Source: Pseudotabrizicola sediminis (GTDB lineage Bacteria > Pseudomonadota > Alphaproteobacteria > Rhodobacterales > Rhodobacteraceae). Taken from it: a DNA stretch of 64,000 nt. The translations under genes were made by a program, and so were the position numbers. The stretch is from NCBI RefSeq assembly GCF_004745575.1, contig NZ_RPEM01000003.1:248001-312000 (forward strand), read 5' to 3'. Shown here one piece after another: positions 1-64,000 of this stretch (positions are counted from its first letter, which is position 1; each line of letters opens with the position of its first letter). The notes beneath the pieces are model-generated. The model was not told where the DNA came from, ran no database searches, and saw only the letters and a program-made list of their open reading frames with translations.

Positions 1-171
1 CGCAACCGCGACACGGCATGGTTCTCGGTGATCGACAGCGAATGGCCCGCCCTGCGCGAAGCCTTTGCCGCCTGGCTCTCCCCTGTCAATTTCGATGCCA
101 CCGGCAAACAGCGTGAACGGCTGTCCGACCTGTCGCGGCTGGTGCGCGCGGGGTCTGACCCCGGGCTGTAG
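1..171 (+). CDS. GNAT-family acetyltransferase, C-terminal fragment (cut by window edge)
   Basis: Frame 1 is open from the first base to a TAG at 169-171 and gives 56 residues, beginning RNRDTAWFSVIDSEWP. The motif RDTAWFSV-x-D-x-EWP near the C-terminus, followed by a short helical tail, is what I recall from RimJ/RimL-like GNAT acetyltransferases of Rhodobacteraceae, which acetylate amino groups of proteins or small molecules with acetyl-CoA. The acetyl-CoA site lies upstream of the window, so the substrate cannot be judged. It converges on the receiver gene with a gap of only 6 bp. Confidence 0.6.
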   Translation, partial: RNRDTAWFSVIDSEWPALREAFAAWLSPVNFDATGKQRERLSDLSRLVRAGSDPGL

Positions 172-177
172 CAGCAT

Positions 178-921
178 TCAGAACCGCGCCCCCTCCCCCA
201 ACCGGCGCTGCACCATGCGGTGCAGACGCGGCAAAGCCTCGGCCCGCAGGGCGGCCGCCCCGGCGGCTTCGGCCAGATCTGTGTCCCCGGCACTGCGCGC
301 GATCCCCGCCACAAACCGCGCCAGATAGCCACGCGCCGCCGCATCCGGCCCTTGTGCCAGCAGCCCCGCCGCATGCGCCAGATCATCGCGCAGCGCCAAT
401 GGGTCGGTCAAAAACGCCTCCCGGTCATCGGCCTCCGGCGCGGCTTGGCCAAAGCGCCACACACGACGCCCCCGGCCCGGCAGATGCCGCAGGATTGCAA
501 TCTGAAACGACGCCAAACCATCCACCGGCTTTGCCAGAAACCCTTGCGCCCCGGCGGCAAGTGCCAGCCTTTTCCCCTCCGGATCACCGGACAGGCCCAG
601 CACCACCACATCGCGCCGGGCCCCGGTCAGATCACGGATCAGCTGATCGCCACAGCCATCGGGCAGGCCAAGGTCGACAATCACCACATCCGGGCAATAG
701 GTGCGCAGATGCGACCGCGCCTGTTCCAGGCTTTCAGCACGGCGCAACCGCGCGCCCGACCGCTGGCACATCATCCGCAGCATATCCGACGCCGCCCGGC
801 TGTCCTCCACCAGCAGGATGGTAACGCCGGACAGCGGCAACCCGCCCGATGCCGGCGATCCGACCCCATGGGGCAGAAAGCTGGGCACCGGGGCGCTGAC
901 GCGTTGGTCTGGCACAGGCAT
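178..921 (-). CDS. Response-regulator receiver protein without classical output domain
   Basis: This is a 247-aa cytoplasmic protein. After about 30 variable residues a CheY-like receiver runs from about 33 to 150. The acidic pocket is E39/D40, the probable phospho-acceptor is D83 in VDLGLPDG, the switch serine is S111 in LSGD, and the conserved lysine is K131 in AKPVD. Residues 150-247 are Ala/Leu/Arg-rich and helical, and I recognise no DNA-binding or enzymatic output domain there. It therefore probably acts by phospho-dependent protein contact. No histidine kinase is adjacent. The ATG follows GGGGGAAT on the minus strand. A near-CtrA site lies 51 bp upstream (972-986). Family call is firm; partner and output are unknown. 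Confidence 0.8.
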   Translation of the reverse strand: MPVPDQRVSAPVPSFLPHGVGSPASGGLPLSGVTILLVEDSRAASDMLRMMCQRSGARLRRAESLEQARSHLRTYCPDVVIVDLGLPDGCGDQLIRDLTGARRDVVVLGLSGDPEGKRLALAAGAQGFLAKPVDGLASFQIAILRHLPGRGRRVWRFGQAAPEADDREAFLTDPLALRDDLAHAAGLLAQGPDAAARGYLARFVAGIARSAGDTDLAEAAGAAALRAEALPRLHRMVQRRLGEGARF

Positions 922-971
922 GGCATTCCCCCAAAATGAAACGTGACCCCGCGATCAGACGCCGAGTCTGG

Positions 972-986
972 CTAACAGACGATTAA
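972..986 (-). promoter_or_regulatory. CtrA-like box (TTAA-N7-TTAG)
   Basis: On the minus strand the sequence reads TTAATCGTCTGTTAG. It matches the CtrA consensus TTAA-N7-TTAA at seven of eight fixed positions and lies about 51 bp upstream of the receiver-protein ATG, a usual place for an activator overlapping the -35 region. Assignment rests on the motif only. Confidence 0.35.
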
Positions 987-1180
987 GGCCCACCGCATTT
1001 TACCGGCCCCGCAGCCCCGTTTCCGCACTGGACGGCACCCCTTCCCCTCCATCCCGTTCGGCGGCTGGGCAGGCCACCTGCGCGCCTGACGCGCACAAAC
1101 CCTCCCTGCGACCGATGCGCCCCTTGCCTCGCCCCTCGCCGCTGCCCATAAACACATGAACCGCCAAACCGGAGACACCC

Positions 1181-1585
1181 ATGATCGGCCGCCTGAACCA
1201 TGTTGCCATCGCCGTGCCCGACCTTGCCGCCGCCACCGCGCAATATGCGGGCACGCTGGGGGCCTCGGTCCGCCCACCGCAGGATGAACCTGACCACGGC
1301 GTGACCGTGGTCTTCATCGATCTGCCGAACACCAAGATCGAACTGCTGTACCCTTTGGGCGAAAATTCCCCCATTCAGGGCTTTCTCGACAAGAACCCCT
1401 CGGGCGGCATCCATCACATCTGCTATGAGGTGGATGATATCCTTGCCGCCCGCGACCGCCTGCAAGCCGCAGGCGCGCGGGTGCTGGGCAGCGGCGAGCC
1501 AAAGATCGGCGCCCATGGCAAGCCCGTGCTGTTCCTGCACCCCAAGGATTTCAACGGCTGCCTGATCGAGTTGGAGCAAGCATGA
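1181..1585 (+). CDS. mce: Methylmalonyl-CoA (ethylmalonyl-CoA) epimerase
   Basis: This 134-aa protein interconverts the 2R and 2S forms of methylmalonyl-CoA; in Rhodobacteraceae the homologue also serves ethylmalonyl-CoA. It has the vicinal-oxygen-chelate fold with two beta-alpha-beta-beta-beta modules. The start MIGRLNHVAIAVPDL, the GIHHICYEVDD segment (H78/H79) and the C-terminal CLIELEQ (E130) supply the expected divalent-metal ligands, with H7 at the N-terminus. Length equals the family norm. It sits directly on the DUF1467 gene with a 4-bp ATGA overlap, an arrangement common in this family. Together with the propionyl-CoA synthetase at 28 kb it fits propionyl-CoA assimilation. Confidence 0.92.
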   Translation: MIGRLNHVAIAVPDLAAATAQYAGTLGASVRPPQDEPDHGVTVVFIDLPNTKIELLYPLGENSPIQGFLDKNPSGGIHHICYEVDDILAARDRLQAAGARVLGSGEPKIGAHGKPVLFLHPKDFNGCLIELEQA

Positions 1586-1866
1586 CCATCACCGCTGCCT
1601 TCGTCCTGTTCGCCGTGGTCTGGTTCATGGTGTTCTTCATCGTGCTGCCCCTGCGGCTGACCACCCAGGGCGATGCGGGTTCCGTCGTCCCCGGCACCCC
1701 CCGAAGCGCCCCGCGTGATGAACTGGTGGGCCGCAAGGCCAAGATCACCACATTGTTTGCCATCATCGTCTGGGGGCTTCTGGCGGGCATCATCACCTCG
1801 GGCACCATCTCGGTGCGCGATTTCGACTGGATGGGCCGCATGCCGCCGGTCACCGCCACCCCATGA
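1582..1866 (+). CDS. DUF1467 family small membrane protein
   Basis: This is a 94-aa inner-membrane protein with two predicted transmembrane helices, about residues 4-26 (LFAVVWFMVFFIVLPLRL) and about 53-72 (ITTLFAIIVWGLLAGIIT), joined by a polar loop containing GTPRSAPRDEL. This two-helix layout and the WFMVFFIVLPL signature are typical of DUF1467, which frequently follows mce in Rhodobacterales. Its start overlaps the mce stop (ATGA) and its stop overlaps the next start (ATGA), so the three genes are translationally coupled. Function is unknown. Confidence 0.85.
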   Translation: MTITAAFVLFAVVWFMVFFIVLPLRLTTQGDAGSVVPGTPRSAPRDELVGRKAKITTLFAIIVWGLLAGIITSGTISVRDFDWMGRMPPVTATP

Positions 1867-2345
1867 TCCGCGCGCTCGACCCGGCCGCCGACCGCCCGGC
1901 GGTCGCCGCCCTGCTCACCCGCGCGCAGGATTACTACCAGTTGTGGCTTGGCCGACCTCCCGGCCCGGCCGAGGTCGAGGACGTTTTCACCAATGGCCCG
2001 CCCGGCTGCGACCCAGCCGCCTCGCAGCGGCTTGGCCTGTTCCTTGACGGCACGCTCAATGGCGTCGCCGAACTCTCCTTCGGCTTCCCCGAACCCGATG
2101 ATGCCTACCTTGGCCTGATGATCCTCGCCCCCGCCGCCCGGTCGCAAGGCCATGGCGCCGCCTTCCTCGCAGATATCGAATCCCGCGTCCGCGCCGCCCA
2201 TGCCCCGCAGCTCTACCTCGCCGTGCTGCAGGCCAACCCGCGCGGTGCCGCCTTCTGGGCGCGCATGGGGTTCAAGCCCACCGGCGTCAGCCGGTTCGAC
2301 GCCGACACCGGCCACACCAGTCACCGCCTCGTCAAACCGCTCTGA
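1863..2345 (+). CDS. GNAT family N-acetyltransferase
   Basis: This 160-aa protein has a complete GNAT fold. It begins MIRALDPAADRPAVAALL. Motif A is LMILAPAARSQGHGAAFLADIE (the R/Q-x-x-G-x-G acetyl-CoA pyrophosphate loop is RSQGHG), and the C-terminal segment NPRGAAFWARMGFKPTG is the usual motif B. It transfers acetyl from acetyl-CoA to an unidentified amine. It is the third gene of the mce operon (ATGA overlap). Its 3' end overlaps the convergent EamA gene by 25 bp. Confidence 0.85.
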   Translation: MIRALDPAADRPAVAALLTRAQDYYQLWLGRPPGPAEVEDVFTNGPPGCDPAASQRLGLFLDGTLNGVAELSFGFPEPDDAYLGLMILAPAARSQGHGAAFLADIESRVRAAHAPQLYLAVLQANPRGAAFWARMGFKPTGVSRFDADTGHTSHRLVKPL

Positions 2346-3172
2346 ATGCTGGCAATCGCCACCCCGCCCAGAATCACGACCGACGCCGCCCAGAACCGCC
2401 AGCCCACGCCCTCACCCATCACCACCGCGCCGCCCAGCGCCGCCAGCACCGGCACCGTCAGCTGTGCCACCGCCGCCCGCGCTGCCCCAAGGGCGGGCAG
2501 CACCGCATACCACAGCGCATAGCCCATCCCGCTTGTCACCGCCCCCGACAGCACCGCCAACCAGATCCCCTGCACCTCCCAGCGCATCCCGCCCCAGATC
2601 AGCGCAATTCCCAGCATCACCGGCACCGCCAGCACAAAATTCCACGCGGTCGCCGCCAGCGCATCCGTGGCCCCCCGCCCGGCCAGCGAATAAATCCCCC
2701 AGCCGAACCCCGCAGCCCCCATCGCCACCGCCCCGGCAACCGGCACCTCGGCACCGCCCGGGGCCACCAGCCAGATCAGCCCCCCAAAGGCGAGAGCCGC
2801 CCCCAGCCAGCGCCGCCCCGGCACCGCCTCCCCCGACAGAACCGCGCCGCCGAACATCGTCACCTGCACCGACCCGAACAATATCAGCGCGCCCACCCCG
2901 GCCCCCAGCGCCAGATAAGCGACCGAGAATCCCACCAGATACACCACCAGCCCGAACACCCCCGGTGCCCGCCCGCGCCACCCGGCCCAGACCACACCCC
3001 GCCGCAGCCAGACCAGCAGCCCCAGCACCATCGCCCCCGCCACCACCCGCACAGACGCAAAGGCCAGCGGGTCCATCCCGCCCTCCCCCACCGCCATCCG
3101 GTTCAGCACCGAATTGGCCGCAAAGGCCAGCATCGCCAGCGCTGTCCAGCCAAACAACCGCGCCGCGCTCAT
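2321..3172 (-). CDS. EamA/DMT-family transporter (10-TM)
   Basis: This 283-aa inner-membrane protein has about ten hydrophobic helices arranged as two EamA repeats, typical of drug/metabolite exporters of the RhaT/YdcZ type. Substrate cannot be inferred. The ATG at 3172 was chosen because AAAAGGGGCAGGCC lies directly upstream and MSAARLFGWTALAML begins the first membrane helix; the longer reading frame to 3256 adds 28 polar residues without a ribosome site. It follows the pab genes on the same strand and could be cotranscribed with them. Confidence 0.85.
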   Translation of the reverse strand: MSAARLFGWTALAMLAFAANSVLNRMAVGEGGMDPLAFASVRVVAGAMVLGLLVWLRRGVVWAGWRGRAPGVFGLVVYLVGFSVAYLALGAGVGALILFGSVQVTMFGGAVLSGEAVPGRRWLGAALAFGGLIWLVAPGGAEVPVAGAVAMGAAGFGWGIYSLAGRGATDALAATAWNFVLAVPVMLGIALIWGGMRWEVQGIWLAVLSGAVTSGMGYALWYAVLPALGAARAAVAQLTVPVLAALGGAVVMGEGVGWRFWAASVVILGGVAIASIQSGLTRR

Positions 3173-3283
3173 GGCCTGCCCCTTTTGAAAATACTCCCGC
3201 CAGAGGAGTCCGCACGATGCCCCCGGTGCCATCGCCCGGCAGTGCGGCTGGCGCAAAACCTTCCCGCGCGGCGCACGCCGGGC

Positions 3284-3895
3284 CTATCCAACCCACACCG
3301 CCTCAGACATTCCACGCAGCGCGTTGCCCACCCACAACCGCACATGCGGCAGGTCATGGCCCATCAACACCTCTTGCGCACATGCCACCTCCGCCCGCAA
3401 CACCCCCGGCAACAGCCCGCTGGTCAAAGGCGGCGTCCGCAGCCCTGCCCCGCGATCAAAGAACAGCGTGGTGATCGTCCCGTCACAAACCTCGCCCCGC
3501 TCATTCACAAAAACCAGCTCATCAAGGCCCGCAGGCAACCCCGCCCGCGCCCGGTCATACACCGCGCGCCGCGTTGATTTCACCCGCAACCACGGATCAC
3601 CCGACGCCAACCGCTCGCCCGCCAGCCCCAGCCGCCAGACCGCCATCGGCGCGGGCACCGCCCCCACCTCAACCTCAACCGCCCCATGCGCATCCAGCGT
3701 CAGCCGCAGCCGCGCCGCCTGCCCCGCTGGCCCCACCACCCGCACCTCAGGCACCGCCCAGCCAAGCGCCGCCGCCCCTGCCGTCAACCGCGCGACATGC
3801 AGCGGCCAGCGCGGCACGCAAACCCCGTCCCACAGCATCGTCTCGATCAACTTCAGCCCCGGCGTGTCAGCCCCGTCGCAAAGCGCGTTTTCCAA
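3284..3895 (-). CDS. pabC: Aminotransferase class IV, probable 4-amino-4-deoxychorismate lyase
   Basis: This 203-aa PLP enzyme of fold type IV should release pyruvate from aminodeoxychorismate to give p-aminobenzoate. Features seen are LKLIETMLWDG at the N-terminus, the RAGLPAGLDELVFVNERGEVCDGTITTLFF block (catalytic-domain motif E-x-x-x-D-G), and PPLTSGLLPGVLR near the C-terminus. The start is most likely TTG at 3895, because GGAGGAGG sits 5 bp in front of it; an ATG at 3910 lies within that ribosome site and has none of its own. The gene overlaps the 3' end of pabB by 43 bp, which supports the PabC role over a branched-chain aminotransferase role. Confidence 0.75.
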   Translation of the reverse strand: MENALCDGADTPGLKLIETMLWDGVCVPRWPLHVARLTAGAAALGWAVPEVRVVGPAGQAARLRLTLDAHGAVEVEVGAVPAPMAVWRLGLAGERLASGDPWLRVKSTRRAVYDRARAGLPAGLDELVFVNERGEVCDGTITTLFFDRGAGLRTPPLTSGLLPGVLRAEVACAQEVLMGHDLPHVRLWVGNALRGMSEAVWVG

Positions 3896-4992
3896 AGCGC
3901 CTCCTCCCATTCCCCATCCGCCGTGGAATCGTATACCACCCCGCCGCCGACATTCAGCCGCACCTCGCCATCCGGCCAGACCCGCGCGGTGCGAATGGCC
4001 ACCGACCAACCCTGATCACCATCCGGCGCCGCCCAGCCCACCGCCCCGCAATACACCCCGCGCGGCTCGGCCTCGACTTGCGCGATAATCTCCATCGCCC
4101 GGATCTTCGGCGCCCCCGTGACCGACCCGCAGGGAAACAACGCCGCCATCAGCCCCGGCAAGCCCGCGCCGGGCAAGAGCCGCCCCTGCACCCGGCTGCT
4201 CATCTGATGCACCGTGGCAAAACTTTCCACCGCATACAGCTCCGGCACCTTGACCGATCCGACCTGCGACATCCGCGCTATATCGTTGCGCAAAAGGTCC
4301 ACAATCATCAGGTTCTCGGCCCGGTCCTTCTCGCTGGCCTGCAACGCCGCCGCGAGGCCCGCATCCTCCACCGGGTCATCACTGCGCGGAGCCGTCCCCT
4401 TCATCGGGCGGCTCTCGATCACCCCGCCCGTGACCCGGAAAAACAACTCCGGGCTGCGCGACACCACCACCGGCCCCACCCCCAGATCGACAAAAGCCCC
4501 ATAGCCCACCGGCTGCCCCACCCGCAGCGCACCATAAAGGCCCAGCGCCGTACCGCCCGACAGGCGCGAGGCAATCGGAAACGTCAGGTTGATCTGATAG
4601 CAATCGCCAGCCGCAATATACCCCTGCACCCGCGCAAAGGCCTTCCCATAGGCCTCCCGCGTCACACAAGGCTGCAACGGCTCCAGCCGCACCCCCCGCC
4701 CCGCTTCCGTCGCCTGCGTCAGGGCAGCCCCCGCCTCCTCCGGCCCCTCAAAGGCCGCCAGACACACCAGCGGCCCCCGCCGCCCCTCCGGCATCCGCGC
4801 GGCCAGTCGCGGCTCCAAAGCATAGCCCGCCTCATAGGCGATATACCCCGCAATCCACGCGCCCGCCGCCCGCGCGCTTTCCGCTGCCGCAAGGCAAGCC
4901 TCTACCTCATCCGCCTCATGCGCCACGAACAGCGCCCAGGGCTGCGCAAACACCGCCGCCCGCCCGCCCGGCCCATGTTCAATGACAATCAT
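3853..4992 (-). CDS. pabB: Aminodeoxychorismate synthase component I
   Basis: This 379-aa chorismate-binding enzyme aminates chorismate for folate synthesis using ammonia from a PabA subunit that is not in this window. The N-terminal lobe is followed by the chorismate-binding domain with CYQINLTFPI, the SRPMKGTAPR motif (the PabB-type lysine, where anthranilate synthases differ), NLMIVDLLRNDIAR, and CGSVTGAPKIRAMEII near the C-terminus. The ATG at 4992 (MIVIEHGPGG) was preferred to upstream codons because family members start here and GGGGGA precedes it. pabC overlaps its end. Confidence 0.88.
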   Translation of the reverse strand: MIVIEHGPGGRAAVFAQPWALFVAHEADEVEACLAAAESARAAGAWIAGYIAYEAGYALEPRLAARMPEGRRGPLVCLAAFEGPEEAGAALTQATEAGRGVRLEPLQPCVTREAYGKAFARVQGYIAAGDCYQINLTFPIASRLSGGTALGLYGALRVGQPVGYGAFVDLGVGPVVVSRSPELFFRVTGGVIESRPMKGTAPRSDDPVEDAGLAAALQASEKDRAENLMIVDLLRNDIARMSQVGSVKVPELYAVESFATVHQMSSRVQGRLLPGAGLPGLMAALFPCGSVTGAPKIRAMEIIAQVEAEPRGVYCGAVGWAAPDGDQGWSVAIRTARVWPDGEVRLNVGGGVVYDSTADGEWEEALWKTRFATGLTRRG

Positions 4993-5142
4993 CGCCCGAA
5001 GTCCCCCGGCATTGCCCGAAATCCGCTCCTTGCCCATCCGTCGCATCTAGCACGCACCCCCGCTTTGGAACAGGCGGCAAGCGACCCATTCCGGCGTCAG
5101 AGATCCACCCATAACCCTGTCATCGCCGCCTTTGCAGCCCCG

Positions 5143-5199
5143 GTAGGGCGGGGTTCACCCCGCCTGTCCCTGGCAATGGCGGGGTGAACCCCGCCCTAC
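5143..5199. repeat. 57-bp palindromic REP-like element, copy 1
   Basis: Two perfect 22-base arms (5143-5164 and 5178-5199; GTAGGGCGGGGTTCACCCCG at the outer end) flank a 13-base loop ending CAAT. The same arms with a 13-base loop recur at 8798-8854 on the other side of carB. The transcript would form a very stable hairpin in either direction. It lies in the pabB-carB divergent gap (4993-5358), which also holds a shorter hairpin at 5245-5268 (GGGTTGCG / CGCAACCC) in the carB leader. I see no gene in that gap. Confidence 0.9.
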
Positions 5200-5358
5200 C
5201 CCATCCTCCTTGATCATCACGCCTCCAACCACCCCCTTCGCAAAGGGTTGCGCCCCGCCCCGCAACCCCCTAAACCCCCGTCAATTTGCGCAGACCGCAC
5301 GAATCCGAGACCCGGTGCCACCGTGGCCCGGGTTCAGCCATGGACAGGGGCCACCGAA

Positions 5359-8688
<3,330 letters not shown>

Positions 8689-8711
8689 CCGCGACCCCGG
8701 CTCTGCCGGGG

Positions 8712-8738
8712 TCAAAACGCCCCGGTGAAGCGTTTTGA
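8712..8738 (+). terminator. Hairpin downstream of carB, possible terminator
   Basis: A perfect 9-bp stem (TCAAAACGC at 8712-8720, GCGTTTTGA at 8730-8738) with a 9-base loop lies 24 bp after the carB stop. The 3' arm contains TTTT but no long T tract follows, so it may be an inefficient terminator or a 3'-end stabiliser. The rest of the 8689-9014 gap holds only the second palindromic repeat; I see no gene there. Confidence 0.4.
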
Positions 8739-8797
8739 GCGGGCAACGGGCGCGCAAACCTGCGCGCGCGCCCCGGGCGTGCCATTCTCAGGCCGGT

Positions 8798-8854
8798 GTA
8801 GGGCGGGGTTCACCCCGCCTTACCGACACAATGGCGGGGTGAACCCCGCCCTAC
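8798..8854. repeat. 57-bp palindromic REP-like element, copy 2
   Basis: Arms at 8798-8819 and 8833-8854 are identical to those of the copy at 5143-5199. The 13-base loop differs in sequence but keeps the length and the terminal CAAT. The outer flanks of the two copies are unrelated, so the 57 bp appears to be the repeated unit. Confidence 0.9.
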
Positions 8855-9014
8855 GGAGTCATGCGCAACCCCTCCTCTGGAACCGAGGCCGATTGGCCAC
8901 ATCGCAGACGGCGTTCAAGCAATCCTACACCGGCGACGGAACACAGGGCCAAGGAAAGAGCGGTGGAGTGGCTCCCTCCACCTCCCCCGGGCGGGTTGCC
9001 CCACCACAAACCCC

Positions 9015-9437
9015 TCACCCCCCGCGTGTCACCCGCTTCAGCGTCTGCAGATCCGCCTCCAGCAGCGCATCATACTTCCGCTTGCGTTCCGCCAGCGCCG
9101 CCTGCTCCTCCTCGGTGCGGTAGGGCGCAGAATAATCCACGTCCTCCGGCCCCTTCACCACCCCCGCCAGCCGCGCGTGCATGAAGGTGGACAGCACCTC
9201 GGCCATCCGCGTGGTGTGGCCCTTGCCCAGACTGCGAAAGAAGCGCAGCACATCGGCCTCCACCCACAGCGTCAGCTTCACCTTGCGGCCCGCGCCCACG
9301 CCTTGGGCAATCGCGTGCCACTCGTCGGGCACTGCCCCGGCCCCGCGGGCAGCCCCGTGCAGCGTGCGTTCCAGATCGCGCAGGCTCTCGGCCATCCGGT
9401 GATAGCTGGCCTTGCGGGTGTCATCGGCTTTGGTCAT
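9015..9437 (-). CDS. BrnA-antitoxin-like ribbon-helix-helix protein
   Basis: This is a 140-aa protein. Residues about 50-95 (KVKLTLWVEADVLRFFRSLGKGHTTRMAEVLSTFMHAR) match the BrnA pattern of one beta-strand, D-x-D-V-L-x-W/F-F-R, G-K-G-x-x-T/R and a final helix, giving a ribbon-helix-helix DNA-binding dimer. The C-terminus is charged and helical (RTEEEQAALAERKRKYDALLEADLQTLKR). No BrnT-like RNase toxin gene adjoins, so this is probably an orphan regulator and not half of a toxin-antitoxin pair. Three CCATAC repeats with 11-bp period lie 80 bp upstream (9517-9545). ATG start is clear. Confidence 0.7.
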   Translation of the reverse strand: MTKADDTRKASYHRMAESLRDLERTLHGAARGAGAVPDEWHAIAQGVGAGRKVKLTLWVEADVLRFFRSLGKGHTTRMAEVLSTFMHARLAGVVKGPEDVDYSAPYRTEEEQAALAERKRKYDALLEADLQTLKRVTRGG

Positions 9438-9516
9438 GTCGCACCTCCTGCTGCCAGACTGCCAGAGGCGCCCGAAAACCCGGTTAAAGCGCCGCGCGCA
9501 GACGTCATGACGTCAG

Positions 9517-9545
9517 CCATACGCCGCCCATACGCAAACCATACC
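9517..9545 (-). promoter_or_regulatory. Triple CCATACS direct repeat, 11-bp period (copy A)
   Basis: CCATACG at 9517-9523, CCATACG at 9528-9534 and CCATACC at 9539-9545, separated by 4 bases each, so each repeat is one helical turn from the next. It lies in the gap between the BrnA-like gene (80 bp from its ATG) and rhlE (188 bp from its ATG). A doubled GACGTC adjoins at 9501-9514. The same arrangement recurs at 40513-40541. Confidence 0.55.
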
Positions 9546-9732
9546 CAAAGCAGACGCTTGACTTCCGCGCCAAAACCCCCCATCTCCGGTCTGTCCGAAG
9601 CCCGTGCCGCGTGAGCACCGAAAGGCCCGGACACAGGTTCCCACCATCACGCAGGGGCGCCGACGGCGCGCACGGTCTCTCAAGTTATTGGGGGACGAGG
9701 ACCGCCGTTTTCTTGTTTGATGGAACGACCCA

Positions 9733-11079
9733 ATGACCACCTTTGCTGACCTCGGGCTAAGCCCGAAGCTTTTGAAAGCGCTTGAAAAAACCAATCTTCA
9801 GACGCCCACGCCCATTCAGGCGCAGGCGATCCCCCATATCATGGCGGGCCGCGACCTGATGGGTCTGGCCCAAACCGGCACCGGCAAGACGGCGGCCTTC
9901 GGCCTGCCGCTCCTGCACCGCCTGCTCGACATCGGCCACCCACCGGGCCCCAAGAACGTGCGCGCCCTGATCCTGGCGCCGACGCGCGAATTAACCTTGC
10001 AAATCAAGGACAACCTCGAAGTCTTCACCAAGGGAACCCCTGTCAAGGTGACCATGGTTGTGGGCGGCGCATCGCTGTTCCGTCAGGCGCAGGCGCTGTC
10101 CAAGGGCAGCGACGTTCTCGTCGCCACCCCGGGCCGCCTGATCGACCTGCTGGAGCGTGGCGATGTCAAGCTGGACCAGTGCGGTTATCTGGTGCTGGAC
10201 GAGGCTGACCACATGCTCGACATGGGCTTCATCCACTCGCTTCGCAAGATCGCCAAGCACATCCCCTTGAAGCGTCAGACCATGCTGTTCTCGGCGACGA
10301 TGCCCAAGGATATCTCTGAAATCGCAGACACTTACCTGCGCGACCCGGTCCGGGTTCAGGTCACCACGGCGGGCAAAACCGCCGACAAGGTGACCCAAGG
10401 CGTGCACTTCCTGCCCAACGGCGACAAGGCCCGCGTGCTGGAAGACTACCTGAAAAAACACCCCACAGAACAGGCACTTGTCTTCGGCCGCACCAAGCAT
10501 GGCTCGGAAAAGCTGATGAAATTGCTGGCAGGCTGGGGCTTCAAGGCAGGCTCCATCCACGGCAACAAGTCGCAATCGCAGCGTGACCGCACCCTGACCG
10601 AGTTCCGCAATGGCGAGCTTGATGTGCTGGTGGCTACCGATGTGGCCGCGCGGGGCATTGATATTCCGACAGTGCGTCACGTGTATAACTTCGACATGCC
10701 CAACGTGCCGGAAAATTACGTTCACCGCATCGGCCGGACCGCGCGCGCGGGGGCCGAGGGCACCTCGGTCAGCTTCTGCGCCCCGGCCGAGATGGGAGAG
10801 CTGCAAGCGATTGAAAAGCTGCTGAAAAAGCCGCTGCCGATTCTGGGTGGCGCGCCATGGTCCGCCGATATGGTGGCCGCTGCCCCCAAGCCCGGCCAGA
10901 ACCGCGGCCAACGCCCGGCCCGCCCGCAAGGTGGTCGCCCGCAGGGTGGCAAGCCTGCCGGGGCCGGGTCAAAACCGCAGCAGGGACGCCCGGCTGCCAA
11001 GGCCAAACCAATGGGCGGCGGCAACGCGCCGCGCCGCGCCGAGGGCGGCAAGCCCGCTGGCCAACGCCGCACAAGCTGA
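9733..11079 (+). CDS. rhlE: DEAD-box ATP-dependent RNA helicase, RhlE type
   Basis: This 448-aa RNA helicase acts in RNA remodelling and ribosome assembly or decay. All motifs are present in order: Q-motif (F4, TPTPIQAQAIP), I AQTGTGKT, Ia PTREL, GG, Ib TPGR, II DEAD, III SAT, then the second RecA domain with IV VFGRTKHG, V ARGID and VI HRIGRTAR. From about residue 385 the tail is low-complexity and rich in Arg, Gly, Gln, Lys and Pro, as in RhlE proteins that bind RNA nonspecifically. The upstream 295-bp gap is shared with the BrnA-like gene. ATG follows GGAACGACCCA. Confidence 0.93.
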   Translation: MTTFADLGLSPKLLKALEKTNLQTPTPIQAQAIPHIMAGRDLMGLAQTGTGKTAAFGLPLLHRLLDIGHPPGPKNVRALILAPTRELTLQIKDNLEVFTKGTPVKVTMVVGGASLFRQAQALSKGSDVLVATPGRLIDLLERGDVKLDQCGYLVLDEADHMLDMGFIHSLRKIAKHIPLKRQTMLFSATMPKDISEIADTYLRDPVRVQVTTAGKTADKVTQGVHFLPNGDKARVLEDYLKKHPTEQALVFGRTKHGSEKLMKLLAGWGFKAGSIHGNKSQSQRDRTLTEFRNGELDVLVATDVAARGIDIPTVRHVYNFDMPNVPENYVHRIGRTARAGAEGTSVSFCAPAEMGELQAIEKLLKKPLPILGGAPWSADMVAAAPKPGQNRGQRPARPQGGRPQGGKPAGAGSKPQQGRPAAKAKPMGGGNAPRRAEGGKPAGQRRTS

Positions 11080-11224
11080 CCCCGACCGTGTGAAGATTTG
11101 ATGAAAACGCCTGACCCTGTCTGAGTATTAATAAATTGGAAACCATTTTCCAAGAATAAGACGATGCCGGGTGTTTTCCGGATTTGTACCGAGTGACCGA
11201 TGTCCCCAGCATTGGTGTGAGTGG

Positions 11225-11290
11225 GGGCCTGCCGTACCCAGACCTTTTTCAAAAGGTGGTCGCAAGACCGTAGGGCAGGCCCGTCTTTTT
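11225..11290 (+). ncRNA. Folded RNA element ending in T tract (small RNA or complex terminator)
   Basis: A perfect 9-bp stem (11225-11233 with 11274-11282) encloses two hairpins: ACCTTTT/AAAAGGT (11242-11257) and GGTC-GCAA-GACC with a GNRA tetraloop (11258-11269). The stem is followed by GTCTTTTT (11283-11290), as in an intrinsic terminator. It sits in the 309-bp gap between rhlE and tdk, 146 bp after the rhlE stop. A 7-bp inverted repeat TTGGAAA/TTTCCAA (11136-11153) lies upstream. It could be the 3' part of a small RNA transcribed from about 11150, or the rhlE terminator. I could not match it to SRP RNA, 6S or tmRNA. Confidence 0.5.
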
Positions 11291-11388
11291 CTGTCACCCC
11301 CTTGCGCCAGGCACGCACCGGGGCATCTGGTTTATCTGTTCTCGCCTGTGCTTGCAGGCTGCGGCGGAAATCGGATAGGTGCTTTGCC

Positions 11389-11967
11389 ATGGCAAAGCTC
11401 TATTTCAACTATTCCACGATGAATGCCGGCAAATCGACCCTGCTGCTGCAGGCCGCGCACAACTACCGCGAACGCGGGATGGACACCTATCTGATCACGG
11501 CACAATTCGACAATCGCGCCGGGGAAGGCCGCATTGCGAGCCGCATCGGCATCGGCGATCCGGCCGATACTTTCGGCCCCGCCGAGGATATGTTGGCCAA
11601 GCTTAAGGCAAGGCTCGCGCTTGGCCCGGTCTCCTGTGTGTTCATTGATGAAGCGCAGTTCTTGTCCAAAGAGCAGGTCTGGCAACTGGCCTGTGCGGTC
11701 GATGATCTGTCGGTGCCGGTGATGTGCTATGGGTTGCGCGTTGATTTCCAAGGACAATTGTTTCCCGGCTCAGCCGCTTTACTGGCCTGGGCCGACGAAA
11801 TGCGCGAAGTGCGCACCATCTGCCACTGCGGAAAAAAGGCCACGATGGTGGTGCGCAAAGGGCCGGATGGCCGGGCGCTGCGCGATGGTGATCAGGTGGT
11901 TATCGGCGGAAACGAAACCTATGTCAGCCTGTGCCGCAGGCACTGGCGTGAGGCGGTTGCCGACTGA
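11389..11967 (+). CDS. tdk: Thymidine kinase, type II
   Basis: This 192-aa enzyme phosphorylates thymidine to dTMP with ATP in nucleoside salvage. The P-loop is YSTMNAGKSTLLL (residues about 8-20), the Walker-B/lasso entry is VFIDEAQFL, MCYGLRVDFQG precedes the lasso, and the structural zinc site is CHCGKKAT with C-x-x-H in LCRRHW. ATG 11389 (MAKLYFNYS) agrees with the family start and follows GGATAGG; the longer frame adds 56 residues that overlap the folded RNA element. It converges with the EamA gene (14-bp gap). Confidence 0.93.
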   Translation: MAKLYFNYSTMNAGKSTLLLQAAHNYRERGMDTYLITAQFDNRAGEGRIASRIGIGDPADTFGPAEDMLAKLKARLALGPVSCVFIDEAQFLSKEQVWQLACAVDDLSVPVMCYGLRVDFQGQLFPGSAALLAWADEMREVRTICHCGKKATMVVRKGPDGRALRDGDQVVIGGNETYVSLCRRHWREAVAD

Positions 11968-11981
11968 AGCGGTGCTTTCCA

Positions 11982-12905
11982 TCAAGGCACAACCGGTTCA
12001 CCCACCCGCGCCCGCAGTGCAATCATGCTGCCCGCCGCCACGATCAGCACCATGCCCCCGACGGCCATCGGGGCCAATAGCTCGCCCCACAGGGCCCAGG
12101 ACCAGAAGGCCGACGCCGGCAGAATGACATATTCGATCACCGACGCCCGCCCCGCATCGGTAAGCTGATAGGCGCGGATCATCATTCCGACACCCAGCAG
12201 GGACCCAGCCGCCTGAACAAAGGTCCAAGTCAGGAACGGCCCCGTCGGCCAGACCCAGCCCCGCAACAGAAACCCGTCGGGGCCAGGCGGCGCGATCAGC
12301 GGCATGAGGGTCAGCAGACCCAGCCCCACCGCCCCGAACACCCCCAGAATGCCGAAAAATCCCGCCACCAGCGTCTCGGCAGACTCATGCGGGCACCATT
12401 CGCGCGTCGCCACATTGCCAAGCGCATACAGCGCCCCCGCCAACACGGGCAGCATCGCAGCCGCCGATGCCCCCGACATCGCCTCTGGTCCCAGCACAAG
12501 GATAACCCCGACAAACCCCAAGGCGACCGCCAGAATCCGCACCGGGCCAATCGCATGGCCATAGGCAAAGCGCGAGATCAGCAGCACGAAGATCGGCGCG
12601 GTGAACAGACCCGCCGCAACAATGGCCACCGGCAGAAAGGCCAGCGCACCAAAATAGATCAGCATGGCCAGCCCGTGGATCAGACTGCGCGCCAGAACCG
12701 CCCGCGGGTTGACCGCCCGCAGCCGCAACCCCAGCAGCGGCACCGCCAGCCCCAGCAGGACAAGCGCCATCACCGTCCGGGTCAGGTGAAACTGCCAAAG
12801 CCCATGTGCCTGCGCGATGACCCGCACATAATTGTCGGTAAAGCCGATCAGCATCGCGTAGCCGCACAGCAGCGCGGCAGCGGCAAGGGTTCGGTCCTGG
12901 GGCAT
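11982..12905 (-). CDS. EamA/DMT-family transporter
   Basis: This 307-aa inner-membrane protein has about ten transmembrane helices in two EamA repeats, with a conserved LALLCGYAMLIGFTDNYVR-like first helix and the internal YALGNVATREWCP segment. Substrate is unknown. Start ATG 12905 (MPQDRTLAAAALLCGYAM) is preceded by AAGGA at 7 bp; the open frame to 13376 overlaps the divergent gene and has no homology. It is not closely similar to the EamA protein at 2.3 kb. Confidence 0.82.
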   Translation of the reverse strand: MPQDRTLAAAALLCGYAMLIGFTDNYVRVIAQAHGLWQFHLTRTVMALVLLGLAVPLLGLRLRAVNPRAVLARSLIHGLAMLIYFGALAFLPVAIVAAGLFTAPIFVLLISRFAYGHAIGPVRILAVALGFVGVILVLGPEAMSGASAAAMLPVLAGALYALGNVATREWCPHESAETLVAGFFGILGVFGAVGLGLLTLMPLIAPPGPDGFLLRGWVWPTGPFLTWTFVQAAGSLLGVGMMIRAYQLTDAGRASVIEYVILPASAFWSWALWGELLAPMAVGGMVLIVAAGSMIALRARVGEPVVP

Positions 12906-13058
12906 CGTGACATCCTTCTTTGTCCTGTTGAACCCTGCCGCACACGCCCCTGCGCGCCGAAAAGCGACACGACCGGTCCTTTCCGGGGCATCTCGCAGAG
13001 GGGTGTGGCATGCAGGCGGGTGATTGTGGCCCGAACGGCCTTGGTCTAGTGTCGCCCC

Positions 13059-14105
13059 ATGACAGGCAAGGCACCGCGCGCCATGACGGCTTTGAAAAGA
13101 TATTCCCGGCTGGAAAGCAGCGGGCTTTGGCGCGACAGCCCGCTGGCACAACGGCGAGAGGTCATCGTGGCATTCCGCGAGGCGACGCTGGTTCTGTCTG
13201 ATCCCAAAAGCGAAACCGCCCTCAGCCACTGGTCCCTTCCGGCCATCGAGCGCCTGAACCCGGGCGAAGTGCCGGCCGTTTTTGCGCCGGGAACCGAAGC
13301 CATTGAAACGCTGGAGCTTGATGACGGCGACATGATTGCCGCCCTGGAAACCGTTCGCAACGCCATTGCCGGTCAACGGCCCAAACCCGGGCGGCTGCGC
13401 GGGGTCTTGCTTGGGTCAGGCACGTTTCTGGTGCTGGCGCTGGGGGTCTTCTGGCTGCCGGACGCCCTGATCAAACACACCGCGTCGGTCCTGCCCGCAG
13501 CAACGCGGGCGGCAATCGGTCAGGCAGCGCTGGCCGATGTGCAACGGCTGACCGGCTCGCCCTGCGCCAGTCCGCTGGGCACCTTTGCCCTTACCACGCT
13601 GGGCGACAAACTCTTCGGGCCGCACCGGGCGCAGATCCTGATCCTGCGCGACGGGCTGTCGGGGGCGGCGCATCTGCCCGGCGGCATCATCCTGATCGGA
13701 CGCGATGTGGTGGAAGATCAGGGCGGGCCCGAGGTTCTGGCAGGACTGGCCTTGATGGAACGCGTGAAGGCCGATGCGCGCGACCCGATCCTGCCGGTGC
13801 TGCAGCATGCCGGGCTGACCGCGACCTTCCGTCTGCTCACCTCGGGCATTCTGCCCGACACGGCTGTGGCGGGCTATGGCGAGGTGCTGTTGCAGGGCCC
13901 TGGCGTTGCCGTTCCCGACGCTGTAGCGCTGGCCCGGTTCGGGGCCGCAGGCCTGTCGTCGGCTCCCTATGCCTATGCCATCGACCCCAGCGGCGAGACG
14001 ACCATCGGCCTGATCGAGGCGGACCCCTTGGCCGGGCTGATCCCCGAACCGCTGATGGCCGATGGCGATTGGGTCAGCCTGCAGGACATGTGCGCCACAG
14101 GCTAA
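13059..14105 (+). CDS. Membrane-anchored M48-peptidase-like protein lacking the HEXXH site
   Basis: This 348-aa protein has an N-terminal cytosolic part (1-110), one transmembrane helix (about 116-135, VLLGSGTFLVLALGVFW) and a large periplasmic part. Residues 205-238 (HLPGGIILIGRDVVED-GGPEVLAGLALMERV) align by pattern with the M48 core, where HALPGGxIxVTRGLL is followed by VLAHEIAHV. Here the zinc-binding HEXXH is replaced by LALME, so catalysis is not expected. The start could also be ATG 13083 (MTALKRYSRLE), which reads more like a family start; neither has a strong ribosome site. Homology to M48 is inferred by eye. Confidence 0.6.
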   Translation: MTGKAPRAMTALKRYSRLESSGLWRDSPLAQRREVIVAFREATLVLSDPKSETALSHWSLPAIERLNPGEVPAVFAPGTEAIETLELDDGDMIAALETVRNAIAGQRPKPGRLRGVLLGSGTFLVLALGVFWLPDALIKHTASVLPAATRAAIGQAALADVQRLTGSPCASPLGTFALTTLGDKLFGPHRAQILILRDGLSGAAHLPGGIILIGRDVVEDQGGPEVLAGLALMERVKADARDPILPVLQHAGLTATFRLLTSGILPDTAVAGYGEVLLQGPGVAVPDAVALARFGAAGLSSAPYAYAIDPSGETTIGLIEADPLAGLIPEPLMADGDWVSLQDMCATG

Positions 14106-14120
14106 GGCAGCGCTGCAGCC

Positions 14121-15278
14121 TCAACGGATAAAGGCGTCGCCAAACCCGGCACGCCGCGCGGCGGATAAGGCCGCCTGCGCTTCGGCCCGCGATCCGAACG
14201 GTCCGGCAAACACGATCTGCATAGGCTTACCCTTGCTGGAGATGTTGGACCGCGCCACCGGCAAGCCAAGCCGGGCCAGTCGCGACGACGCGCCATCTGC
14301 ATTCGACACCTGACCAAAGGTGCCGACCTGCACATAACTGCGCCCGGAAGCAGGTGGCTGCGGCGCAGGTTGCGCTTTGCTTGACGCATATACATTGCGC
14401 GTGGCAACCGGCTCACCTTTGGCCCTGGTCGCATCCGCAACCAGCCGGGCGGGAACCTCGCGCGTCCAGATCTGGTCCTGTTGCGCCCAGCCCTGCTGCC
14501 TGCCCTTGGCGCGGTTGGGGTTCAGGCGGTCATCGGTAAAGGCCGCGCGGTAGCCTTTGGGAATAACATGCGGCTCTGCCACAGCGGCTTTGCGCTGCAC
14601 CTGATGCACGCCGACATGGGCAGCAGGATCTGGCCCCTCCAGATAGCCTGACGGGGCAATCGCCGCGACCCCGGCCAGCACACGCGGGGCCCGGGCATGC
14701 GCAACATCGCCGTCGCCGCGGGTGCACAGCACAATGCTGCCGCCGTTCTGCAAACGGAAACGTTCGGCCACCGGCGCATTGGTGTAGCAGCCGATCCTGC
14801 CTGAACCAACGGTCGTCGCCACCCGCTCTGCGATCTGGCGCTGGGGCTGTGGTCTGGCCTGCGGCACCGGCGCCGCCCGCACGGGCGCGGGCATAACGAC
14901 CGGTGCGGCCATAGTGCGGGCAGCAGGCGGCACTGCATTCGTTGCAGTTTGCACCGGGGCAGGCACCACCACTTGTACGGCAGGCACCGGAACGGTGCTC
15001 GGCGCAGGCTCTACAATCGCCACCTGATTGTTCCCGAACGTCGGCGGGTAACCGCACAACGGCGCGCGGTTACGGCTCACACGCGGCACCCAGTTGGTGC
15101 GCCCCGACAGCCCGGCACGCAGGAACACGCAACCCCGGCTGTCTACATATTGCTGCCCTGTAAAGGACGCAGGCGGCAGTTCACGCGGGCCACCAAAATC
15201 ACCGGCCGATTGAGCATTGGCAACACTCAACCCGGCCACGACCGCCAGAACAGCGGCCGGAACCAATCTAAACACCAT
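14121..15278 (-). CDS. SPOR-domain envelope protein
   Basis: This 385-aa exported protein has a signal peptide (MVFRLVPAAVLAVVAGLSVANAQ, cleaved after ANA or AQS). It has a Pro/Ala/Val-rich middle of low complexity (residues about 90-160). The C-terminal SPOR domain spans about 310-385 (YVQVGTFGQVSNADGASSRL ... MQIVFAGPFGSRAEAQAAL), which binds denuded septal peptidoglycan. The annotated start is ATG 15278, with GGGGGT just upstream; a TTG 12 bp earlier lies inside that ribosome site. A likely division- or septum-associated lipoprotein-like factor, although no lipobox is present. Confidence 0.85.
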   Translation of the reverse strand: MVFRLVPAAVLAVVAGLSVANAQSAGDFGGPRELPPASFTGQQYVDSRGCVFLRAGLSGRTNWVPRVSRNRAPLCGYPPTFGNNQVAIVEPAPSTVPVPAVQVVVPAPVQTATNAVPPAARTMAAPVVMPAPVRAAPVPQARPQPQRQIAERVATTVGSGRIGCYTNAPVAERFRLQNGGSIVLCTRGDGDVAHARAPRVLAGVAAIAPSGYLEGPDPAAHVGVHQVQRKAAVAEPHVIPKGYRAAFTDDRLNPNRAKGRQQGWAQQDQIWTREVPARLVADATRAKGEPVATRNVYASSKAQPAPQPPASGRSYVQVGTFGQVSNADGASSRLARLGLPVARSNISSKGKPMQIVFAGPFGSRAEAQAALSAARRAGFGDAFIR

Positions 15279-15345
15279 GACTACCCCCAAGTAGCTTATA
15301 GGGGATACTGGAATAATATTGTTTCCGAGTAAAGCGATTTACCCG

Positions 15346-15978
15346 CTATTTTGTGCCAAACATCCGGTCACCCGCATCCCCTAGCCCGGGGACAATATAG
15401 CCATGATCATTCAAATGGCTATCGACCGAAGCGGTCACGATGGGCACATCAGGATGCGCCTCCTGCATCCGCGCGATGCCTTCTGGCGCGGCCAGCAGGC
15501 ACAAGAAGCGCAGGTTTTTCGCGCCATTGTCTTTCAACAGCTGCACCGCCGCGACCGAGGAATTGCCCGTGGCCAGCATCGGATCGACCACGATGCACAC
15601 CCGGTCTTCCAGCTGCGTCGGAACCTTGTAGTAATACTGCACCGGCTGCAGCGTTTCGGGGTCGCGGTACAGGCCCACAAAGCCCACCCGCGCCGCCGGG
15701 ATCAGCTCCAGAATACCATCCAACAGCCCGTTGCCCGCCCGCAGGATAGAGATCAGCGCCAGCTTCTTGCCCTCGATCACCGGCGCGTCCATCGGCTCCA
15801 GCGGGGTTTCGATGCGCTTGGTGGTCATCGGCAGTTCGCGCGTGACCTCATAGGCCAGCAGCAGGGAAATCTCGCGCAGCAATTGCCGGAACGACGCGGT
15901 AGAGGTGTCCTTTTCCCGCATTAGGGTCAGCTTGTGCTGGACCAGCGGGTGCGAAACGACGGTCAGATGGTCCAGCAT
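15346..15978 (-). CDS. upp: Uracil phosphoribosyltransferase
   Basis: This 210-aa enzyme makes UMP from uracil and PRPP. The PRPP-binding loop is [18 protein letters not shown] (around residues 128-145) and the uracil-binding C-terminus is [45 protein letters not shown] is the conserved dimer/PRPP segment. Full length. The ATG at 15978 lies 2 bp downstream of the add stop, so it is the last gene of the cdd-deoA-deoB-add-upp salvage operon. Confidence 0.96.
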
Positions 15979-15980
15979 GG

Positions 15981-16952
15981 TCAGGCCTCCAGAAGTTTGG
16001 CGATACGTGCGCGTGTATCGGCATCACAGAAGGCGGCGTCAAGCGCGGTGCGGTTCAGGCTGGCGAAAACACCGTCATCCCAGTCGAAGGCCCGGTGCAG
16101 TTCCTCGAACTCCCGCTCCATGGTGGTGTGGAAAAACGGCGGGTCGTCGGTGCTGACGGTGACCTTGACGCCCCGGTCATACAGCTGGCCGATGGGGTGG
16201 CTGCGCCAGTCGGGGTAGACGCCCAGTGCCACGTTCGATCCGGGGCACACCTCCAGCACGATGCCACGTTCGGCCAACTCGTCCACCAGCGCCAGATCTT
16301 CAATCGCGCGCACCCCATGCCCGATCCGCTCGACTCCCAGATCGTTCACCGCATCGCGCACCGATTGCGGCCCGCCCCATTCCCCGGCATGGGCGGTCAG
16401 GCGCAAGCCCGCCTCGCGCGCGCAGTCAAACGACCACAGGTAATCCTTTGGCGTCAGCACCTTTTCATCGCCGGCAATGCCGAACCCCACGATCCAGTCC
16501 CCCGCCGTATCGGCCGCACAACGCGCGGTCTCGCGCGCCTTTTCCGGGCCAAAATGGCGGATACAGGTGACAATGCCGCGCAGGGTTATCCCCATGCTGC
16601 GCTCTGCCTGATCCGCCGCCTCACGGATGGCGTGCAGGTATTCGCGCCACGCGCCCACATCACGCCCGCCGCAGAAATCGGGGGACAGGAAGGTTTCGGA
16701 ATAAACCACACCGCTGGCCGCACTTTCCTCCAGCACCGCCAGCGTCAGCCGGGCGTAATCCTCTGGCGATTTGAGCGCAGAGGTTGCGGCTTCATACACC
16801 TTCAGGAAATCCCAGAAATCGGTGTATTTGTAGTTGCCGCGCTCATCAAACACGCCCGCAATGTCCAGCCGCTTTTCCTTTGCCAGTCCCCGGATGAACG
16901 AAGGGGGCGCAGCCCCTTCCAGATGCAGGTGAAGTTCGATTTTCGGGGTCAC
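15981..16952 (-). CDS. add: Adenosine deaminase
   Basis: This 323-aa zinc enzyme deaminates adenosine to inosine. Metal ligands and catalytic residues are seen in IELHLHLEG (H8, H10), [21 protein letters not shown] and VSTDDPPFF. The start is GTG 16952, forced by the GTGA overlap with the deoB stop and by GGAG 9 bp upstream; [11 protein letters not shown] immediately after is the canonical N-terminus. Products feed the phosphorylase/DeoB branch of the same operon. Confidence 0.94.
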
Positions 16953-18145
16953 AGGAAAGATACTCCGGGGTTGTGAGGAGGAACGCCAAGATGATGCGCG
17001 ACGCTTGCACCCACATCGGCAAAGGCGCGCAGACCGATGGGCCGCACCCCAAGGCCATAACCGGTCACCGGCACCCGTTCGCGCGTATGCTCGGTGCCGG
17101 GGAAGGTCGGGTCGTTGCCATGGTCGGCGGTGAAGATCGCCAGATCGCCGGGGCCAAGGGTGGCCAAAAAGCGCGGCAGGTTTGCGTCAAACCATTCCAG
17201 CGCACGGGCGTAACCTGCCACGTCACGCGGGTGGCCATAAAGGCTGTCAAACTCGACAAAGTTGGCAAAGGTCAGGGAACCGGGCTCCGCCTCCGCCCCC
17301 AACCGCACCAGATGTTCGAAAAGGTCAGCATCGGACTTGCCCTTGTGCAACGCCTGTATGCCGCGCATCGAAAAGATATCGCCGATCTTGCCAACCGCAT
17401 GGGTCATCCGCCCCTGCCCTGCCACCCAGTCCAGCAGCGTCGGCGCAGGTGGGGCGATCGCATAATCGCGGCGGTTTGCGGTGCGTGTGAAATCCCCACA
17501 CCCGCCGGTAAAGGGCCGCGCGATGACCCGCCCGACCCGCATCGCGTGCAAGGTGGGGGCCAGTTCGGCGCAGAGCTTCAGCAGGCGGTCCAGCCCGAAC
17601 GCCTCTTCATGCGCGGCGATCTGGAACACGGAATCGGCAGAGGTGTAGCAGATCGGCCAGCCGGTGCGCAGATGCGCCTCGCACTGCGCAGCGATGATCG
17701 GCACGCCCGAGGCATGGCAGTTGCCCAAAATACCGTCGGTCCCCGCCAGACGGCACACCTCGGCCACCAGATCGGGCGCAAACGCAGGGCCTTCGGTGGG
17801 AAAATAGGTCCAGTCCCAGGGCACCGGCACCCCCGCCAATTCCCAATGCCCCGAGGGCGTGTCCTTGCCGCGCGACACCTCGGTCGCCGCCCCCCACAAC
17901 CCGGTGGGCGCAGCCCCCAGACCCGGCGCCTCCATTCCAGAGGCCAGCCGGATCGCCGCCCCCAGGCCAAGCCCGTCAAGATTGGGCATCCGCAGCACAC
18001 CGCTTCGGCCCGTCTCGGCCCGGCCATCGGCACAGGCTTGTGCTATATGGGCCAAGGTATTGGCCCCTGCATCGCCAAACTCGGCGGCATCCGGCGCGCC
18101 GCCGCAGCCCACCGAATCCAGCACAACCAGAAACGCGCGGGCCAT
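16949..18145 (-). CDS. deoB: Phosphopentomutase
   Basis: This 398-aa member of the alkaline-phosphatase superfamily interconverts (deoxy)ribose 1- and 5-phosphate. Manganese ligands lie in VVLDSVGCGGAPDA (D9), in GKDTPSGHWE (containing the nucleophile threonine), and in the C-terminal FTADHGNDPTFPGTEHTRE block. Length is normal. The ATG overlaps the deoA stop by 1 bp, and the stop overlaps the add GTG by 4 bp. Confidence 0.96.
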   Translation of the reverse strand: MARAFLVVLDSVGCGGAPDAAEFGDAGANTLAHIAQACADGRAETGRSGVLRMPNLDGLGLGAAIRLASGMEAPGLGAAPTGLWGAATEVSRGKDTPSGHWELAGVPVPWDWTYFPTEGPAFAPDLVAEVCRLAGTDGILGNCHASGVPIIAAQCEAHLRTGWPICYTSADSVFQIAAHEEAFGLDRLLKLCAELAPTLHAMRVGRVIARPFTGGCGDFTRTANRRDYAIAPPAPTLLDWVAGQGRMTHAVGKIGDIFSMRGIQALHKGKSDADLFEHLVRLGAEAEPGSLTFANFVEFDSLYGHPRDVAGYARALEWFDANLPRFLATLGPGDLAIFTADHGNDPTFPGTEHTRERVPVTGYGLGVRPIGLRAFADVGASVAHHLGVPPHNPGVSFL

Positions 18146-19452
18146 CAGGTGATCCGCTTCATCACAAGCGGCCCTTCGTCCAGCACAGAGGTGCCGACGC
18201 GGTACGCCGCCTGCACTGCCCGCACCGCCGCATCTGCCGCATCCTCGGTTGCCGCATGAACCATGGCCAAAGGCACGCCCGCGCCGATCTCTTCTCCCAA
18301 CCCGATCAGGTCGGACAGACCCACCGCCGGGTGCACCTTGTCGCCCTCGCGCAACCGCCCAGCCCCCAGATGCACAACCGCATGGCCCAATGCCTCGCCA
18401 TCAATATGCGCGATGAAACCATCATCCAGCGATGGCACCTCGCGCACAACGGGCGCCGCCGGCAGCCGGTCGGGCCAGCGTTCGACAAAATCCGCAGGCC
18501 CGCCCTGCGCCGCGACCATGCGGCCAAACACCTCTGCCGCCGCGCCAGACTCCAGCGCCTGCGCAATGCGCCCTGCCCCGTCTTCGGCATCCGCCGCCAG
18601 CCCGCCAAGCGCCAAAGCCTCGCCGCCCAAGGCGCAGGTCAGATCCCACAGCGCCGCGTTCACCGATGTGCCGGTCAGCGTCTCCATCACCTCGATCACT
18701 TCCAGCGCATTGCCCGCCGCCGTGGCCAAGGGCTGCGACATATCGGTGATCAGCGCGGTGGTCATGCAGCCCGCCCCCTGCGCCGTGCTGACCAGCGCGC
18801 GCGCCAAAGCCTCGGCCCGTTCGGGCGTTTTCATGAACGCGCCCGAGCCGCATTTGACATCCAGCACCAGCCCCTCCAACCCCGCCGCCAGCTTTTTTGA
18901 CAGGATCGACGCGGTGATCAGGTCGATGCTTTCCACCGTGCCGCTGATATCGCGGATCGCGTACAGCCGCCTGTCAGCCGGGGCAAGGTCGGCACTGGCC
19001 GCCACGATGGCGCAGTGCACGCGGCCCAACTGGGCGCGGAACTGGTCCTCACTCAACCCGGTGCGGAACCCGGGGATCGCCTCCAGCTTGTCCAGCGTGC
19101 CCCCCGTGTGCCCCAGACCGCGCCCCGAGATCATCGGCACATAGGCCCCGCAGACCGCCAAGGCCGGGGCCAGCAGCAGCGACACGCAATCGCCGATCCC
19201 GCCGGTCGAATGCTTGTCCAGCACCGGGCCGGGCAGATCCCATGACATCACCCTGCCGCTATCACGCATGCCGCGCGTCAGCGCCACCCGCCCCTCATCC
19301 GACAAGCCGCGCAACAGCACCGCCATGGCAAAAGCCCCGGCCTGCGCATCGGTGACCGTGCCCGAGGCCAGCCCTTGCGCAAACCACGCAAGCGCATCAG
19401 CCGAAGGCGAGTCGCCGTCGCGCACTTGCGCTATGATGCTGCGCGCATCCAT
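18145..19452 (-). CDS. deoA: Thymidine phosphorylase
   Basis: This 435-aa enzyme cleaves thymidine or deoxyuridine with phosphate to the base and deoxyribose 1-phosphate, the DeoB substrate. Signature segments are KHSTGGIGDCVSLLLAP, MISGRGLGHTGGTLDKLEAIPGF and LDVKCGSGAFM. The chosen start, ATG 19452 (MDARSIIAQVRDG), shares its A with the cdd TGA; a longer frame would extend 29 residues into cdd without homology. It lies in a tightly overlapping operon. Confidence 0.95.
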   Translation of the reverse strand: MDARSIIAQVRDGDSPSADALAWFAQGLASGTVTDAQAGAFAMAVLLRGLSDEGRVALTRGMRDSGRVMSWDLPGPVLDKHSTGGIGDCVSLLLAPALAVCGAYVPMISGRGLGHTGGTLDKLEAIPGFRTGLSEDQFRAQLGRVHCAIVAASADLAPADRRLYAIRDISGTVESIDLITASILSKKLAAGLEGLVLDVKCGSGAFMKTPERAEALARALVSTAQGAGCMTTALITDMSQPLATAAGNALEVIEVMETLTGTSVNAALWDLTCALGGEALALGGLAADAEDGAGRIAQALESGAAAEVFGRMVAAQGGPADFVERWPDRLPAAPVVREVPSLDDGFIAHIDGEALGHAVVHLGAGRLREGDKVHPAVGLSDLIGLGEEIGAGVPLAMVHAATEDAADAAVRAVQAAYRVGTSVLDEGPLVMKRIT

Positions 19453-19844
19453 CAGGCGCGGTCCATATGGGCGGCGGTGAACACGCCGGGCAGCAATTCC
19501 CCCACCGTCAGCGTGCGCTGCTTGCCATCGGTGGTGCACAGCGTGACCTTGACCTCTGGATCAGCAAACTCCGCGATCTTCTGGCGGCACCCGCCACAGG
19601 GCGGCACAGGGTCTGGGCTGTCGGCGATCACGAACACCTCGGCAATGCGGGTATCGCCCCCGGCAATCATCGCGGCAATCGCCCCCGCCTCGGCACAGGT
19701 GCCTTCGGGATAAGCCACGTTTTCCACGTTGCACCCAACATAGGTTGACCCCGATGTGGTCCGCAAAGCCGCCCCCACCAGAAACCGCGAATAGGGCGCA
19801 TAGGCGCGCAGGCGAACATCGGTGGCAGCTTGCAAAAGAGTCAT
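19452..19844 (-). CDS. cdd: Cytidine deaminase
   Basis: This 130-aa zinc enzyme converts cytidine and deoxycytidine to (deoxy)uridine. The catalytic motif is TCAEAGAI (Cys-Ala-Glu) and the second zinc motif is PPCGGCRQ. AYAPYSRFLVGAAL is the substrate-binding N-terminal block. ATG 19844 (MTLLQAAT) follows GAGG at the right distance. It is the first gene of the salvage operon; upstream is the 3' end of the cupin gene, 81 bp away. Confidence 0.95.
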   Translation of the reverse strand: MTLLQAATDVRLRAYAPYSRFLVGAALRTTSGSTYVGCNVENVAYPEGTCAEAGAIAAMIAGGDTRIAEVFVIADSPDPVPPCGGCRQKIAEFADPEVKVTLCTTDGKQRTLTVGELLPGVFTAAHMDRA

Positions 19845-19925
19845 CTCAGCCTCGGTTCTTGACCAATTGGTCGGGAATTGTGGGCGCATGCCCGCTAAAG
19901 CGCAAGGGTATCAGACAAAATGGGG

Positions 19926-21011
19926 TCACAGAACGCTGGTCGCAGGATTGCCCGGCAATGACACCTCCAGCAGTTCCAGATCCCCGGTCGGATCAGCATA
20001 CCGCGTCGCCATGCCCGGCGGTATGACAAAGGCATCCCCGGGCGACAGGCGGAACGGATCTTTCCCCTCTCCCTCCAGCGTCATTTCTCCGGCCATGACA
20101 AAGGTGAACAGAATATCCCCCGCATGCCGGGCCATCGGCGCGGCCACGCCATCAGGCCGCAGCACCATGACGCTCGCCACGCCCTTGGTGTTGGCGTTGA
20201 TCGTGGTGTCACGCGCCACAAACCCCGGCAGACGCGATGGCTCGAACACCCCGTCGCTGCCCCGGTTGAACACGAACCGCTGGCCTTGCCATTCGCGGTC
20301 GGGGCGTAGCTGCGGGGTGGGCAGGGTCATGTCGTGGTCAATCTCCGTCACATGCTCGGCGGGCACGCCGATCTCGATCACCTCGATCCCGTCACTGGCC
20401 TCCAGCACCCGGTGGCGGATTTCCGGCGGCTGGATGAAACAATCGCCCGCCTGCAACCGGATCGGCCCGCCCTGATCTTCATAGACCACATCCACCCAGC
20501 CCTTGATGCAGAAGATCAGCTGGAAGCCGACCCGGTGGAAATGCACCATATCGGGCACCGGCCCCCCATCAGGAATGCGGATATGGCTGGCAATCATCGC
20601 CCCGCCCAACCGGCTGGGCACCAGATCGCGGTAGTGCATCCCGGCGCGGCCAATCACCCAAGGGGCCTGATCGGCCAGACGGCGCACCACAAAGGCGTGT
20701 TCGGTCTGCGGCAGAACCAGGGCTGGGTTGATCTCGTCAATCTCCACCCGCGTGCCGTTGGGCGCGGTCAGAACGCGCTGCCCCCCGGCAAAGCCATCGG
20801 GGTCTTCGGTCAGGATGCGCAGGACGCCCGGCGGCACCTCGGCCCCCTTTCGGATGCGCAACCGCAGCCCATGGCCCGACAGCACCGCCACCTCGGGGTC
20901 GTCGGCGGGATAGATCATATCCAGCCGCATCCCCAGCACCTTGGTGTAAAACGGCAGGTCATGGCGCAGTTCCTGCGTGGACAGAAGAATTTCGGCGCGC
21001 GTCTCGGTCAT
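19926..21011 (-). CDS. VOC-like plus double-cupin protein
   Basis: This 361-aa cytosolic protein appears composite. Residues 1-90 (ILLSTQELRHDLPFYTKVLGMRLDMIYPADDPEVAVLSG) have the vicinal-oxygen-chelate pattern. Residues about 150-235 form one cupin (HFHRVGFQLIFCIKGWVDVVYEDQGGPIRLQAGDCFIQPPEIRH). Residues about 270-350 form a second (GDILFTFVMAGEMTLEGEGKDPFRLSPGDAFVIPPGMATRY). The first cupin retains the HFH and H metal-ligand pattern; the second is poorer in His. Substrate is unknown. ATG 21011 follows GGGGAAATCC. It is divergent from malic enzyme (139-bp gap). Confidence 0.75.
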   Translation of the reverse strand: MTETRAEILLSTQELRHDLPFYTKVLGMRLDMIYPADDPEVAVLSGHGLRLRIRKGAEVPPGVLRILTEDPDGFAGGQRVLTAPNGTRVEIDEINPALVLPQTEHAFVVRRLADQAPWVIGRAGMHYRDLVPSRLGGAMIASHIRIPDGGPVPDMVHFHRVGFQLIFCIKGWVDVVYEDQGGPIRLQAGDCFIQPPEIRHRVLEASDGIEVIEIGVPAEHVTEIDHDMTLPTPQLRPDREWQGQRFVFNRGSDGVFEPSRLPGFVARDTTINANTKGVASVMVLRPDGVAAPMARHAGDILFTFVMAGEMTLEGEGKDPFRLSPGDAFVIPPGMATRYADPTGDLELLEVSLPGNPATSVL

Positions 21012-21113
21012 GGATTTCCCCGGAGTTTGTCGCCATGCTGGGACTCGGACAAAAAATTTGCAAGCCACAGCGGCGGCGTTAGCGCACTCAGCCGGTTGGC
21101 GGATCAAAATAAA

Positions 21114-21131
21114 TGGTTTAAGGCTAAACCA
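21114..21131. promoter_or_regulatory. Inverted repeat upstream of maeB
   Basis: TGGTTTA-AGGC-TAAACCA is a perfect 7-bp inverted repeat in an AT-rich stretch, 19 bp before the maeB ATG and next to its ribosome site. It could be an operator or a small 5'-UTR hairpin. A single TTTGCAAG (21057-21064), one base from the TTTGCAAA motif found upstream of the propionyl-CoA synthetase, lies in the same divergent gap. Confidence 0.4.
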
Positions 21132-21150
21132 AATTTTCCGGGAGGCGAAA

Positions 21151-23430
21151 ATGGAAGAAGTGCGTCAGGACAATGCCCGTCAGGCGGCGCTGGATTATCA
21201 TGAATTCCCCAAGCCGGGAAAGCTGGAGATCCGCGCGACCAAGCCACTGGCCAATGGACGCGACCTGTCGCGCGCCTATTCCCCCGGCGTGGCCGAGGCC
21301 TGTCTTGAAATCAGGGCCGACCCGTCCACCGCGTCGCGCTACACCTCGCGCGGGAACCTTGTGGCGGTAGTCACCAACGGCACGGCGGTGCTGGGCCTTG
21401 GCAACATCGGGGCGCTGGCGTCCAAACCGGTGATGGAGGGCAAGGCGGTTCTGTTCAAGAAATTCGCCAACATCGACTGCTTTGACATCGAGCTGAACGA
21501 AGCCGACCCCGAAAAGCTGGCCGATATCGTCTGCGCGCTGGAGCCGACCTTCGGCGCCATCAATCTGGAAGACATCAAGGCCCCCGACTGTTTCATCGTC
21601 GAACAGCTGTGCCGCGAGCGGATGAACATCCCTGTATTCCACGACGACCAGCACGGCACCGCCATTGTGGTCGGCGCTGCCGCCACCAATGCGATGATCA
21701 TCGCGGGCAAGAGTTTTGACCAGATCCGGATCGTCTCCACCGGTGGGGGGGCTGCGGGCATCGCCTGCCTTGAGATGCTGGTCAAACTGGGCGTCCGGCG
21801 CGAGAATATCTGGCTCTGCGATCTGGAAGGGCTGGTCTACAAGGGCCGCACCGCGCAGATGTCCCCGCAGAAAGAGGCGTTTGCCCAAGGCACCACCCCC
21901 GCCACACTTGGCGATGTGATCGCGGGCGCAGACCTGTTCCTTGGCCTGTCCGGGCCCGGCGTGCTGACGCAGGACATGGTGGCCCGGATGGCCCCCAATC
22001 CGATCATCTTCGCGCTGGCCAACCCGAACCCGGAAATCCAGCCCGACCTTGCGCGCGAGGTTGCCCCCGGCGCCATCATCGCCACAGGCCGGTCTGACTT
22101 TCCCAATCAGGTCAACAATGTGCTGTGCTTTCCCTTCATCTTCCGCGGTGCGCTGGACGTGGGGGCCACCACGATCAACGACGAGATGAAGATCGCCTGC
22201 ATCGAAGGCATCGCCGCCCTCGCGCGCGCCACGACAAGCGCAGAGGCGGCGGCGGCCTACAGCGGCGAAAAGCTGTCGTTCGGGGCCGACTACCTGATTC
22301 CCAAGCCGTTCGACCCGCGGCTGATGGGCGTTGTGGCCAGTGCGGTGGCACGCGCCGCGATGGAAACCGGCGTGGCCACGCGGCCCCTGGCCGATCTGGA
22401 GGCCTACAAGGCAACGCTGGACGGATCGGTGTTCAAATCCGCCCTGCTGATGCGCCCGGTGTTCGAGGCCGCGCGGCACGCCGAGCGCAAGATCGTCTTT
22501 GCCGAAGGCGAGGATGAACGGGTGCTGCGCACCGCCAATGCGATGCTGGAAGAAACCACCGACCTGCCAATCCTGATCGGGCGGCCCGAAGTGGTGGAGG
22601 CGCGGTGTGAACGCGCCGGCCTGCCAATCCGTCCGGGCCGCGATTTCCATCTGGTGAACCCGGAAAACGACCCGCGCTACCGCGACTATTGGGGCACCTA
22701 TGCCGAGCTGATGGCGCGGCGCGGCGTGACGCCCGATATTGCCCGCGCGATCATGCGGACCAACACCACCGCGATTGCGGCGGTGATGGTGCACCGAGGC
22801 GAGGCCGACAGCATGATCTGCGGCACCTTCGGGCAGTATCTGTGGCATCTGGGCTATGTCCGTCAGGTGCTGGCGCGCAACGGCTTGCAGCCCGTCGCAG
22901 CGCTGTCGATGATGATTCTGGAAGACGGCCCGCTGTTCATCGCCGACACCCATGTGAATGCCGAGCCGACGCCAGAGCAGATCATGCAGACGGTGCTGGG
23001 GGCGGCGCGGCACGTGAAGCGCTTCGGTCTGGCCCCCAAGATCGCGCTGTGTACGCAAAGTCAGTTCGGCAACATGGACAATGAAAAGGCCCATCGGATG
23101 CGGGCGGCGCTGGAACTGCTGGACGCGCGCGAGCCGGATTTTGCCTATGAGGGCGAGATGAACATCGACGCCGCCCTCGACCAGTCCCTGCGCGACCGGC
23201 TTCTGGCGGGCGGGCGGTTTGATGGCCCGGCAAACGTGCTGGTCTTTGCTTCCGCCGACGCCGCCTCGGGCGTGCGCAACATCCTGAAAATGAAGGCCGG
23301 CGGGCTGGAGGTCGGGCCAATCCTGATGGGGATGGGCAACAAGGCCCATATCGTGACCCCGTCGATCACCGCCCGCGGCCTGCTGAACGTGTCCGCCATC
23401 GCAGGCACCCCTGTGGCGCATTACGGATAA
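21151..23430 (+). CDS. maeB: NADP-dependent malic enzyme with C-terminal phosphotransacetylase-like domain
   Basis: This 759-aa enzyme decarboxylates malate to pyruvate with NADP. Residues 1-130 form the malic N-terminal domain ([38 protein letters not shown]). About 160-390 form the NAD(P)-binding domain ([59 protein letters not shown]). About 430-759 form a PTA/PTB domain, which is regulatory in MaeB proteins. ATG 21151 follows GGGAGGCGAAA. It links C4 acids from propionyl-CoA assimilation to pyruvate. A hairpin (CCCCCTG/CAGCGGGGG) follows the stop at about 23442. Confidence 0.95.
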
Positions 23431-23571
23431 CACAGACTTCCCCCTGCGTAACAGCGGGGGGAGGTATTTTGGGTCAATCGGTTCACTCTTCAGTTGTAAC
23501 CGTTCTTTACCCTCTGATCCCCCGCTCATCGGTCTTCCGCCCTCCTGCGCTGTGCCCGGGCGGCACCCCAG

Positions 23572-23576
23572 GAAGC
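23572..23576. repeat. Target-site duplication, left copy (GAAGC)
   Basis: GAAGC directly precedes the TGTAGG end of the transposon; the identical GAAGC directly follows the other end at 27915-27919. Five-base duplications are what Tn7- and Tn5053-type transposases create. Confidence 0.9.
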
Positions 23577-23601
23577 TGTAGGTGGAACCATAGTTAGCCC
23601 A
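23577..23601 (+). repeat. Transposon terminal inverted repeat, left
   Basis: 25-bp end beginning TGTAGGTGGAA and ending CATAGTTAGCCCA. It differs from the reverse complement of the right end at only two positions (bases 12 and 21). Confidence 0.92.
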
Positions 23602-23679
23602 CTCCAGCCGCGACTCTCTTCACAACACACTGAAATACATATACTTTTCTGACGGCTAAACCCAATCTGTCCAAACTTT

Positions 23680-23690
23680 TGCCATTCTGG
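23680..23690 (+). repeat. Subterminal transposase-binding-type repeat, left
   Basis: TGCCATTCTGG lies 103 bp inside the left end and recurs in inverted orientation as CCAGAATGGCA at 27863-27873, 41 bp inside the right end. The flanking bases also agree, giving about 16 of 19 matches overall. Tn7/Tn5053 ends carry several such roughly 19-bp transposase sites. A second CCATT (23691-23695) follows. Confidence 0.6.
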
Positions 23691-23730
23691 CCATTAAAGT
23701 TTTACCATCGAAAGTTCGAAGCCAAGGCAA

Positions 23731-23757
23731 GAAAAAAGCCGCCCAATCGGGCGGCTT
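23731..23757 (-). terminator. Intrinsic terminator downstream of tniQ
   Basis: On the minus strand AAGCCGCCC-GATT-GGGCGGCTT is followed by TTTTTTC: a perfect 9-bp stem, tetraloop and T tract. It is 34 bp after the tniQ stop and would end the transposon operon before the left end. Confidence 0.9.
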
Positions 23758-23790
23758 CATAGCGTATAGGTCTGAATTATCTCGGTATTT

Positions 23791-25596
23791 TCAGGTCAGC
23801 GGTGCTCTTTTGTAGAATATCGCGGGCGGTTTGTGTTCGGCAAAAATCGGATGGATCCCCGTCTCTGACAGCTTCCGAAAGGTATCGGTTGGCCGGCGTC
23901 CTTCTGAGCGGCTGATCTCATCGATACTGACGTGATCACGCGTGAATTGCCGCACGTCGTTCAGGCTGACCAGCCAAGTCACTTTCCTGCCCTTCCGACG
24001 AAAGGAGCGCCGCAGCAGAAAGTCACCGTTTGCATCTGGATACCGGGACAGCAGGTCGATGTAGCTCGTCGGCGCATCGATGATCTTTGCTGCCTGGCTG
24101 GCAAAGATCGCCTCTGCACGATCCGTCTTGGTCGTAAGCTTGCCGACTTCACGTGGAGACGCTTTGACAGCCTGGAGACCGCTTTCCGACAGAACGCGCT
24201 CCACGCACTTGATCCTTTCAGACAAAATCAACTGGAGAAGGGCGGCAACAGGCAGGTCAAACTCATGCGCAATTGACCAAAGGTCGGACATTTCATCGCC
24301 CATCGTCGCAACGGGATCGGCCTTTTCGTAAATGTCAGACAGAAAGCTAAACAAGTTGCGAGGCCCCGAAAGAGCGGCCGAAGTTGTGTCATCACTCAAC
24401 TTGGCGCTAAGGCACAGCATGCCGGACCGAAGAAGCTCAAGGGCAACCCGCGACGAACAAGAAAGGGCGCGTGCGACATCAGATGGGTCTTCAGGCAGAC
24501 TTTCCTCTGACATCAGAATGGCCATTTCTGCGGCCTTGCTGTTCAGCGCGACCGCCTGAGGCAATGTATTGAGGATCTCCGCCTCAACCAAGCCAGACCC
24601 TTCCAGAGATCCCCGAACCGCATCACGGCTCAAGCCCGTCGCAAGTGCGAGCGACTTGATGCTGTGCACCCGGCGAACAGTGACCTTCTCCCCCAAAACA
24701 ACGGCGCCGGGATCGATAGGCATTGTCTCAAGAATGAAATCGCGCACGATACCTGCAATCTCTACACATTCCGGCTGAGTTACTCGGTCATTCAGCCATT
24801 TGTAGAGGATCCCAAATTTTGCAGTCGGGGTGGGTTCGCAGTTTTTGTCACGGCTTGCTGATAGAATTTCGGTCAACCCTGCGCGGATGCCGGCTGGTCC
24901 GCCTGCGATGAAAGGGAAGCCGACGCTTCCTGCGACAAAGAGATCGCACCGTGAGAGGCTTTTCATCGATGTATACTGACCGAACTTGAGGATTGCGCCG
25001 ATGATTTCCGAAACCCGCGAGATGACGTCGATTTGCTGGCCATCGATCCAACCAGAAGATGACGCCCCGGCCGCCCGCTGACGAAGGTGGTCCTCGAGAG
25101 GAGAGACATCCTCAATTTTTGACGCGTAGGCCTTTTTCACCGTTGGGAAGTCTTGCGAAACCCCAGCGGAAGAAATGACAGAATGGGGGAGCAAAAAGAC
25201 CGAGTGATCTACGCATGTCCGCACGGACGCCATCTGCCAGACCACCTTAGTGACTGGGTTGCCGTAGGGATCCCGGTTTTCTTGAGCGCAGATGGGGCAG
25301 TAGCCCCACTCACCAGGCCCAAAGAACGCCTTGTCGGTAGGCTCGCCACGAAACAACACCGTCGCGCTATCAGGCTGAATCAGCACGCCGGTTTTCAGAT
25401 CATCCGGCACGGCGCCAGTGATGTCCGAAAGCTGTTGAATATCGATGTCGTCAGCCACTACGAGCCCGCTTGGGGCAATTTTGATGATCCTCAGAAATTC
25501 CACCGCACCCATGTTTCCATGGGTGCGGGCGATCCGTTCGATGTAGGAGTAGAGGGACTCCCCGGGGGTAAATGGAAGGTGCGGAAGCAATGCCAT
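23791..25596 (-). CDS. tniQ: TniQ/TnsD-family transposition target-selector
   Basis: This 601-aa protein belongs to the TniQ family, which in Tn7/Tn5053-type elements binds DNA and directs the AAA+ regulator and transposase to a target. The N-terminus LPFTPGESLYSYIERIARTHG is the canonical TniQ opening (P-x-x-x-E-S-L-x-S/Y-W/Y). A zinc finger follows, with C100 and C103 (YCPIC) and C128/H131 (RTCVDH). The long C-terminal half holds helix-turn-helix-like segments, as in large TnsD-type members. ATG 25596 is chosen for GGAGGGG 6 bp upstream. It starts 13 bp after the tniB-remnant stop. The gene looks intact. Confidence 0.88.
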   Translation of the reverse strand: MALLPHLPFTPGESLYSYIERIARTHGNMGAVEFLRIIKIAPSGLVVADDIDIQQLSDITGAVPDDLKTGVLIQPDSATVLFRGEPTDKAFFGPGEWGYCPICAQENRDPYGNPVTKVVWQMASVRTCVDHSVFLLPHSVISSAGVSQDFPTVKKAYASKIEDVSPLEDHLRQRAAGASSSGWIDGQQIDVISRVSEIIGAILKFGQYTSMKSLSRCDLFVAGSVGFPFIAGGPAGIRAGLTEILSASRDKNCEPTPTAKFGILYKWLNDRVTQPECVEIAGIVRDFILETMPIDPGAVVLGEKVTVRRVHSIKSLALATGLSRDAVRGSLEGSGLVEAEILNTLPQAVALNSKAAEMAILMSEESLPEDPSDVARALSCSSRVALELLRSGMLCLSAKLSDDTTSAALSGPRNLFSFLSDIYEKADPVATMGDEMSDLWSIAHEFDLPVAALLQLILSERIKCVERVLSESGLQAVKASPREVGKLTTKTDRAEAIFASQAAKIIDAPTSYIDLLSRYPDANGDFLLRRSFRRKGRKVTWLVSLNDVRQFTRDHVSIDEISRSEGRRPTDTFRKLSETGIHPIFAEHKPPAIFYKRAPLT

Positions 25597-25609
25597 ATCT
25601 GCCCCTCCT

Positions 25610-25873
25610 TCACGCAGCACGGCGCTTCTTGCGACGCCGACCGTCGGGCTCTTCTTCCAAGCGCTTGGAACCATTCAGAGGCACAATCCGCCAGTCTGCG
25701 GCTGCAAACACGTTCAGGTCCCATTTGACACCTTCGCGAATGCCCCACACTTCCGCAAAATGGTCGCGGGAAAGCTGGTCGTCTTCGAGGGAAAGCGCGA
25801 GATCAATTGCTTGAATGGTGGTCTCAGCAACGAGACCAAAACGACCGCGCGAGCCGTAAATCAAGCGTTCCCA
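25610..25873 (-). pseudogene. tniB: 3' remnant of tniB (AAA+ transposition regulator)
   Basis: About 86 codons remain in frame, from WERLIYGSRGRFGLVAETTI to a TGA at 25610. The pattern RLI-x-G-x-x-GRFGL ... AIDLAL ... LSRDHFAEVWGIREGVKWDLNVFAAADW is the C-terminal end of TniB-type ATPases (lid helices and N-V-F-x-A-x-D-W tail). The Walker A/B part is missing, and the fragment has no start codon or ribosome site of its own in that frame. It abuts, in another frame, the end of the DUF6634-like ORF, so a deletion joined the two. The order tniB-tniQ with a 13-bp gap is the ancestral one. Confidence 0.7.
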
Positions 25874-26286
25874 GACGGATGAATTTGAAAATAGGGCGAT
25901 GTCGCGATGTAGCGCTGGTCTCCGAGACGCGGATGCCCAGAAACTTGCCCGAAAAGGTGAGGATATGCGCCCAGATGAACAGCGCACCATTCAGAAAGAA
26001 CTGGTGCATCTTCGAGGATCGATTCCGTCGGCAAAATCGAGCTGAGGCCCTTAACATGTGCAAGAAATTCTTCAAGCTGTTCGTGCCAGTCTGGGCGATG
26101 GGTCTGCAGCCATGTAAGAGCCATTTCCTGCTGAAATTGGCGAAACATGCCGGTCATAGCTCGATCGGCGTCAAGCGCTGCCAGCAGGTCATCGTCGCCT
26201 CTTGATCGCCCCAGAAGTTCCTTAAGGTTTTCGCTGCGTCCAAGGAAAGGTCTGCGGGGATCCTGATAGGACATCGAATTCATCAT
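25861..26286 (-). CDS. DUF6634-like protein, C-terminally truncated
   Basis: This is a 141-aa protein. Its C-terminal half (PTESILEDAPVLSEWCAVHLG, then LFGQVSGHPRLGDQRYIATSPYFQIHPSG) follows the pattern I recall for DUF6634: dAPxLxxW, G-x-V-x-GHPRL, I-x-TSP. The family then normally ends in roughly W-A-R-T-x-S-R-x-Y-R-L-G, which is absent here: translation stops after HPSGNA where sequence of the tniB remnant begins. ATG 26286 is supported by GAGGA 5 bp upstream, overlapping the AAA+ stop region. Function of the family is unknown; this copy may be non-functional. Confidence 0.6.
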   Translation of the reverse strand: MMNSMSYQDPRRPFLGRSENLKELLGRSRGDDDLLAALDADRAMTGMFRQFQQEMALTWLQTHRPDWHEQLEEFLAHVKGLSSILPTESILEDAPVLSEWCAVHLGAYPHLFGQVSGHPRLGDQRYIATSPYFQIHPSGNA

Positions 26287-26294
26287 AGTCTTCC

Positions 26295-27410
26295 TCACTG
26301 AAAAATTGGTCTGCTCTCTAGGTCCTGAGCCCGGGCCAACATCCGCGAGACGTCGCGCAAACTGATGCGGCGGTTCAAGCGGTCTTGTGCATGGATCAAA
26401 GCGACGATGATCGCCTCAATCGATGCGTCGGAAAGAGAAAGCTCTCTGCCGCGGCGGATCGCAAAGTCTTGGAGCTCGAGGGGTGTCAACGCGCGGACGT
26501 GCACCACAGTGCAGCGGCTTTTGACTGTCGGCTGCACCAGATCGACGTCGTTGGATGTGAAAATCCAAGACAAGTGCGACATGTCGAAAGAGACGCGGTA
26601 GAACGGGCATTCCCACCGCCGCGCGGACTCTGGCTCAAGCAGCGAGAGCAGCGCATCGTAGAATGAAAAGGCCGTGCCCTTTTTCGACTCCGCTGACTTT
26701 GCTTTGCAGATCTCGTCGACGACGACGATGCCGTTCGCCATCCGACTTTCCAAGATCATCTCAACGGGACGGCCAGGTTGTGCTGATCCCCATCCCCGTT
26801 CAAGGCCGACTATGCTGAAGCCGGGGCTTCCAGTGGATGCGTCTAGTCCAACAGAGGGGACTGAAACAAGCTCAGCAAAACGCTTTGCCAAGCGGGTCTT
26901 CCCAACCCCAGGTGGGCCGTTGATGATAAGTGGGGAAATCTTGATAGGCTCCCCCAGACGTGCAGATCTCCGCAGTGAATGCCAAAGAACCTCTGTCGCT
27001 GAAGCCAGCCATGGCGCCTCTTGATGGAGGCGCGCGGCCACTTCATCTGCCCAGGCTTCGCTCTTTGCCACGGCAACAGGGATGTCTCCCCGTGCAGCCT
27101 GAAGCTTTGTGATTTCGGTTTTGCTCAGGTGCGAAGTTGCGGACGCGGCAGCGCGCCGTGAGAACAGTTTTTCAACGCGCGCACGGATACGCTCTTCATC
27201 TACTCTCTTGAGAAGGGCTTCATGTTCGAGACGAGCGATTTCGTCGCCATTTGCAACAGTTGACACCTCTGAAAAGCGCTTCCCGTGGGCAGCGCGCGCC
27301 AGCCTATCAATCCGACGGTCAAACAGAAAATCTCGTAATCTGCGGCGGACCTTCTCGGGATCCCCGATCTCCTTCTGCTCAATGAGCTGGATCACTTTCA
27401 GTCTTTTCAC
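26295..27410 (-). CDS. Lon-like AAA+ ATPase (transposon cassette)
   Basis: This is a 371-aa protein. Residues 1-120 are charged and helical with probable coiled coil (EARLEHEALLKRVDEERIRARVEKLF region). The AAA+ core follows, with Walker A GPPGVGKT at 165-172, Walker B IVVVDEI at 228-234, sensor-1 WIFTSND and lid helices ending RISLRDVSRMLARAQ. The pattern resembles Lon/ClpX-type remodellers; no protease domain is present. The start is GTG 27410, with AAGGAG 7 bp upstream and GTGA overlapping the stop of the preceding small ORF. It is not TniB, whose remnant lies downstream. Role (cargo, defence or transposition accessory) is unknown. Confidence 0.75.
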   Translation of the reverse strand: MKRLKVIQLIEQKEIGDPEKVRRRLRDFLFDRRIDRLARAAHGKRFSEVSTVANGDEIARLEHEALLKRVDEERIRARVEKLFSRRAAASATSHLSKTEITKLQAARGDIPVAVAKSEAWADEVAARLHQEAPWLASATEVLWHSLRRSARLGEPIKISPLIINGPPGVGKTRLAKRFAELVSVPSVGLDASTGSPGFSIVGLERGWGSAQPGRPVEMILESRMANGIVVVDEICKAKSAESKKGTAFSFYDALLSLLEPESARRWECPFYRVSFDMSHLSWIFTSNDVDLVQPTVKSRCTVVHVRALTPLELQDFAIRRGRELSLSDASIEAIIVALIHAQDRLNRRISLRDVSRMLARAQDLESRPIFQ

Positions 27411-27637
27411 AATGCGTCTCCTTCCGGTGCGAGCTGGGCTCGACGGGTGTTGGGGTTCCATTTCGATGGCTGAAACCCCGGACCGCTGATGCCGATCTTC
27501 CTCTGATCGGGTGTCATCATCAGAGTCGCGCTTCTTCGCATCCAATTCTGCTGAACAGCGAAAAGGCGGCGCGATAGAGCATCGTGGCTCGGGCGCGGAT
27601 CGAGAAGGTGAGCATTCATGAACTTGAACGATGGCAT
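27407..27637 (-). CDS. Unknown 76-aa protein, first gene of transposon operon
   Basis: A small basic protein from MPSFKFMNAHLL to APEGDAL. ATG 27637 is preceded by AAAGGA at 7 bp. The stop overlaps the AAA+ start as GTGA, so the two are translationally coupled, which argues that it is real. I recognise no domain; the region QNWMRRSATLMMTPDQRKIGISGPGF is helical then Gly/Pro-rich. Upstream, 27638-27914 contains only the transposon end; a weak minus-strand promoter candidate (TTGACG near 27745) can be seen. Confidence 0.55.
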   Translation of the reverse strand: MPSFKFMNAHLLDPRPSHDALSRRLFAVQQNWMRRSATLMMTPDQRKIGISGPGFQPSKWNPNTRRAQLAPEGDAL

Positions 27638-27862
27638 AACAGGTCCTTTCACCAAAGCCTGACCGCCAAGGTGGCGCGAGCTATGATGCTGTTTTCATTG
27701 TGGAAAAATTTGACGTGAGGGGAGGATGCCTGAGCCAAAATGCTCCGTCAACCGGCCCAGAACGACCCAAACGGGTCATCATCCTGAGTTCGTGGCCGAA
27801 AATGGCGCTCTCACAGACCTAATGAAAACAATGGCTTGACGGTCTCTGGCAAATTTATGCGT

Positions 27863-27873
27863 CCAGAATGGCA
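27863..27873 (-). repeat. Subterminal transposase-binding-type repeat, right
   Basis: CCAGAATGGCA is the inverse of the left-end TGCCATTCTGG (23680-23690). Further AATGGC cores at 27830-27835 and 27801-27806 suggest three sites at this end, a left/right asymmetry of the kind seen in Tn7-like ends. Confidence 0.55.
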
Positions 27874-27889
27874 CCAATTTGCCCCGAAA

Positions 27890-27914
27890 TGGGATAACTA
27901 TGCTTCCACCTACA
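27890..27914 (-). repeat. Transposon terminal inverted repeat, right
   Basis: Reverse complement begins TGTAGGTGGAA and matches the left end at 23 of 25 positions. GAAGC follows immediately outside. Confidence 0.92.
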
Positions 27915-27919
27915 GAAGC
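27915..27919. repeat. Target-site duplication, right copy (GAAGC)
   Basis: Identical to 23572-23576, directly adjoining the right end of the transposon. Confidence 0.9.
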
Positions 27920-27966
27920 GCCGGGCAGCGGTGCGGCAGAAGATTCGCAAGCGGCAACTGCACTAA

Positions 27967-28055
27967 TTTGCAAAGCTGACTGGGATTGTCGGTTTTATTG
28001 CCATATTCCCGCTGTTTGCAAAACTTTGCACCCCAAACTGGCCCATTTCTGCAAA
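27967..28055 (+). promoter_or_regulatory. TTTGCAAA operator cluster (PccR/ScfR-type) upstream of prpE
   Basis: Perfect TTTGCAAA palindromes lie at 27967-27974 and 28015-28022; the second is followed after 2 bases by TTTGCACC (28025-28032). A further TCTGCAAA lies at 28048-28055. Paired TTTGCAAA is, to my knowledge, the site of PccR, the propionyl-CoA-responsive regulator of Rhodobacter sphaeroides (RamB/MccR family). Position 100-190 bp before a propionyl-CoA synthetase fits that role. The spacing here (2 bases between the pair) differs from the 4 bases I recall. Confidence 0.6.
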
Positions 28056-28156
28056 CATAATGTCGCACCCCGCCCACTGTCCGGCGGTAACATTGTTGCG
28101 TGCTTGGCCCGCGATGCCGTAACACAAACCCCAAGCGTTGGGAGGAGGCGCGCAGA

Positions 28157-30049
28157 ATGGGTTATTCCGAAATCTACGCAAAGTGGCAGGCCGACCCCGA
28201 GGGCTTCTGGATGGAGGCTGCGGGGGCCATTGACTGGGCGCGCAAGCCCAGCCATGCCCTGAACGACAGCCGCGCGCCGTTGTATGAGTGGTTCACCGAT
28301 GGCATGGTGAACACCTGCTGGAACGCGGTGGACCGGCATGTGCTGGCCGGGCGCGGCCACCAGCCTGCCATCATCCACGACAGCCCGGTCACCGGCACCA
28401 AGCATGTGATCACCTATGCCGAACTGCTGGACCGCGTCTCGCGCCTTGCCGGGGCGCTGAAGGCCAAAGGGGTCACCAAGGGCGACCGGGTGATCATCTA
28501 CATGCCGATGGTGCCCGAAGCGCTGGAGGCGATGCTGGCCTGCGCCCGGCTGGGGGCGATCCATTCCGTGGTGTTCGGCGGCTTTGCGGCAGCCGAACTG
28601 GCGGTGCGGATTGACGATTGCACCCCAAAGGCAATCATCGCGGCCAGCTGCGGCGTCGAACCCTCGCGCGTGGTGCATTACAAACCGCTTCTGGATGGCG
28701 CGATCGAGATGGCCAGCCACAAGCCCGATTTCTGCGTGATCCTGCAACGCGAACAAGAGGTGGCCAAGCTGATCGACGGTCGCGATCTGGCGTGGCACAC
28801 GTTCCAGTATGGTGTGGAACCGGCAGACTGTGTGCCGGTCGAAGGCAACCATCCGGCCTACATCCTGTATACCTCTGGCACCACGGGCGCGCCCAAGGGC
28901 GTGGTGCGCCCGACGGGCGGGCATCTGGTGGCGCTGAACTGGACCATGCGGGCGATCTACAATTGCGGGGTCGGTGATGTGTTCTGGGCGGCGTCGGATG
29001 TGGGCTGGGTCGTGGGGCACAGCTATATCTGCTATGCGCCGCTGATTGCGGGCTGCACCACAGTGGTGTTCGAGGGCAAGCCGGTGGGCACCCCGGATGC
29101 GGGCACCTTCTGGCGGGTGATTCAAGAGCATAAGGTGAAAACCTTCTTCACCGCCCCCACCGCGCTGCGCGCAATCAAGCGGGATGATCCGACCGGCGCG
29201 CTGATCAAGGATTACGACACCTCCAGCATGCAGGCGCTGTTTCTGGCGGGGGAACGGGCCGACCCCGACACGGTCGACTGGGCCGGGCGGCATCTGAACG
29301 TGCCGGTGATCGACCATTGGTGGCAGACCGAAACCGGCTATGCGATTGCCGCCAACCCGCTGGGCCTTGGGCTGGTGCCGGTCAAAATCGGCAGCCCCGC
29401 GATGGCGATGCCGGGCTATGACGTGCGGGTGCTGGATGAAGGCGGGCATGAGGTGTCGCCGGGCACGCTGGGCGCGATTGCCATAAAACTGCCGCTGCCA
29501 CCCGGCACAGTGCCCACGCTGTGGAATGCCGAAGAGCGCTTCGTGAAATCGTACCTGTCGCATTTCCCCGGATATTACGAGACCGGGGATGCCGGCTATG
29601 TCGATGCCAAGGGCTATCTCTACATCATGGCGCGCACGGATGACGTGATCAACGTGGCCGGTCACAGGCTCAGCACCGGGGCGATGGAAGAGGTTCTGGC
29701 CGGGCACCGGGATGTGGCCGAATGTGCCGTCATCGGGGTGGCCGATGCGCTGAAGGGCCAGTCGCCGCTGGGGTTCTTGTGCCTCAACAAGGGCGTGGAC
29801 CGCGCGCCCGCCGATGTGGTGGCCGAATGTGTGGCGCTGATGCGCGAAAAGATCGGCCCGGTGGCCGACTTCAAACGCGCCGTGGTGGTGGACCGGTTGC
29901 CCAAGACCCGGTCGGGCAAGATCCTGCGGGCGACCATGGTCAGCATCGCCGATGGCAAGACGTGGAAGATGCCCGCCACCATCGACGACCCGGCGATCCT
30001 GGATGAGATCAAGGTAGCGCTGCAGGGCCTTGGTCTGGCCAAGGGCTGA
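28157..30049 (+). CDS. prpE: Propionyl-CoA synthetase (acyl-CoA synthetase)
   Basis: This 630-aa adenylate-forming enzyme activates propionate (or acetate) to the CoA ester via acyl-AMP. Motifs seen are the P-loop YILYTSGTTGAPKGVVRPTGGH, VFWAASDVGWVVGHSY, HWWQTETGYAI, YYETGDAGYVD, ARTDDVINVAGHRLSTGAMEE and the acetylatable lysine in RSGKILRATM. PRPTGG and VGWVVGHSYICYAPL point to PrpE more than to AcsA. ATG 28157 follows GGAGGAGG at 8 bp. Product propionyl-CoA would feed the methylmalonyl-CoA route that includes the epimerase at 1.2 kb. The TTTGCAAA cluster upstream suggests control by acyl-CoA. Confidence 0.92.
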   Translation: MGYSEIYAKWQADPEGFWMEAAGAIDWARKPSHALNDSRAPLYEWFTDGMVNTCWNAVDRHVLAGRGHQPAIIHDSPVTGTKHVITYAELLDRVSRLAGALKAKGVTKGDRVIIYMPMVPEALEAMLACARLGAIHSVVFGGFAAAELAVRIDDCTPKAIIAASCGVEPSRVVHYKPLLDGAIEMASHKPDFCVILQREQEVAKLIDGRDLAWHTFQYGVEPADCVPVEGNHPAYILYTSGTTGAPKGVVRPTGGHLVALNWTMRAIYNCGVGDVFWAASDVGWVVGHSYICYAPLIAGCTTVVFEGKPVGTPDAGTFWRVIQEHKVKTFFTAPTALRAIKRDDPTGALIKDYDTSSMQALFLAGERADPDTVDWAGRHLNVPVIDHWWQTETGYAIAANPLGLGLVPVKIGSPAMAMPGYDVRVLDEGGHEVSPGTLGAIAIKLPLPPGTVPTLWNAEERFVKSYLSHFPGYYETGDAGYVDAKGYLYIMARTDDVINVAGHRLSTGAMEEVLAGHRDVAECAVIGVADALKGQSPLGFLCLNKGVDRAPADVVAECVALMREKIGPVADFKRAVVVDRLPKTRSGKILRATMVSIADGKTWKMPATIDDPAILDEIKVALQGLGLAKG

Positions 30050-30147
30050 TGGCTGGGGGCTGATGAATGGGGGCTGAGGCCTGCAGGCGCGACGCGGGCG
30101 CCCGCAAAGATGCTGGACAGATGCAAGCCTTGAGGTAGGTTTGAATC

Positions 30148-30672
30148 ATGGTTGACTCCAGTGTCGCGCACCGCTCTGCCCTGAACCTGCGTGACACGGG
30201 CCCGCAGCTGGCGGTGTTGCGCGCGGCGCTGACCCGGCTTGCCGGATGCGCCCTGCCCGGCCCCGCCCGGCTGGCGCTGGCCGAGGCGCATCAGGCGCTG
30301 ACCGCGCTGGAAGCCATTCAGCCCGGGGCTGTGGATGATGGCGTGTTTGCGGCATTGCTGGCACTGGCCGGGCCCGAGGTGGCAGCCGAGCTGACCCTGC
30401 AGATGTCCGTCGACCTGCGCCGGGTTCTGACAGCCCTTGCGCAGGGGCTGGCGCAATCGGACGCGCGCGTGGTGGACGCGCAGACCCATGTGCTGGTGAT
30501 GCTGGCCGGGACGGCCGGGGCGCGCGGGCTGCAACAGGGCGCGCAAGCGCTGAACCGGGCGGCCTTGGCCGGGGATACGGCGCAGATGCACGACATGGGA
30601 CCGGCGGTTCTGGCCGGGCTGGCGGCGCTGATCGGCTTTGTCGAGGCTGCGGCCGAAGGCTTGCCGCGATGA
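30148..30672 (+). CDS. Hpt-like histidine phosphotransfer protein
   Basis: This 174-aa, Ala/Leu-rich, all-helical protein has the Hpt pattern at about residues 75-140: LTLQMSVDLRRVLTALAQGLAQSDARVVDAQTHVLVMLAGTAGARGLQQGAQALN. H114 would be the phospho-accepting histidine (H-x-L-x-x-x-A-G-x-A-G). It overlaps the following response regulator by 4 bp (ATGA), so the pair would form the last two steps of a phosphorelay, similar to LuxU-LuxO. No histidine kinase is nearby. Assignment is by pattern. Confidence 0.6.
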   Translation: MVDSSVAHRSALNLRDTGPQLAVLRAALTRLAGCALPGPARLALAEAHQALTALEAIQPGAVDDGVFAALLALAGPEVAAELTLQMSVDLRRVLTALAQGLAQSDARVVDAQTHVLVMLAGTAGARGLQQGAQALNRAALAGDTAQMHDMGPAVLAGLAALIGFVEAAAEGLPR

Positions 30673-32105
30673 CTGCGGCGCGGCTGCCGCTGCTCATGAT
30701 CGCAGATATGCCATCGGTGCAGGTGGCCTGTCGCTCGGTGCTGCAACCGGCGGGCTACAGTCTGCGCATCGCAGCCACGGCAACCGAGGGGATGGCGCTG
30801 TTTCAGGAAACCGAGGCGCAGACGGTGCTGCTGGATCTGGGGCTGGAGAGCGGCGGGGGTCTGGCGGTGCTGCGCGACATGGTGGCCCTGCGGCCAGAGG
30901 CGCGGATCATCGTGATCACCGCCACCGCCAGCCTGCCCCGCGCCGTCGAGGCGATGCAGGCCGGGGCGCAGGATGTGCTGACCCGCAGGCCGTTCGACGC
31001 GGCGCGGCTGCTGGCAGCGGTAGAGCGTGCCGTCGAGGCCACCCTCGCCCCCGCACATGACGGTCACAAAGCAGCGGTCAGGCGCGGGGCCAAGGCCGAA
31101 CCCGAAACGGCGGGCGATGTGTTCATCGGCTCCTCTGCCGCCATGCGCGCAGTGCAGGATATGATCCGGTCGGTGGCCGGGTCGATGGCGACGGTGTTCA
31201 TCACCGGCGAAAGCGGCACCGGCAAAGAGCTTTGCGCGCTGGCCGTGCATGCAGGCAGCCCGCGTGCGCATGGGCCTTTCATCGCGCTGAACTGCGGGGC
31301 GATTCCGCAACATCTGCTGGAATCGGAAGTCTTCGGCCATATGAAAGGCAGCTTCACGGGCGCGATTTCCGACAAGCAGGGGGCGGCGGCGGCGGCGGAC
31401 GGCGGCACGCTGTTTCTGGACGAGGTCTGCGAGATGGCCCCGGCCTTGCAGACAAAACTGCTCAGATTTCTGCAAACCTCGACCGTGCAGCCGGTGGGGG
31501 CGGTACGGCCGCGCAGGGTGGATGTGCGCATCATCTGCGCCACCAACCGCGACCCGGCAGACGCCGTGCGCCGGGGCGAATTCCGTGAGGATCTGTACTA
31601 CCGGCTGTTTGTGGTGCCGATCCACATGCCGCCTTTGCGCGCGCGCAACGGGGATGTAGCGGAAATTGCACAAACCGTACTGGACCGCTTTGCCCGCGAA
31701 GAGGGGCGGCAGTTTGACGGGTTTGCCCCCGAGGTGCTGGCCCTGTTCCGCAGGCACAGCTGGCCGGGAAATGTGCGCCAGCTGCTGAATGTGATCCGCA
31801 ATGTCGTTGTGCTGCATCCGGGCGGGCGGGTGACACTGGACATGCTGCCCGCATCACTGCACCGCGCGGTGCGGGTCGCGCGCCCCGACAGCACCCGCGT
31901 GCCGGTGCCGGTTGCGGTGTCCGATGATGCCGCACGCGATGGTCTGGACGGCCTGATCGGGCGCAGCATGGCCGAAATCGAGCGGATGGTGATCGAGCAA
32001 ACCATCGCCCGCAACGGTGGATCGGTGCCAAAGGCGGCGCGGGTGCTGGACCTGTCGCCCTCCACGATCTATCGCAAGCTGGAAGGCTGGGGCGGCAAAC
32101 CCTGA
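30669..32105 (+). CDS. Sigma-54-dependent response regulator (NtrC/LuxO type)
   Basis: This is a 478-aa transcription activator. The receiver (7-125) has phospho-acceptor D56 (LLDLGLESGGG), only one acidic residue (D13) where two are usual, and R107 in place of the conserved Lys. The AAA+ domain (about 148-385) has Walker A GESGTGKE, the sigma-54-contact loop GSFTGA (usually GAFTGA), Walker B GGTLFLDEV and R-finger region FREDLYYRL. The Fis-type helix-turn-helix is at the C-terminus (IARNGGSVPKAARVLDLSPSTIYRKL). Targets are unknown. It is coupled to the Hpt gene upstream. Confidence 0.9.
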   Translation: MTAARLPLLMIADMPSVQVACRSVLQPAGYSLRIAATATEGMALFQETEAQTVLLDLGLESGGGLAVLRDMVALRPEARIIVITATASLPRAVEAMQAGAQDVLTRRPFDAARLLAAVERAVEATLAPAHDGHKAAVRRGAKAEPETAGDVFIGSSAAMRAVQDMIRSVAGSMATVFITGESGTGKELCALAVHAGSPRAHGPFIALNCGAIPQHLLESEVFGHMKGSFTGAISDKQGAAAAADGGTLFLDEVCEMAPALQTKLLRFLQTSTVQPVGAVRPRRVDVRIICATNRDPADAVRRGEFREDLYYRLFVVPIHMPPLRARNGDVAEIAQTVLDRFAREEGRQFDGFAPEVLALFRRHSWPGNVRQLLNVIRNVVVLHPGGRVTLDMLPASLHRAVRVARPDSTRVPVPVAVSDDAARDGLDGLIGRSMAEIERMVIEQTIARNGGSVPKAARVLDLSPSTIYRKLEGWGGKP

Positions 32106-32178
32106 CGGCCCGCGCCGAAGGGCCTCACCGCGATGGCGCCACCCCGGTCGGCAGTGCCTGATGCCCCAGACGGCAGGA

Positions 32179-32943
32179 TCAGGCGAATTGTTCGACCAGC
32201 AGCCGTTCTTCCAGCCCATGGCCGGGGTCGAACAGGATGCGGTGACGGATCTCGGGTTCAGACCGGATCTCGACCGAGATCACATCGCGTACCGACCGGC
32301 CATCGGCATCGGCCATCACCGGGCGTTTGTCCGGCTGGGTGACCTCGAACCGCACCACAGCGGTTTTCGGCAAGAGCGCCCCGCGCCAGCGCCGGGGGCG
32401 GAAGGCGGCAACGGCGGTCAGCGCCAGCACATCCGACCCGATGGGCAGAATCGGGCCATGCGCCGAATAGTTATAGGCGGTGGACCCGGCGGGCGTGCAC
32501 AGCAAGACCCCGTCGCAGACCAGTTCTTCCAGCCGCAGCCTGCCATCGACATAGATCGCAAGTTTCGCCGCCTGCGGCCCGGCACGCAGCATCGACACTT
32601 CGTTGATCGCCAACGCCTCGACCACCCGGCCCGTGGCCGTGGTGGCGCGCATGTGCAGCGGGTTGATCACGGTTTCCTCGGCAAGACTCAGGCGGTCGGC
32701 AAGACCGTCCAGATCAAACGCGTTCATCAAAAAGCCGACAGTGCCGCAATTCATTCCATACACCGGCAGACCCGCACTTTGGGTATCGTGCAGGGTCTGC
32801 AGCATGAAGCCGTCGCCCCCAAGGGCAACCACCGCGCTGGCCTGCCCCAGCGGGGTCTGGCCGTGCCGGGCGGTCAGCCCGGCAAGCGCCGCCTGTGCAA
32901 CGGGCGTGGAGCTGGCACGGAAGGCAATTCTGGATGTGGGCAC
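32179..32943 (-). CDS. nadK: NAD kinase
   Basis: This 254-aa enzyme phosphorylates NAD to NADP with ATP. The GGDG motif is [15 protein letters not shown], the NE/D motif is ALAINEVSM, and [24 protein letters not shown] is the glycine-rich substrate region. The start is GTG 32943 ([11 protein letters not shown]), supported by AAGGGAGA 6 bp upstream and by the usual 250-255-aa length; the longer frame runs through the divergent glyA promoter. Convergent with the sigma-54 regulator. Confidence 0.92.
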
Positions 32944-33182
32944 GGCGGTTCTCCCTTGCGCACAGTCTTGACGGGCTGCGGGCAGGAACTCAACCCTTGC
33001 CGCACCGGTCGCCCGAACCGGGCAGGACCGGCGCAGGTCAGGCACCGGGGCCGACCCCAGCCCCCCACCAACTGCCAAATTTCGCACCCATCCGGGGATG
33101 CGTCGTTTTCCTCCCTTTCCCGGGGGCGATGCTTGGTCTAAATGAGCGCTATCCCGACCCCCGGATCTGGCAGGAGACGCCC

Positions 33183-34478
33183 ATGAACGCCCCGCACCGT
33201 GACAACGGCTTTTTCACCGAAACTCTGTCCTCCCGCGACCCCGAACTGTTCGGCGCGATGACGCAGGAACTGGGGCGTCAGCGCCATGAGATCGAGCTGA
33301 TCGCATCGGAAAACATCGTCAGCCGCGCCGTGATGGAGGCGCAGGGCTCGGTGATGACCAACAAATACGCCGAAGGCTATCCGGGCAAGCGCTATTACGG
33401 CGGCTGCCAGTATGTCGACATCGCCGAAAATCTGGCGATCGAGCGGGCCTGCCAGCTGTTCGGCTGCGGCTTTGCCAATGTGCAGCCCAACTCCGGCAGC
33501 CAGGCCAATCAGGGCGTGTTCCAGGCACTGCTGCAACCCGGCGACACCATTCTGGGCATGTCACTGGACGCAGGCGGCCACCTGACTCATGGCGCGGCCC
33601 CCAACCAGTCGGGCAAGTGGTTCAAGGCCGTGCAATACGGCGTGCGCAAGCAGGACCTTTTGCTGGATTATGATCAGGTCGCGGAACTGGCGACCGAGCA
33701 CAAGCCAAAGATGATCATCGCCGGCGGCTCCGCCATTCCGCGCATCATCGACTTTGCCCGCATGCGCGAAATTGCCGACAGCGTGGGTGCCTACCTGCTG
33801 GTCGACATGGCGCATTTCGCCGGGCTGGTGGCCGCGGGGCTGTACCCCAGCCCCTTCCCGCACGCCCATGTGGCGACCACCACCACCCACAAAACCCTGC
33901 GTGGCCCGCGCGGCGGGATGATCCTGACCAATGACGAGGCCTTGGCGAAAAAGTTCAACTCGGCCATCTTCCCCGGCATTCAGGGCGGCCCGCTGATGCA
34001 TGTGATCGCGGCGAAAGCGGTGGCCTTTGGCGAGGCACTGCGGCCCGAGTTCAAGACCTATCAGGCGCAGGTCATCAAGAACGCGCAGGCGCTGGCCGAT
34101 CAGCTGATGCAGGGCGGGCTTGATATCGTGACCGGCGGCACCGACAGCCACCTGATGCTGGTCGATCTGCGGCCCAAGGGCGTAAAGGGCAACGCCACCG
34201 AAAAGGCCCTGGGCCGGGCGCATATCACCTGCAACAAGAACGGCATCCCGTTCGACACCGAAAAGCCCACCATCACCTCTGGCGTGCGTCTGGGCACCCC
34301 GGCAGGCACCACGCGCGGCTTCGGCGAGGCAGAGTTCCGCCAGATCGGCGACTGGATCACGCAAGTGGTCGACGGGCTGGCCGCCAATGGCGAAGAGGGC
34401 AATGCAGCGGTGGAAGAGCGCGTGAAGGCCGAGGTCGAGGCGCTGTGCAAGCGCTTCCCGATCTACCCGGACCTGTGA
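33183..34478 (+). CDS. glyA: Serine hydroxymethyltransferase
   Basis: This 431-aa PLP enzyme interconverts serine and glycine with tetrahydrofolate, the main one-carbon source. Signature blocks are [39 protein letters not shown], the PLP-lysine motif [16 protein letters not shown], and [24 protein letters not shown] 33183 follows GGAGACGCCC. It is monocistronic, with its own terminator at 34516, and complements the glycine cleavage operon at 40.6-45 kb. Confidence 0.97.
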
Positions 34479-34515
34479 TCCGCATCAGCTGAGCCATTGC
34501 CAGCACCGGCCCTTG

Positions 34516-34546
34516 CGGCCCCTTCGGGGACAGCAGGGGCCGTTTT
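34516..34546 (+). terminator. Intrinsic terminator of glyA
   Basis: CGGCCCC (34516-34522) pairs with GGGGCCG (34536-34542), followed by TTTTGC; it lies 37 bp after the glyA stop. Confidence 0.8.
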
Positions 34547-34557
34547 GCGTTGCGGGG

Positions 34558-34929
34558 TCAGATCCGGCCCTGCAGCCGCTGCACAAGCAGCACCAGCACA
34601 GCCACAGCCAGCAGCCCCAGCGCCACCGTGGTGCCGATGCGCACCAGCGCCCGCAGCGCGGCCGATCCTGCGCGTTGCGCCGACAGGTGGCGCAGGCAGC
34701 TGTCATAACAGCTTGCCACGCGGGCCGGGTCGATCTGCCCCAGCAGCTTGGGGTTCTGTGCCTTTTCGGCAAGAACGGCCAGCTCCTGCGCCTGTGCCCG
34801 CACGCTGCGCGGCAACAGCCGCCCGCCCCGGCGCAGCTTTTCAGACAGACCTGTGCCCCGGACGCCCAGACGTTCCTCCATCAACCCGGCGACCCGGTCC
34901 GCCATTTGCTGGATTGTGACTGCGCTCAT
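34558..34929 (-). CDS. Hypothetical tail-anchored membrane protein
   Basis: This is a 123-aa protein. Residues 1-90 are soluble and charged (MSAVTIQQMADRVAGLMEERLGVRG, helical), containing a C-x-x-x-C pair in SCYDSCLRHL. Residues about 98-118 form one membrane helix (TTVALGLLAVAVLVLLVQRL), ending in QGRI, so it is probably tail-anchored. ATG 34929 follows AAGGGGCAGGCG. Convergent with glyA. I do not recognise a family beyond conserved Rhodobacteraceae hypotheticals. Confidence 0.7.
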   Translation of the reverse strand: MSAVTIQQMADRVAGLMEERLGVRGTGLSEKLRRGGRLLPRSVRAQAQELAVLAEKAQNPKLLGQIDPARVASCYDSCLRHLSAQRAGSAALRALVRIGTTVALGLLAVAVLVLLVQRLQGRI

Positions 34930-35021
34930 CGCCTGCCCCTTTTTCCGGCGAAGCTTAAGCCGGGGCCGCAAAATCCTCAATGCCTCTGGCAGGGCTGGCG
35001 AACTGGCGGTAGACAGGTGGC

Positions 35022-35795
35022 ATGCTTGCCACGATCCATCACCCCGCCGCCACCCCGTCTGATGCCCCCCCACTGGTCATTGCCCATGGTCTTTATGGCT
35101 CGGCCCGCAACTGGGGCGTCATCGCGCGGCGTCTGGCCGATGTGCGCGATGTGGTGGCGGTCGATATGCGCAACCATGGCGACAGCCCGCAGGTGCCGGT
35201 GCATGGCTATCCCGAAATGGCGGCCGATCTGGCCGAGGTGATCCACAGCCTTGGCGGCAAGGTCGACCTGCTGGGTCATTCCATGGGCGGCAAGGCGGCG
35301 ATGCAACTGGCGCTGACGGGTGGCGCGCAGGTCGGCCGTCTTGTGGTGGCCGATATCGCCCCCGTGGCCTACAGCCACGACCAGTCACACCATGCGCAGG
35401 CGATGCAGGCGCTTGACCTGACAGGCATCACCACGCGCGGCGAGGCTGACAAGCGGCTGGCGCAAACAATAGAAGATGCCAGCCTGCGGGCATTTTTCCT
35501 GCAGTCACTGGACATGAAGGCGACGGGCGGGCCGCGCTGGCGCTTGAACCTGCCGGTACTGGAATCCGAGATGCCGAAAATCGTCGGCTGGCCCGGTACA
35601 ACCGGCCAGTTCGACGGCCCCACCCTGTTCCTGACCGGGGCGGACAGCCATTACGTCAAACCCGAATACCGCGACACTATCCGCGCGCTGTTCCCAAGCG
35701 CACGCTTTGCCAAGATCCCCGGCACCGGCCATTGGCTGCACGCCGAAAAGCCGCGCGAATTTGAAGACACCGTGCGGGTGTTCCTGACCGCGTGA
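35022..35795 (+). CDS. Alpha/beta-hydrolase (YbfF-like esterase)
   Basis: This 257-aa cytosolic hydrolase has the strand-5 nucleophile elbow LLGHSMGGKAAM (Ser in G-H-S-M-G-G), the oxyanion segment VIAHGLYGSARNWGVIAR, the acid residue in LFLTGADSHYV and the catalytic His in GTGHWLHAEKP. VDMRNHGDSP is the motif typical of the YbfF acyl-CoA esterase group. The natural substrate is undetermined. It is divergent from the tail-anchored protein. Confidence 0.85.
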   Translation: MLATIHHPAATPSDAPPLVIAHGLYGSARNWGVIARRLADVRDVVAVDMRNHGDSPQVPVHGYPEMAADLAEVIHSLGGKVDLLGHSMGGKAAMQLALTGGAQVGRLVVADIAPVAYSHDQSHHAQAMQALDLTGITTRGEADKRLAQTIEDASLRAFFLQSLDMKATGGPRWRLNLPVLESEMPKIVGWPGTTGQFDGPTLFLTGADSHYVKPEYRDTIRALFPSARFAKIPGTGHWLHAEKPREFEDTVRVFLTA

Positions 35796-35972
35796 TCAGG
35801 CCAGTTGCCTGGCCACCAGCCAGCTGACCGGCAGGCCCGCCACAAAGCCGATCGCGGCGGCAAGGATGATCGGGCTCAGGGTATCGTTCCCCGTGGTCAG
35901 GGCAACAATCACGGCCACCCCCATCAGCGAGGGGGCGATGATGGAAAAAAGCAGGGCTGTCAGTCGGGTCAT
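35796..35972 (-). CDS. 58-aa two-helix membrane protein
   Basis: A short frame from ATG 35972 to TGA 35796 encodes 58 residues starting MTRLTALLFSIIAPSLMG. Two hydrophobic helices (about 5-25 and 34-52, PIILAAAIGFVAGLPVSWLVA) are separated by a TTGNDTLS turn; the C-terminus is ARQLA. Composition and the CDS-like codon pattern support a real gene. It ends against the hydrolase gene (convergent, stops 1 bp apart). Function unknown. Confidence 0.65.
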   Translation of the reverse strand: MTRLTALLFSIIAPSLMGVAVIVALTTGNDTLSPIILAAAIGFVAGLPVSWLVARQLA

Positions 35973-36222
35973 CGCAAAGTCCGTTCCTAATGTGTTTCCA
36001 CATCGATATCACCGCCCCCACCCCGCCACCTTGACGCAGATCAACCGCCTGTGTCTGATTGGCCTGCGACAATCGCATCGCCTGCAGGGAACCCGACTGC
36101 CATGCCGGGGTTAAAGCCGTAGAAAAGCGTGCTGTGACCGCACAGACCCGTTTTCCACACCTATGGATGCCTCTTTGCCGGGCGCATCCGCGCTTGCACT
36201 GTTATCCGGGGACATCTTTTTC

Positions 36223-37323
36223 ATGAAACTTTTTCACTGCCAGTGCTGTGGCGCAATCCTGTATTTCGAAAATACCGTCTGCCTGAAATGCGGCCATATG
36301 CTGGGCTATCTGCCGGACGCCGACCGCATGCTGGCCGTTGTCGCCGATGGCCCGGTCTGGCGGGCCTTGCCAGACAGCGCCGCGCCTGCGGATCAAGCCA
36401 CAGACCCCGGCCCCTTGCGCTTTTGCCGCAATTGGGAACGCTCTGCCTGCAACTGGATGCATCGCAGCGCGGCGGGTGATGGCGACGGGCCGGCGGGCTA
36501 TTGCCTTGCCTGCCTGCACAACCGCACCGTGCCCGATCTGTCCACCCCCGCGCATGTGAAACTGTGGACCAAGATGGAAGCCGCCAAGCGACGGCTGATG
36601 TATTCCGTCTTGCGGCTGAACCTGCCCCGCCCCCTGCCCGATTCCGGCCACCCGGAACCGCTGGTGTTCGAATTTCTGGCCGATGATCCGGGCAGCACGG
36701 AAAAGGTGCTGACCGGCCATTCCGACGGGGTGATCACCATTGCCCTGATCGAGGCTGACGACACTGCCCGCGAAACCCGGCGCAGCCAGATGGGCGAAGC
36801 CTACCGCACCCTGCTCGGCCATTTCCGGCACGAGGTCGGGCATTACTACTGGGATCTTCTGGTGCGCGATGGCGATGCGCTGGAAGACTGCCGCGCCCTG
36901 TTTGGCGATGAGCGGGCCGATTACGCCGAAGCGATGAAAAAGCACTACGACATGGGCGCGCCCGAAGGCTGGGAAAACCGTTTCGTGTCCGCCTATGCCA
37001 CCATGCACCCCTGGGAAGACTGGGCCGAAACCTGGGCGCATTACCTGCACATGGTAGACACGCTGGAAACGGCATCGGCGCTGGGGCTGCGGGTGGATGC
37101 CGGGCAGTCGCTGGCCGCAAAGGTCGATGCCGACCCCCATCACAGCCGCGATGCAGGCCAGCTGATCGGCAACTGGGTGCCCCTGACACTGGCGCTCAAC
37201 AGCCTGAACCGGTCGATGGGGCAAAGTGATCTGTACCCGTTCTCCCTGCCCGCCGATGTGCAGACCAAGCTGCGCTTTGTGCATGATCTGGTGCAACGGT
37301 GCCATCCTGAACCCGCGGCCTGA
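36223..37323 (+). CDS. Putative zinc-ribbon zincin metallopeptidase
   Basis: This is a 366-aa protein with an N-terminal zinc ribbon (CQCCG at residues 6-10 and CLKCGH at 20-25), a second cysteine cluster (FCRN-WERSACNW, YCLACLHN) and a zincin site HEVGHYYWD at 203-207 (HExxH). The downstream WEDWAETWAHYLHMVDTLETA block contains the third-ligand region of this uncharacterised bacterial family. ATG 36223 (MKLFHCQCCG) is chosen because the ribbon begins there. It is a probable protease of unknown target, not secreted (no signal peptide). Confidence 0.8.
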   Translation: MKLFHCQCCGAILYFENTVCLKCGHMLGYLPDADRMLAVVADGPVWRALPDSAAPADQATDPGPLRFCRNWERSACNWMHRSAAGDGDGPAGYCLACLHNRTVPDLSTPAHVKLWTKMEAAKRRLMYSVLRLNLPRPLPDSGHPEPLVFEFLADDPGSTEKVLTGHSDGVITIALIEADDTARETRRSQMGEAYRTLLGHFRHEVGHYYWDLLVRDGDALEDCRALFGDERADYAEAMKKHYDMGAPEGWENRFVSAYATMHPWEDWAETWAHYLHMVDTLETASALGLRVDAGQSLAAKVDADPHHSRDAGQLIGNWVPLTLALNSLNRSMGQSDLYPFSLPADVQTKLRFVHDLVQRCHPEPAA

Positions 37324-37382
37324 CACCGGCCGCGTTTGCCATCTGTTTGACACCCTTTTCCCGGCAGGAGCACCGGCCCAAA

Positions 37383-38300
37383 ATGCGCGAACCCATCTGT
37401 GTGCTGGCCAATGCCGGGTCTGGAAAGAAATCCGCCGCGCGGATCGACCATCTGACCGCCCCCTTGCGGGCGGCCGGGCTGGTGCATGAGGTGCGACTGA
37501 TCCGCAAGGGCGCGCTGATTCCGGCAGCCGCCCGCAAGGCGCGGGCCGATGGCTTTGCCACCGTGATCGCCGCCGGGGGTGATGGCACGGTCTGCAGTGT
37601 CGCCACCGAATTGGCCGGAACGGGCACAGCACTTGGCATTCTGCCGCTGGGCACCTTCAACTTTTTCGCCCGCTCTCTGGGCATCGAGAACGACCCCGAG
37701 GCCGCGATGCAACAACTGCTGACCGGGGTGGAAACCATGGCGGCGGCGGGTGAGGTGAATGGCAAGCTGTTCCTGAACAACGCCAGCCTGGGCCTGTATC
37801 CGGCCCTGCTGGAACGGCGCGAGGCGGCCTATGCCAAATGGGGCCGGTCGCGATGGGCCGCTTATTGGTCGGGCCTGCAGGTGCTGGCCACCTATAACCG
37901 CCCCAGCCGGATGACGCTGACAATCGACGGCGTGGTGCAGGTCCGGCACTCGCCGATGATCTTCGTGGCGCAAAACGCCTATCAGCTGGAAGAATACGGC
38001 ATGCTCGAAGGGGTAGACCTGATCCGCGCCGGGCAGCTGGCGGTCTATATCGCGCCCGAACTGCGGCGCTGGCAGCTCCTGGGCTTTGCCTTGCGCATTG
38101 CGGTGCGGATGGCCCTGCCCTACCGCGATTTCACCCTGATCGGTGCCGAGGCGGTACAGATCGAAACCCGCGCCCGCCGCCGCACCATCGCCCGCGACGG
38201 CGAGCGTGAAAAGATGGCCGCCCCCTTTGCCTTCCGCACCCTTCCCGATGTGCTGACGGTGATCCTGCCGGTGCCTCCTACAATTCCGGAGGAGGCGTGA
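37383..38300 (+). CDS. Diacylglycerol-kinase-family lipid kinase
   Basis: This 305-aa protein has the DAGK catalytic domain: ANAGSGKKSA near the N-terminus, the nucleotide motif VIAAGGDGTVCSVATEL and GILPLGTFNFFARSLGI. The C-terminal domain follows (NASLGLYPALLERREAAY). It phosphorylates a diacylglycerol-, ceramide- or related lipid. ATG 37383 starts MREPICVLANAGSG; the nearest GGAG is about 12 bp away, so initiation may be weak. Its TGA shares a base with the next ATG. Confidence 0.87.
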   Translation: MREPICVLANAGSGKKSAARIDHLTAPLRAAGLVHEVRLIRKGALIPAAARKARADGFATVIAAGGDGTVCSVATELAGTGTALGILPLGTFNFFARSLGIENDPEAAMQQLLTGVETMAAAGEVNGKLFLNNASLGLYPALLERREAAYAKWGRSRWAAYWSGLQVLATYNRPSRMTLTIDGVVQVRHSPMIFVAQNAYQLEEYGMLEGVDLIRAGQLAVYIAPELRRWQLLGFALRIAVRMALPYRDFTLIGAEAVQIETRARRRTIARDGEREKMAAPFAFRTLPDVLTVILPVPPTIPEEA

Positions 38301-39115
38301 TGGGCCGCCTTCTGCACCTGTCGGACCTGCATTTCGGCACCGAACGGGCCGGGCTGGTGAAACCGCTGATTGCCCTTGCCCATCGGTTGCGGCCCGATGT
38401 GGTGGTGATCTCGGGCGATCTGACGCAGCGCGCCCTGCCCGCGCAATGGGCGGCTGCGGCAAAGCTGATGGCCGCCCTGCCGCAGCCGGTGCTGTGCATC
38501 CCCGGCAACCACGACGTGCCGCTCTACAACCCGCTGGCCCGGATGCTCTGGCCCTGGCACGGCTATCGCCGCGTCGCAGGCCCGGATCTGGAGCCGGTGG
38601 TGGATGCGCCTGACCTGCTGGTGGTGGGCGTCAACACCACCGATCCTTATGTCTGGCAACGCGGCACACTGCGGCCCGCCTCGCTGCGCCATGTGGCCCA
38701 GGTGTTCGCCGCCGCCCGCCCCGGCCAGCTGCGCGTGGCGGCCCTGCACCACCCGCTGACCACGCCCGCCGCCACCGGCAAGACCCCGATGAAGGGGGCC
38801 AATGCCGGGGCCGAGGCCCTCGCCCGCGCCGGCGCCGATGTGGTGCTGAGCGGCCACCTCCACCTCTGGGCCGCCGCCCCCTTTGCCCTGCACAAAGGCG
38901 CGCGGTCCATGCTCTGCGTGCAGGCCGGCACCACCCTGTCCTCCCGCCTGCGCGGCGAGGACAACGACCTGAACGTGATCGACTTCGATCAGGGTCTGGT
39001 CACGGTAACCCGCTGGCGCACGGTGGGGGATGCGCTGGACTACACGCCGGACAACGTGACGCGCTATCAGCAGGACTGCGCGGATACGGGGTGGGGGAGG
39101 CAAGGGGATATCTAG
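38300..39115 (+). CDS. Metallophosphoesterase (CpdA-like)
   Basis: This 271-aa calcineurin-like phosphoesterase has dinuclear metal motifs in order: LSDLHFG (D-x-H), VVISGDLTQRA (G-D-L), CIPGNHDVP (G-N-H-D), ALHHPLTTP and LSGHLHLWAAAP (G-H-x-H). It hydrolyses phosphodiesters; cyclic nucleotides are one possibility. TGATG overlap with the lipid kinase and GGAGGAGG ahead of ATG 38300 indicate coupled translation. Family is firm, substrate is not. Confidence 0.88.
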   Translation: MGRLLHLSDLHFGTERAGLVKPLIALAHRLRPDVVVISGDLTQRALPAQWAAAAKLMAALPQPVLCIPGNHDVPLYNPLARMLWPWHGYRRVAGPDLEPVVDAPDLLVVGVNTTDPYVWQRGTLRPASLRHVAQVFAAARPGQLRVAALHHPLTTPAATGKTPMKGANAGAEALARAGADVVLSGHLHLWAAAPFALHKGARSMLCVQAGTTLSSRLRGEDNDLNVIDFDQGLVTVTRWRTVGDALDYTPDNVTRYQQDCADTGWGRQGDI

Positions 39116-39142
39116 AGTCTGGTCGCCTTGAGTTCTTAGCGG

Positions 39143-40009
39143 TCACTCGAGATGATCTAACAGAGCGGCTGTAGCCCGGGCTTCTTCCATCTTCTCACCA
39201 ACGATGCGATGCATTTCACCACCTATTTTCATAGCAAGAATTTGATAGAAAAAGATGATCTCTGACAAATCTGTCTGAGAGAACTTAATACGATCCCCCT
39301 CCGCGTAATCACGCTTTCGAACTACTTCCTCGACACTTAGCTGCGATCCAATATCTTCTTGACGAGTTTTTAAACTGCGATCTAGTGGAAGAACCGAGCG
39401 GCGACCATTTTGATCAATTTTTACCATGTCGCGACCGGGCCAACGAACTGCCATTGTTGATCTGCCATCAACCATTCCCCGTCTAGTAACCGTGCCACTG
39501 TCGTGCGCGAGACAGTTTCGCGCATTGCCCAAACTACGCAAGTAACCGGACTCATCCTCATGCTTGGCCGACTGCTGGCCAACCTTTGCGTAGAACTGTT
39601 CGTGAACGTTCCATGTGTTCGCGCGATTGGGCTTTCGATGGTCTCTTAGGGTCTTGTCTCGAAGAAAACTCTCAAGATCGGTGAGTGTATCGAGCGCAGA
39701 TACGACGTAACGATGATAGCTCTGATCGATTTCCATCAGCCCTTGACCGATTGCCCACTGCGTGAATTCAGTTTGATAGCGCTTTCGATCAGCAGGTGGG
39801 ACCGAGTCTGGCACACCGACGTCCAGAATTATAGGCCCATTTAGCCTCACGGACTTTAGAGGAGCGACCTCCGAGGTGTGGAAAGCATAGCCAAGAAAGA
39901 CGGTCACGCGGCGCAGGGCCTCCTTCATCGGGGCCTCGAAAATGGCTAGGTCAACATGAAGACCGGTCTTTCCATCCGGGCCCGTAGTCTGAGTCAAAAT
40001 TGATGACAT
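39143..40009 (-). CDS. AT-rich orphan protein with HEPN-like RX4H motif
   Basis: This 288-aa protein has lower GC than all neighbours, suggesting recent acquisition. Residues 157-172 (LRSLGNARNCLAHDSG) contain R164-N-C-L-A-H169, the R-x4-H pattern preceded by polar N that marks HEPN nucleases and HEPN-like helical proteins. A long C-terminal helix (SEIIFFYQILAMKIGGEMHRIVGEKMEEARATAALL) follows. I recognise no other domain, and no MNT or toxin/antitoxin partner adjoins. ATG 40009 has a weak ribosome site (GAG). The HEPN relation is a hypothesis. Confidence 0.55.
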   Translation of the reverse strand: MSSILTQTTGPDGKTGLHVDLAIFEAPMKEALRRVTVFLGYAFHTSEVAPLKSVRLNGPIILDVGVPDSVPPADRKRYQTEFTQWAIGQGLMEIDQSYHRYVVSALDTLTDLESFLRDKTLRDHRKPNRANTWNVHEQFYAKVGQQSAKHEDESGYLRSLGNARNCLAHDSGTVTRRGMVDGRSTMAVRWPGRDMVKIDQNGRRSVLPLDRSLKTRQEDIGSQLSVEEVVRKRDYAEGDRIKFSQTDLSEIIFFYQILAMKIGGEMHRIVGEKMEEARATAALLDHLE

Positions 40010-40068
40010 ACTATATCTCAGGATGTTGTTGAGTCTCGTTTATTATCATATTGCCCCGAACAACCCCC

Positions 40069-40386
40069 TCACAGCAGATCTTCCTCCTCACCCGTCACAT
40101 CGACCCCCATGGCTTCCAGCCCAGCCTCAAGGTTCTCGGCCAGATGCGGCATGCCGGTCAGGTAGCTGGCCGTGGGGGTGGTGGCCTGGGTATAGGCGGT
40201 GGTCAGCGCCTCGGCGAAATCCTCCGGCTCGAACGCGCCGCGCCCGACCCAGGCAAGGGCGGTCAGGTGGGCCTTTTCATCCTCGTTCAGGTTTTCGATG
40301 AAGGCGTGCAACTCGGCCGCGGCGACCGGGCCTTCGCGGTGCTGAAAAATGATCTGAACAACTTTGGACGCGCTGATCTGCAACAT
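40069..40386 (-). CDS. DUF3775 domain protein
   Basis: This 105-aa acidic cytosolic protein matches DUF3775: LQISASKVVQIIFQHRE at the N-terminus, then ELHAFIENLNEDEKAHLTALAWVGRGAFEPEDFAEALTTA, and a C-terminal PHLAENLEAGLEAMG followed by EEEDLL. The family is common in Rhodobacterales and has no known function. Upstream at 40513-40541 lies the second copy of the triple CCATAC repeat. A Rho-type or structural hairpin region (about 40470-40500) separates it from gcvP. Confidence 0.75.
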   Translation of the reverse strand: MLQISASKVVQIIFQHREGPVAAAELHAFIENLNEDEKAHLTALAWVGRGAFEPEDFAEALTTAYTQATTPTASYLTGMPHLAENLEAGLEAMGVDVTGEEEDLL

Positions 40387-40512
40387 GGCGGTTCCCCCTG
40401 TGGCCCATGCTGCGCCGATGTGGCACCATGTGCAAGGTCAGGCAACACCTGCCGGCAGGAAAACCGGGTGTCGCGGGCACCTGTCAGTCAGGCACCCGCG
40501 TCATGCTGTTTG

Positions 40513-40541
40513 CCATACGTCAGCCATACCCGGGCCATACG
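40513..40541 (-). promoter_or_regulatory. Triple CCATACS direct repeat, 11-bp period (copy B)
   Basis: CCATACG at 40513-40519, CCATACC at 40524-40530 and CCATACG at 40535-40541, each separated by 4 bases. It lies 127 bp upstream of the DUF3775 ATG, just after the gcvP stop. It shares an extended ACGTCAGCCATAC stretch with copy A at 9517-9545. Confidence 0.55.
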
Positions 40542-40556
40542 CGCATCATATGCTGT

Positions 40557-43397
40557 TCACTCTGCCGCTTCGGCGTAGCTTTCCACCGGCGGGCAGGTGC
40601 AGATCAGGTTGCGGTCGCCATAGACATTGTCGACCCGGCCCACCGGCGGCCAGTATTTGTCCACCCGGAACGCCCCCGGCGGAAAGCACCCGGCCTCGCG
40701 GCTGTATTTGCGGTCCCAGTCCGCCACAAGGTCGTTGACCGTATGGGGTGCGTGGCGCAAGGGGCTGTCTTCGCAGGATATTTCCCCGTTTTCCACCGCG
40801 CGAATTTCCTCGCGGATCGCCAGAAGCGCTGTGATGAAGCGGTCAATCTCGGCCTTGGTCTCGCTCTCGGTGGGTTCCACCATCAACGTGCCCGACACCG
40901 GCCAGCTCATCGTGGGCGCATGAAAACCGTTGTCAATCAACCGCTTGGCGATATCATCGACGGTGACGCCCACCTCGGCAAAGGGGCGGGTGTCAAGGAT
41001 GCATTCATGCGCCACCCGCCCCTTGTTGCCCATGAACAAGATGGGGTAGGCCCCCGCCACCCGCGCCGCGATATAGTTCGCGTTCAAAATTGCCACGCGG
41101 GTCGCCTGCGTCAGCCCCTCGCCGCCCATCATCAGGCAATATGCCCATGAAATCAGCAGGATAGAGGCAGAGCCATAAGGTGCTGCCGACACCGGGCCTT
41201 CCTCGCCCCCGGTCTCGACATGGCCGGGCAAGTAGGGTGCCAGATGCGCGCCCACCCCGATCGGCCCCATGCCCGGCCCGCCGCCACCATGCGGGATGGC
41301 AAAGGTCTTGTGCAGGTTCAGGTGGCTGACATCGCCGCCGATCTTGCCGGGCTTGACCAGTCCGACCAGCGCATTCATGTTCGCGCCGTCGATATAGACC
41401 TGACCCCCGTGATCATGGGTGATCTGGCACACTTCGCGCACGGTTTCTTCAAACACACCATGGGTAGAGGGATAGGTGATCATGCAGGCGGCCAGACGGT
41501 CGCCTGCGGCAGCGGCCTTGGCGCGGAAATCTTCCACATCAATGTCGCCGTTGGGCGCGGTTTTCACCACCACCACCTCCATCCCCACCATCTGGGCCGA
41601 TGCCGGGTTGGTGCCATGCGCCGAGGTGGGAATCAGGCAGACCTTACGCTGCGCATCACCGCGCGCGCGGTGATAGGCCTGAATGGTCAACAGCCCCGCA
41701 TATTCGCCCTGCGCGCCCGAATTGGGCTGCATGGACATGGCGTCATAGCCGGTGATCTCGCACAGCTTGGCCGACAGATCGTCGATGGCTTCCTTGTAGC
41801 CAAGTGCCTGATCTGCCGGGGCAAACGGATGAAGGCTGCCGAACTCCGGCCAGGTGATCGGCATCATCTCGGCCGCCGCGTTCAGCTTCATCGTACACGA
41901 CCCCAGCGGGATCATCGCCCGGTCCAGCGCCAGATCGCGGTCGGACAGGCGGCGCATGTAGCGCATCATTTCCGACTCCGCCCGGTTCATGTGGAACACC
42001 GGATGGGTCATAAATTCTGTCGTGCGCGCCATCGCTTCGGGGAAGCCCAGCTGCGCCCGGTGGGGCGGCACGCCCTCGATCCCAAAGGCGCGCAGGATGC
42101 GTTGCAGAACCCGTTCGTCGGTGGTTTCGTCCAAAGCGATGCCCACCCGATCTGTGCCGATCTTGCGGAAATTCAGCCCTTCGTGCCGGGCGGCGGCCAG
42201 GATGCCGGTCTGGCCCACGCCAACCTCGACCGTGATGGTGTCGAAGAACGCGGCGGGGGAAACCTTTGCCCCGGCGGCTTTGAGCGCGCGGGCCAGACGG
42301 TTGGTCAGGAAATGTACGCGTTCCGCAATGGCGCGCAGGCCAAGCGGACCGTGAAACACGGCATACATCGACGCCATCACCGCCAGCAGCGCCTGCGCGG
42401 TGCAGACGTTCGACGTGGCCTTTTCGCGGCGGATATGCTGCTCGCGGGTCTGCAGCGACAGGCGATAGGCCTTGTTGCCATGGCTGTCGATGGACACGCC
42501 CACGATGCGCCCCGGCATCGACCGTTTCAGATCATCGCGGCAGGACATGAAGGCGGCATGCGGCCCGCCATAGCCCATCGGCACGCCAAAGCGCTGCGCC
42601 GATCCGACGGCAATATCCGCCCCCATCGCGCCCGGTTCTTTCAGCATGCACAAGGCCAGAAGGTCGGTCGCCACGATAGCAAGCGCCTTAGCACCATGCA
42701 GGGCAGCGATCTGGTCGGTGAAGTCGGTCACATGGCCATAGGTGCCGGGATACTGGAAGATCGCGGCGAAAACGGCCGAGGGGTCCAGCTTGGCCGGATC
42801 GCCGATGATCACCTCGATCCCCAGCGGTTCTGCCCGGGTCTTGATCACGCCGATGGTCTGCGGGTGGCAGTTTCGGTCAACGAAAAAGCCGCGCGCCTTG
42901 GATTTGGCGCTGCGTTCGGCCATCGTCATCGCCTCGGCCGCCGCCGTCGCCTCGTCCAGCAGGGACGCGTTGGCCACCGGCAGGCCGGTCAGATCGGCCA
43001 CCATGGTCTGATAATTCAGCAAAGCCTCAAGGCGCCCCTGAGCGATTTCGGGCTGATAGGGGGTATAGGCAGTATACCACGCCGGATTTTCCAGAATGTT
43101 GCGCTGAATCGCGGGCGGCGTCACCGTGCCGTAATACCCCTGCCCGATCAGGCTGGTCATCACCGTGTTGCGTTTGCCCACGGCGCGCATCTTGTCCAGC
43201 AGCTCGTGTTCGGCCAGCGGAGCCCATGACAAGGGCGTGTTCTGCCGGATCGACTTCGGCACCGTCTCGTCGATCAGCGCGTCCAGCGTGGGCACACCGA
43301 CCGCTTTCAGCATCGCCTCCATCTCGGCGGGCGACGGGCCTATGTGGCGGCGGTTGGCGAAATCATAGGGGTCATAGGCGACGGGGGTATAGGTCAT
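40557..43397 (-). CDS. gcvP: Glycine dehydrogenase (decarboxylating), P protein
   Basis: This 946-aa single-chain P protein decarboxylates glycine and passes the aminomethyl group to lipoyl-GcvH. It is a fusion of the two PLP-fold halves. Seen are [38 protein letters not shown] in the first half and the PLP-lysine motif [24 protein letters not shown] in the second. Length is standard. Last gene of gcvT-gcvH-gcvP, controlled by the riboswitch upstream of gcvT. Confidence 0.97.
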
Positions 43398-43471
43398 GGC
43401 TTGCCTGCGAATATCAGCGCGCGGGCGGGCGCGGGATAGCGCCCACCGTCTGTTATCAAAGCGGGGAAGGG

Positions 43472-43831
43472 TCAGCCGATGAAATCGGCGTATTCGTCTT
43501 CATCCATGTAGTCATCAAGGGCAGCCAGATCGTCGATCTTCATCTTGAAGAACCACGCCTCGCCGGTCGGGTCTTCGTTCACCAGCGCGGGTTTATCGAC
43601 CAGCTTGGTGTTCACCTCGACAATTTCACCATCTAGCGGGGCCAGAATATCCGACGCGGCCTTGACGCTTTCGATCACGCAGACCTCATCGCCCTCGGCC
43701 ACCATGGTTTCGGTTTCGGGCAGTTCCACGAACACCACATCGCCCAACTGGGTGGCGGCATGTTCGGTGATGCCGACGACGACCAGATCGCCCTCAACGC
43801 GCATCCATTCGTGTTCCTTGGTATATTTCAT
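43472..43831 (-). CDS. gcvH: Glycine cleavage system H protein
   Basis: This 119-aa lipoyl carrier of the glycine cleavage complex has the lipoylation motif [13 protein letters not shown], with the modified lysine near residue 57. [19 protein letters not shown] is the canonical N-terminus and [10 protein letters not shown] the C-terminus. It lies between gcvT (9-bp gap) and gcvP (74-bp gap). Confidence 0.97.
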
Positions 43832-43840
43832 CGCAAAGCC

Positions 43841-44977
43841 TCAGCGTTTGTAGGTGGTGGGGTGGAAAGGAAGCGGGGTGACGGTGACGGCCATGCGCTT
43901 GCCGCGCACCTCGCCTTCCAGCGCCGTGCCGGGAGTGGCGTGGCTGGCCGCGACATACCCCATGGCGATGGGTGCCTGAACCGAAGGGCCAAAGCCGCCG
44001 GAGGTGACCTCACCCAAAGGCGTGCCGTCGGGGTCGAAGAGCTGTGTACCTTCGCGCATGGGCGCGCGGGTTTGCGGGGACAGGCCGACGCGCAGGCGTT
44101 CGGGGCCATGGTCCATCTCGCGCAGGATGCGGGCAGCCCCGGGAAAGTCGCCGGCGCGGGCCCCGCCGGTGCGGCGCACCTTCTGGATCGCCCAGGTCAG
44201 CCCGGCCTCTACTGGCGAGGTGGTGGTGTCGATGTCATGGCCATAGAGGCACAGCCCCGCCTCCAGCCGCAGAGAATCGCGTGCGCCAAGGCCGATGGGC
44301 ATGACGCCTTCGGTGGACAGCAGCGCGCGGGCGAGGTCCATCGCGCCCGACTCGGGCACCGAAATCTCGAACCCGTCTTCGCCGGTATAGCCCGACCGGC
44401 TGACCCACATCGGGCCAAAGCCGGTGTCAAACACCCGCACATCCATGAAGCGCATCTCGGCCACGCCCGGCACCCATGCGGCAAGGGCGGCTTCGGCCAT
44501 TGGCCCTTGCAGCGCCAGCAGCGCGCGGTCGGTGATGTGCTCGACCTCTGCCACGGCGGAGAGATGGGCGGTCATGTGGGCGACATCGGCCTCTTTGCAG
44601 GCGGCGTTGACCACAACAAACAGATGGTCGCCCCGGTTGGCGAACATCAGATCATCCAGAATGCCCCCCGTCTCATTGGTGAACAGGCCATAACGCTGGC
44701 GGCCTTCGGCCAACCCGGCCACATCGACCGGCATCAGCGCCTCGAACGCGGCGACCAGCGCGGCCATGTCCCCATGTGGACGCAGGATCACCTGTCCCAT
44801 GTGGCTCACATCGAACAGCCCGGCGGCGGCCCGCGTGTGCAGATGTTCGGTCATCACTCCGGCGGGATATTGCACCGGCATGTCATAGCCAGCAAAGGGC
44901 ACCATCTTGCCGCCCAGCGACACATGCAGATCGTGCAGGACAAGCCGTTTCAAGTCAGACTGTGCAAGGTCGGTCAT
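43841..44977 (-). CDS. gcvT: Glycine cleavage system T protein (aminomethyltransferase)
   Basis: This 378-aa enzyme moves the one-carbon unit from aminomethyl-GcvH to tetrahydrofolate. Visible blocks are LVLHDLHVSLGGKMVPFAGYDMPVQYP, RAAAGLFDVSHMGQV (substrate Asp), SRSGYTGEDGFEISVP and GARDSLRLEAGLCLYGHDID. ATG 44977 follows AAGGGGGCGGA; the open frame to 45235 runs through the riboswitch and is not protein. First gene of the operon. Confidence 0.96.
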   Translation of the reverse strand: MTDLAQSDLKRLVLHDLHVSLGGKMVPFAGYDMPVQYPAGVMTEHLHTRAAAGLFDVSHMGQVILRPHGDMAALVAAFEALMPVDVAGLAEGRQRYGLFTNETGGILDDLMFANRGDHLFVVVNAACKEADVAHMTAHLSAVAEVEHITDRALLALQGPMAEAALAAWVPGVAEMRFMDVRVFDTGFGPMWVSRSGYTGEDGFEISVPESGAMDLARALLSTEGVMPIGLGARDSLRLEAGLCLYGHDIDTTTSPVEAGLTWAIQKVRRTGGARAGDFPGAARILREMDHGPERLRVGLSPQTRAPMREGTQLFDPDGTPLGEVTSGGFGPSVQAPIAMGYVAASHATPGTALEGEVRGKRMAVTVTPLPFHPTTYKR

Positions 44978-45129
44978 TCCGCCCCCTTTTCTTCCGCCGG
45001 ACAAGACATTCCGGCACCGTTCGGACAGACTGATCCCTGTCCTGCGATGCCCCCTCTGTCCTTGCCCGGGCCTTTCAGCCGGCGAGCGCCTGAGATCATT
45101 ATCCCTTCGGCGGGCCGCCCCATCACAGG

Positions 45130-45256
45130 GCCAGCCACTCTCCAGAGTTCCGGTGCCAAGAACGGTCCCTTGCGCCTGAGAGTTTACCGGGGCGGTTGCT
45201 CCTTCGGCACCGGAGGCCCTGCTTGCGCGCGGCACCCGGATTCTCCCGAACCTGAC
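45130..45256 (-). promoter_or_regulatory. Glycine riboswitch (gcvT leader)
   Basis: On the minus strand the conserved elements occur in order: GGGAGAAT, GCCGAAGGAGCAAC, AAACTCTCAGGCGCAAGGGAC and a terminal ACTCTGGAGAGT stem. This is the pattern of the glycine aptamer found upstream of gcvT in alphaproteobacteria: one full aptamer, plus a short vestigial stem. It ends about 150 bp before the gcvT ATG and would switch the operon on with glycine. Confidence 0.9.
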
Positions 45257-45343
45257 AAGATTGATCTAGCGCGGCCCCGCGCCCGCTGGCAAGGGGGAAA
45301 ACGGAAACGACCTGTCGAGTAGCAAATACGACCGATATGCCGC

Positions 45344-46726
45344 CTAAGCCCTGTGCGGATCGCCGGTGGTGTTGCCGTGCTGGTCGATCACCCGGAACAC
45401 CAGCAAAAGCGAGACGATGCCAAAGATCACCCCACCGGCGGCCTGCCCGATCAGCACGCCTTCGGCCCCCCAGACCCCGGCAAACCACAAGGCAAAGGGG
45501 ATGGTGCCAAGCGTATGGCGGCCCCAGTTCAGCAGGGTCGACAGGAAGGGACGGCCAAGGTTGTTGCAGGCGGCATTCGAGATGAACAGCAACCCGTTGA
45601 AAAAGAACAGCAGGGCCAGCGGCCCGCAGAACAGGAAGACCAGATCCCGGGTCACCCCTTCGGCATGGAACAGATCGGCAGTCGGCCCGCGCAAGCCAAA
45701 CAGCACCAGCGTGACCAGACTGATCACCACGGCCGTAAAGATCACCGAATCCCAGACAGTGCGCCGCACCCGGTCCATCCGCCCCGCCCCGGCGTTCTGA
45801 CCGACAATCGGCCCGACGGCACCGGCAAGCGCAAAGATCACCCCAAGCGCCACCGGCGTCAGCCGCCCGGTGATTGCCATGCCCGCCACCGCCGCCTCGC
45901 CATAAGGGGCGATCATCCGGGTGACAAAGGCCTGCCCTACAGGGGTTGCCACCTGCGTCAGCACGGCCGATCCGGCAATGCCCGCCATGGCCCGGATGTC
46001 CTCGGCCAGACCGGCAGCGGTCACCCGGGTGAACCCGCCATGGCGCCGCCACAGCGGCCAAATTGCCATGCCGGCAATCACCAGCCGCGACAGGTTGGCA
46101 GCCCACGCCGCACCCGGCAGGCCCCAGCCAAAGCCGAAGATCAGGATCGGGTCGGCAATGGCCAGCACCACAGCGCCCCAGACCGTCACCATCATCGCCC
46201 TCCGGGCATCGCCATGGCTGCGCAGGACACCTGCCCCGGTGATGCCAAGCATCAGAAAGGGCTGCCCCAGCATCGACAGGCTCAGGTAGTGCACGGTCGC
46301 CTCGGCGGTCGGGCCCGTGGCCCCGAGCAGGCCCACAATCGGCCCCAACAGCACCCAGACCACGGCGGTAAACCCGATCCCCAGCCCCAGCCCCAACATC
46401 AGCCCGTTGGTCGCCCGCCGCCGCGCCAGCATCACATCACGCTGCCCCAGCGCCCGCGCCACCACCGCCGAGACCGCGATGGAGATGCCGATGCCGAAAC
46501 TGGTGGTAAAGAACAGGACCGCCCCGGCATAGCCCACGGCGGCGGTGGCCACCGGGTCCTGTAGCCACGAGATGTACAGGATATTGATCAGATCGACGCT
46601 GAAAATTGCCATCAGCCCGACAGAAGAGGTCAGCGACATGACCACCACATGCCGCATCAGATTGCCGGTTACAAACCGTGGTGCCGCCCCTGCTGTCCCG
46701 ACCGCCGCACCTACACCGCCGCTCAT
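45344..46726 (-). CDS. MATE-family multidrug/Na+ or H+ antiporter
   Basis: This 460-aa inner-membrane protein has twelve predicted helices in two six-helix bundles. Typical MATE features are the first-bundle SVDLINILYISWLQDPVATAAVGYAGAVLFF and GIGISIAVSAVVARALGQRD, and the second-bundle AITGRLTPVALGVIFALAGAVGPIVGQNAGAG. It exports cationic compounds; substrate unknown. ATG 46726 (MSGGVGAAVG) was preferred to 46804; the ribosome site (GTGCGGGA) is weak. Confidence 0.87.
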   Translation of the reverse strand: MSGGVGAAVGTAGAAPRFVTGNLMRHVVVMSLTSSVGLMAIFSVDLINILYISWLQDPVATAAVGYAGAVLFFTTSFGIGISIAVSAVVARALGQRDVMLARRRATNGLMLGLGLGIGFTAVVWVLLGPIVGLLGATGPTAEATVHYLSLSMLGQPFLMLGITGAGVLRSHGDARRAMMVTVWGAVVLAIADPILIFGFGWGLPGAAWAANLSRLVIAGMAIWPLWRRHGGFTRVTAAGLAEDIRAMAGIAGSAVLTQVATPVGQAFVTRMIAPYGEAAVAGMAITGRLTPVALGVIFALAGAVGPIVGQNAGAGRMDRVRRTVWDSVIFTAVVISLVTLVLFGLRGPTADLFHAEGVTRDLVFLFCGPLALLFFFNGLLFISNAACNNLGRPFLSTLLNWGRHTLGTIPFALWFAGVWGAEGVLIGQAAGGVIFGIVSLLLVFRVIDQHGNTTGDPHRA

Positions 46727-46819
46727 TCCCGCACCGTTCTTATTTATTCCTCTGTACTTAAATAGTCTGGGGTCCGGGGGCATTGTCCCCGGGGCCAGCA
46801 TCAACCACGCCCTTTGCGC

Positions 46820-48433
46820 CTAGCGTTCCGTCAGCTTCAGCTCGATCCGCCGGTTTTGCTGCCGGGCGGATTCCGTGTCGCCCATCACCACCGGGCGGTA
46901 CTCTCCGAACCCGGTTGCGGCAAGCCTGTCAGGCGGGAAGCCCAGCCCGTCCTGCATGAAGCGCACCACCGACAGTGCGCGCGCCTGGCTCAGCTCCCAG
47001 TTGTCGGCAAAGGCCCCAAACCCGGACAGCGGCACGTTGTCGGTGTGGCCATCAACACGGATGATCCAGTCGATCCCATCCGGAATCTCGGCCCGCACCT
47101 CGTTGAGGATTTCGACCACCCCCGCAATCTGCGCGCGGCCTTCGGGGGCCAGATCGGCGGCGCCGGCCTGAAACAGCACCTCGCTGGAAAACACAAACCG
47201 GTCGCCCACCACCCGAACGCCTTCGCGCCCGGCAAGCAGGCGGCTCAGTTGGCCGAAAAATTCGCTGCGGAAGCGTTCAAGATCGGCGTTTTCCGCCTCC
47301 AGTCGCAGGCGTTCCGCTTCTTCCAACGCGGCGCGGCGGCGTTGTTCGGAAGCCACCTGCGCCAGGGCTGCATTGAGCTGTGTCCCCAGCGCATCAAGCT
47401 GCACCTGTGCGGAAGCGTCTTTCTCCTGCGCTTCATTCAGCACCGCCTGCAAACTGCCCAACTGGCCACGCAAGGCCGCAAGCTGTTCGTTCAGCAGGGC
47501 CACGCGCTGCGCTTCGGCAATCGTCGCGGCCTCTTGTTCGGTCAGCGCCCGCTCTGCCGCCGCCAAGGCCGCCGCGCGCTGATCCACAGTCTGCGCCGCC
47601 TGCGCCGCCTTGGTCTGCGCGGCGGCAAGCAGCAGCAGGGTTTCCTCGGCCCGCTTGCGCTGTTCTTCCAGCGCCAAAGTCATCGCGGCCATCGCCTCAT
47701 TCGACCCTTCCATCCGCGCCCGCAATGCCTCCAGCGCAGCAGCATCCACCAGCCGCGCGGCTTCGGCCTCGGAAACAGCGGTCTGCGCGGCTGTCAGCGC
47801 CGCCGCATCTTCGGTCACCTTGGACCGCAGATCGGCAACCAGCGCTTCCAGTGCCTCACGCTGGGCAGCGGCAAGGCGCGCCGCTTCGGCCTCTGCATCA
47901 ACCTCTTCCCGCGCCCGCGCCAAGGCCAGTTGCAGCGCGTCACGTTCAGTCAGAAGGGTGGCGCGCGCGGCTTCCACTTCCTCGTTGCTCACCTTCAGGT
48001 CTGCCACCTGCCCGCGCGCAGCATCCCGTTCCGCCAGCAGGGTTGCGACCTGCGCTTCGAAACTTGCCACGCGCGCCTGCGCCGTCTGCAAATCCGCCTC
48101 GGCCATCGCCAGCCGCCCCGTCAGCCCGGCCACAAGCGCCGCCTGCCGCGCGCCTTCAGCCTCGCTTGCGGCAAGGTCAGACCGCAGGGTGCCCACCTCG
48201 GTCTGCAGGTCACCGACCCGCACCCGCTCCAGCCCCAGCGCATCGGCCAAGGCGGCGATCTGATCGGTCAACGAATTCAGCTCACCATCCTGCGTGCTGA
48301 TGGTTTCCTGCAGCACCGACTGCATGACGGTAAAGATCGTCAGAACAAACATCAGCACCATCACCAGCGTGGTAACGGCATCGACGAAACCCGGCCAGAT
48401 GATCGACGCGTCCCGCCGCCGCGACAGGCCCAT
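46820..48433 (-). CDS. OmpA/MotB-like protein with long periplasmic coiled coil
   Basis: This is a 537-aa protein. A single N-terminal membrane helix (about 14-40, IWPGFVDAVTTLVMVLMFVLTIFTV) has the MotB/ExbD-like acidic residue in GFVDAV. About 45-370 is a continuous Ala/Glu/Leu/Arg-rich coiled coil. A C-terminal OmpA peptidoglycan-binding domain follows (about 395-537, containing RVDGHTDNVPLSGFGAFADNWELSQARA and RRIELKLTER). It lies 3 bp after the MotA/ExbB-like gene and is likely its stator partner across the envelope. Confidence 0.85.
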   Translation of the reverse strand: MGLSRRRDASIIWPGFVDAVTTLVMVLMFVLTIFTVMQSVLQETISTQDGELNSLTDQIAALADALGLERVRVGDLQTEVGTLRSDLAASEAEGARQAALVAGLTGRLAMAEADLQTAQARVASFEAQVATLLAERDAARGQVADLKVSNEEVEAARATLLTERDALQLALARAREEVDAEAEAARLAAAQREALEALVADLRSKVTEDAAALTAAQTAVSEAEAARLVDAAALEALRARMEGSNEAMAAMTLALEEQRKRAEETLLLLAAAQTKAAQAAQTVDQRAAALAAAERALTEQEAATIAEAQRVALLNEQLAALRGQLGSLQAVLNEAQEKDASAQVQLDALGTQLNAALAQVASEQRRRAALEEAERLRLEAENADLERFRSEFFGQLSRLLAGREGVRVVGDRFVFSSEVLFQAGAADLAPEGRAQIAGVVEILNEVRAEIPDGIDWIIRVDGHTDNVPLSGFGAFADNWELSQARALSVVRFMQDGLGFPPDRLAATGFGEYRPVVMGDTESARQQNRRIELKLTER

Positions 48434-48436
48434 GGC

Positions 48437-49645
48437 TTACCGCCCCACACCCGTGCGTGACAATTGCCGGACCGCCGCCGTCAGTGCCGAAATCTCGCCG
48501 CGCAGATCGGCCACGCTTTCTTGCCGCCCGGCGGATATTTCTTCTAGAATGCGCAGCATCTGCACGTCAATCGACCGCAGCCGCATCCGGGTTTCGGCGT
48601 CGGATTGTGTGCCACCCTCGGCCCCGGTCAGCGCCGTGATCAGCCGCTCCTGCCCTTCGGCGATGCGTTCCAGCGCCGCCGTCTGACCAGTGTCTTCCCC
48701 CATCCGCTGCGTCAGCGCACCAATGGCCAGCGACAGATCGGCGACACGCTGGTCAAAGGCATCGCGGCTGGCATCCGATTGCGCCTGAAGCCCCTGCAGG
48801 CCTTCCATCTGGCTGACCAGCTGGTCCAGTACCAAGGCCACAGCGCCGCCGTCAGCGTCGCCATCTGCCTCGCCGCTGGAATAGCCCAGACGGGTGATCG
48901 ACGACAGCCACTCTTCCAACTCGCGGTAAAAGCGGTTCTGGCCGTGGCCCGCGAACAGTTCAAGCAAACCCACCACCAGCGACCCGGCCAACCCCAGCAG
49001 CGAGGATGAAAACGCCGTGCCCATGCCGCCAAGCTGTGCTTCCAAGCCCCCCATCAGCTTGGCAAACACCGCCGTGCCATCCTCGCCCGGCTGGGGCGAT
49101 AGGGACCGGATGGTTTCCACGATCGCCGGAACGGATGTCGCCAGCCCATAAAACGTGCCCAGAAGGCCCAGAAAGATCAACAGGTTGGTCAGATAGCGCG
49201 TGATATCGCGCGCCTCGTCTATCCGCGTGGCCACCGATTCAAGGATGGACCGCGAGCTGGAAGAGGAGATTTGCATCTGCTGCCCGCGCGCGCGCAACAA
49301 GGATGCCAGCGGTGCCAGCAAGCGCGGTGCCCGGTGGGTTTCGGCCGCCGGGCCGTGGCGGACAAAGTCCTCGATCCAGCTGACCGACTGGATCAGGATC
49401 AGCACCTGCCAGAAGCAGGTGAACACACCCAGCACAAAGATAAAGGCGATAAAACCGTTCAGCCACAGGTTCGACCGGAACACCTCGGCCACCTGTCCAT
49501 GGATCAGCCATGCGCCCGCTGCCACCAGACCGATGATCACCAGCATTGTCACAATCTGCTGAATCGGCTGAGTAAATGTCGCAACCCTGCGCTCTCGCAC
49601 AGCGCGGCGATCTCCGGTTCTTTCCCCGGCTTTGGTCTGTTGCAT
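48437..49645 (-). CDS. MotA/ExbB-like proton-channel subunit
   Basis: This 402-aa inner-membrane protein has N-terminal helices at about 30-50 and 62-85 (IVTMLVIIGLVAAGAWLI, NGFIAFIFVLGVFTCFWQVLIL). The conserved MotA/TolQ/ExbB core lies at about 145-255 (YLTNLLIFLGLLGTFYGLATSVPAIV, LGGMGTAFSSSLLGLAGSLVVGLLELFAGHGQNRFYRELEEWL). A C-terminal cytoplasmic helical tail follows. With the downstream OmpA-like protein it should form a proton-driven 5:2 unit energising an unknown envelope process. Confidence 0.85.
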   Translation of the reverse strand: MQQTKAGERTGDRRAVRERRVATFTQPIQQIVTMLVIIGLVAAGAWLIHGQVAEVFRSNLWLNGFIAFIFVLGVFTCFWQVLILIQSVSWIEDFVRHGPAAETHRAPRLLAPLASLLRARGQQMQISSSSSRSILESVATRIDEARDITRYLTNLLIFLGLLGTFYGLATSVPAIVETIRSLSPQPGEDGTAVFAKLMGGLEAQLGGMGTAFSSSLLGLAGSLVVGLLELFAGHGQNRFYRELEEWLSSITRLGYSSGEADGDADGGAVALVLDQLVSQMEGLQGLQAQSDASRDAFDQRVADLSLAIGALTQRMGEDTGQTAALERIAEGQERLITALTGAEGGTQSDAETRMRLRSIDVQMLRILEEISAGRQESVADLRGEISALTAAVRQLSRTGVGR

Positions 49646-49740
49646 CAGACGCTGCCCGCCCGTTTGTTCTGCCCTATGGGCATAGGTTACGCCACGAAAG
49701 CCTTGGTGCCAAAGAAATTCTCCGTGTTTTTAGGGTGTCT

Positions 49741-50277
49741 TTAACCAATCAGCGCACGGACCCGGCCTGCCAGCCATTCCAGTTCCGGGTCGGAAATCCC
49801 AAGCTCAGCCAGATGTGCGGCTGTCGACCACAGGTAATCGCGGTTCGGCCCACGCCCACCCGCAGCACGTGCGATGATCTGCGCCTGATCCTCCAACGCG
49901 ATGCCGCCGCAATATTGCCAGTGGTCAGGATCGATCACATAGACCAGCGCCGTGCAGCGCCCGCCCTCCGGCCAATCTGCCTGCACCTGTGTTTCCAGAT
50001 AGGCCGACGATATCAGCTCGCGCTCGCGCAACAGGGCCAGCGTGTCCGCTTCGGCCCCCGAGGTTACGCGGAAGGTGACTCCGTCGCAATGATGCCCAGC
50101 TGCGGCATCCAGCGCCAGAACCAGCCCGGGGTCGGCTTCACTGCCGCGATGATGGATCGACCGCATGCAGAATGACCGCCGCCACCCCTGTACCCGGGCG
50201 ATGCGCGTCTCTGCCACCGGAAATTCCGGGTTCCAGATCAGCGATCCATAGCCAAAGACCCACATTGTCTCGGTCAA
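49741..50277 (-). CDS. chaC: ChaC-like glutathione-specific gamma-glutamylcyclotransferase
   Basis: This 178-aa enzyme cleaves glutathione to 5-oxoproline and Cys-Gly. The substrate loop is VFGYGSLIWNP, the catalytic glutamate is in LLRERELISSAY (about E87), and the C-terminal block is GRGPNRDYLWSTAAHLAELGI. GGGAGGG stands 8 bp before TTG 50277, so TTG is the likely start; ATG 50265, four codons later, lacks a good site. Divergent from the DUF2125 gene. Confidence 0.88.
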   Translation of the reverse strand: MTETMWVFGYGSLIWNPEFPVAETRIARVQGWRRSFCMRSIHHRGSEADPGLVLALDAAAGHHCDGVTFRVTSGAEADTLALLRERELISSAYLETQVQADWPEGGRCTALVYVIDPDHWQYCGGIALEDQAQIIARAAGGRGPNRDYLWSTAAHLAELGISDPELEWLAGRVRALIG

Positions 50278-50338
50278 GTGACTGGCCCTCCCTGCATCCT
50301 GCCTCTAAACAACAGCTTTTGATGAATGAAAAGGGCCG

Positions 50339-51322
50339 ATGATGCGCGCATTGCTTTGGATCGCTACCGCGTTGGTCGTGCTGTGGTCAGGTTACTGGTT
50401 TGTCGGCAAATCCACCGTCGAACGCGGCTTCGAGGCGTTTGTCTTGGCCGCCCCCGGCAACGGGCTGACGGTGTCGCAAACGGGTTACCGCGTGGCGGGC
50501 TTTCCCAACCGGTTTGACCTGACACTGACCGAGCCGCGCGTGACGGATCAGCGCAGCGAGATCCGCTGGGAGGCACCGTTTGTGCAGGTCTTCTCGCTCA
50601 GCTACCGCCCCTGGCATGTGATCGCCGCCTTTGCGCCAGAACAGGTGATCCGCACCCCGGCCGAAGACATCACTTTGCAGTCGGAAAAGCTGCAGGCCAG
50701 TGTGGTGGTGTCGCCCAGCAGCGCATTGACACTGGACCGCACGACCTTTGTGGGCGATGCCATCCGTGCCTCGTCCAGCCTTGGCTGGATGCTTGCGGCC
50801 GACACGCTGCGCTTTGCCACCCGCAGCGATCCCAGCCAGACCAATGCCTATGACATCGGGCTGGAAGTGTTGGGCCTGTCGCCAGACCCCGCGCTTGCCG
50901 CCCGCATGCCGGATCTGCCTCCGCAGATTGCCTTTGCCCGGATTGATGCGAATGCCACCCTATCGGCCCCGCTCGACCGTTTTGCCGCCGGGTCCCGGCC
51001 CGGCCTGACCGCGCTGTCGCTGCGCGAGGCTGTGCTGACATGGGGCGATCTGTCGCTGTCGGCGAAGGGCGACCTGCAGGTAATCAACGGGTTGCCTGAG
51101 GGCCGGATCGCGCTGCGCGCCACCGGTTGGCGCAATCTGGTTGTGCTGGCCACCAGCATGGGGCTGATCACGCCAGAATTCGCGCCGACCCTGACCAACA
51201 TGATGCAAGCGGTGGCGGGCAGTTCGGGCGACCCTGAGGTGCTGGAAATGCCGCTGATCTTTGCGGCAGGTCAGATGCTGCTGGGCCCGCTGCCGCTGGG
51301 GCCGGCCCCCCGGCTGAATTGA
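50339..51322 (+). CDS. DUF2125 domain protein, exported/membrane-anchored
   Basis: This is a 327-aa protein. The N-terminal helix MRALLWIATALVVLWSGYWFVG anchors or exports it. The rest is a beta-rich periplasmic region with ANGLTVSQTGYRVAGFPNRFDLTLTEPRV, the DUF2125 hallmark (G-F-P-x-R-F-D). The domain is related in architecture to AsmA-like lipid-transfer or envelope proteins, but its function is unknown. Adjacent ATG codons at 50339 and 50342 follow AAGGG. Confidence 0.82.
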   Translation: MMRALLWIATALVVLWSGYWFVGKSTVERGFEAFVLAAPGNGLTVSQTGYRVAGFPNRFDLTLTEPRVTDQRSEIRWEAPFVQVFSLSYRPWHVIAAFAPEQVIRTPAEDITLQSEKLQASVVVSPSSALTLDRTTFVGDAIRASSSLGWMLAADTLRFATRSDPSQTNAYDIGLEVLGLSPDPALAARMPDLPPQIAFARIDANATLSAPLDRFAAGSRPGLTALSLREAVLTWGDLSLSAKGDLQVINGLPEGRIALRATGWRNLVVLATSMGLITPEFAPTLTNMMQAVAGSSGDPEVLEMPLIFAAGQMLLGPLPLGPAPRLN

Positions 51323-51328
51323 CGTTGG

Positions 51329-52237
51329 CTAACGGCAGTACGTGCTGCCGCGCTGCGCGGTGTCAAAATGCAGATGGTCTTCGTGCATGCCATCCGACCC
51401 GGGGCCAAGCGTTGTGGTAAATATCCCGCAGGCCGCCTTGTGGGCTTTGCGCATTTTGCTATCAAAGTTCCGCAGCACTGGCTGGGTCTTGCCGTTCGAA
51501 AAGGTAAAACCGGAAATGTCGATGGCCCGGCCCCGGCCGTGTTCGCTGACCTTGGCCCCGGCACGATGGTTGCGGGTGCGGCAGACGTAATGCCCGGCAA
51601 CCTGCAACTGCACGACGCGGCCCTTGCCATAGGCCGGCTCGACTCCCCGTTCGATCCATGTCTTCAGGGCGCGGGCGGTGTCGCAATCTACCGTCGCCGC
51701 CTGGCTAAGCCGCACCCCCGCCACGCTGGTGATCCGAACCGGGTCGGCAATGCCGCATCCCTGCACACGCGAGGCTATGGGAGCAAGCGCCTCACCCTTG
51801 ATCGACGGATCGCCACAGACCGCGCCCTTGCGGGACACCACGCCCTGCTTGCCCGGAGCCAGCGGTGCTACCCTCGCCGCGACCTGTTGCTGTCGTCCCA
51901 GCCCATCGGGCCGCTTTGACGGGCGCAGCAGGCCGAACAACCCTATCCGTTCCGGCGGCACCGCTACCGCAGTGGCAACCGTCTGAGGCGCAACCGCCGC
52001 AACCGGAACCGCCGCAACAAACTCTGTTCCAAGTCCTGCAGGTCTCGGCATGGGCCGCAAGGACCGCGCCATGGCCGGGCGTGCCGCTGTCTGAGCCGTC
52101 ACCCTGATCGTTTGCGCATCGGTCACAGCCACCATTCCGGGCCGGGCCAGCGGGCGCGGTGAGGTGCCGGGCGCGTCGGCAAGGGCGACGCCTGTCGCGA
52201 CCAAAGCCATCACCGCCGCCATCACCGCCTGTCGCAT
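51329..52237 (-). CDS. Extensin-like C-terminal domain protein, secreted
   Basis: This 302-aa protein has a signal peptide (about 1-20, cleaved after VALA). A Pro/Ala/Val-rich linker follows (20-135). The extensin-like C domain lies at about 140-302, with four or more cysteines (VCGDPS, QGCGIAD, VDCDTA, YCR). The D-D-peptidase-like HGRGRAIDISGF ... GMHEDHLHFD signature suggests a zinc L,D- or D,D-peptidase fold. Its ATG shares one base with the tyrA stop. It is likely a cell-wall enzyme. Confidence 0.82.
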   Translation of the reverse strand: MRQAVMAAVMALVATGVALADAPGTSPRPLARPGMVAVTDAQTIRVTAQTAARPAMARSLRPMPRPAGLGTEFVAAVPVAAVAPQTVATAVAVPPERIGLFGLLRPSKRPDGLGRQQQVAARVAPLAPGKQGVVSRKGAVCGDPSIKGEALAPIASRVQGCGIADPVRITSVAGVRLSQAATVDCDTARALKTWIERGVEPAYGKGRVVQLQVAGHYVCRTRNHRAGAKVSEHGRGRAIDISGFTFSNGKTQPVLRNFDSKMRKAHKAACGIFTTTLGPGSDGMHEDHLHFDTAQRGSTYCR

Positions 52238-53172
52238 CAGCCTTTGCCCTTTTCTCCGCCCTGCGGAACCCGTCCGAAATCTGGAGCCGCAGTATCCTGC
52301 CCTGCTTCGATAATGCCACGCCTGATGGCGCGGGTGCGGGTGAAATAGGCGTGAAGATGCTCACCATCCCCCATGCGGATGGCGCGCTGTAGGGTGAACA
52401 GCTCTTCGGTGAAGCGACCAAGAATATCCAGCACCGCATCCTTGTTGGTCAGGAACACGTCTCGCCACATCACCGGATCGCTGGCAGCAATCCGGGTCAG
52501 GTCGCGGAAGCCGCCCGCCGAGTATTTGATGACTTCCGAATTCGACACCCGCCGCATGTGTTCGGCCACGCCGACCATGGTATAGGCAATCAGGTGCGGC
52601 GTATGGCTGGTCACGGCCAGCACAAGGTCGTGGTGGGCCACGTCCATCTCATCAACATTGGCCCCCATGCCTTCGCACAAGGCGCGCAACCGGGCCACCG
52701 CCGCGCGGTCCGCGCCGTCCAGCGGGGTCAGCAGCCACCAGCGGTTCTGGAACAACGTGGCAAAGCCGGAGCGCGGGCCGGAATGTTCGGTGCCCGCGAT
52801 CGGGTGGCCGGGAATGAAATGAACGCCGCCGGGCATGTGGGGGGCCACAGCCTCGACCACCGCGCCCTTGACCGACCCCACATCGGTGACCGTGGCCCCG
52901 GGGGCCAGATGCGGCCCGATTTCGGCACCAATATCGCCCATCACGCCGACCGGCACACAAAGCACCACCAGATCCGCACCCTGCACTGCCTCGGCGGCCG
53001 TGGTATAAACAGCGTCGCACAACCCGATCTGCAGGGCGATGTCCCGGGTCTCGGCAGATTTGGCGTGGCCCACAATCTGTTCCGCCAGCCCGTATTGCCG
53101 CATCGCATGCGCCATGGACGATGCGATCAGCCCCAGCCCGATCAGCGCGACCCGCTGGTACAGCACCGTCAT
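52237..53172 (-). CDS. tyrA: Prephenate/arogenate dehydrogenase
   Basis: This 311-aa enzyme of tyrosine synthesis has an N-terminal Rossmann motif [17 protein letters not shown], the mid-domain [34 protein letters not shown], and helical C-terminal [13 protein letters not shown] ... [27 protein letters not shown]. It may use prephenate or arogenate with NAD. ATG 53172 overlaps the hisC stop by 4 bp; coupling with an aromatic-accepting HisC aminotransferase makes biochemical sense. Confidence 0.92.
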
Positions 53173-54254
53173 TTCAGCCCCTTGAACTGCCCCACCGCAT
53201 GCGCAATGCGGCGGCAACCCGCCTCGTCGCCCACGGTGATGCGCAGGCATTGCGGCAGCTTGTAGCTGGCCACCCGCCGCACGATCAGCCCCTGCGACTG
53301 CAGGAACGTATCGCAGGCCTCAGCCTCGTCGACACTGGCAAAACGGGCCAGCACAAAATTCGCCATGCTGGTATCGGATGGCACACCCACCTCGGCCAAA
53401 GCTTCGGCCAGCCAGTGCCGCATCCGCGCATTTTCCGACCGGCACTTGTTGACCCATTCCTGATCGCGCATTGCCGCCTCGGCCACTTCCAGCTGGGTCG
53501 TCGACAGGTTGAAAGGCCCGCGGATGCGGTTGAGCACATCAATGATGTGCTTTGGCCCATAGCCCCAGCCGATGCGCAGCCCGCCAAGTCCGTAGATCTT
53601 GGAGAAGGTCCGCGTCATGAACACGTTTTCGCGCGCACCGGCCAGACCCGACCCGCCGTCATAGCCATCAACATATTCGGCATAGGCCCCGTCGATCACC
53701 AGAATGGCCTGCGGCGGAAGCCCCGCCGCCAGCCGCTCCATCTCGGCGGGCGAGATCATGGTGCCGGTCGGGTTGTTGGGGTTGGCGATGAACACCAGCT
53801 TGGTGCGCTTGTTGCAGGCGCGCAGGATGGCATCGACATCGGCCATGCGCTCGCGCTCGGGCACTTCCACCGGGGTGGCCCCGACCGACAGCGCCGAAAT
53901 GCGGTACATCAGAAAGCCGTGCTCGGTGAACACCACCTCATCCTTGGGCCCGGCATAGGCCTGGCACAGGAAGGTGATGATCTCATCCGAGCCAACGCCG
54001 CAGATGATCTGCTCCGGGTCCAGCCCGTGCACGTCGCCGATCGCCTGCCGCAGGGCGGCGTGATCTGTGCCCGGATAGCGGTGCAACGTGTGAACCGTTT
54101 TGCCAAACACCTCTTTCGCCCGGTCGCCGGGGCCAAAGGGGTTTTCATTGGACGACAGCTTCAGCGCATTGGACATGCCCGGAAGATGCGCCTTGCCGCC
54201 TTCGTAAAGCGCAATGTCCAGTATGCCGGGCTGCGGTCGAATGGTGTCGTGCAT
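53169..54254 (-). CDS. hisC: Histidinol-phosphate (aromatic) aminotransferase
   Basis: This 361-aa PLP enzyme of fold type I has [30 protein letters not shown], the PLP-binding [12 protein letters not shown], and the lysine motif [19 protein letters not shown]. It transaminates imidazole acetol phosphate and, given its operon with tyrA, probably also prephenate or phenylpyruvate. ATG 54254 follows GGAGGCCACC; the longer frame begins at TTG inside that ribosome site. Confidence 0.92.
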
Positions 54255-54342
54255 GGTGGCCTCCAACTCACCAGCGGGTTCTAGCGGGCAAGGGGCGGTT
54301 AGACCAGTGCGATTATGGGACGCAGGACGGGGCAGACCATCC

Positions 54343-54879
54343 CTATTTGCTGGCGTAGGATTTGGCCTGCAGCCAATCCATCACCGCCAACAGCACACCC
54401 GAGACCACAAAGGTCAGATGGATCACCACCAGCCAGAACAACTCGGTCTCGCCAAATTTGGCAGCTGCCACCGATTCCCCGATTTCCATGAAACGCTTGA
54501 GCAGATGAATGCCGGAAATTGCCACGATGCTGGCCACCAGCTTCATCTTGAGCCCACCGAAATCGACTTTTCCCATCCAGTCGGGACGGTCCTGACCGGC
54601 ATCGAAATCGAACTTCGACACGAAATTTTCGTAACCGGAAAAGATGACAATCAACAGCAGATTGGCCGCCAGCGTCAGGTCGATCAGCGTCAGACAGACC
54701 AGAATGACCTCTTCCGCCGTCATGCTCATCACCTGCGGCACATAATAGGCCAGATCGCGCAGGAAAATGACCATCAGCATGCCAAGGCTGACCACAAGGC
54801 CCAGATACATCGGTGCCATCAGCCAGCGGCTGGCAAACAATCCTGCCTCGAAACGTCCTTCCAATGTCTTGCGGTCCAT
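54343..54879 (-). CDS. YqhA/UPF0114 (TIGR00645) inner-membrane protein
   Basis: This 178-aa protein has four predicted helices. The motif [24 protein letters not shown] starts the first, [17 protein letters not shown] ends the third, and [22 protein letters not shown] is the fourth conserved block; these are hallmarks of UPF0114. Function is unknown. It lies between hisC and rpsD on the same strand. Confidence 0.88.
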
Positions 54880-54984
54880 GTTGCCTACCGGATCCTCACT
54901 GAGATTTCCCTGCTTCGATAGCGCAGGTCAGGCGTCAAGCATAGACCCGGCACAATGGCCCCGGCACCCCAGGTCTGTGCAAAG

Positions 54985-55014
54985 CAAAAAGGGCCGCCCG
55001 AACGGACAGCCCCT
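54985..55014 (-). terminator. Intrinsic terminator of rpsD
   Basis: On the minus strand GGGCTGTCCGTTCGGGCGGCCC (a stem of about 9 pairs with one G-T pair around TTCG) is followed by TTTTTGC, 31 bp after the rpsD stop. Confidence 0.85.
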
Positions 55015-55044
55015 TGTAAAAATTCTGCTAATCTGCGCGACAGA

Positions 55045-55665
55045 TCAGTTCTTTGCGTAGTATTCCACGACCAGGTTCGGTTCCATCACGACCGGATACG
55101 GCACATCGCCCAGACCCGGGGTGCGCACGAAGGTTGCCACCAGTTTGTTGTGGTCCACTTCCAGATAGTCGGGCACGTCACGCTCGGACGACTGCACGGC
55201 TTCCAGAATGATCGCCAGCTGGCGCGACTTTTCACGGACCGAGATCACGTCGCCTTCGGACACGCGATAGGACGCGATGTTCACCCGCTTGCCGTTCACC
55301 TGCACGTGGCCGTGGTTTACGAACTGACGGGCGGCAAAGATCGTTGGCACCAGCTTGGCGCGGTAGACCACGGCATCCAGACGACGCTCCAGCAGACCGA
55401 TCAGCATCTCACCGGTATCGCCGCGCACGCGTTCTGCTTCGCCATAGATCTTGCGGAACTGCTTTTCGGTCAGGTCACCGTAGTAACCCTTCAGCTTTTG
55501 CTTGGCGCGCAGCTGGGTGCCGAAATCCGACAGTTTGTTCTTGCGGCGCTGACCGTGCTGGCCCGGGCCATATTCGCGCTTGTTGACCGGCGATTTGGCG
55601 CGACCCCAGATATTCTCGCCCATGCGGCGGTCAATTTTGTACTTGGCAGACGTGCGTTTGGTCAC
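55045..55665 (-). CDS. rpsD: 30S ribosomal protein S4
   Basis: This 206-aa primary rRNA-binding protein of the small subunit starts [51 protein letters not shown]. The S4 RNA-binding domain (about 95-160) has [37 protein letters not shown]. The start is GTG 55665, preceded by AAGGAG. It is expressed from its own strong promoter (55792-55819) with a structured leader. Confidence 0.97.
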
Positions 55666-55705
55666 GGCTGATCTCCTTCGTTCGATATGAAGGGCGTTGT
55701 CCTTT

Positions 55706-55781
55706 GACCCGAAGGTCCGACAGGCATCCCCTTGCGGGGTCCACCAACACCAATGAAAAGCCCCGGAGGATATCCACCGGG
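55706..55781 (-). promoter_or_regulatory. Structured 5' leader of rpsD (three hairpins)
   Basis: The minus-strand transcript would carry, from its 5' end: CCCGG-t-GGA/TCC-t-CCGGG followed by GCTTTT (55762-55781), then CCCC-GCAA-GGGG (55728-55739), then GACC-TTCG-GGTC (55706-55717). Two of the loops are GNRA and UUCG tetraloops. S4 is known to repress its own mRNA in several bacteria, so an autoregulatory site is plausible. Confidence 0.45.
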
Positions 55782-55791
55782 ACAGAGCGCG

Positions 55792-55819
55792 CTTATACGC
55801 GGCAGAACCACAGTGTCAA
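55792..55819 (-). promoter_or_regulatory. Sigma-70 promoter of rpsD
   Basis: TTGACA (55814-55819) and TATAAG (55792-55797) on the minus strand with 16-bp spacing; a near-consensus housekeeping promoter, predicting a start near 55785 and a leader of about 120 nt. Confidence 0.8.
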
Positions 55820-55898
55820 CAGCAGCCCCTCATCAGTTCCCAAATATCCTTGGAAGGAGGGGAGCAGACAGCCCCCCTGCAACCTTGGCGCGAGGCAC

Positions 55899-56972
55899 CT
55901 AGGCCGCCGTGTCATGCCGCAGGATCGCCACCTCTGAAGATGACAGGTTACGCCGGGCATAGTCACCATAGCTGGCGGGGTTCACCGCAATCTCTGGCAA
56001 AACCGCCATCAACGCCCGGCGCTGGTCCGGGTCGATGGTATCGAGCGCGGTGTTTGATGGGTGGAAACTCTCAGTCTCCATGCCGTTGGCCCAGACAATG
56101 TTGTGCCGGTCCAGCAGGATGTGGATATACCTCACCTCGCGCAGCCCATGATCAATGCAGATCGTGACATCGTTCATCAGATCCTCGGCCTTGACCAGCA
56201 CCTCGTGCGCATTGAACAGCGCCCGCGCCGCAGGCCCGTTCAGCACCATCCGGTGCTGGGGCGACACCACCAGATCGCCGTCAGGCCGGTCAAGCCCCAG
56301 CGCGCCGGAGCGGAACCGCACGGGGCGCAGATGCGGCATGGCGTAGAGCCGCGCGCCGCTCATCCGGCGGCTGCCGGTCCACAGGATATCTTGTGGGCCA
56401 TTGTCCTTGGTCAGGATGCGGTCGCCGGGGCGCAGATCCTGAATCAGCCGTGTCCCGCCCGGCGTGGCAATGCGGGTGTCGGGCGTGAAGCAAATCACCC
56501 CGCCCGCCACCCGTGCCCCCGCACCCGAGTGGGTCCGGTCGATCGCGGTGCGCACCACCCACAGATCCTGCCCCGGCGGCGGCAGATCGCCGACGAACAT
56601 CAGCAGCCGCGCGCCAGTGTCGGGCACCGGCAGAACCGTCACCGACCAGCTTTGATGGCCATCGGTGACGATGAACCCCTGATCGGGCGCCTCATCCTCA
56701 TCCTCTTTCACCGCACCCGTGCCGACCGTATCGCCCGTCACGGCGACGCCGATCAGGCGCCGCACCATTTTCGCAGCCCGCCTGCGAATGTCCGCACTCC
56801 CCTCGGCCCCCTCCAACAAAAGCATCCCGCCCTGACCATCCACGCAGACAGGCTGACCGAACCAGCGCCACGAGGCACCAACGGCAAGACTGTCCAGCGG
56901 GGCGGTGCCCAAGCCGTCAATTTCTGTCTGTGACCAGGAGATTACGAACGTGCCTCTGGAGCCCGTTCCCAT
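55899..56972 (-). CDS. Hint (Hedgehog/intein-type) domain protein
   Basis: This is a 357-aa protein. Residues 1-150 form an uncharacterised beta-rich N-terminal region. The Hint module starts at about 160 with VICFTPDTRIATPGGTRLIQDLRPGDRILTKDNGPQDILW (Cys nucleophile and block A) and continues with DLVVSPQHRMVLNGP (block-B-like H), LFNAHEVLVKAEDLMND and IVWANGMETESFHPSN. Such Hint_2 proteins are abundant in Rhodobacterales; self-cleavage has been proposed but the role is unclear. ATG 56972. A perfect CtrA box lies 58 bp upstream. Confidence 0.85.
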   Translation of the reverse strand: MGTGSRGTFVISWSQTEIDGLGTAPLDSLAVGASWRWFGQPVCVDGQGGMLLLEGAEGSADIRRRAAKMVRRLIGVAVTGDTVGTGAVKEDEDEAPDQGFIVTDGHQSWSVTVLPVPDTGARLLMFVGDLPPPGQDLWVVRTAIDRTHSGAGARVAGGVICFTPDTRIATPGGTRLIQDLRPGDRILTKDNGPQDILWTGSRRMSGARLYAMPHLRPVRFRSGALGLDRPDGDLVVSPQHRMVLNGPAARALFNAHEVLVKAEDLMNDVTICIDHGLREVRYIHILLDRHNIVWANGMETESFHPSNTALDTIDPDQRRALMAVLPEIAVNPASYGDYARRNLSSSEVAILRHDTAA

Positions 56973-57029
56973 GCCTGTCCCTATTTTCGTCTGCTCGTGT
57001 TTTTATTGTCGAAACGCTGACACTTTTTA

Positions 57030-57044
57030 TTAACGAAACGTTAA
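57030..57044 (-). promoter_or_regulatory. CtrA box, perfect TTAA-N7-TTAA
   Basis: TTAA-CGAAACG-TTAA is also a 6-bp inverted repeat (TTAACG/CGTTAA). It lies 58 bp upstream of the Hint-protein ATG in an AT-rich patch (56990-57050) that contrasts with the GC-rich surroundings and matches the position of a CtrA-activated promoter. Confidence 0.6.
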
Positions 57045-57133
57045 CAAGGTGGAACCGATCTGGCTATGGCCCAGGCGCAACAGTCGGGCAGGAAGTGTGC
57101 GACATGTGCGGAAAACACAACGGGTTGATGACG

Positions 57134-58144
57134 CTACTTGCCAAAATGCGAGAATCGATAGGGTGAAATCCCGTATTTGACTCGGAAAGACTTGGAAAAA
57201 TGCGAGCTGCTGGCATAGCCGCAGGCAATCGCCACTTCGGTCACGCTCATGTCGGTTTCGGCCAGCAGGGCACGGCCATGTTGCAACCGCAGATCGTTCA
57301 TGTAACGCACCGGGGTCACCCCCATGTAGCGGCTGAACAGCCGCTCGATCTGGCGGCGCGACAGCTTCAGCCGTGCTGCGCAGGCGTCAAGATCGAACGG
57401 CTCCTCGATCCGCGCCTCAAGAAATGCCACCGCCTCGATCAGCTTTTCATGCCGGGTGCCCAGCCGGGCGGCCAGCGAAGTGGTCTGCTCATCCGCCTCG
57501 CGCCGCCGCTGGGTCAGCAGGCACATGTTCATCACCTCCTGGCTGAGCGCGATGCCAAAGCGGTCGTGGATGATCTCCAGCATCAGATCCGCGGCTGCCA
57601 CGCCGCCGGCGCAGGTGACGATCCGGTCGTCGATGCAAAACACCTGCCGCGTGGCATCCAGATCGGGAAAAGTCTCGGCAAAGCCGGTCAGGTTTTCCCA
57701 ATGCAGGGTGAACCGCCGTCCCTTGAGGATGCCCGCGCGTGCGAGTGCATAGGCTCCGGTGCATAACCCCCCCACCACGCGGCCACGTCGCCACAGCCCG
57801 CGCAGCCAGTCGGCCAGTGCCGCCGACGTCTGGTGTTCGGGTTCAACCCCCGAACAGACCAGCACCACGCCTTCGGGCTGCGTCGCCCCAAACGCGCCAT
57901 CCACCATGATCGGCACCCCATTGGAACAGGGCACCGCATGCCCGTCCACCGACAGGGTCTGCCAATGGAACAGCGCCTGCCCAGTCAACTGGTTGGCGAT
58001 GCGCAACGGTTCGATGGCCGAGGCAAAGGCCAGCATGGTGAACTTCGGCAGCAAGACAAAGCTGACCGGCACCGGGCCAGACACGGCGGGCAGGCCCACA
58101 TGGGCCACCCCCTTGGCAATAAAGCGCGTTGCGTCATCGGTCAT
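57134..58144 (-). CDS. GlxA-family AraC-type transcriptional regulator
   Basis: This is a 336-aa protein. Its N-terminal DJ-1/PfpI-like (class-I glutamine amidotransferase) domain (about 25-190) has VSFVLLPKFTMLAFASAIEPLRIANQL and GGLCTGAYALARAGILKGRR. Its C-terminal AraC helix-turn-helix pair (about 230-330) has LKLSRRQIERLFSRYMGVTPVRYMNDLRLQHGRALL and VTEVAIACGYASSSHFSKSFRVKYGISP. Relatives (GbdR, CdhR) sense glycine-betaine or carnitine derivatives. ATG 58144 follows AAGGGG. Target genes are not evident nearby. Confidence 0.9.
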   Translation of the reverse strand: MTDDATRFIAKGVAHVGLPAVSGPVPVSFVLLPKFTMLAFASAIEPLRIANQLTGQALFHWQTLSVDGHAVPCSNGVPIMVDGAFGATQPEGVVLVCSGVEPEHQTSAALADWLRGLWRRGRVVGGLCTGAYALARAGILKGRRFTLHWENLTGFAETFPDLDATRQVFCIDDRIVTCAGGVAAADLMLEIIHDRFGIALSQEVMNMCLLTQRRREADEQTTSLAARLGTRHEKLIEAVAFLEARIEEPFDLDACAARLKLSRRQIERLFSRYMGVTPVRYMNDLRLQHGRALLAETDMSVTEVAIACGYASSSHFSKSFRVKYGISPYRFSHFGK

Positions 58145-58284
58145 CTGCGGCCCCTTTGTCGCATCTTTCTGCCACCAACCTTGGCTCTGCGCCAGAGACC
58201 ACAGCGTGCCATCTCTGCCTGCCCCGTTGCAGCCCCGGCGCGGCTCGGCTACGGTCACGCGACCCTGACGCGAGGAGCAAAAAC

Positions 58285-59193
58285 ATGTCGAAATCCCTGT
58301 TGAGCCTTGGCGAATGCATGGTCGAGATGTCGCCCACCGCCACGGGGGACTACGCACGCGGCTTTGCGGGCGATACCTTCAACACCGCCTGGTATGCCCG
58401 CCGCCTGCTGCCCGCAGACTGGTCTGTGGCATATGGGTCTTGCATCGGCACCGATACTGTGTCGGATGAAATGTCGGCCTTCATGGCAGGTGAAGGGATC
58501 GACACCACCGCCCTGCGCCGCCTTCCCGACCGCACCGTGGGCCTGTACATGATCAGCCTGCGCGACGGCGAGCGCAGCTTTTCCTACTGGCGCGGGCAGT
58601 CGGCAGCAAAGCTGCTGGCCGATGATCCGGCGTGGCTGGACGCCACGCTGCAACGGCGCGACATCATTCATTTCTCGGCGATCACGCTTGCGATCCTGTC
58701 ACGGGACCACCGCATTGCGTTCTGCGCGGCGCTCGGCCGCGCGCGGGTAACGGGCAGCGTAATCGCCTTCGACACCAACCTGCGCCCGCGCCTTTGGGAG
58801 GACACGGAGGCGATGCGCGCGGGCGTGATGCTGGGAGCGTCAGTCGCCGATATCGTGCTGCCATCGTTTGACGAAGAAACCGGCCTCTGGGGCGACGCAA
58901 CCGCCGCAGACACCATCGCGCGCTACAGCACCGCGGGGGCAAAGCGCGTGGTGGTCAAGGATGGCGGCGGCCCCGTCACCCTGTGGTCCGCTGGCCATGG
59001 CACCCGTCAGCATACCGCTACAAAGGTAGAGCAGATCGTCGATACCACAGCTGCGGGCGACAGCTTTGCCGGGGGGTTCCTTGCGCATCTGGCCATCGGC
59101 CGGACAGAGGATCAGGCCGCACAGGCCGCCATGGCGTTGGCGGCACAGGTCATTCAGGCGCGTGGTGCACTGGTGCCGTCGATCTTTGCCTGA
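58285..59193 (+). CDS. kdgK: PfkB-family sugar kinase, probable 2-dehydro-3-deoxygluconokinase
   Basis: This is a 302-aa ribokinase-family enzyme. The N-terminal LSLGECMVEMSPTATGDYARGFAGDTFNTAWYARRLLP is the KdgK-type substrate-binding opening (G-D-T-x-N-x-A-x-x-x-x-R). The C-terminal PfkB signature is VDTTAAGDSFAGGFLA, with catalytic Asp in AAGDSF. It phosphorylates KDG in Entner-Doudoroff or uronate catabolism. No other uronate gene is nearby. ATG 58285 follows CGAGGAG. Divergent from the GlxA-type gene. Confidence 0.88.
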   Translation: MSKSLLSLGECMVEMSPTATGDYARGFAGDTFNTAWYARRLLPADWSVAYGSCIGTDTVSDEMSAFMAGEGIDTTALRRLPDRTVGLYMISLRDGERSFSYWRGQSAAKLLADDPAWLDATLQRRDIIHFSAITLAILSRDHRIAFCAALGRARVTGSVIAFDTNLRPRLWEDTEAMRAGVMLGASVADIVLPSFDEETGLWGDATAADTIARYSTAGAKRVVVKDGGGPVTLWSAGHGTRQHTATKVEQIVDTTAAGDSFAGGFLAHLAIGRTEDQAAQAAMALAAQVIQARGALVPSIFA

Positions 59194-59206
59194 ACAACCG
59201 CCGCCA

Positions 59207-59833
59207 CTACCAGCGCAATGCGCGGTGCGCGATCAGCGCTGACACGGCAGAAACGCCCAGAATGGCAGTGCCATACCATGTAACGTAGAACAGCGGGCTG
59301 TCTTCGGTGCAATGCAGCGCATAAACCGCCGCCGCCAGCCCTCCGCCTGCCAGCCCTGCCACCGCCCCGGCCAACACAGGCCGCACCGGCGCGCCCTGAC
59401 GCAAGGTGGCCAGCACCGCGGCAGTGGGCAGCACCGCCAGCAGCGGGATCGTGGTCAGGCAGCCCACCATGGTCTTGCCGACAATCGCCATCTGCCGGCC
59501 CTCTGCAGGCATCGCGACAAAGGCCCAGAGCCACAGCCCCACCGCCCCCAGTGCCACCGCCGCCAGCGGCCACAGCCGCACCACCGCCCCCGGGTGCGCC
59601 AGCCGCACCACAGCCCAAAGTGCCCCGGCCCCCAACCCAAGGCTCAGTACAATGCGCATCGCCGACACCGGGTCTTGCAAGGCCACACCCAAATCGGCGC
59701 GCAGGCCCAACCGGCTCCACAACGCCACAAACCCAAGTGCCAGCGCAGGCAACAGCCAGATCAGCCGCCCCTGCGGTGCAGGACCAACAACGGTATCGCC
59801 CGCCATGGCCCGGATCAGATCATCCGTCTTCAT
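59207..59833 (-). CDS. nrsF: NrsF-type (DUF1109) anti-sigma factor
   Basis: This is a 208-aa inner-membrane protein with six predicted helices starting at about residue 24. The motifs VGKTMVGCLTTIPLLAVLP and YALHCTEDSPLFYVTWYG place conserved cysteines near the periplasmic face, the region by which Caulobacter NrsF is thought to sense its signal. The short cytosolic N-terminus MKTDDLIRAMAGD is the DUF1109 start. It overlaps the sigma gene by 4 bp (ATGA), the standard regulator arrangement. Confidence 0.9.
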   Translation of the reverse strand: MKTDDLIRAMAGDTVVGPAPQGRLIWLLPALALGFVALWSRLGLRADLGVALQDPVSAMRIVLSLGLGAGALWAVVRLAHPGAVVRLWPLAAVALGAVGLWLWAFVAMPAEGRQMAIVGKTMVGCLTTIPLLAVLPTAAVLATLRQGAPVRPVLAGAVAGLAGGGLAAAVYALHCTEDSPLFYVTWYGTAILGVSAVSALIAHRALRW

Positions 59834-60375
59834 TCCACATGCCTTTTCCGCAGGACCGCCAGCTGCTTGAACGCCCGGTGCAGGGCCACGCGCACCGCCC
59901 CCTCAGACATGTCCAGCTTTGCTCCGGCCTCTGCCATTGTATCGCCCTCTACCCCCACTTGCCGCACCAGCCGCGCCGCACGCGGGTCAAGCATCCCGAT
60001 CATCTTGTCGATATCCGCTCCTTGCGTCGGGTCCACCCCGGTCTCGGCCGGCAGGACATCGGCAAAATCCTCGATCGGCAGATCAATCCGCCGCCCCCGC
60101 GCGCGGAACGCATCGACCACCTTGTAACGCGTGATCGCATAAAGCCAGGGCCGCACCGGGGTGCCGACCTGCCAGGTGTGCCGCTTCAGATGCAGCGCTA
60201 GGAGCACCTCTTGCAGCACATCCTCGCATCCCGCCTCGCCCAGGGCCGCACCACGCGCCCGCACCACGCCGCGCAAAACCGGAGTCACCGCGCGCAGAAA
60301 ATGCGCATAGGCCCGGCTGTCGCCTTCCAGCGCAGCCGTCAGCAGCAGACCCCAGTCATCTGTCTTGTGCGTCAT
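59830..60375 (-). CDS. ECF sigma factor (SigF/NrsF type)
   Basis: This is a 181-aa RNA polymerase sigma factor. Region 2 is at about 25-95 (EDVLQEVLLALHLKRHTWQVGTPVRPWLYAITRYKVVDAFRARGRR). Region 4 is at about 120-175 (LDPRAARLVRQVGVEGDTMAEAGAKLDMSEGAVRVALHRAFKQL). It pairs with the DUF1109 anti-sigma gene, as sigF-nrsF does in Caulobacter, where chromate and other oxidative stress activate it. ATG 60375; a GTG one codon earlier is possible. A GTAAC-type promoter lies just upstream. Confidence 0.92.
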   Translation of the reverse strand: MTHKTDDWGLLLTAALEGDSRAYAHFLRAVTPVLRGVVRARGAALGEAGCEDVLQEVLLALHLKRHTWQVGTPVRPWLYAITRYKVVDAFRARGRRIDLPIEDFADVLPAETGVDPTQGADIDKMIGMLDPRAARLVRQVGVEGDTMAEAGAKLDMSEGAVRVALHRAFKQLAVLRKRHVE

Positions 60376-60388
60376 CACTGTTGTCCAT

Positions 60389-60414
60389 TACGCGGGCCGG
60401 CATGGCTTTGTTAC
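60389..60414 (-). promoter_or_regulatory. Candidate ECF promoter (GTAACA-N16-CGTA)
   Basis: GTAACA (60409-60414) and CGTA (60389-60392) on the minus strand with 16-bp spacing resemble the GTAACC-N16-CGAA motif I recall for Caulobacter SigF. It would place the transcript start only a few bases before the sigma-factor ATG, giving a very short leader. Motif evidence only. Confidence 0.4.
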
Positions 60415-60633
60415 AGCGGATTTCCATCCAATTGTCACGCCCCACCGTGCGCTATGACAGGGCCATCGGACGAAAACCGTTCTCCGGACAGATCGCCTAA
60501 AAAGTAATCGAGAACGTGCATTTATGATGACAAGACAGGCAAACTTATGGCCAACTGCGCCAAAGCCACTGCCGCGCATGGACAGCGGCCCCGGCTTTGT
60601 CACCCTGTCACAAAATCAACATGGGAGTGAAAG

Positions 60634-61641
60634 ATGTTCCGCCACGCCGCCGCCAGTTTTGCCGCCACCCTGATGATCGGGTCTGCCGCGACTGCCCAGA
60701 CCGAGATGCCCTTCGCGCTGGACTGGAAATTCGAAGGACCCGCCGCGCCCTATTTCGTGGCGCTGGACAAAGGCTATTTCGAAGCCGAGGGCCTGACGGT
60801 GGAGATCGCCGAAGGTGCCGGCTCGCTGGACGCGATCCCGAAGGTGGCGACAGGGGCCTATCCGGTCGGCTTTGCCGATATCAACAGCCTGATGAAATTC
60901 CTTGATCAGAACCCCGGTGCCCCCGTCACAGCGGTGATGATGATCTATGACAAGCCGCCCTTTGCAATGGTGGGCCGCAAATCGCTGGGCATCAACGCGC
61001 CGGGGGATATTGCGGGCAAGGTGCTGGGCGCGCCCCCGCCGGATGGGGCATGGGCGCAGTTCCCGATCTTTGCGGCCGAGAATGGCATCGACATGGCGTC
61101 GGTAACCGTCGAACCCGTGGGCTTTCCGGTGCGCGAACCGATGCTCGCCGAAGGCAAGGTCGCGGCCGTCACCGGGTTCAGCTTCACCTCCAGCTTGAAC
61201 GTCAAGCGCCTTGGCGTGCCCGAAGATGACATCTCGGTCATCCTGATGGCCGACCATGGCGTGGCGCTGTATGGCAATGCGGTGATCGTCAACACCGACT
61301 TTGCAAGCGCCAACCCTGAAGCCGTCACCGGCTTTTTGCGCGCCGTGGCAATGGGCTGGAAAGACACCGTGGCCGACCCCGATACCGCCATCGCCAGCCT
61401 GATCACCCGCAACCCCGCCGCAGATGCGGCCCTGGAAGGCGAGCGTCTGGCCCTGTCGATCCGCGACAATGTGATGACCGACTGGGTCATGGCCAACGGC
61501 CTTGGCAACATCGACGCCGCCCGGATGGAAAAGGCGATCGAGCAGACCAAATCGGTTTACACCTTCACCAACGCCCCCGATGCCGCGCTTTACTTTACAC
61601 CGACCTATCTGCCCACCGATGGCAGCCTGTCGATGAACTAA
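60634..61641 (+). CDS. ABC transporter substrate-binding protein (NMT1/SsuA/ThiY type)
   Basis: This is a 335-aa periplasmic protein with a signal peptide (MFRHAAASFAATLMIGSAATAQ, cleaved after ATA or AQT). The mature start EMPFALDWKFEGPAAPYFVALDKGYFEAEGLTVEIAEGAGS is the NMT1/THI5-like opening shared by SsuA, TauA and ThiY. VGFADINSLMKF and TTGF-like loops line the ligand cleft. Candidate ligands include a pyrimidine, nitrile or amide, as an amidase adjoins. First gene of the import operon; GGGAGTG precedes the ATG. Confidence 0.88.
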   Translation: MFRHAAASFAATLMIGSAATAQTEMPFALDWKFEGPAAPYFVALDKGYFEAEGLTVEIAEGAGSLDAIPKVATGAYPVGFADINSLMKFLDQNPGAPVTAVMMIYDKPPFAMVGRKSLGINAPGDIAGKVLGAPPPDGAWAQFPIFAAENGIDMASVTVEPVGFPVREPMLAEGKVAAVTGFSFTSSLNVKRLGVPEDDISVILMADHGVALYGNAVIVNTDFASANPEAVTGFLRAVAMGWKDTVADPDTAIASLITRNPAADAALEGERLALSIRDNVMTDWVMANGLGNIDAARMEKAIEQTKSVYTFTNAPDAALYFTPTYLPTDGSLSMN

Positions 61642-61647
61642 GGCGCC

Positions 61648-61672
61648 CGCCGCCCGGGCAAACCGGGCGGCG
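61648..61672 (+). promoter_or_regulatory. Intercistronic hairpin overlapping the ATPase ribosome site
   Basis: CGCCGCCCGG (61648-61657) and CCGGGCGGCG (61663-61672) form a perfect 10-bp stem with a 5-base loop, 6 bp after the binding-protein stop. No T tract follows. The only purine-rich candidate ribosome site for the next ATG (GGGCGG at 61665-61670) is inside the 3' arm. Confidence 0.6.
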
Positions 61673-61678
61673 CACCAC

Positions 61679-62467
61679 ATGGCAAACCTCATTGACATCA
61701 AGGGCGTCACCCACGCCTACCGCACCAAATCCGGCCTGCTGCCGGTGCTGGACAATCTAAACATTGCCGTACCCGAAGGCGAGTTCGCTGCTGTTGTCGG
61801 CCCGTCGGGCTGCGGCAAATCCACCCTCACCCGTCTGGTCGCGGGATTGATGAAGCCCGATCAGGGCGAGGTGTGGCTGCACGGCGAACGCGTCACCAGC
61901 CCGCGCAAGACCGTTGGCATGGCGTTTCAGAACCCGGTGCTGCTGGAATGGCGCAGCATCCTTGAAAACGTGATCCTGCCCTTGGAAATCGTCGCCCCCC
62001 GCATGCCCCAACAGGACCGCGAGGCGCGCGCCATGCATCTGCTGGAGATGGTCGGGCTGAAAGGGTTCGAGGGCAAACGCCCCAGCGAGCTTTCGGGCGG
62101 CATGCGCCAGCGCGCCAGCCTGTGCCGCGCCATCGTGCACAAGCCCGATGTGCTGATCATGGACGAACCCTTTGGCGCGCTGGACAATTTCACCCGCGAA
62201 GATCTGTGGCAAACCATGCGCGACCTGCGCGCGGCTGAACCCTTCACCTGCGTGCTGATCACCCACGACCTGCGCGAAAGCGTCTTCTTGGGCGATCAGG
62301 TCTTTGTGTTGTCGGGTCGCCCTGCGCGCACCCAGATGGTGCTGGATGTCGATCTGCCTGCCGACCGGACGCTCGACATCCTGTATCAGCCAAAGGCACA
62401 AGAGATGCTGCACACACTGCGCGATCAGATCCGCATTGCGCAAGGCCGCGACGGGGACGCCCATTGA
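61679..62467 (+). CDS. ABC transporter ATP-binding protein (SsuB/TauB type)
   Basis: This 262-aa cytosolic ATPase of the importer has Walker A GPSGCGKST, Q-loop MAFQNPVLLEWRSILENV (the W-R after the Q-loop is typical of the nitrate/sulfonate/taurine group), signature LSGGMRQRASLCRAI, Walker B VLIMDEPFGALD and H-loop LITHDLRESV. Its TGA overlaps the permease ATG (TGATG). Confidence 0.93.
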   Translation: MANLIDIKGVTHAYRTKSGLLPVLDNLNIAVPEGEFAAVVGPSGCGKSTLTRLVAGLMKPDQGEVWLHGERVTSPRKTVGMAFQNPVLLEWRSILENVILPLEIVAPRMPQQDREARAMHLLEMVGLKGFEGKRPSELSGGMRQRASLCRAIVHKPDVLIMDEPFGALDNFTREDLWQTMRDLRAAEPFTCVLITHDLRESVFLGDQVFVLSGRPARTQMVLDVDLPADRTLDILYQPKAQEMLHTLRDQIRIAQGRDGDAH

Positions 62468-63231
62468 TGGAAACGCTGCAGAAAATCGCCGTGCCCATCC
62501 TCGCCGTTGTCCTGTTCCTGCTGGCGTGGGAGGCGCTGGTCTGGGTCAACGACTGGCCCAATTACAAGATGGCCTCGCCCTCTGACCTGCCGCCGGCGTT
62601 CTGGAAATTCCGCTGGCTTTTTCTGGAGATGGGCTGGCAAACCTTGTGGCGCACCGTGTTGGGCCTTGTCCTTGCCGTGCTGTTTGGCACGATGATCGGC
62701 ATGATCATGGGCTTTTCGCGCATCGCCCGCGACGGGCTTTACCCGCTGCTCGTAGGGTTCAACGCGATTCCAAAGGCCACACTGGTGCCGGTGATCAGCC
62801 TGATTTTCATCGGCCAGCATGATTTCAACACCGTGCTGATGGCGTTTCTGATCAGTTTTTTCCCGATTGCCGTCTCGGTCGGCATCGGCCTGTCCACGTT
62901 GGAACCGGAATATCGCGATATCCTGCGCAGCCTTGGCGCCTCCCGCCTGACCATCTTTCGCAAGATTGCCCTGCCAAAGACCCTGCCGGAGTTTTTTGGG
63001 GCGCTGAAGGTGTCGGTCACGCTGGCCTTTATCGGCACCAATCTGGTCGAGATTGTCGCCCCGCACGGGAGGGGCCTGGGCGCTCTGTTCAAGTCAGGCG
63101 AAACCAATGGCGACTACCCGCTGATGTTCGCGGTGCTGATCGCGCTCGCGGCCCTTGGCATCCTGCTGTACTACGCGGTGCTGGTGCTGGAACGCATCTT
63201 TGCCGGCTGGGCCGAGCGCCCGCAAAGCTGA
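62467..63231 (+). CDS. ABC transporter permease (SsuC/TauC type)
   Basis: This 254-aa inner-membrane protein has about six helices. TLWRTVLGLVLAVLFGTMIGMIMGFSRI begins the transporter core and the EAA-like loop is YRDILRSLGASRLTIFRKIALPKTLPEFFGALK. ATG 62467 shares its A with the ATPase TGA; a TTG three bases earlier is less likely. It completes the binding protein-ATPase-permease set; a convergent pair of genes follows. Confidence 0.92.
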   Translation: METLQKIAVPILAVVLFLLAWEALVWVNDWPNYKMASPSDLPPAFWKFRWLFLEMGWQTLWRTVLGLVLAVLFGTMIGMIMGFSRIARDGLYPLLVGFNAIPKATLVPVISLIFIGQHDFNTVLMAFLISFFPIAVSVGIGLSTLEPEYRDILRSLGASRLTIFRKIALPKTLPEFFGALKVSVTLAFIGTNLVEIVAPHGRGLGALFKSGETNGDYPLMFAVLIALAALGILLYYAVLVLERIFAGWAERPQS

Positions 63232-63282
63232 CGCGTCGATCTGACCGGGGCGCTGCAACCCGCCCCGGTCAGCCGTGTCGGT

Positions 63283-63444
63283 TCAGCGGTGCTTGCCGCG
63301 CAGGTTCTGGATCAGATCCCAGCCCGCCAGAGCCACGGTGACGCTGACCACACCGATCAGGTCCAGCCGGGGCACATGCCACACCAGTATCCCCAGGAAC
63401 CCAAGGAAGACTGCAAACGCAAACAGCGCCATCACATTGTTCAT
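63283..63444 (-). CDS. 53-aa small membrane protein
   Basis: A short frame from ATG 63444 to TGA 63283 encodes MNNVMALFAFAVFLGFLG followed by one more hydrophobic stretch (DLIGVVSVTVALAGWDLI) and a basic tail NLRGKHR. Its ATG overlaps the amidase TGA (ATGA) and GGAGG lies 9 bp upstream, so coupled translation is likely. It resembles the small membrane proteins often placed beside Rhodobacterales transport operons; function unknown. Confidence 0.65.
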   Translation of the reverse strand: MNNVMALFAFAVFLGFLGILVWHVPRLDLIGVVSVTVALAGWDLIQNLRGKHR

Positions 63445-64000
63445 TGGCTTGCGCCTCCTTCTGCCTGCGTTTCCACATGTGCCATCAGCCAGCGTGCCGT
63501 GCGCAACAGGCGCGCATCATCGCCCCGCCGCCCCACCAGTTGCAACCCCATCGGCAAACCGCTGTCTGACCAGAACAGCGGCAGCGTGACTGTTGGAACG
63601 CCGGCCAGCGTCCAGACCCCGTTGAAAATCGCTGATCCGGTAAATTCCAGCCCTTCCGGGGCGGGGCCGGGGGCGGCGGGGCACAGGATCGCATCACAGC
63701 GGTCAAACACCGGGTCGAGTGCTGCGTTCATCAGCGCGCGCCAGTCCAGCGCCGCAAGGTAATCGCGCGCCAGCACGGCCTTTCCCTCATCCATCGCCGC
63801 TTTCAGCACGTCCGACATCTGGTCGCGCCCGCGCCGTTCGATGCCGTAGTAGCACTTCGCCATTTCGGCAAAGTTGATCCGCTGGCGGATCGCCGCCACT
63901 TCACCCAGTCCTGGCAGATCGGTCTCGAAGCATTGCTCGCCCAGCAGGGCCGCCACTTCCTCGACCGCCGCCCGCATCTGCGGATCGGCATCTTCCCACC
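63441..64000 (-). CDS. Amidase signature-family enzyme, C-terminal part (cut by window edge)
   Basis: About 186 residues are present up to the TGA at 63441. Segments DYLAALDWRALMNAALDPVFDRCDAILCPAAPGPAPEGLEF, AIFNGVWTLAGVPTVTLPL and SGLPMGLQLVGRRGDDARLLRTARWL are the conserved C-terminal third of amidase-signature hydrolases. The catalytic Ser-cisSer-Lys part lies beyond the window. Facing the ABC importer, it may hydrolyse the imported amide; this is inference. Confidence 0.85.
   Translation of the reverse strand, partial: WEDADPQMRAAVEEVAALLGEQCFETDLPGLGEVAAIRQRINFAEMAKCYYGIERRGRDQMSDVLKAAMDEGKAVLARDYLAALDWRALMNAALDPVFDRCDAILCPAAPGPAPEGLEFTGSAIFNGVWTLAGVPTVTLPLFWSDSGLPMGLQLVGRRGDDARLLRTARWLMAHVETQAEGGASQ

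Follow-up and report, generated by a model that had tools for sequence, protein, structure and literature searches.

The locus between maeB and prpE of Pseudotabrizicola sediminis raises the question of how a segment with the intact ends of a transposon came to lie there without a transposase. The window (64,000 nucleotides, positions 248,001 to 312,000 of contig NZ_RPEM01000003.1) contains this element as a stretch of 4,338 bp, 23577-27914, or 23572-27919 when both GAAGC duplications are counted. The tniQ-side end, TGTAGGTGGAACCATAGTTAGCCCA, and the reverse complement of 27890-27914, TGTAGGTGGAAGCATAGTTATCCCA, are identical at 23 of 25 positions. The regions were scanned for TG...CA ends that share an exact 5-bp flank, with 13/20 end matches as the minimum. 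The true pair reached 19/20, while 60 shuffles of both end regions that preserved base composition all stayed under that minimum. The 25-bp inverted ends with GAAGC outside both, described earlier from the letters of the DNA (the sequence-only reading), were therefore borne out, and the element is a real, precisely bounded transposon. It retains three minus-strand genes, which encode a Lon-type AAA+ ATPase, a DUF6634-type protein and TniQ (Table 1). Additionally, CCATTCTGG / CCATTTCGG are found near both ends, but the loose motif has 31 occurrences in the window; a check for TnsB-binding repeats reported no array at the tniQ end. There are no cas genes among the five scanned ORFs of the element and no regularly spaced repeats in 23400-28100, which sets it apart from CRISPR-associated transposons.

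Table 1. Features of the maeB-prpE element, in window coordinates.
Feature	Position	Strand	Remarks
Target-site duplication GAAGC, tniQ side	23572-23576		141 bp past maeB stop
Terminal inverted repeat, 25 bp, tniQ-side end	23577-23601	+	
Subterminal CCATTCTGG, candidate TnsB-site core (putative function)	23682-23690	+	Inverted match to 27863-27881
tniQ, 598 codons, open	23791-25587	-	PF06527 E 6e-17; PADLOC TniQ E 3e-18; best-scoring relative 28% identical
tnsC/tniB remnant immediately upstream of tniQ: final ~88 codons with stop	25610-25882	-	Ketogulonicigenium vulgare TniB
Truncated DUF6634-type gene, 145 aa against 183 aa in L006	25861-26298	-	PF20339 E 1e-4, below cut-off; L006 E 5e-12
Deletion junction	25869-25882		DUF6634 homology stops at 25869, tnsC frame already reading through
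Block 81-84% identical to the nrdJ-linked AAA+/DUF6634 locus in L005 and L006, from two genomes of the genus	25869-27472	-	
Lon-type AAA+ ATPase of 371 aa; frame open; no match to a protease domain	26295-27410	-	PF00004; lon model; PDB Lon chains
AAA+-side end region	27473-27889		No match in nrdJ loci; CCATTCTGG at 27863-27871, CCATTTCGG at 27884-27892
Terminal inverted repeat, 25 bp, AAA+-side end	27890-27914	-	
Target-site duplication GAAGC, prpE side	27915-27919		

The flanks and relatives without the element support that the segment was inserted and is not ancestral. In 15 other genomes of the genus we obtained 13 usable maeB loci (L082-L094), and both flanks were found within the locus in 10 of them. 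Seven of these 10 have a short maeB-prpE spacer (214-396 bp) without the element, and spacers of 387 bp (L085) and 396 bp (L086) compare with 385 bp for the window minus the element; in the other three the spacer measures 1.3-1.5 kb. The three loci with one flank, where maeB and prpE were placed by the positions of matches only and not by identities, show a 1.6-kb gap (G135), prpE on the opposite strand (G304) and a contig with no prpE (G308). Furthermore, when the complete element was used as a DNA query, six other genomes of the genus matched in part and none in full, two over the AAA+/DUF6634 block (G135, G307) and four over shorter pieces (G295, G296, G299, G300). An ancestral segment, the alternative raised by the sequence-only reading, is thus contradicted by 7/13 same-genus loci. 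That reading also proposed a look for empty sites lacking one GAAGC: short spacers without the element are present, but the single GAAGC is unreadable in them because the spacer is too diverged. About 1-1.4 kb of extra sequence lies between maeB and prpE in four other genomes of the genus (L082, L083, L094 and L097), so this gap is prone to change.

The class of the transposon can be approached through tniQ, which is intact and encodes a zinc finger (CxxC...CxxH, read by eye) as had been noted before. TniQ matches were present in 56 of 295 family genomes including the host, whose single TniQ is the element's own, and Tn7-like transposons of this kind are found widely in Rhodobacterales. The sampled relatives are distant, with long matches at about 20-33% identity. 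We examined 20 relative loci, namely those of the 19 top-ranking TniQ matches outside the host and one from the same genus. TniB and TnsB matches lie beside TniQ in every case, the TnsB match of L055 being a short stretch only, and a TnsA-type gene lies upstream in 17, all but L044, L052 and L055. The gene order of the relatives is TnsA-type, Mu-type TnsB, TniB/TnsC, TniQ. A profile of 20 of the upstream genes had Tn7 TnsA as its two best PDB matches (whole-sequence E 2e-4), a match made up of two collinear stretches neither of which is significant by itself; with single sequences, Pfam gave E 0.023 for one and no TnsA match for five others. The upstream gene of the relatives therefore looks like TnsA.

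Tn5053/Tn402-type transposons (tniA-tniB-tniQ-tniR) have 25-bp ends, a 5-bp duplication, and TniQ and TniB-type genes. The element is like them in all these respects and unlike them in that its relatives carry a TnsA-type gene and that no resolvase was seen among its five scanned ORFs. With Tn7 and Tn7-like elements (tnsABC plus tniQ/tnsD) it shares the TGT...ACA ends, the 5-bp duplication, a TniQ/TnsD protein and, in its relatives, the tnsA-tnsB-tnsC-tniQ order, whereas here tnsA, tnsB and most of tnsC are deleted and TniQ is far from the sampled relatives. Because the relatives encode a TnsA-type gene, an assignment as Tn7-like fits better than one as Tn5053-type. The earlier placement in the Tn7/Tn5053 superfamily, as a bounded element minus its transposase, stands and is narrowed by this assignment. 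No TnsB (rve, Mu-transpos_C) was found inside the element, and of the TnsC AAA+ regulator only the C-terminal ~88 codons are left. The element is hence a derivative and not a functional Tn7-like member, since TnsB is missing both from it and, with one query and no positive control, from the genome.

The remnant upstream of tniQ indicates how the transposase was lost. It aligns with residues 246-331 of the 335 residues of K. vulgare TniB (49% identity over 88 aa). Full-length tnsA, tnsB and tnsC/tniB, and likewise tniA, were not found inside the element, in line with the earlier statement that tniA and tnsB are absent; a loss of tniA/tniB, one of the two alternatives offered there, holds for the complete genes, but the C-terminal part of tniB persists at 25610-25882. 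On the other side of the junction, the homology of the DUF6634-type gene to L006 is unbroken up to 25869, a position within the stretch encoding the first tnsC residues, so that a few bases of microhomology may have been involved. The truncation of this gene removes its C-terminal WARTxSRxYxLG, a stretch present in relatives; a literature search on DUF6634 returned no paper. A single deletion inside the element is the best explanation for the loss of the transposase. In this regard, a single-deletion origin is plausible because the same-genus locus L062 has an AAA+ gene directly upstream of tnsA-tnsB-tnsC-tniQ. Internally deleted transposons generally keep their ends and lose the transposase, as here, but this one has retained tniQ.

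The ends were then of interest as a marker of other copies. They were searched in 295 family and 390 order genomes, overlapping sets that amount to 587 distinct genomes (295 plus 292 new) and are mostly samples and not all species, and the pair was found in the host only, in one copy (1/587). Genome G455 has two end matches with 3 mismatches, both inside ORFs (392 and 783 aa). A third 11-mer end match in the host is at chance level, a reversed-pattern control also giving three. The ends had 0 exact matches in viral contigs, and the tniQ half of the element had no second copy in plasmids and phages. The searches also revealed no complete sibling, whether by shared ends or by a close TniQ, so the deleted content is deduced from distant relatives. 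These data do not support the non-autonomous family, mobilised by a related resident element, that the sequence-only reading had put forward, and the second copy of the ends on which that proposal depended was absent from the searched set. As to a resident element supplying tniA/tniB, the K. vulgare TnsB query, which matches TnsB in many relative loci (tblastn), matched nothing in the host genome, a search that had no positive control. The element is probably unable to move alone, and its movement would presumably require a TnsB that binds these ends, together with its TnsA and TnsC partners, to be provided in trans.

In addition, we compared the element with bounded Tn7-like elements in relatives. 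Three plasmid elements have exact 5-bp target-site duplications: a 26.1-kb element on K. vulgare plasmid 2 (ends 17/20, best of 60 shuffles 0), a 32.2-kb element on Paracoccus aminovorans plasmid IV (17/20, best of 60 shuffles 15) and a 12.4-kb element on Thioclava GXIMD4216 p3 (15/20, shuffles 14, just above the control). They resemble the element of the window in their ends and duplication and in an AAA+ gene far from tniQ, towards the opposite end, and the first two also have DUF6634; unlike it, they have annotated TnsB-, TniB/TnsC- and TniQ-type genes and cargo such as restriction-type or arsenic genes. The K. vulgare ends begin TGA, whereas those in the window begin TGT. In a strict end and duplication scan of 24 relative loci no pair was convincing; the two that came up matched at 16/22 and began with TGC. 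A scan of larger regions found pairs above shuffles in three of six loci, with G259 at control level and none in G123 and G150; under a relaxed scan G123 showed an exact duplication with just 9/16 end matches. No convincing ends were found in P. ferrooxidans and L062.

The AAA+ gene and its DUF6634 neighbour recur in other contexts. The lon model matches the AAA+ protein with E 5e-16, far below the model cut-off, and PDB Lon chains with E down to 7e-12; a comparison with known defence genes in PADLOC gave nothing beyond weak similarity near the ATP-binding site (best E 8e-4). Its closest copies (89-90% identical in amino acids, 81-84% in DNA) lie directly after nrdJ, without tniQ, in two same-genus genomes. 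The copy of Pseudotabrizicola formosa (L006:6046-7158, G135:C1) is decaying, as its 371-residue frame is interrupted by a stop at residue 282, whereas the frame in L005 is open. Among 20 regions around strong AAA+ matches, nrdJ adjoins in nine and IS66-type tnpA-tnpB in five. Members of the AAA+ family lie behind IS66-type tnpA-tnpB in L148, L149, L150, L151, L157 and L171; in three of these loci (L148, L157 and L171) a tnpC-type gene follows far downstream. A module shared by two unrelated element types, Tn7-like and IS66-type, is possible. When 38 strong AAA+ matches (E <= 3e-40, own genome excluded) were compared with 74 TniQ rows (own and six fragment rows excluded), 8/38 lay within 20 kb and 10/38 within 40 kb of TniQ, against about 0.4 and 0.9 by random placement; the remaining 28 have no TniQ within 40 kb, and the excess may reflect generally mobile regions. 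Counter-examples to a position opposite tniQ are L053, where the AAA+ gene lies past tniQ, and P. ferrooxidans, where it lies past a tnsC-type gene. Across L177, L179, L006 and the window (27410-27472), the start of the AAA+ gene is joined to three different leader or end regions, as if elements had exchanged the gene at a point shortly before its start.

We hold with high confidence that a Tn7-like transposon was inserted at maeB-prpE and was gutted, before or after the insertion, by a single internal deletion. Judged from distant relatives, the parental element would have had the order end, AAA+, DUF6634, perhaps cargo, tnsA, tnsB, tnsC, tniQ, end. Transposition into the maeB-prpE gap would have produced the 5-bp duplication, and one deletion reaching from the C-terminal part of the DUF6634 gene to about codon 245 of tnsC, whose junction is present in the DNA, would have taken tnsA, tnsB and most of tnsC out of this deduced order and left both ends, tniQ and the AAA+ gene. 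The deletion may have come before or after the insertion. Consequently, from the earlier choice between movement in trans and loss of tniA/tniB after insertion, the loss is backed by the tnsC remnant but not its order relative to the insertion. That the element was already deleted when it was inserted, and was moved by the TnsABC of another element, is a sub-case with the other order that we consider possible but doubtful. Intact ends and duplication and an open tniQ are what a mobilisable mini-element would show, and Tn7-like elements are common in the family; however, there is a single copy, the TnsB search of the genome, which had no positive control, found nothing, the other 586 genomes searched lack the end pair apart from the matches in G455, and a deletion after insertion equally predicts intact ends. 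Past movement in trans is therefore possible but unneeded.

Capture by recombination of the AAA+/DUF6634 block from an nrdJ-associated element, replacing tnsA-tnsB-tnsC in one event, has to be weighed because this block matches nrdJ-locus DNA and the adjoining 442-bp end region does not. The block has unrelated sequence on both sides, and in L177 and L179 the same AAA+ gene start is preceded by another leader. Nevertheless, several Tn7-like elements already have an AAA+ gene close to their far end, so that capture is unneeded, and the non-coding end sequences may have diverged faster; we regard this origin as unlikely. It is very improbable that TniQ, AAA+ and DUF6634 make up a purposeful minimal system that functions without tnsABC: the TniQ and AAA+ frames are open, but tnsC is a mere remnant, the DUF6634-type gene has lost its C-terminal motif, and the loci compared contain no second case of the three-gene arrangement. 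An assembly chimera at the deletion junction seems just as improbable. The assembly is in 86 contigs, but the junction is far from the ends of its contig, C23 (position about 273.9 kb), and the same TnsB search, which had no positive control, revealed nothing elsewhere in the genome to misjoin. The gutted Tn7-like transposon looks like a decayed representative of an established transposon group and not like the founder of a new family.

Lastly, the nrdJ loci pointed to a candidate attachment site, although the element of the window itself sits between maeB and prpE and not at nrdJ. A TGT..AC end starts 18-27 bp past the nrdJ stop in nine of 14 nrdJ-AAA+ loci (L005, L006, L008, L010, L156 and L159-L162), the other five having no match, and across the window 1.9% of 60-bp steps contain the motif; as it was written after viewing the sequences and the loci are related, 9/14 is a description and not an independent test. 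By reason of these ends nrdJ looks like an attachment site of Tn7-like elements. Similar ends past nrdJ were seen by eye in same-genus L176, L177 and L179. On Roseovarius TE539 contig33 (L008:5518, L012:5508-5518), AACAG precedes the nrdJ end and also follows an inverted end (12/20) just past tniQ, ~23 kb off, and 0/500 shuffles of the 660 bases past tniQ reached 12/20 with the AACAG duplication. A second copy of the first end begins 10 bp further, so two elements seem to lie in tandem there. By eye, the genes after the AAA+ gene of this nrdJ-inserted element resemble a QatABCD defence set. Reports of nrdJ as a Tn7-like attachment site were not found in the literature searched: the main text of PMC10293859 contains neither 'nrdJ' nor 'ribonucle', and that of PMC8649781 no 'nrd'. 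A wider hypothesis, which we advance tentatively, is that the Lon-type AAA+ gene with DUF6634, often with a metallophosphoesterase, could be a portable module near one end of Tn7-like and IS66-like elements, that one Rhodobacterales Tn7-like lineage could use the nrdJ 3' end as its attachment site, and that the element of the window could be a natural mini-transposon of this group, which keeps ends, AAA+ and target selector and might move in trans.

The element shows a route by which a Tn7-like transposon decays down to its ends plus tniQ. The published survey PMC8649781 called elements only with a TnsB hit, and elements like this one would therefore have been missed there. The element also led to nrdJ as a candidate attachment site and to a recurring, uncharacterised AAA+/DUF6634 module with a testable function, and this module and the nrdJ site are more interesting than the element's own decay.
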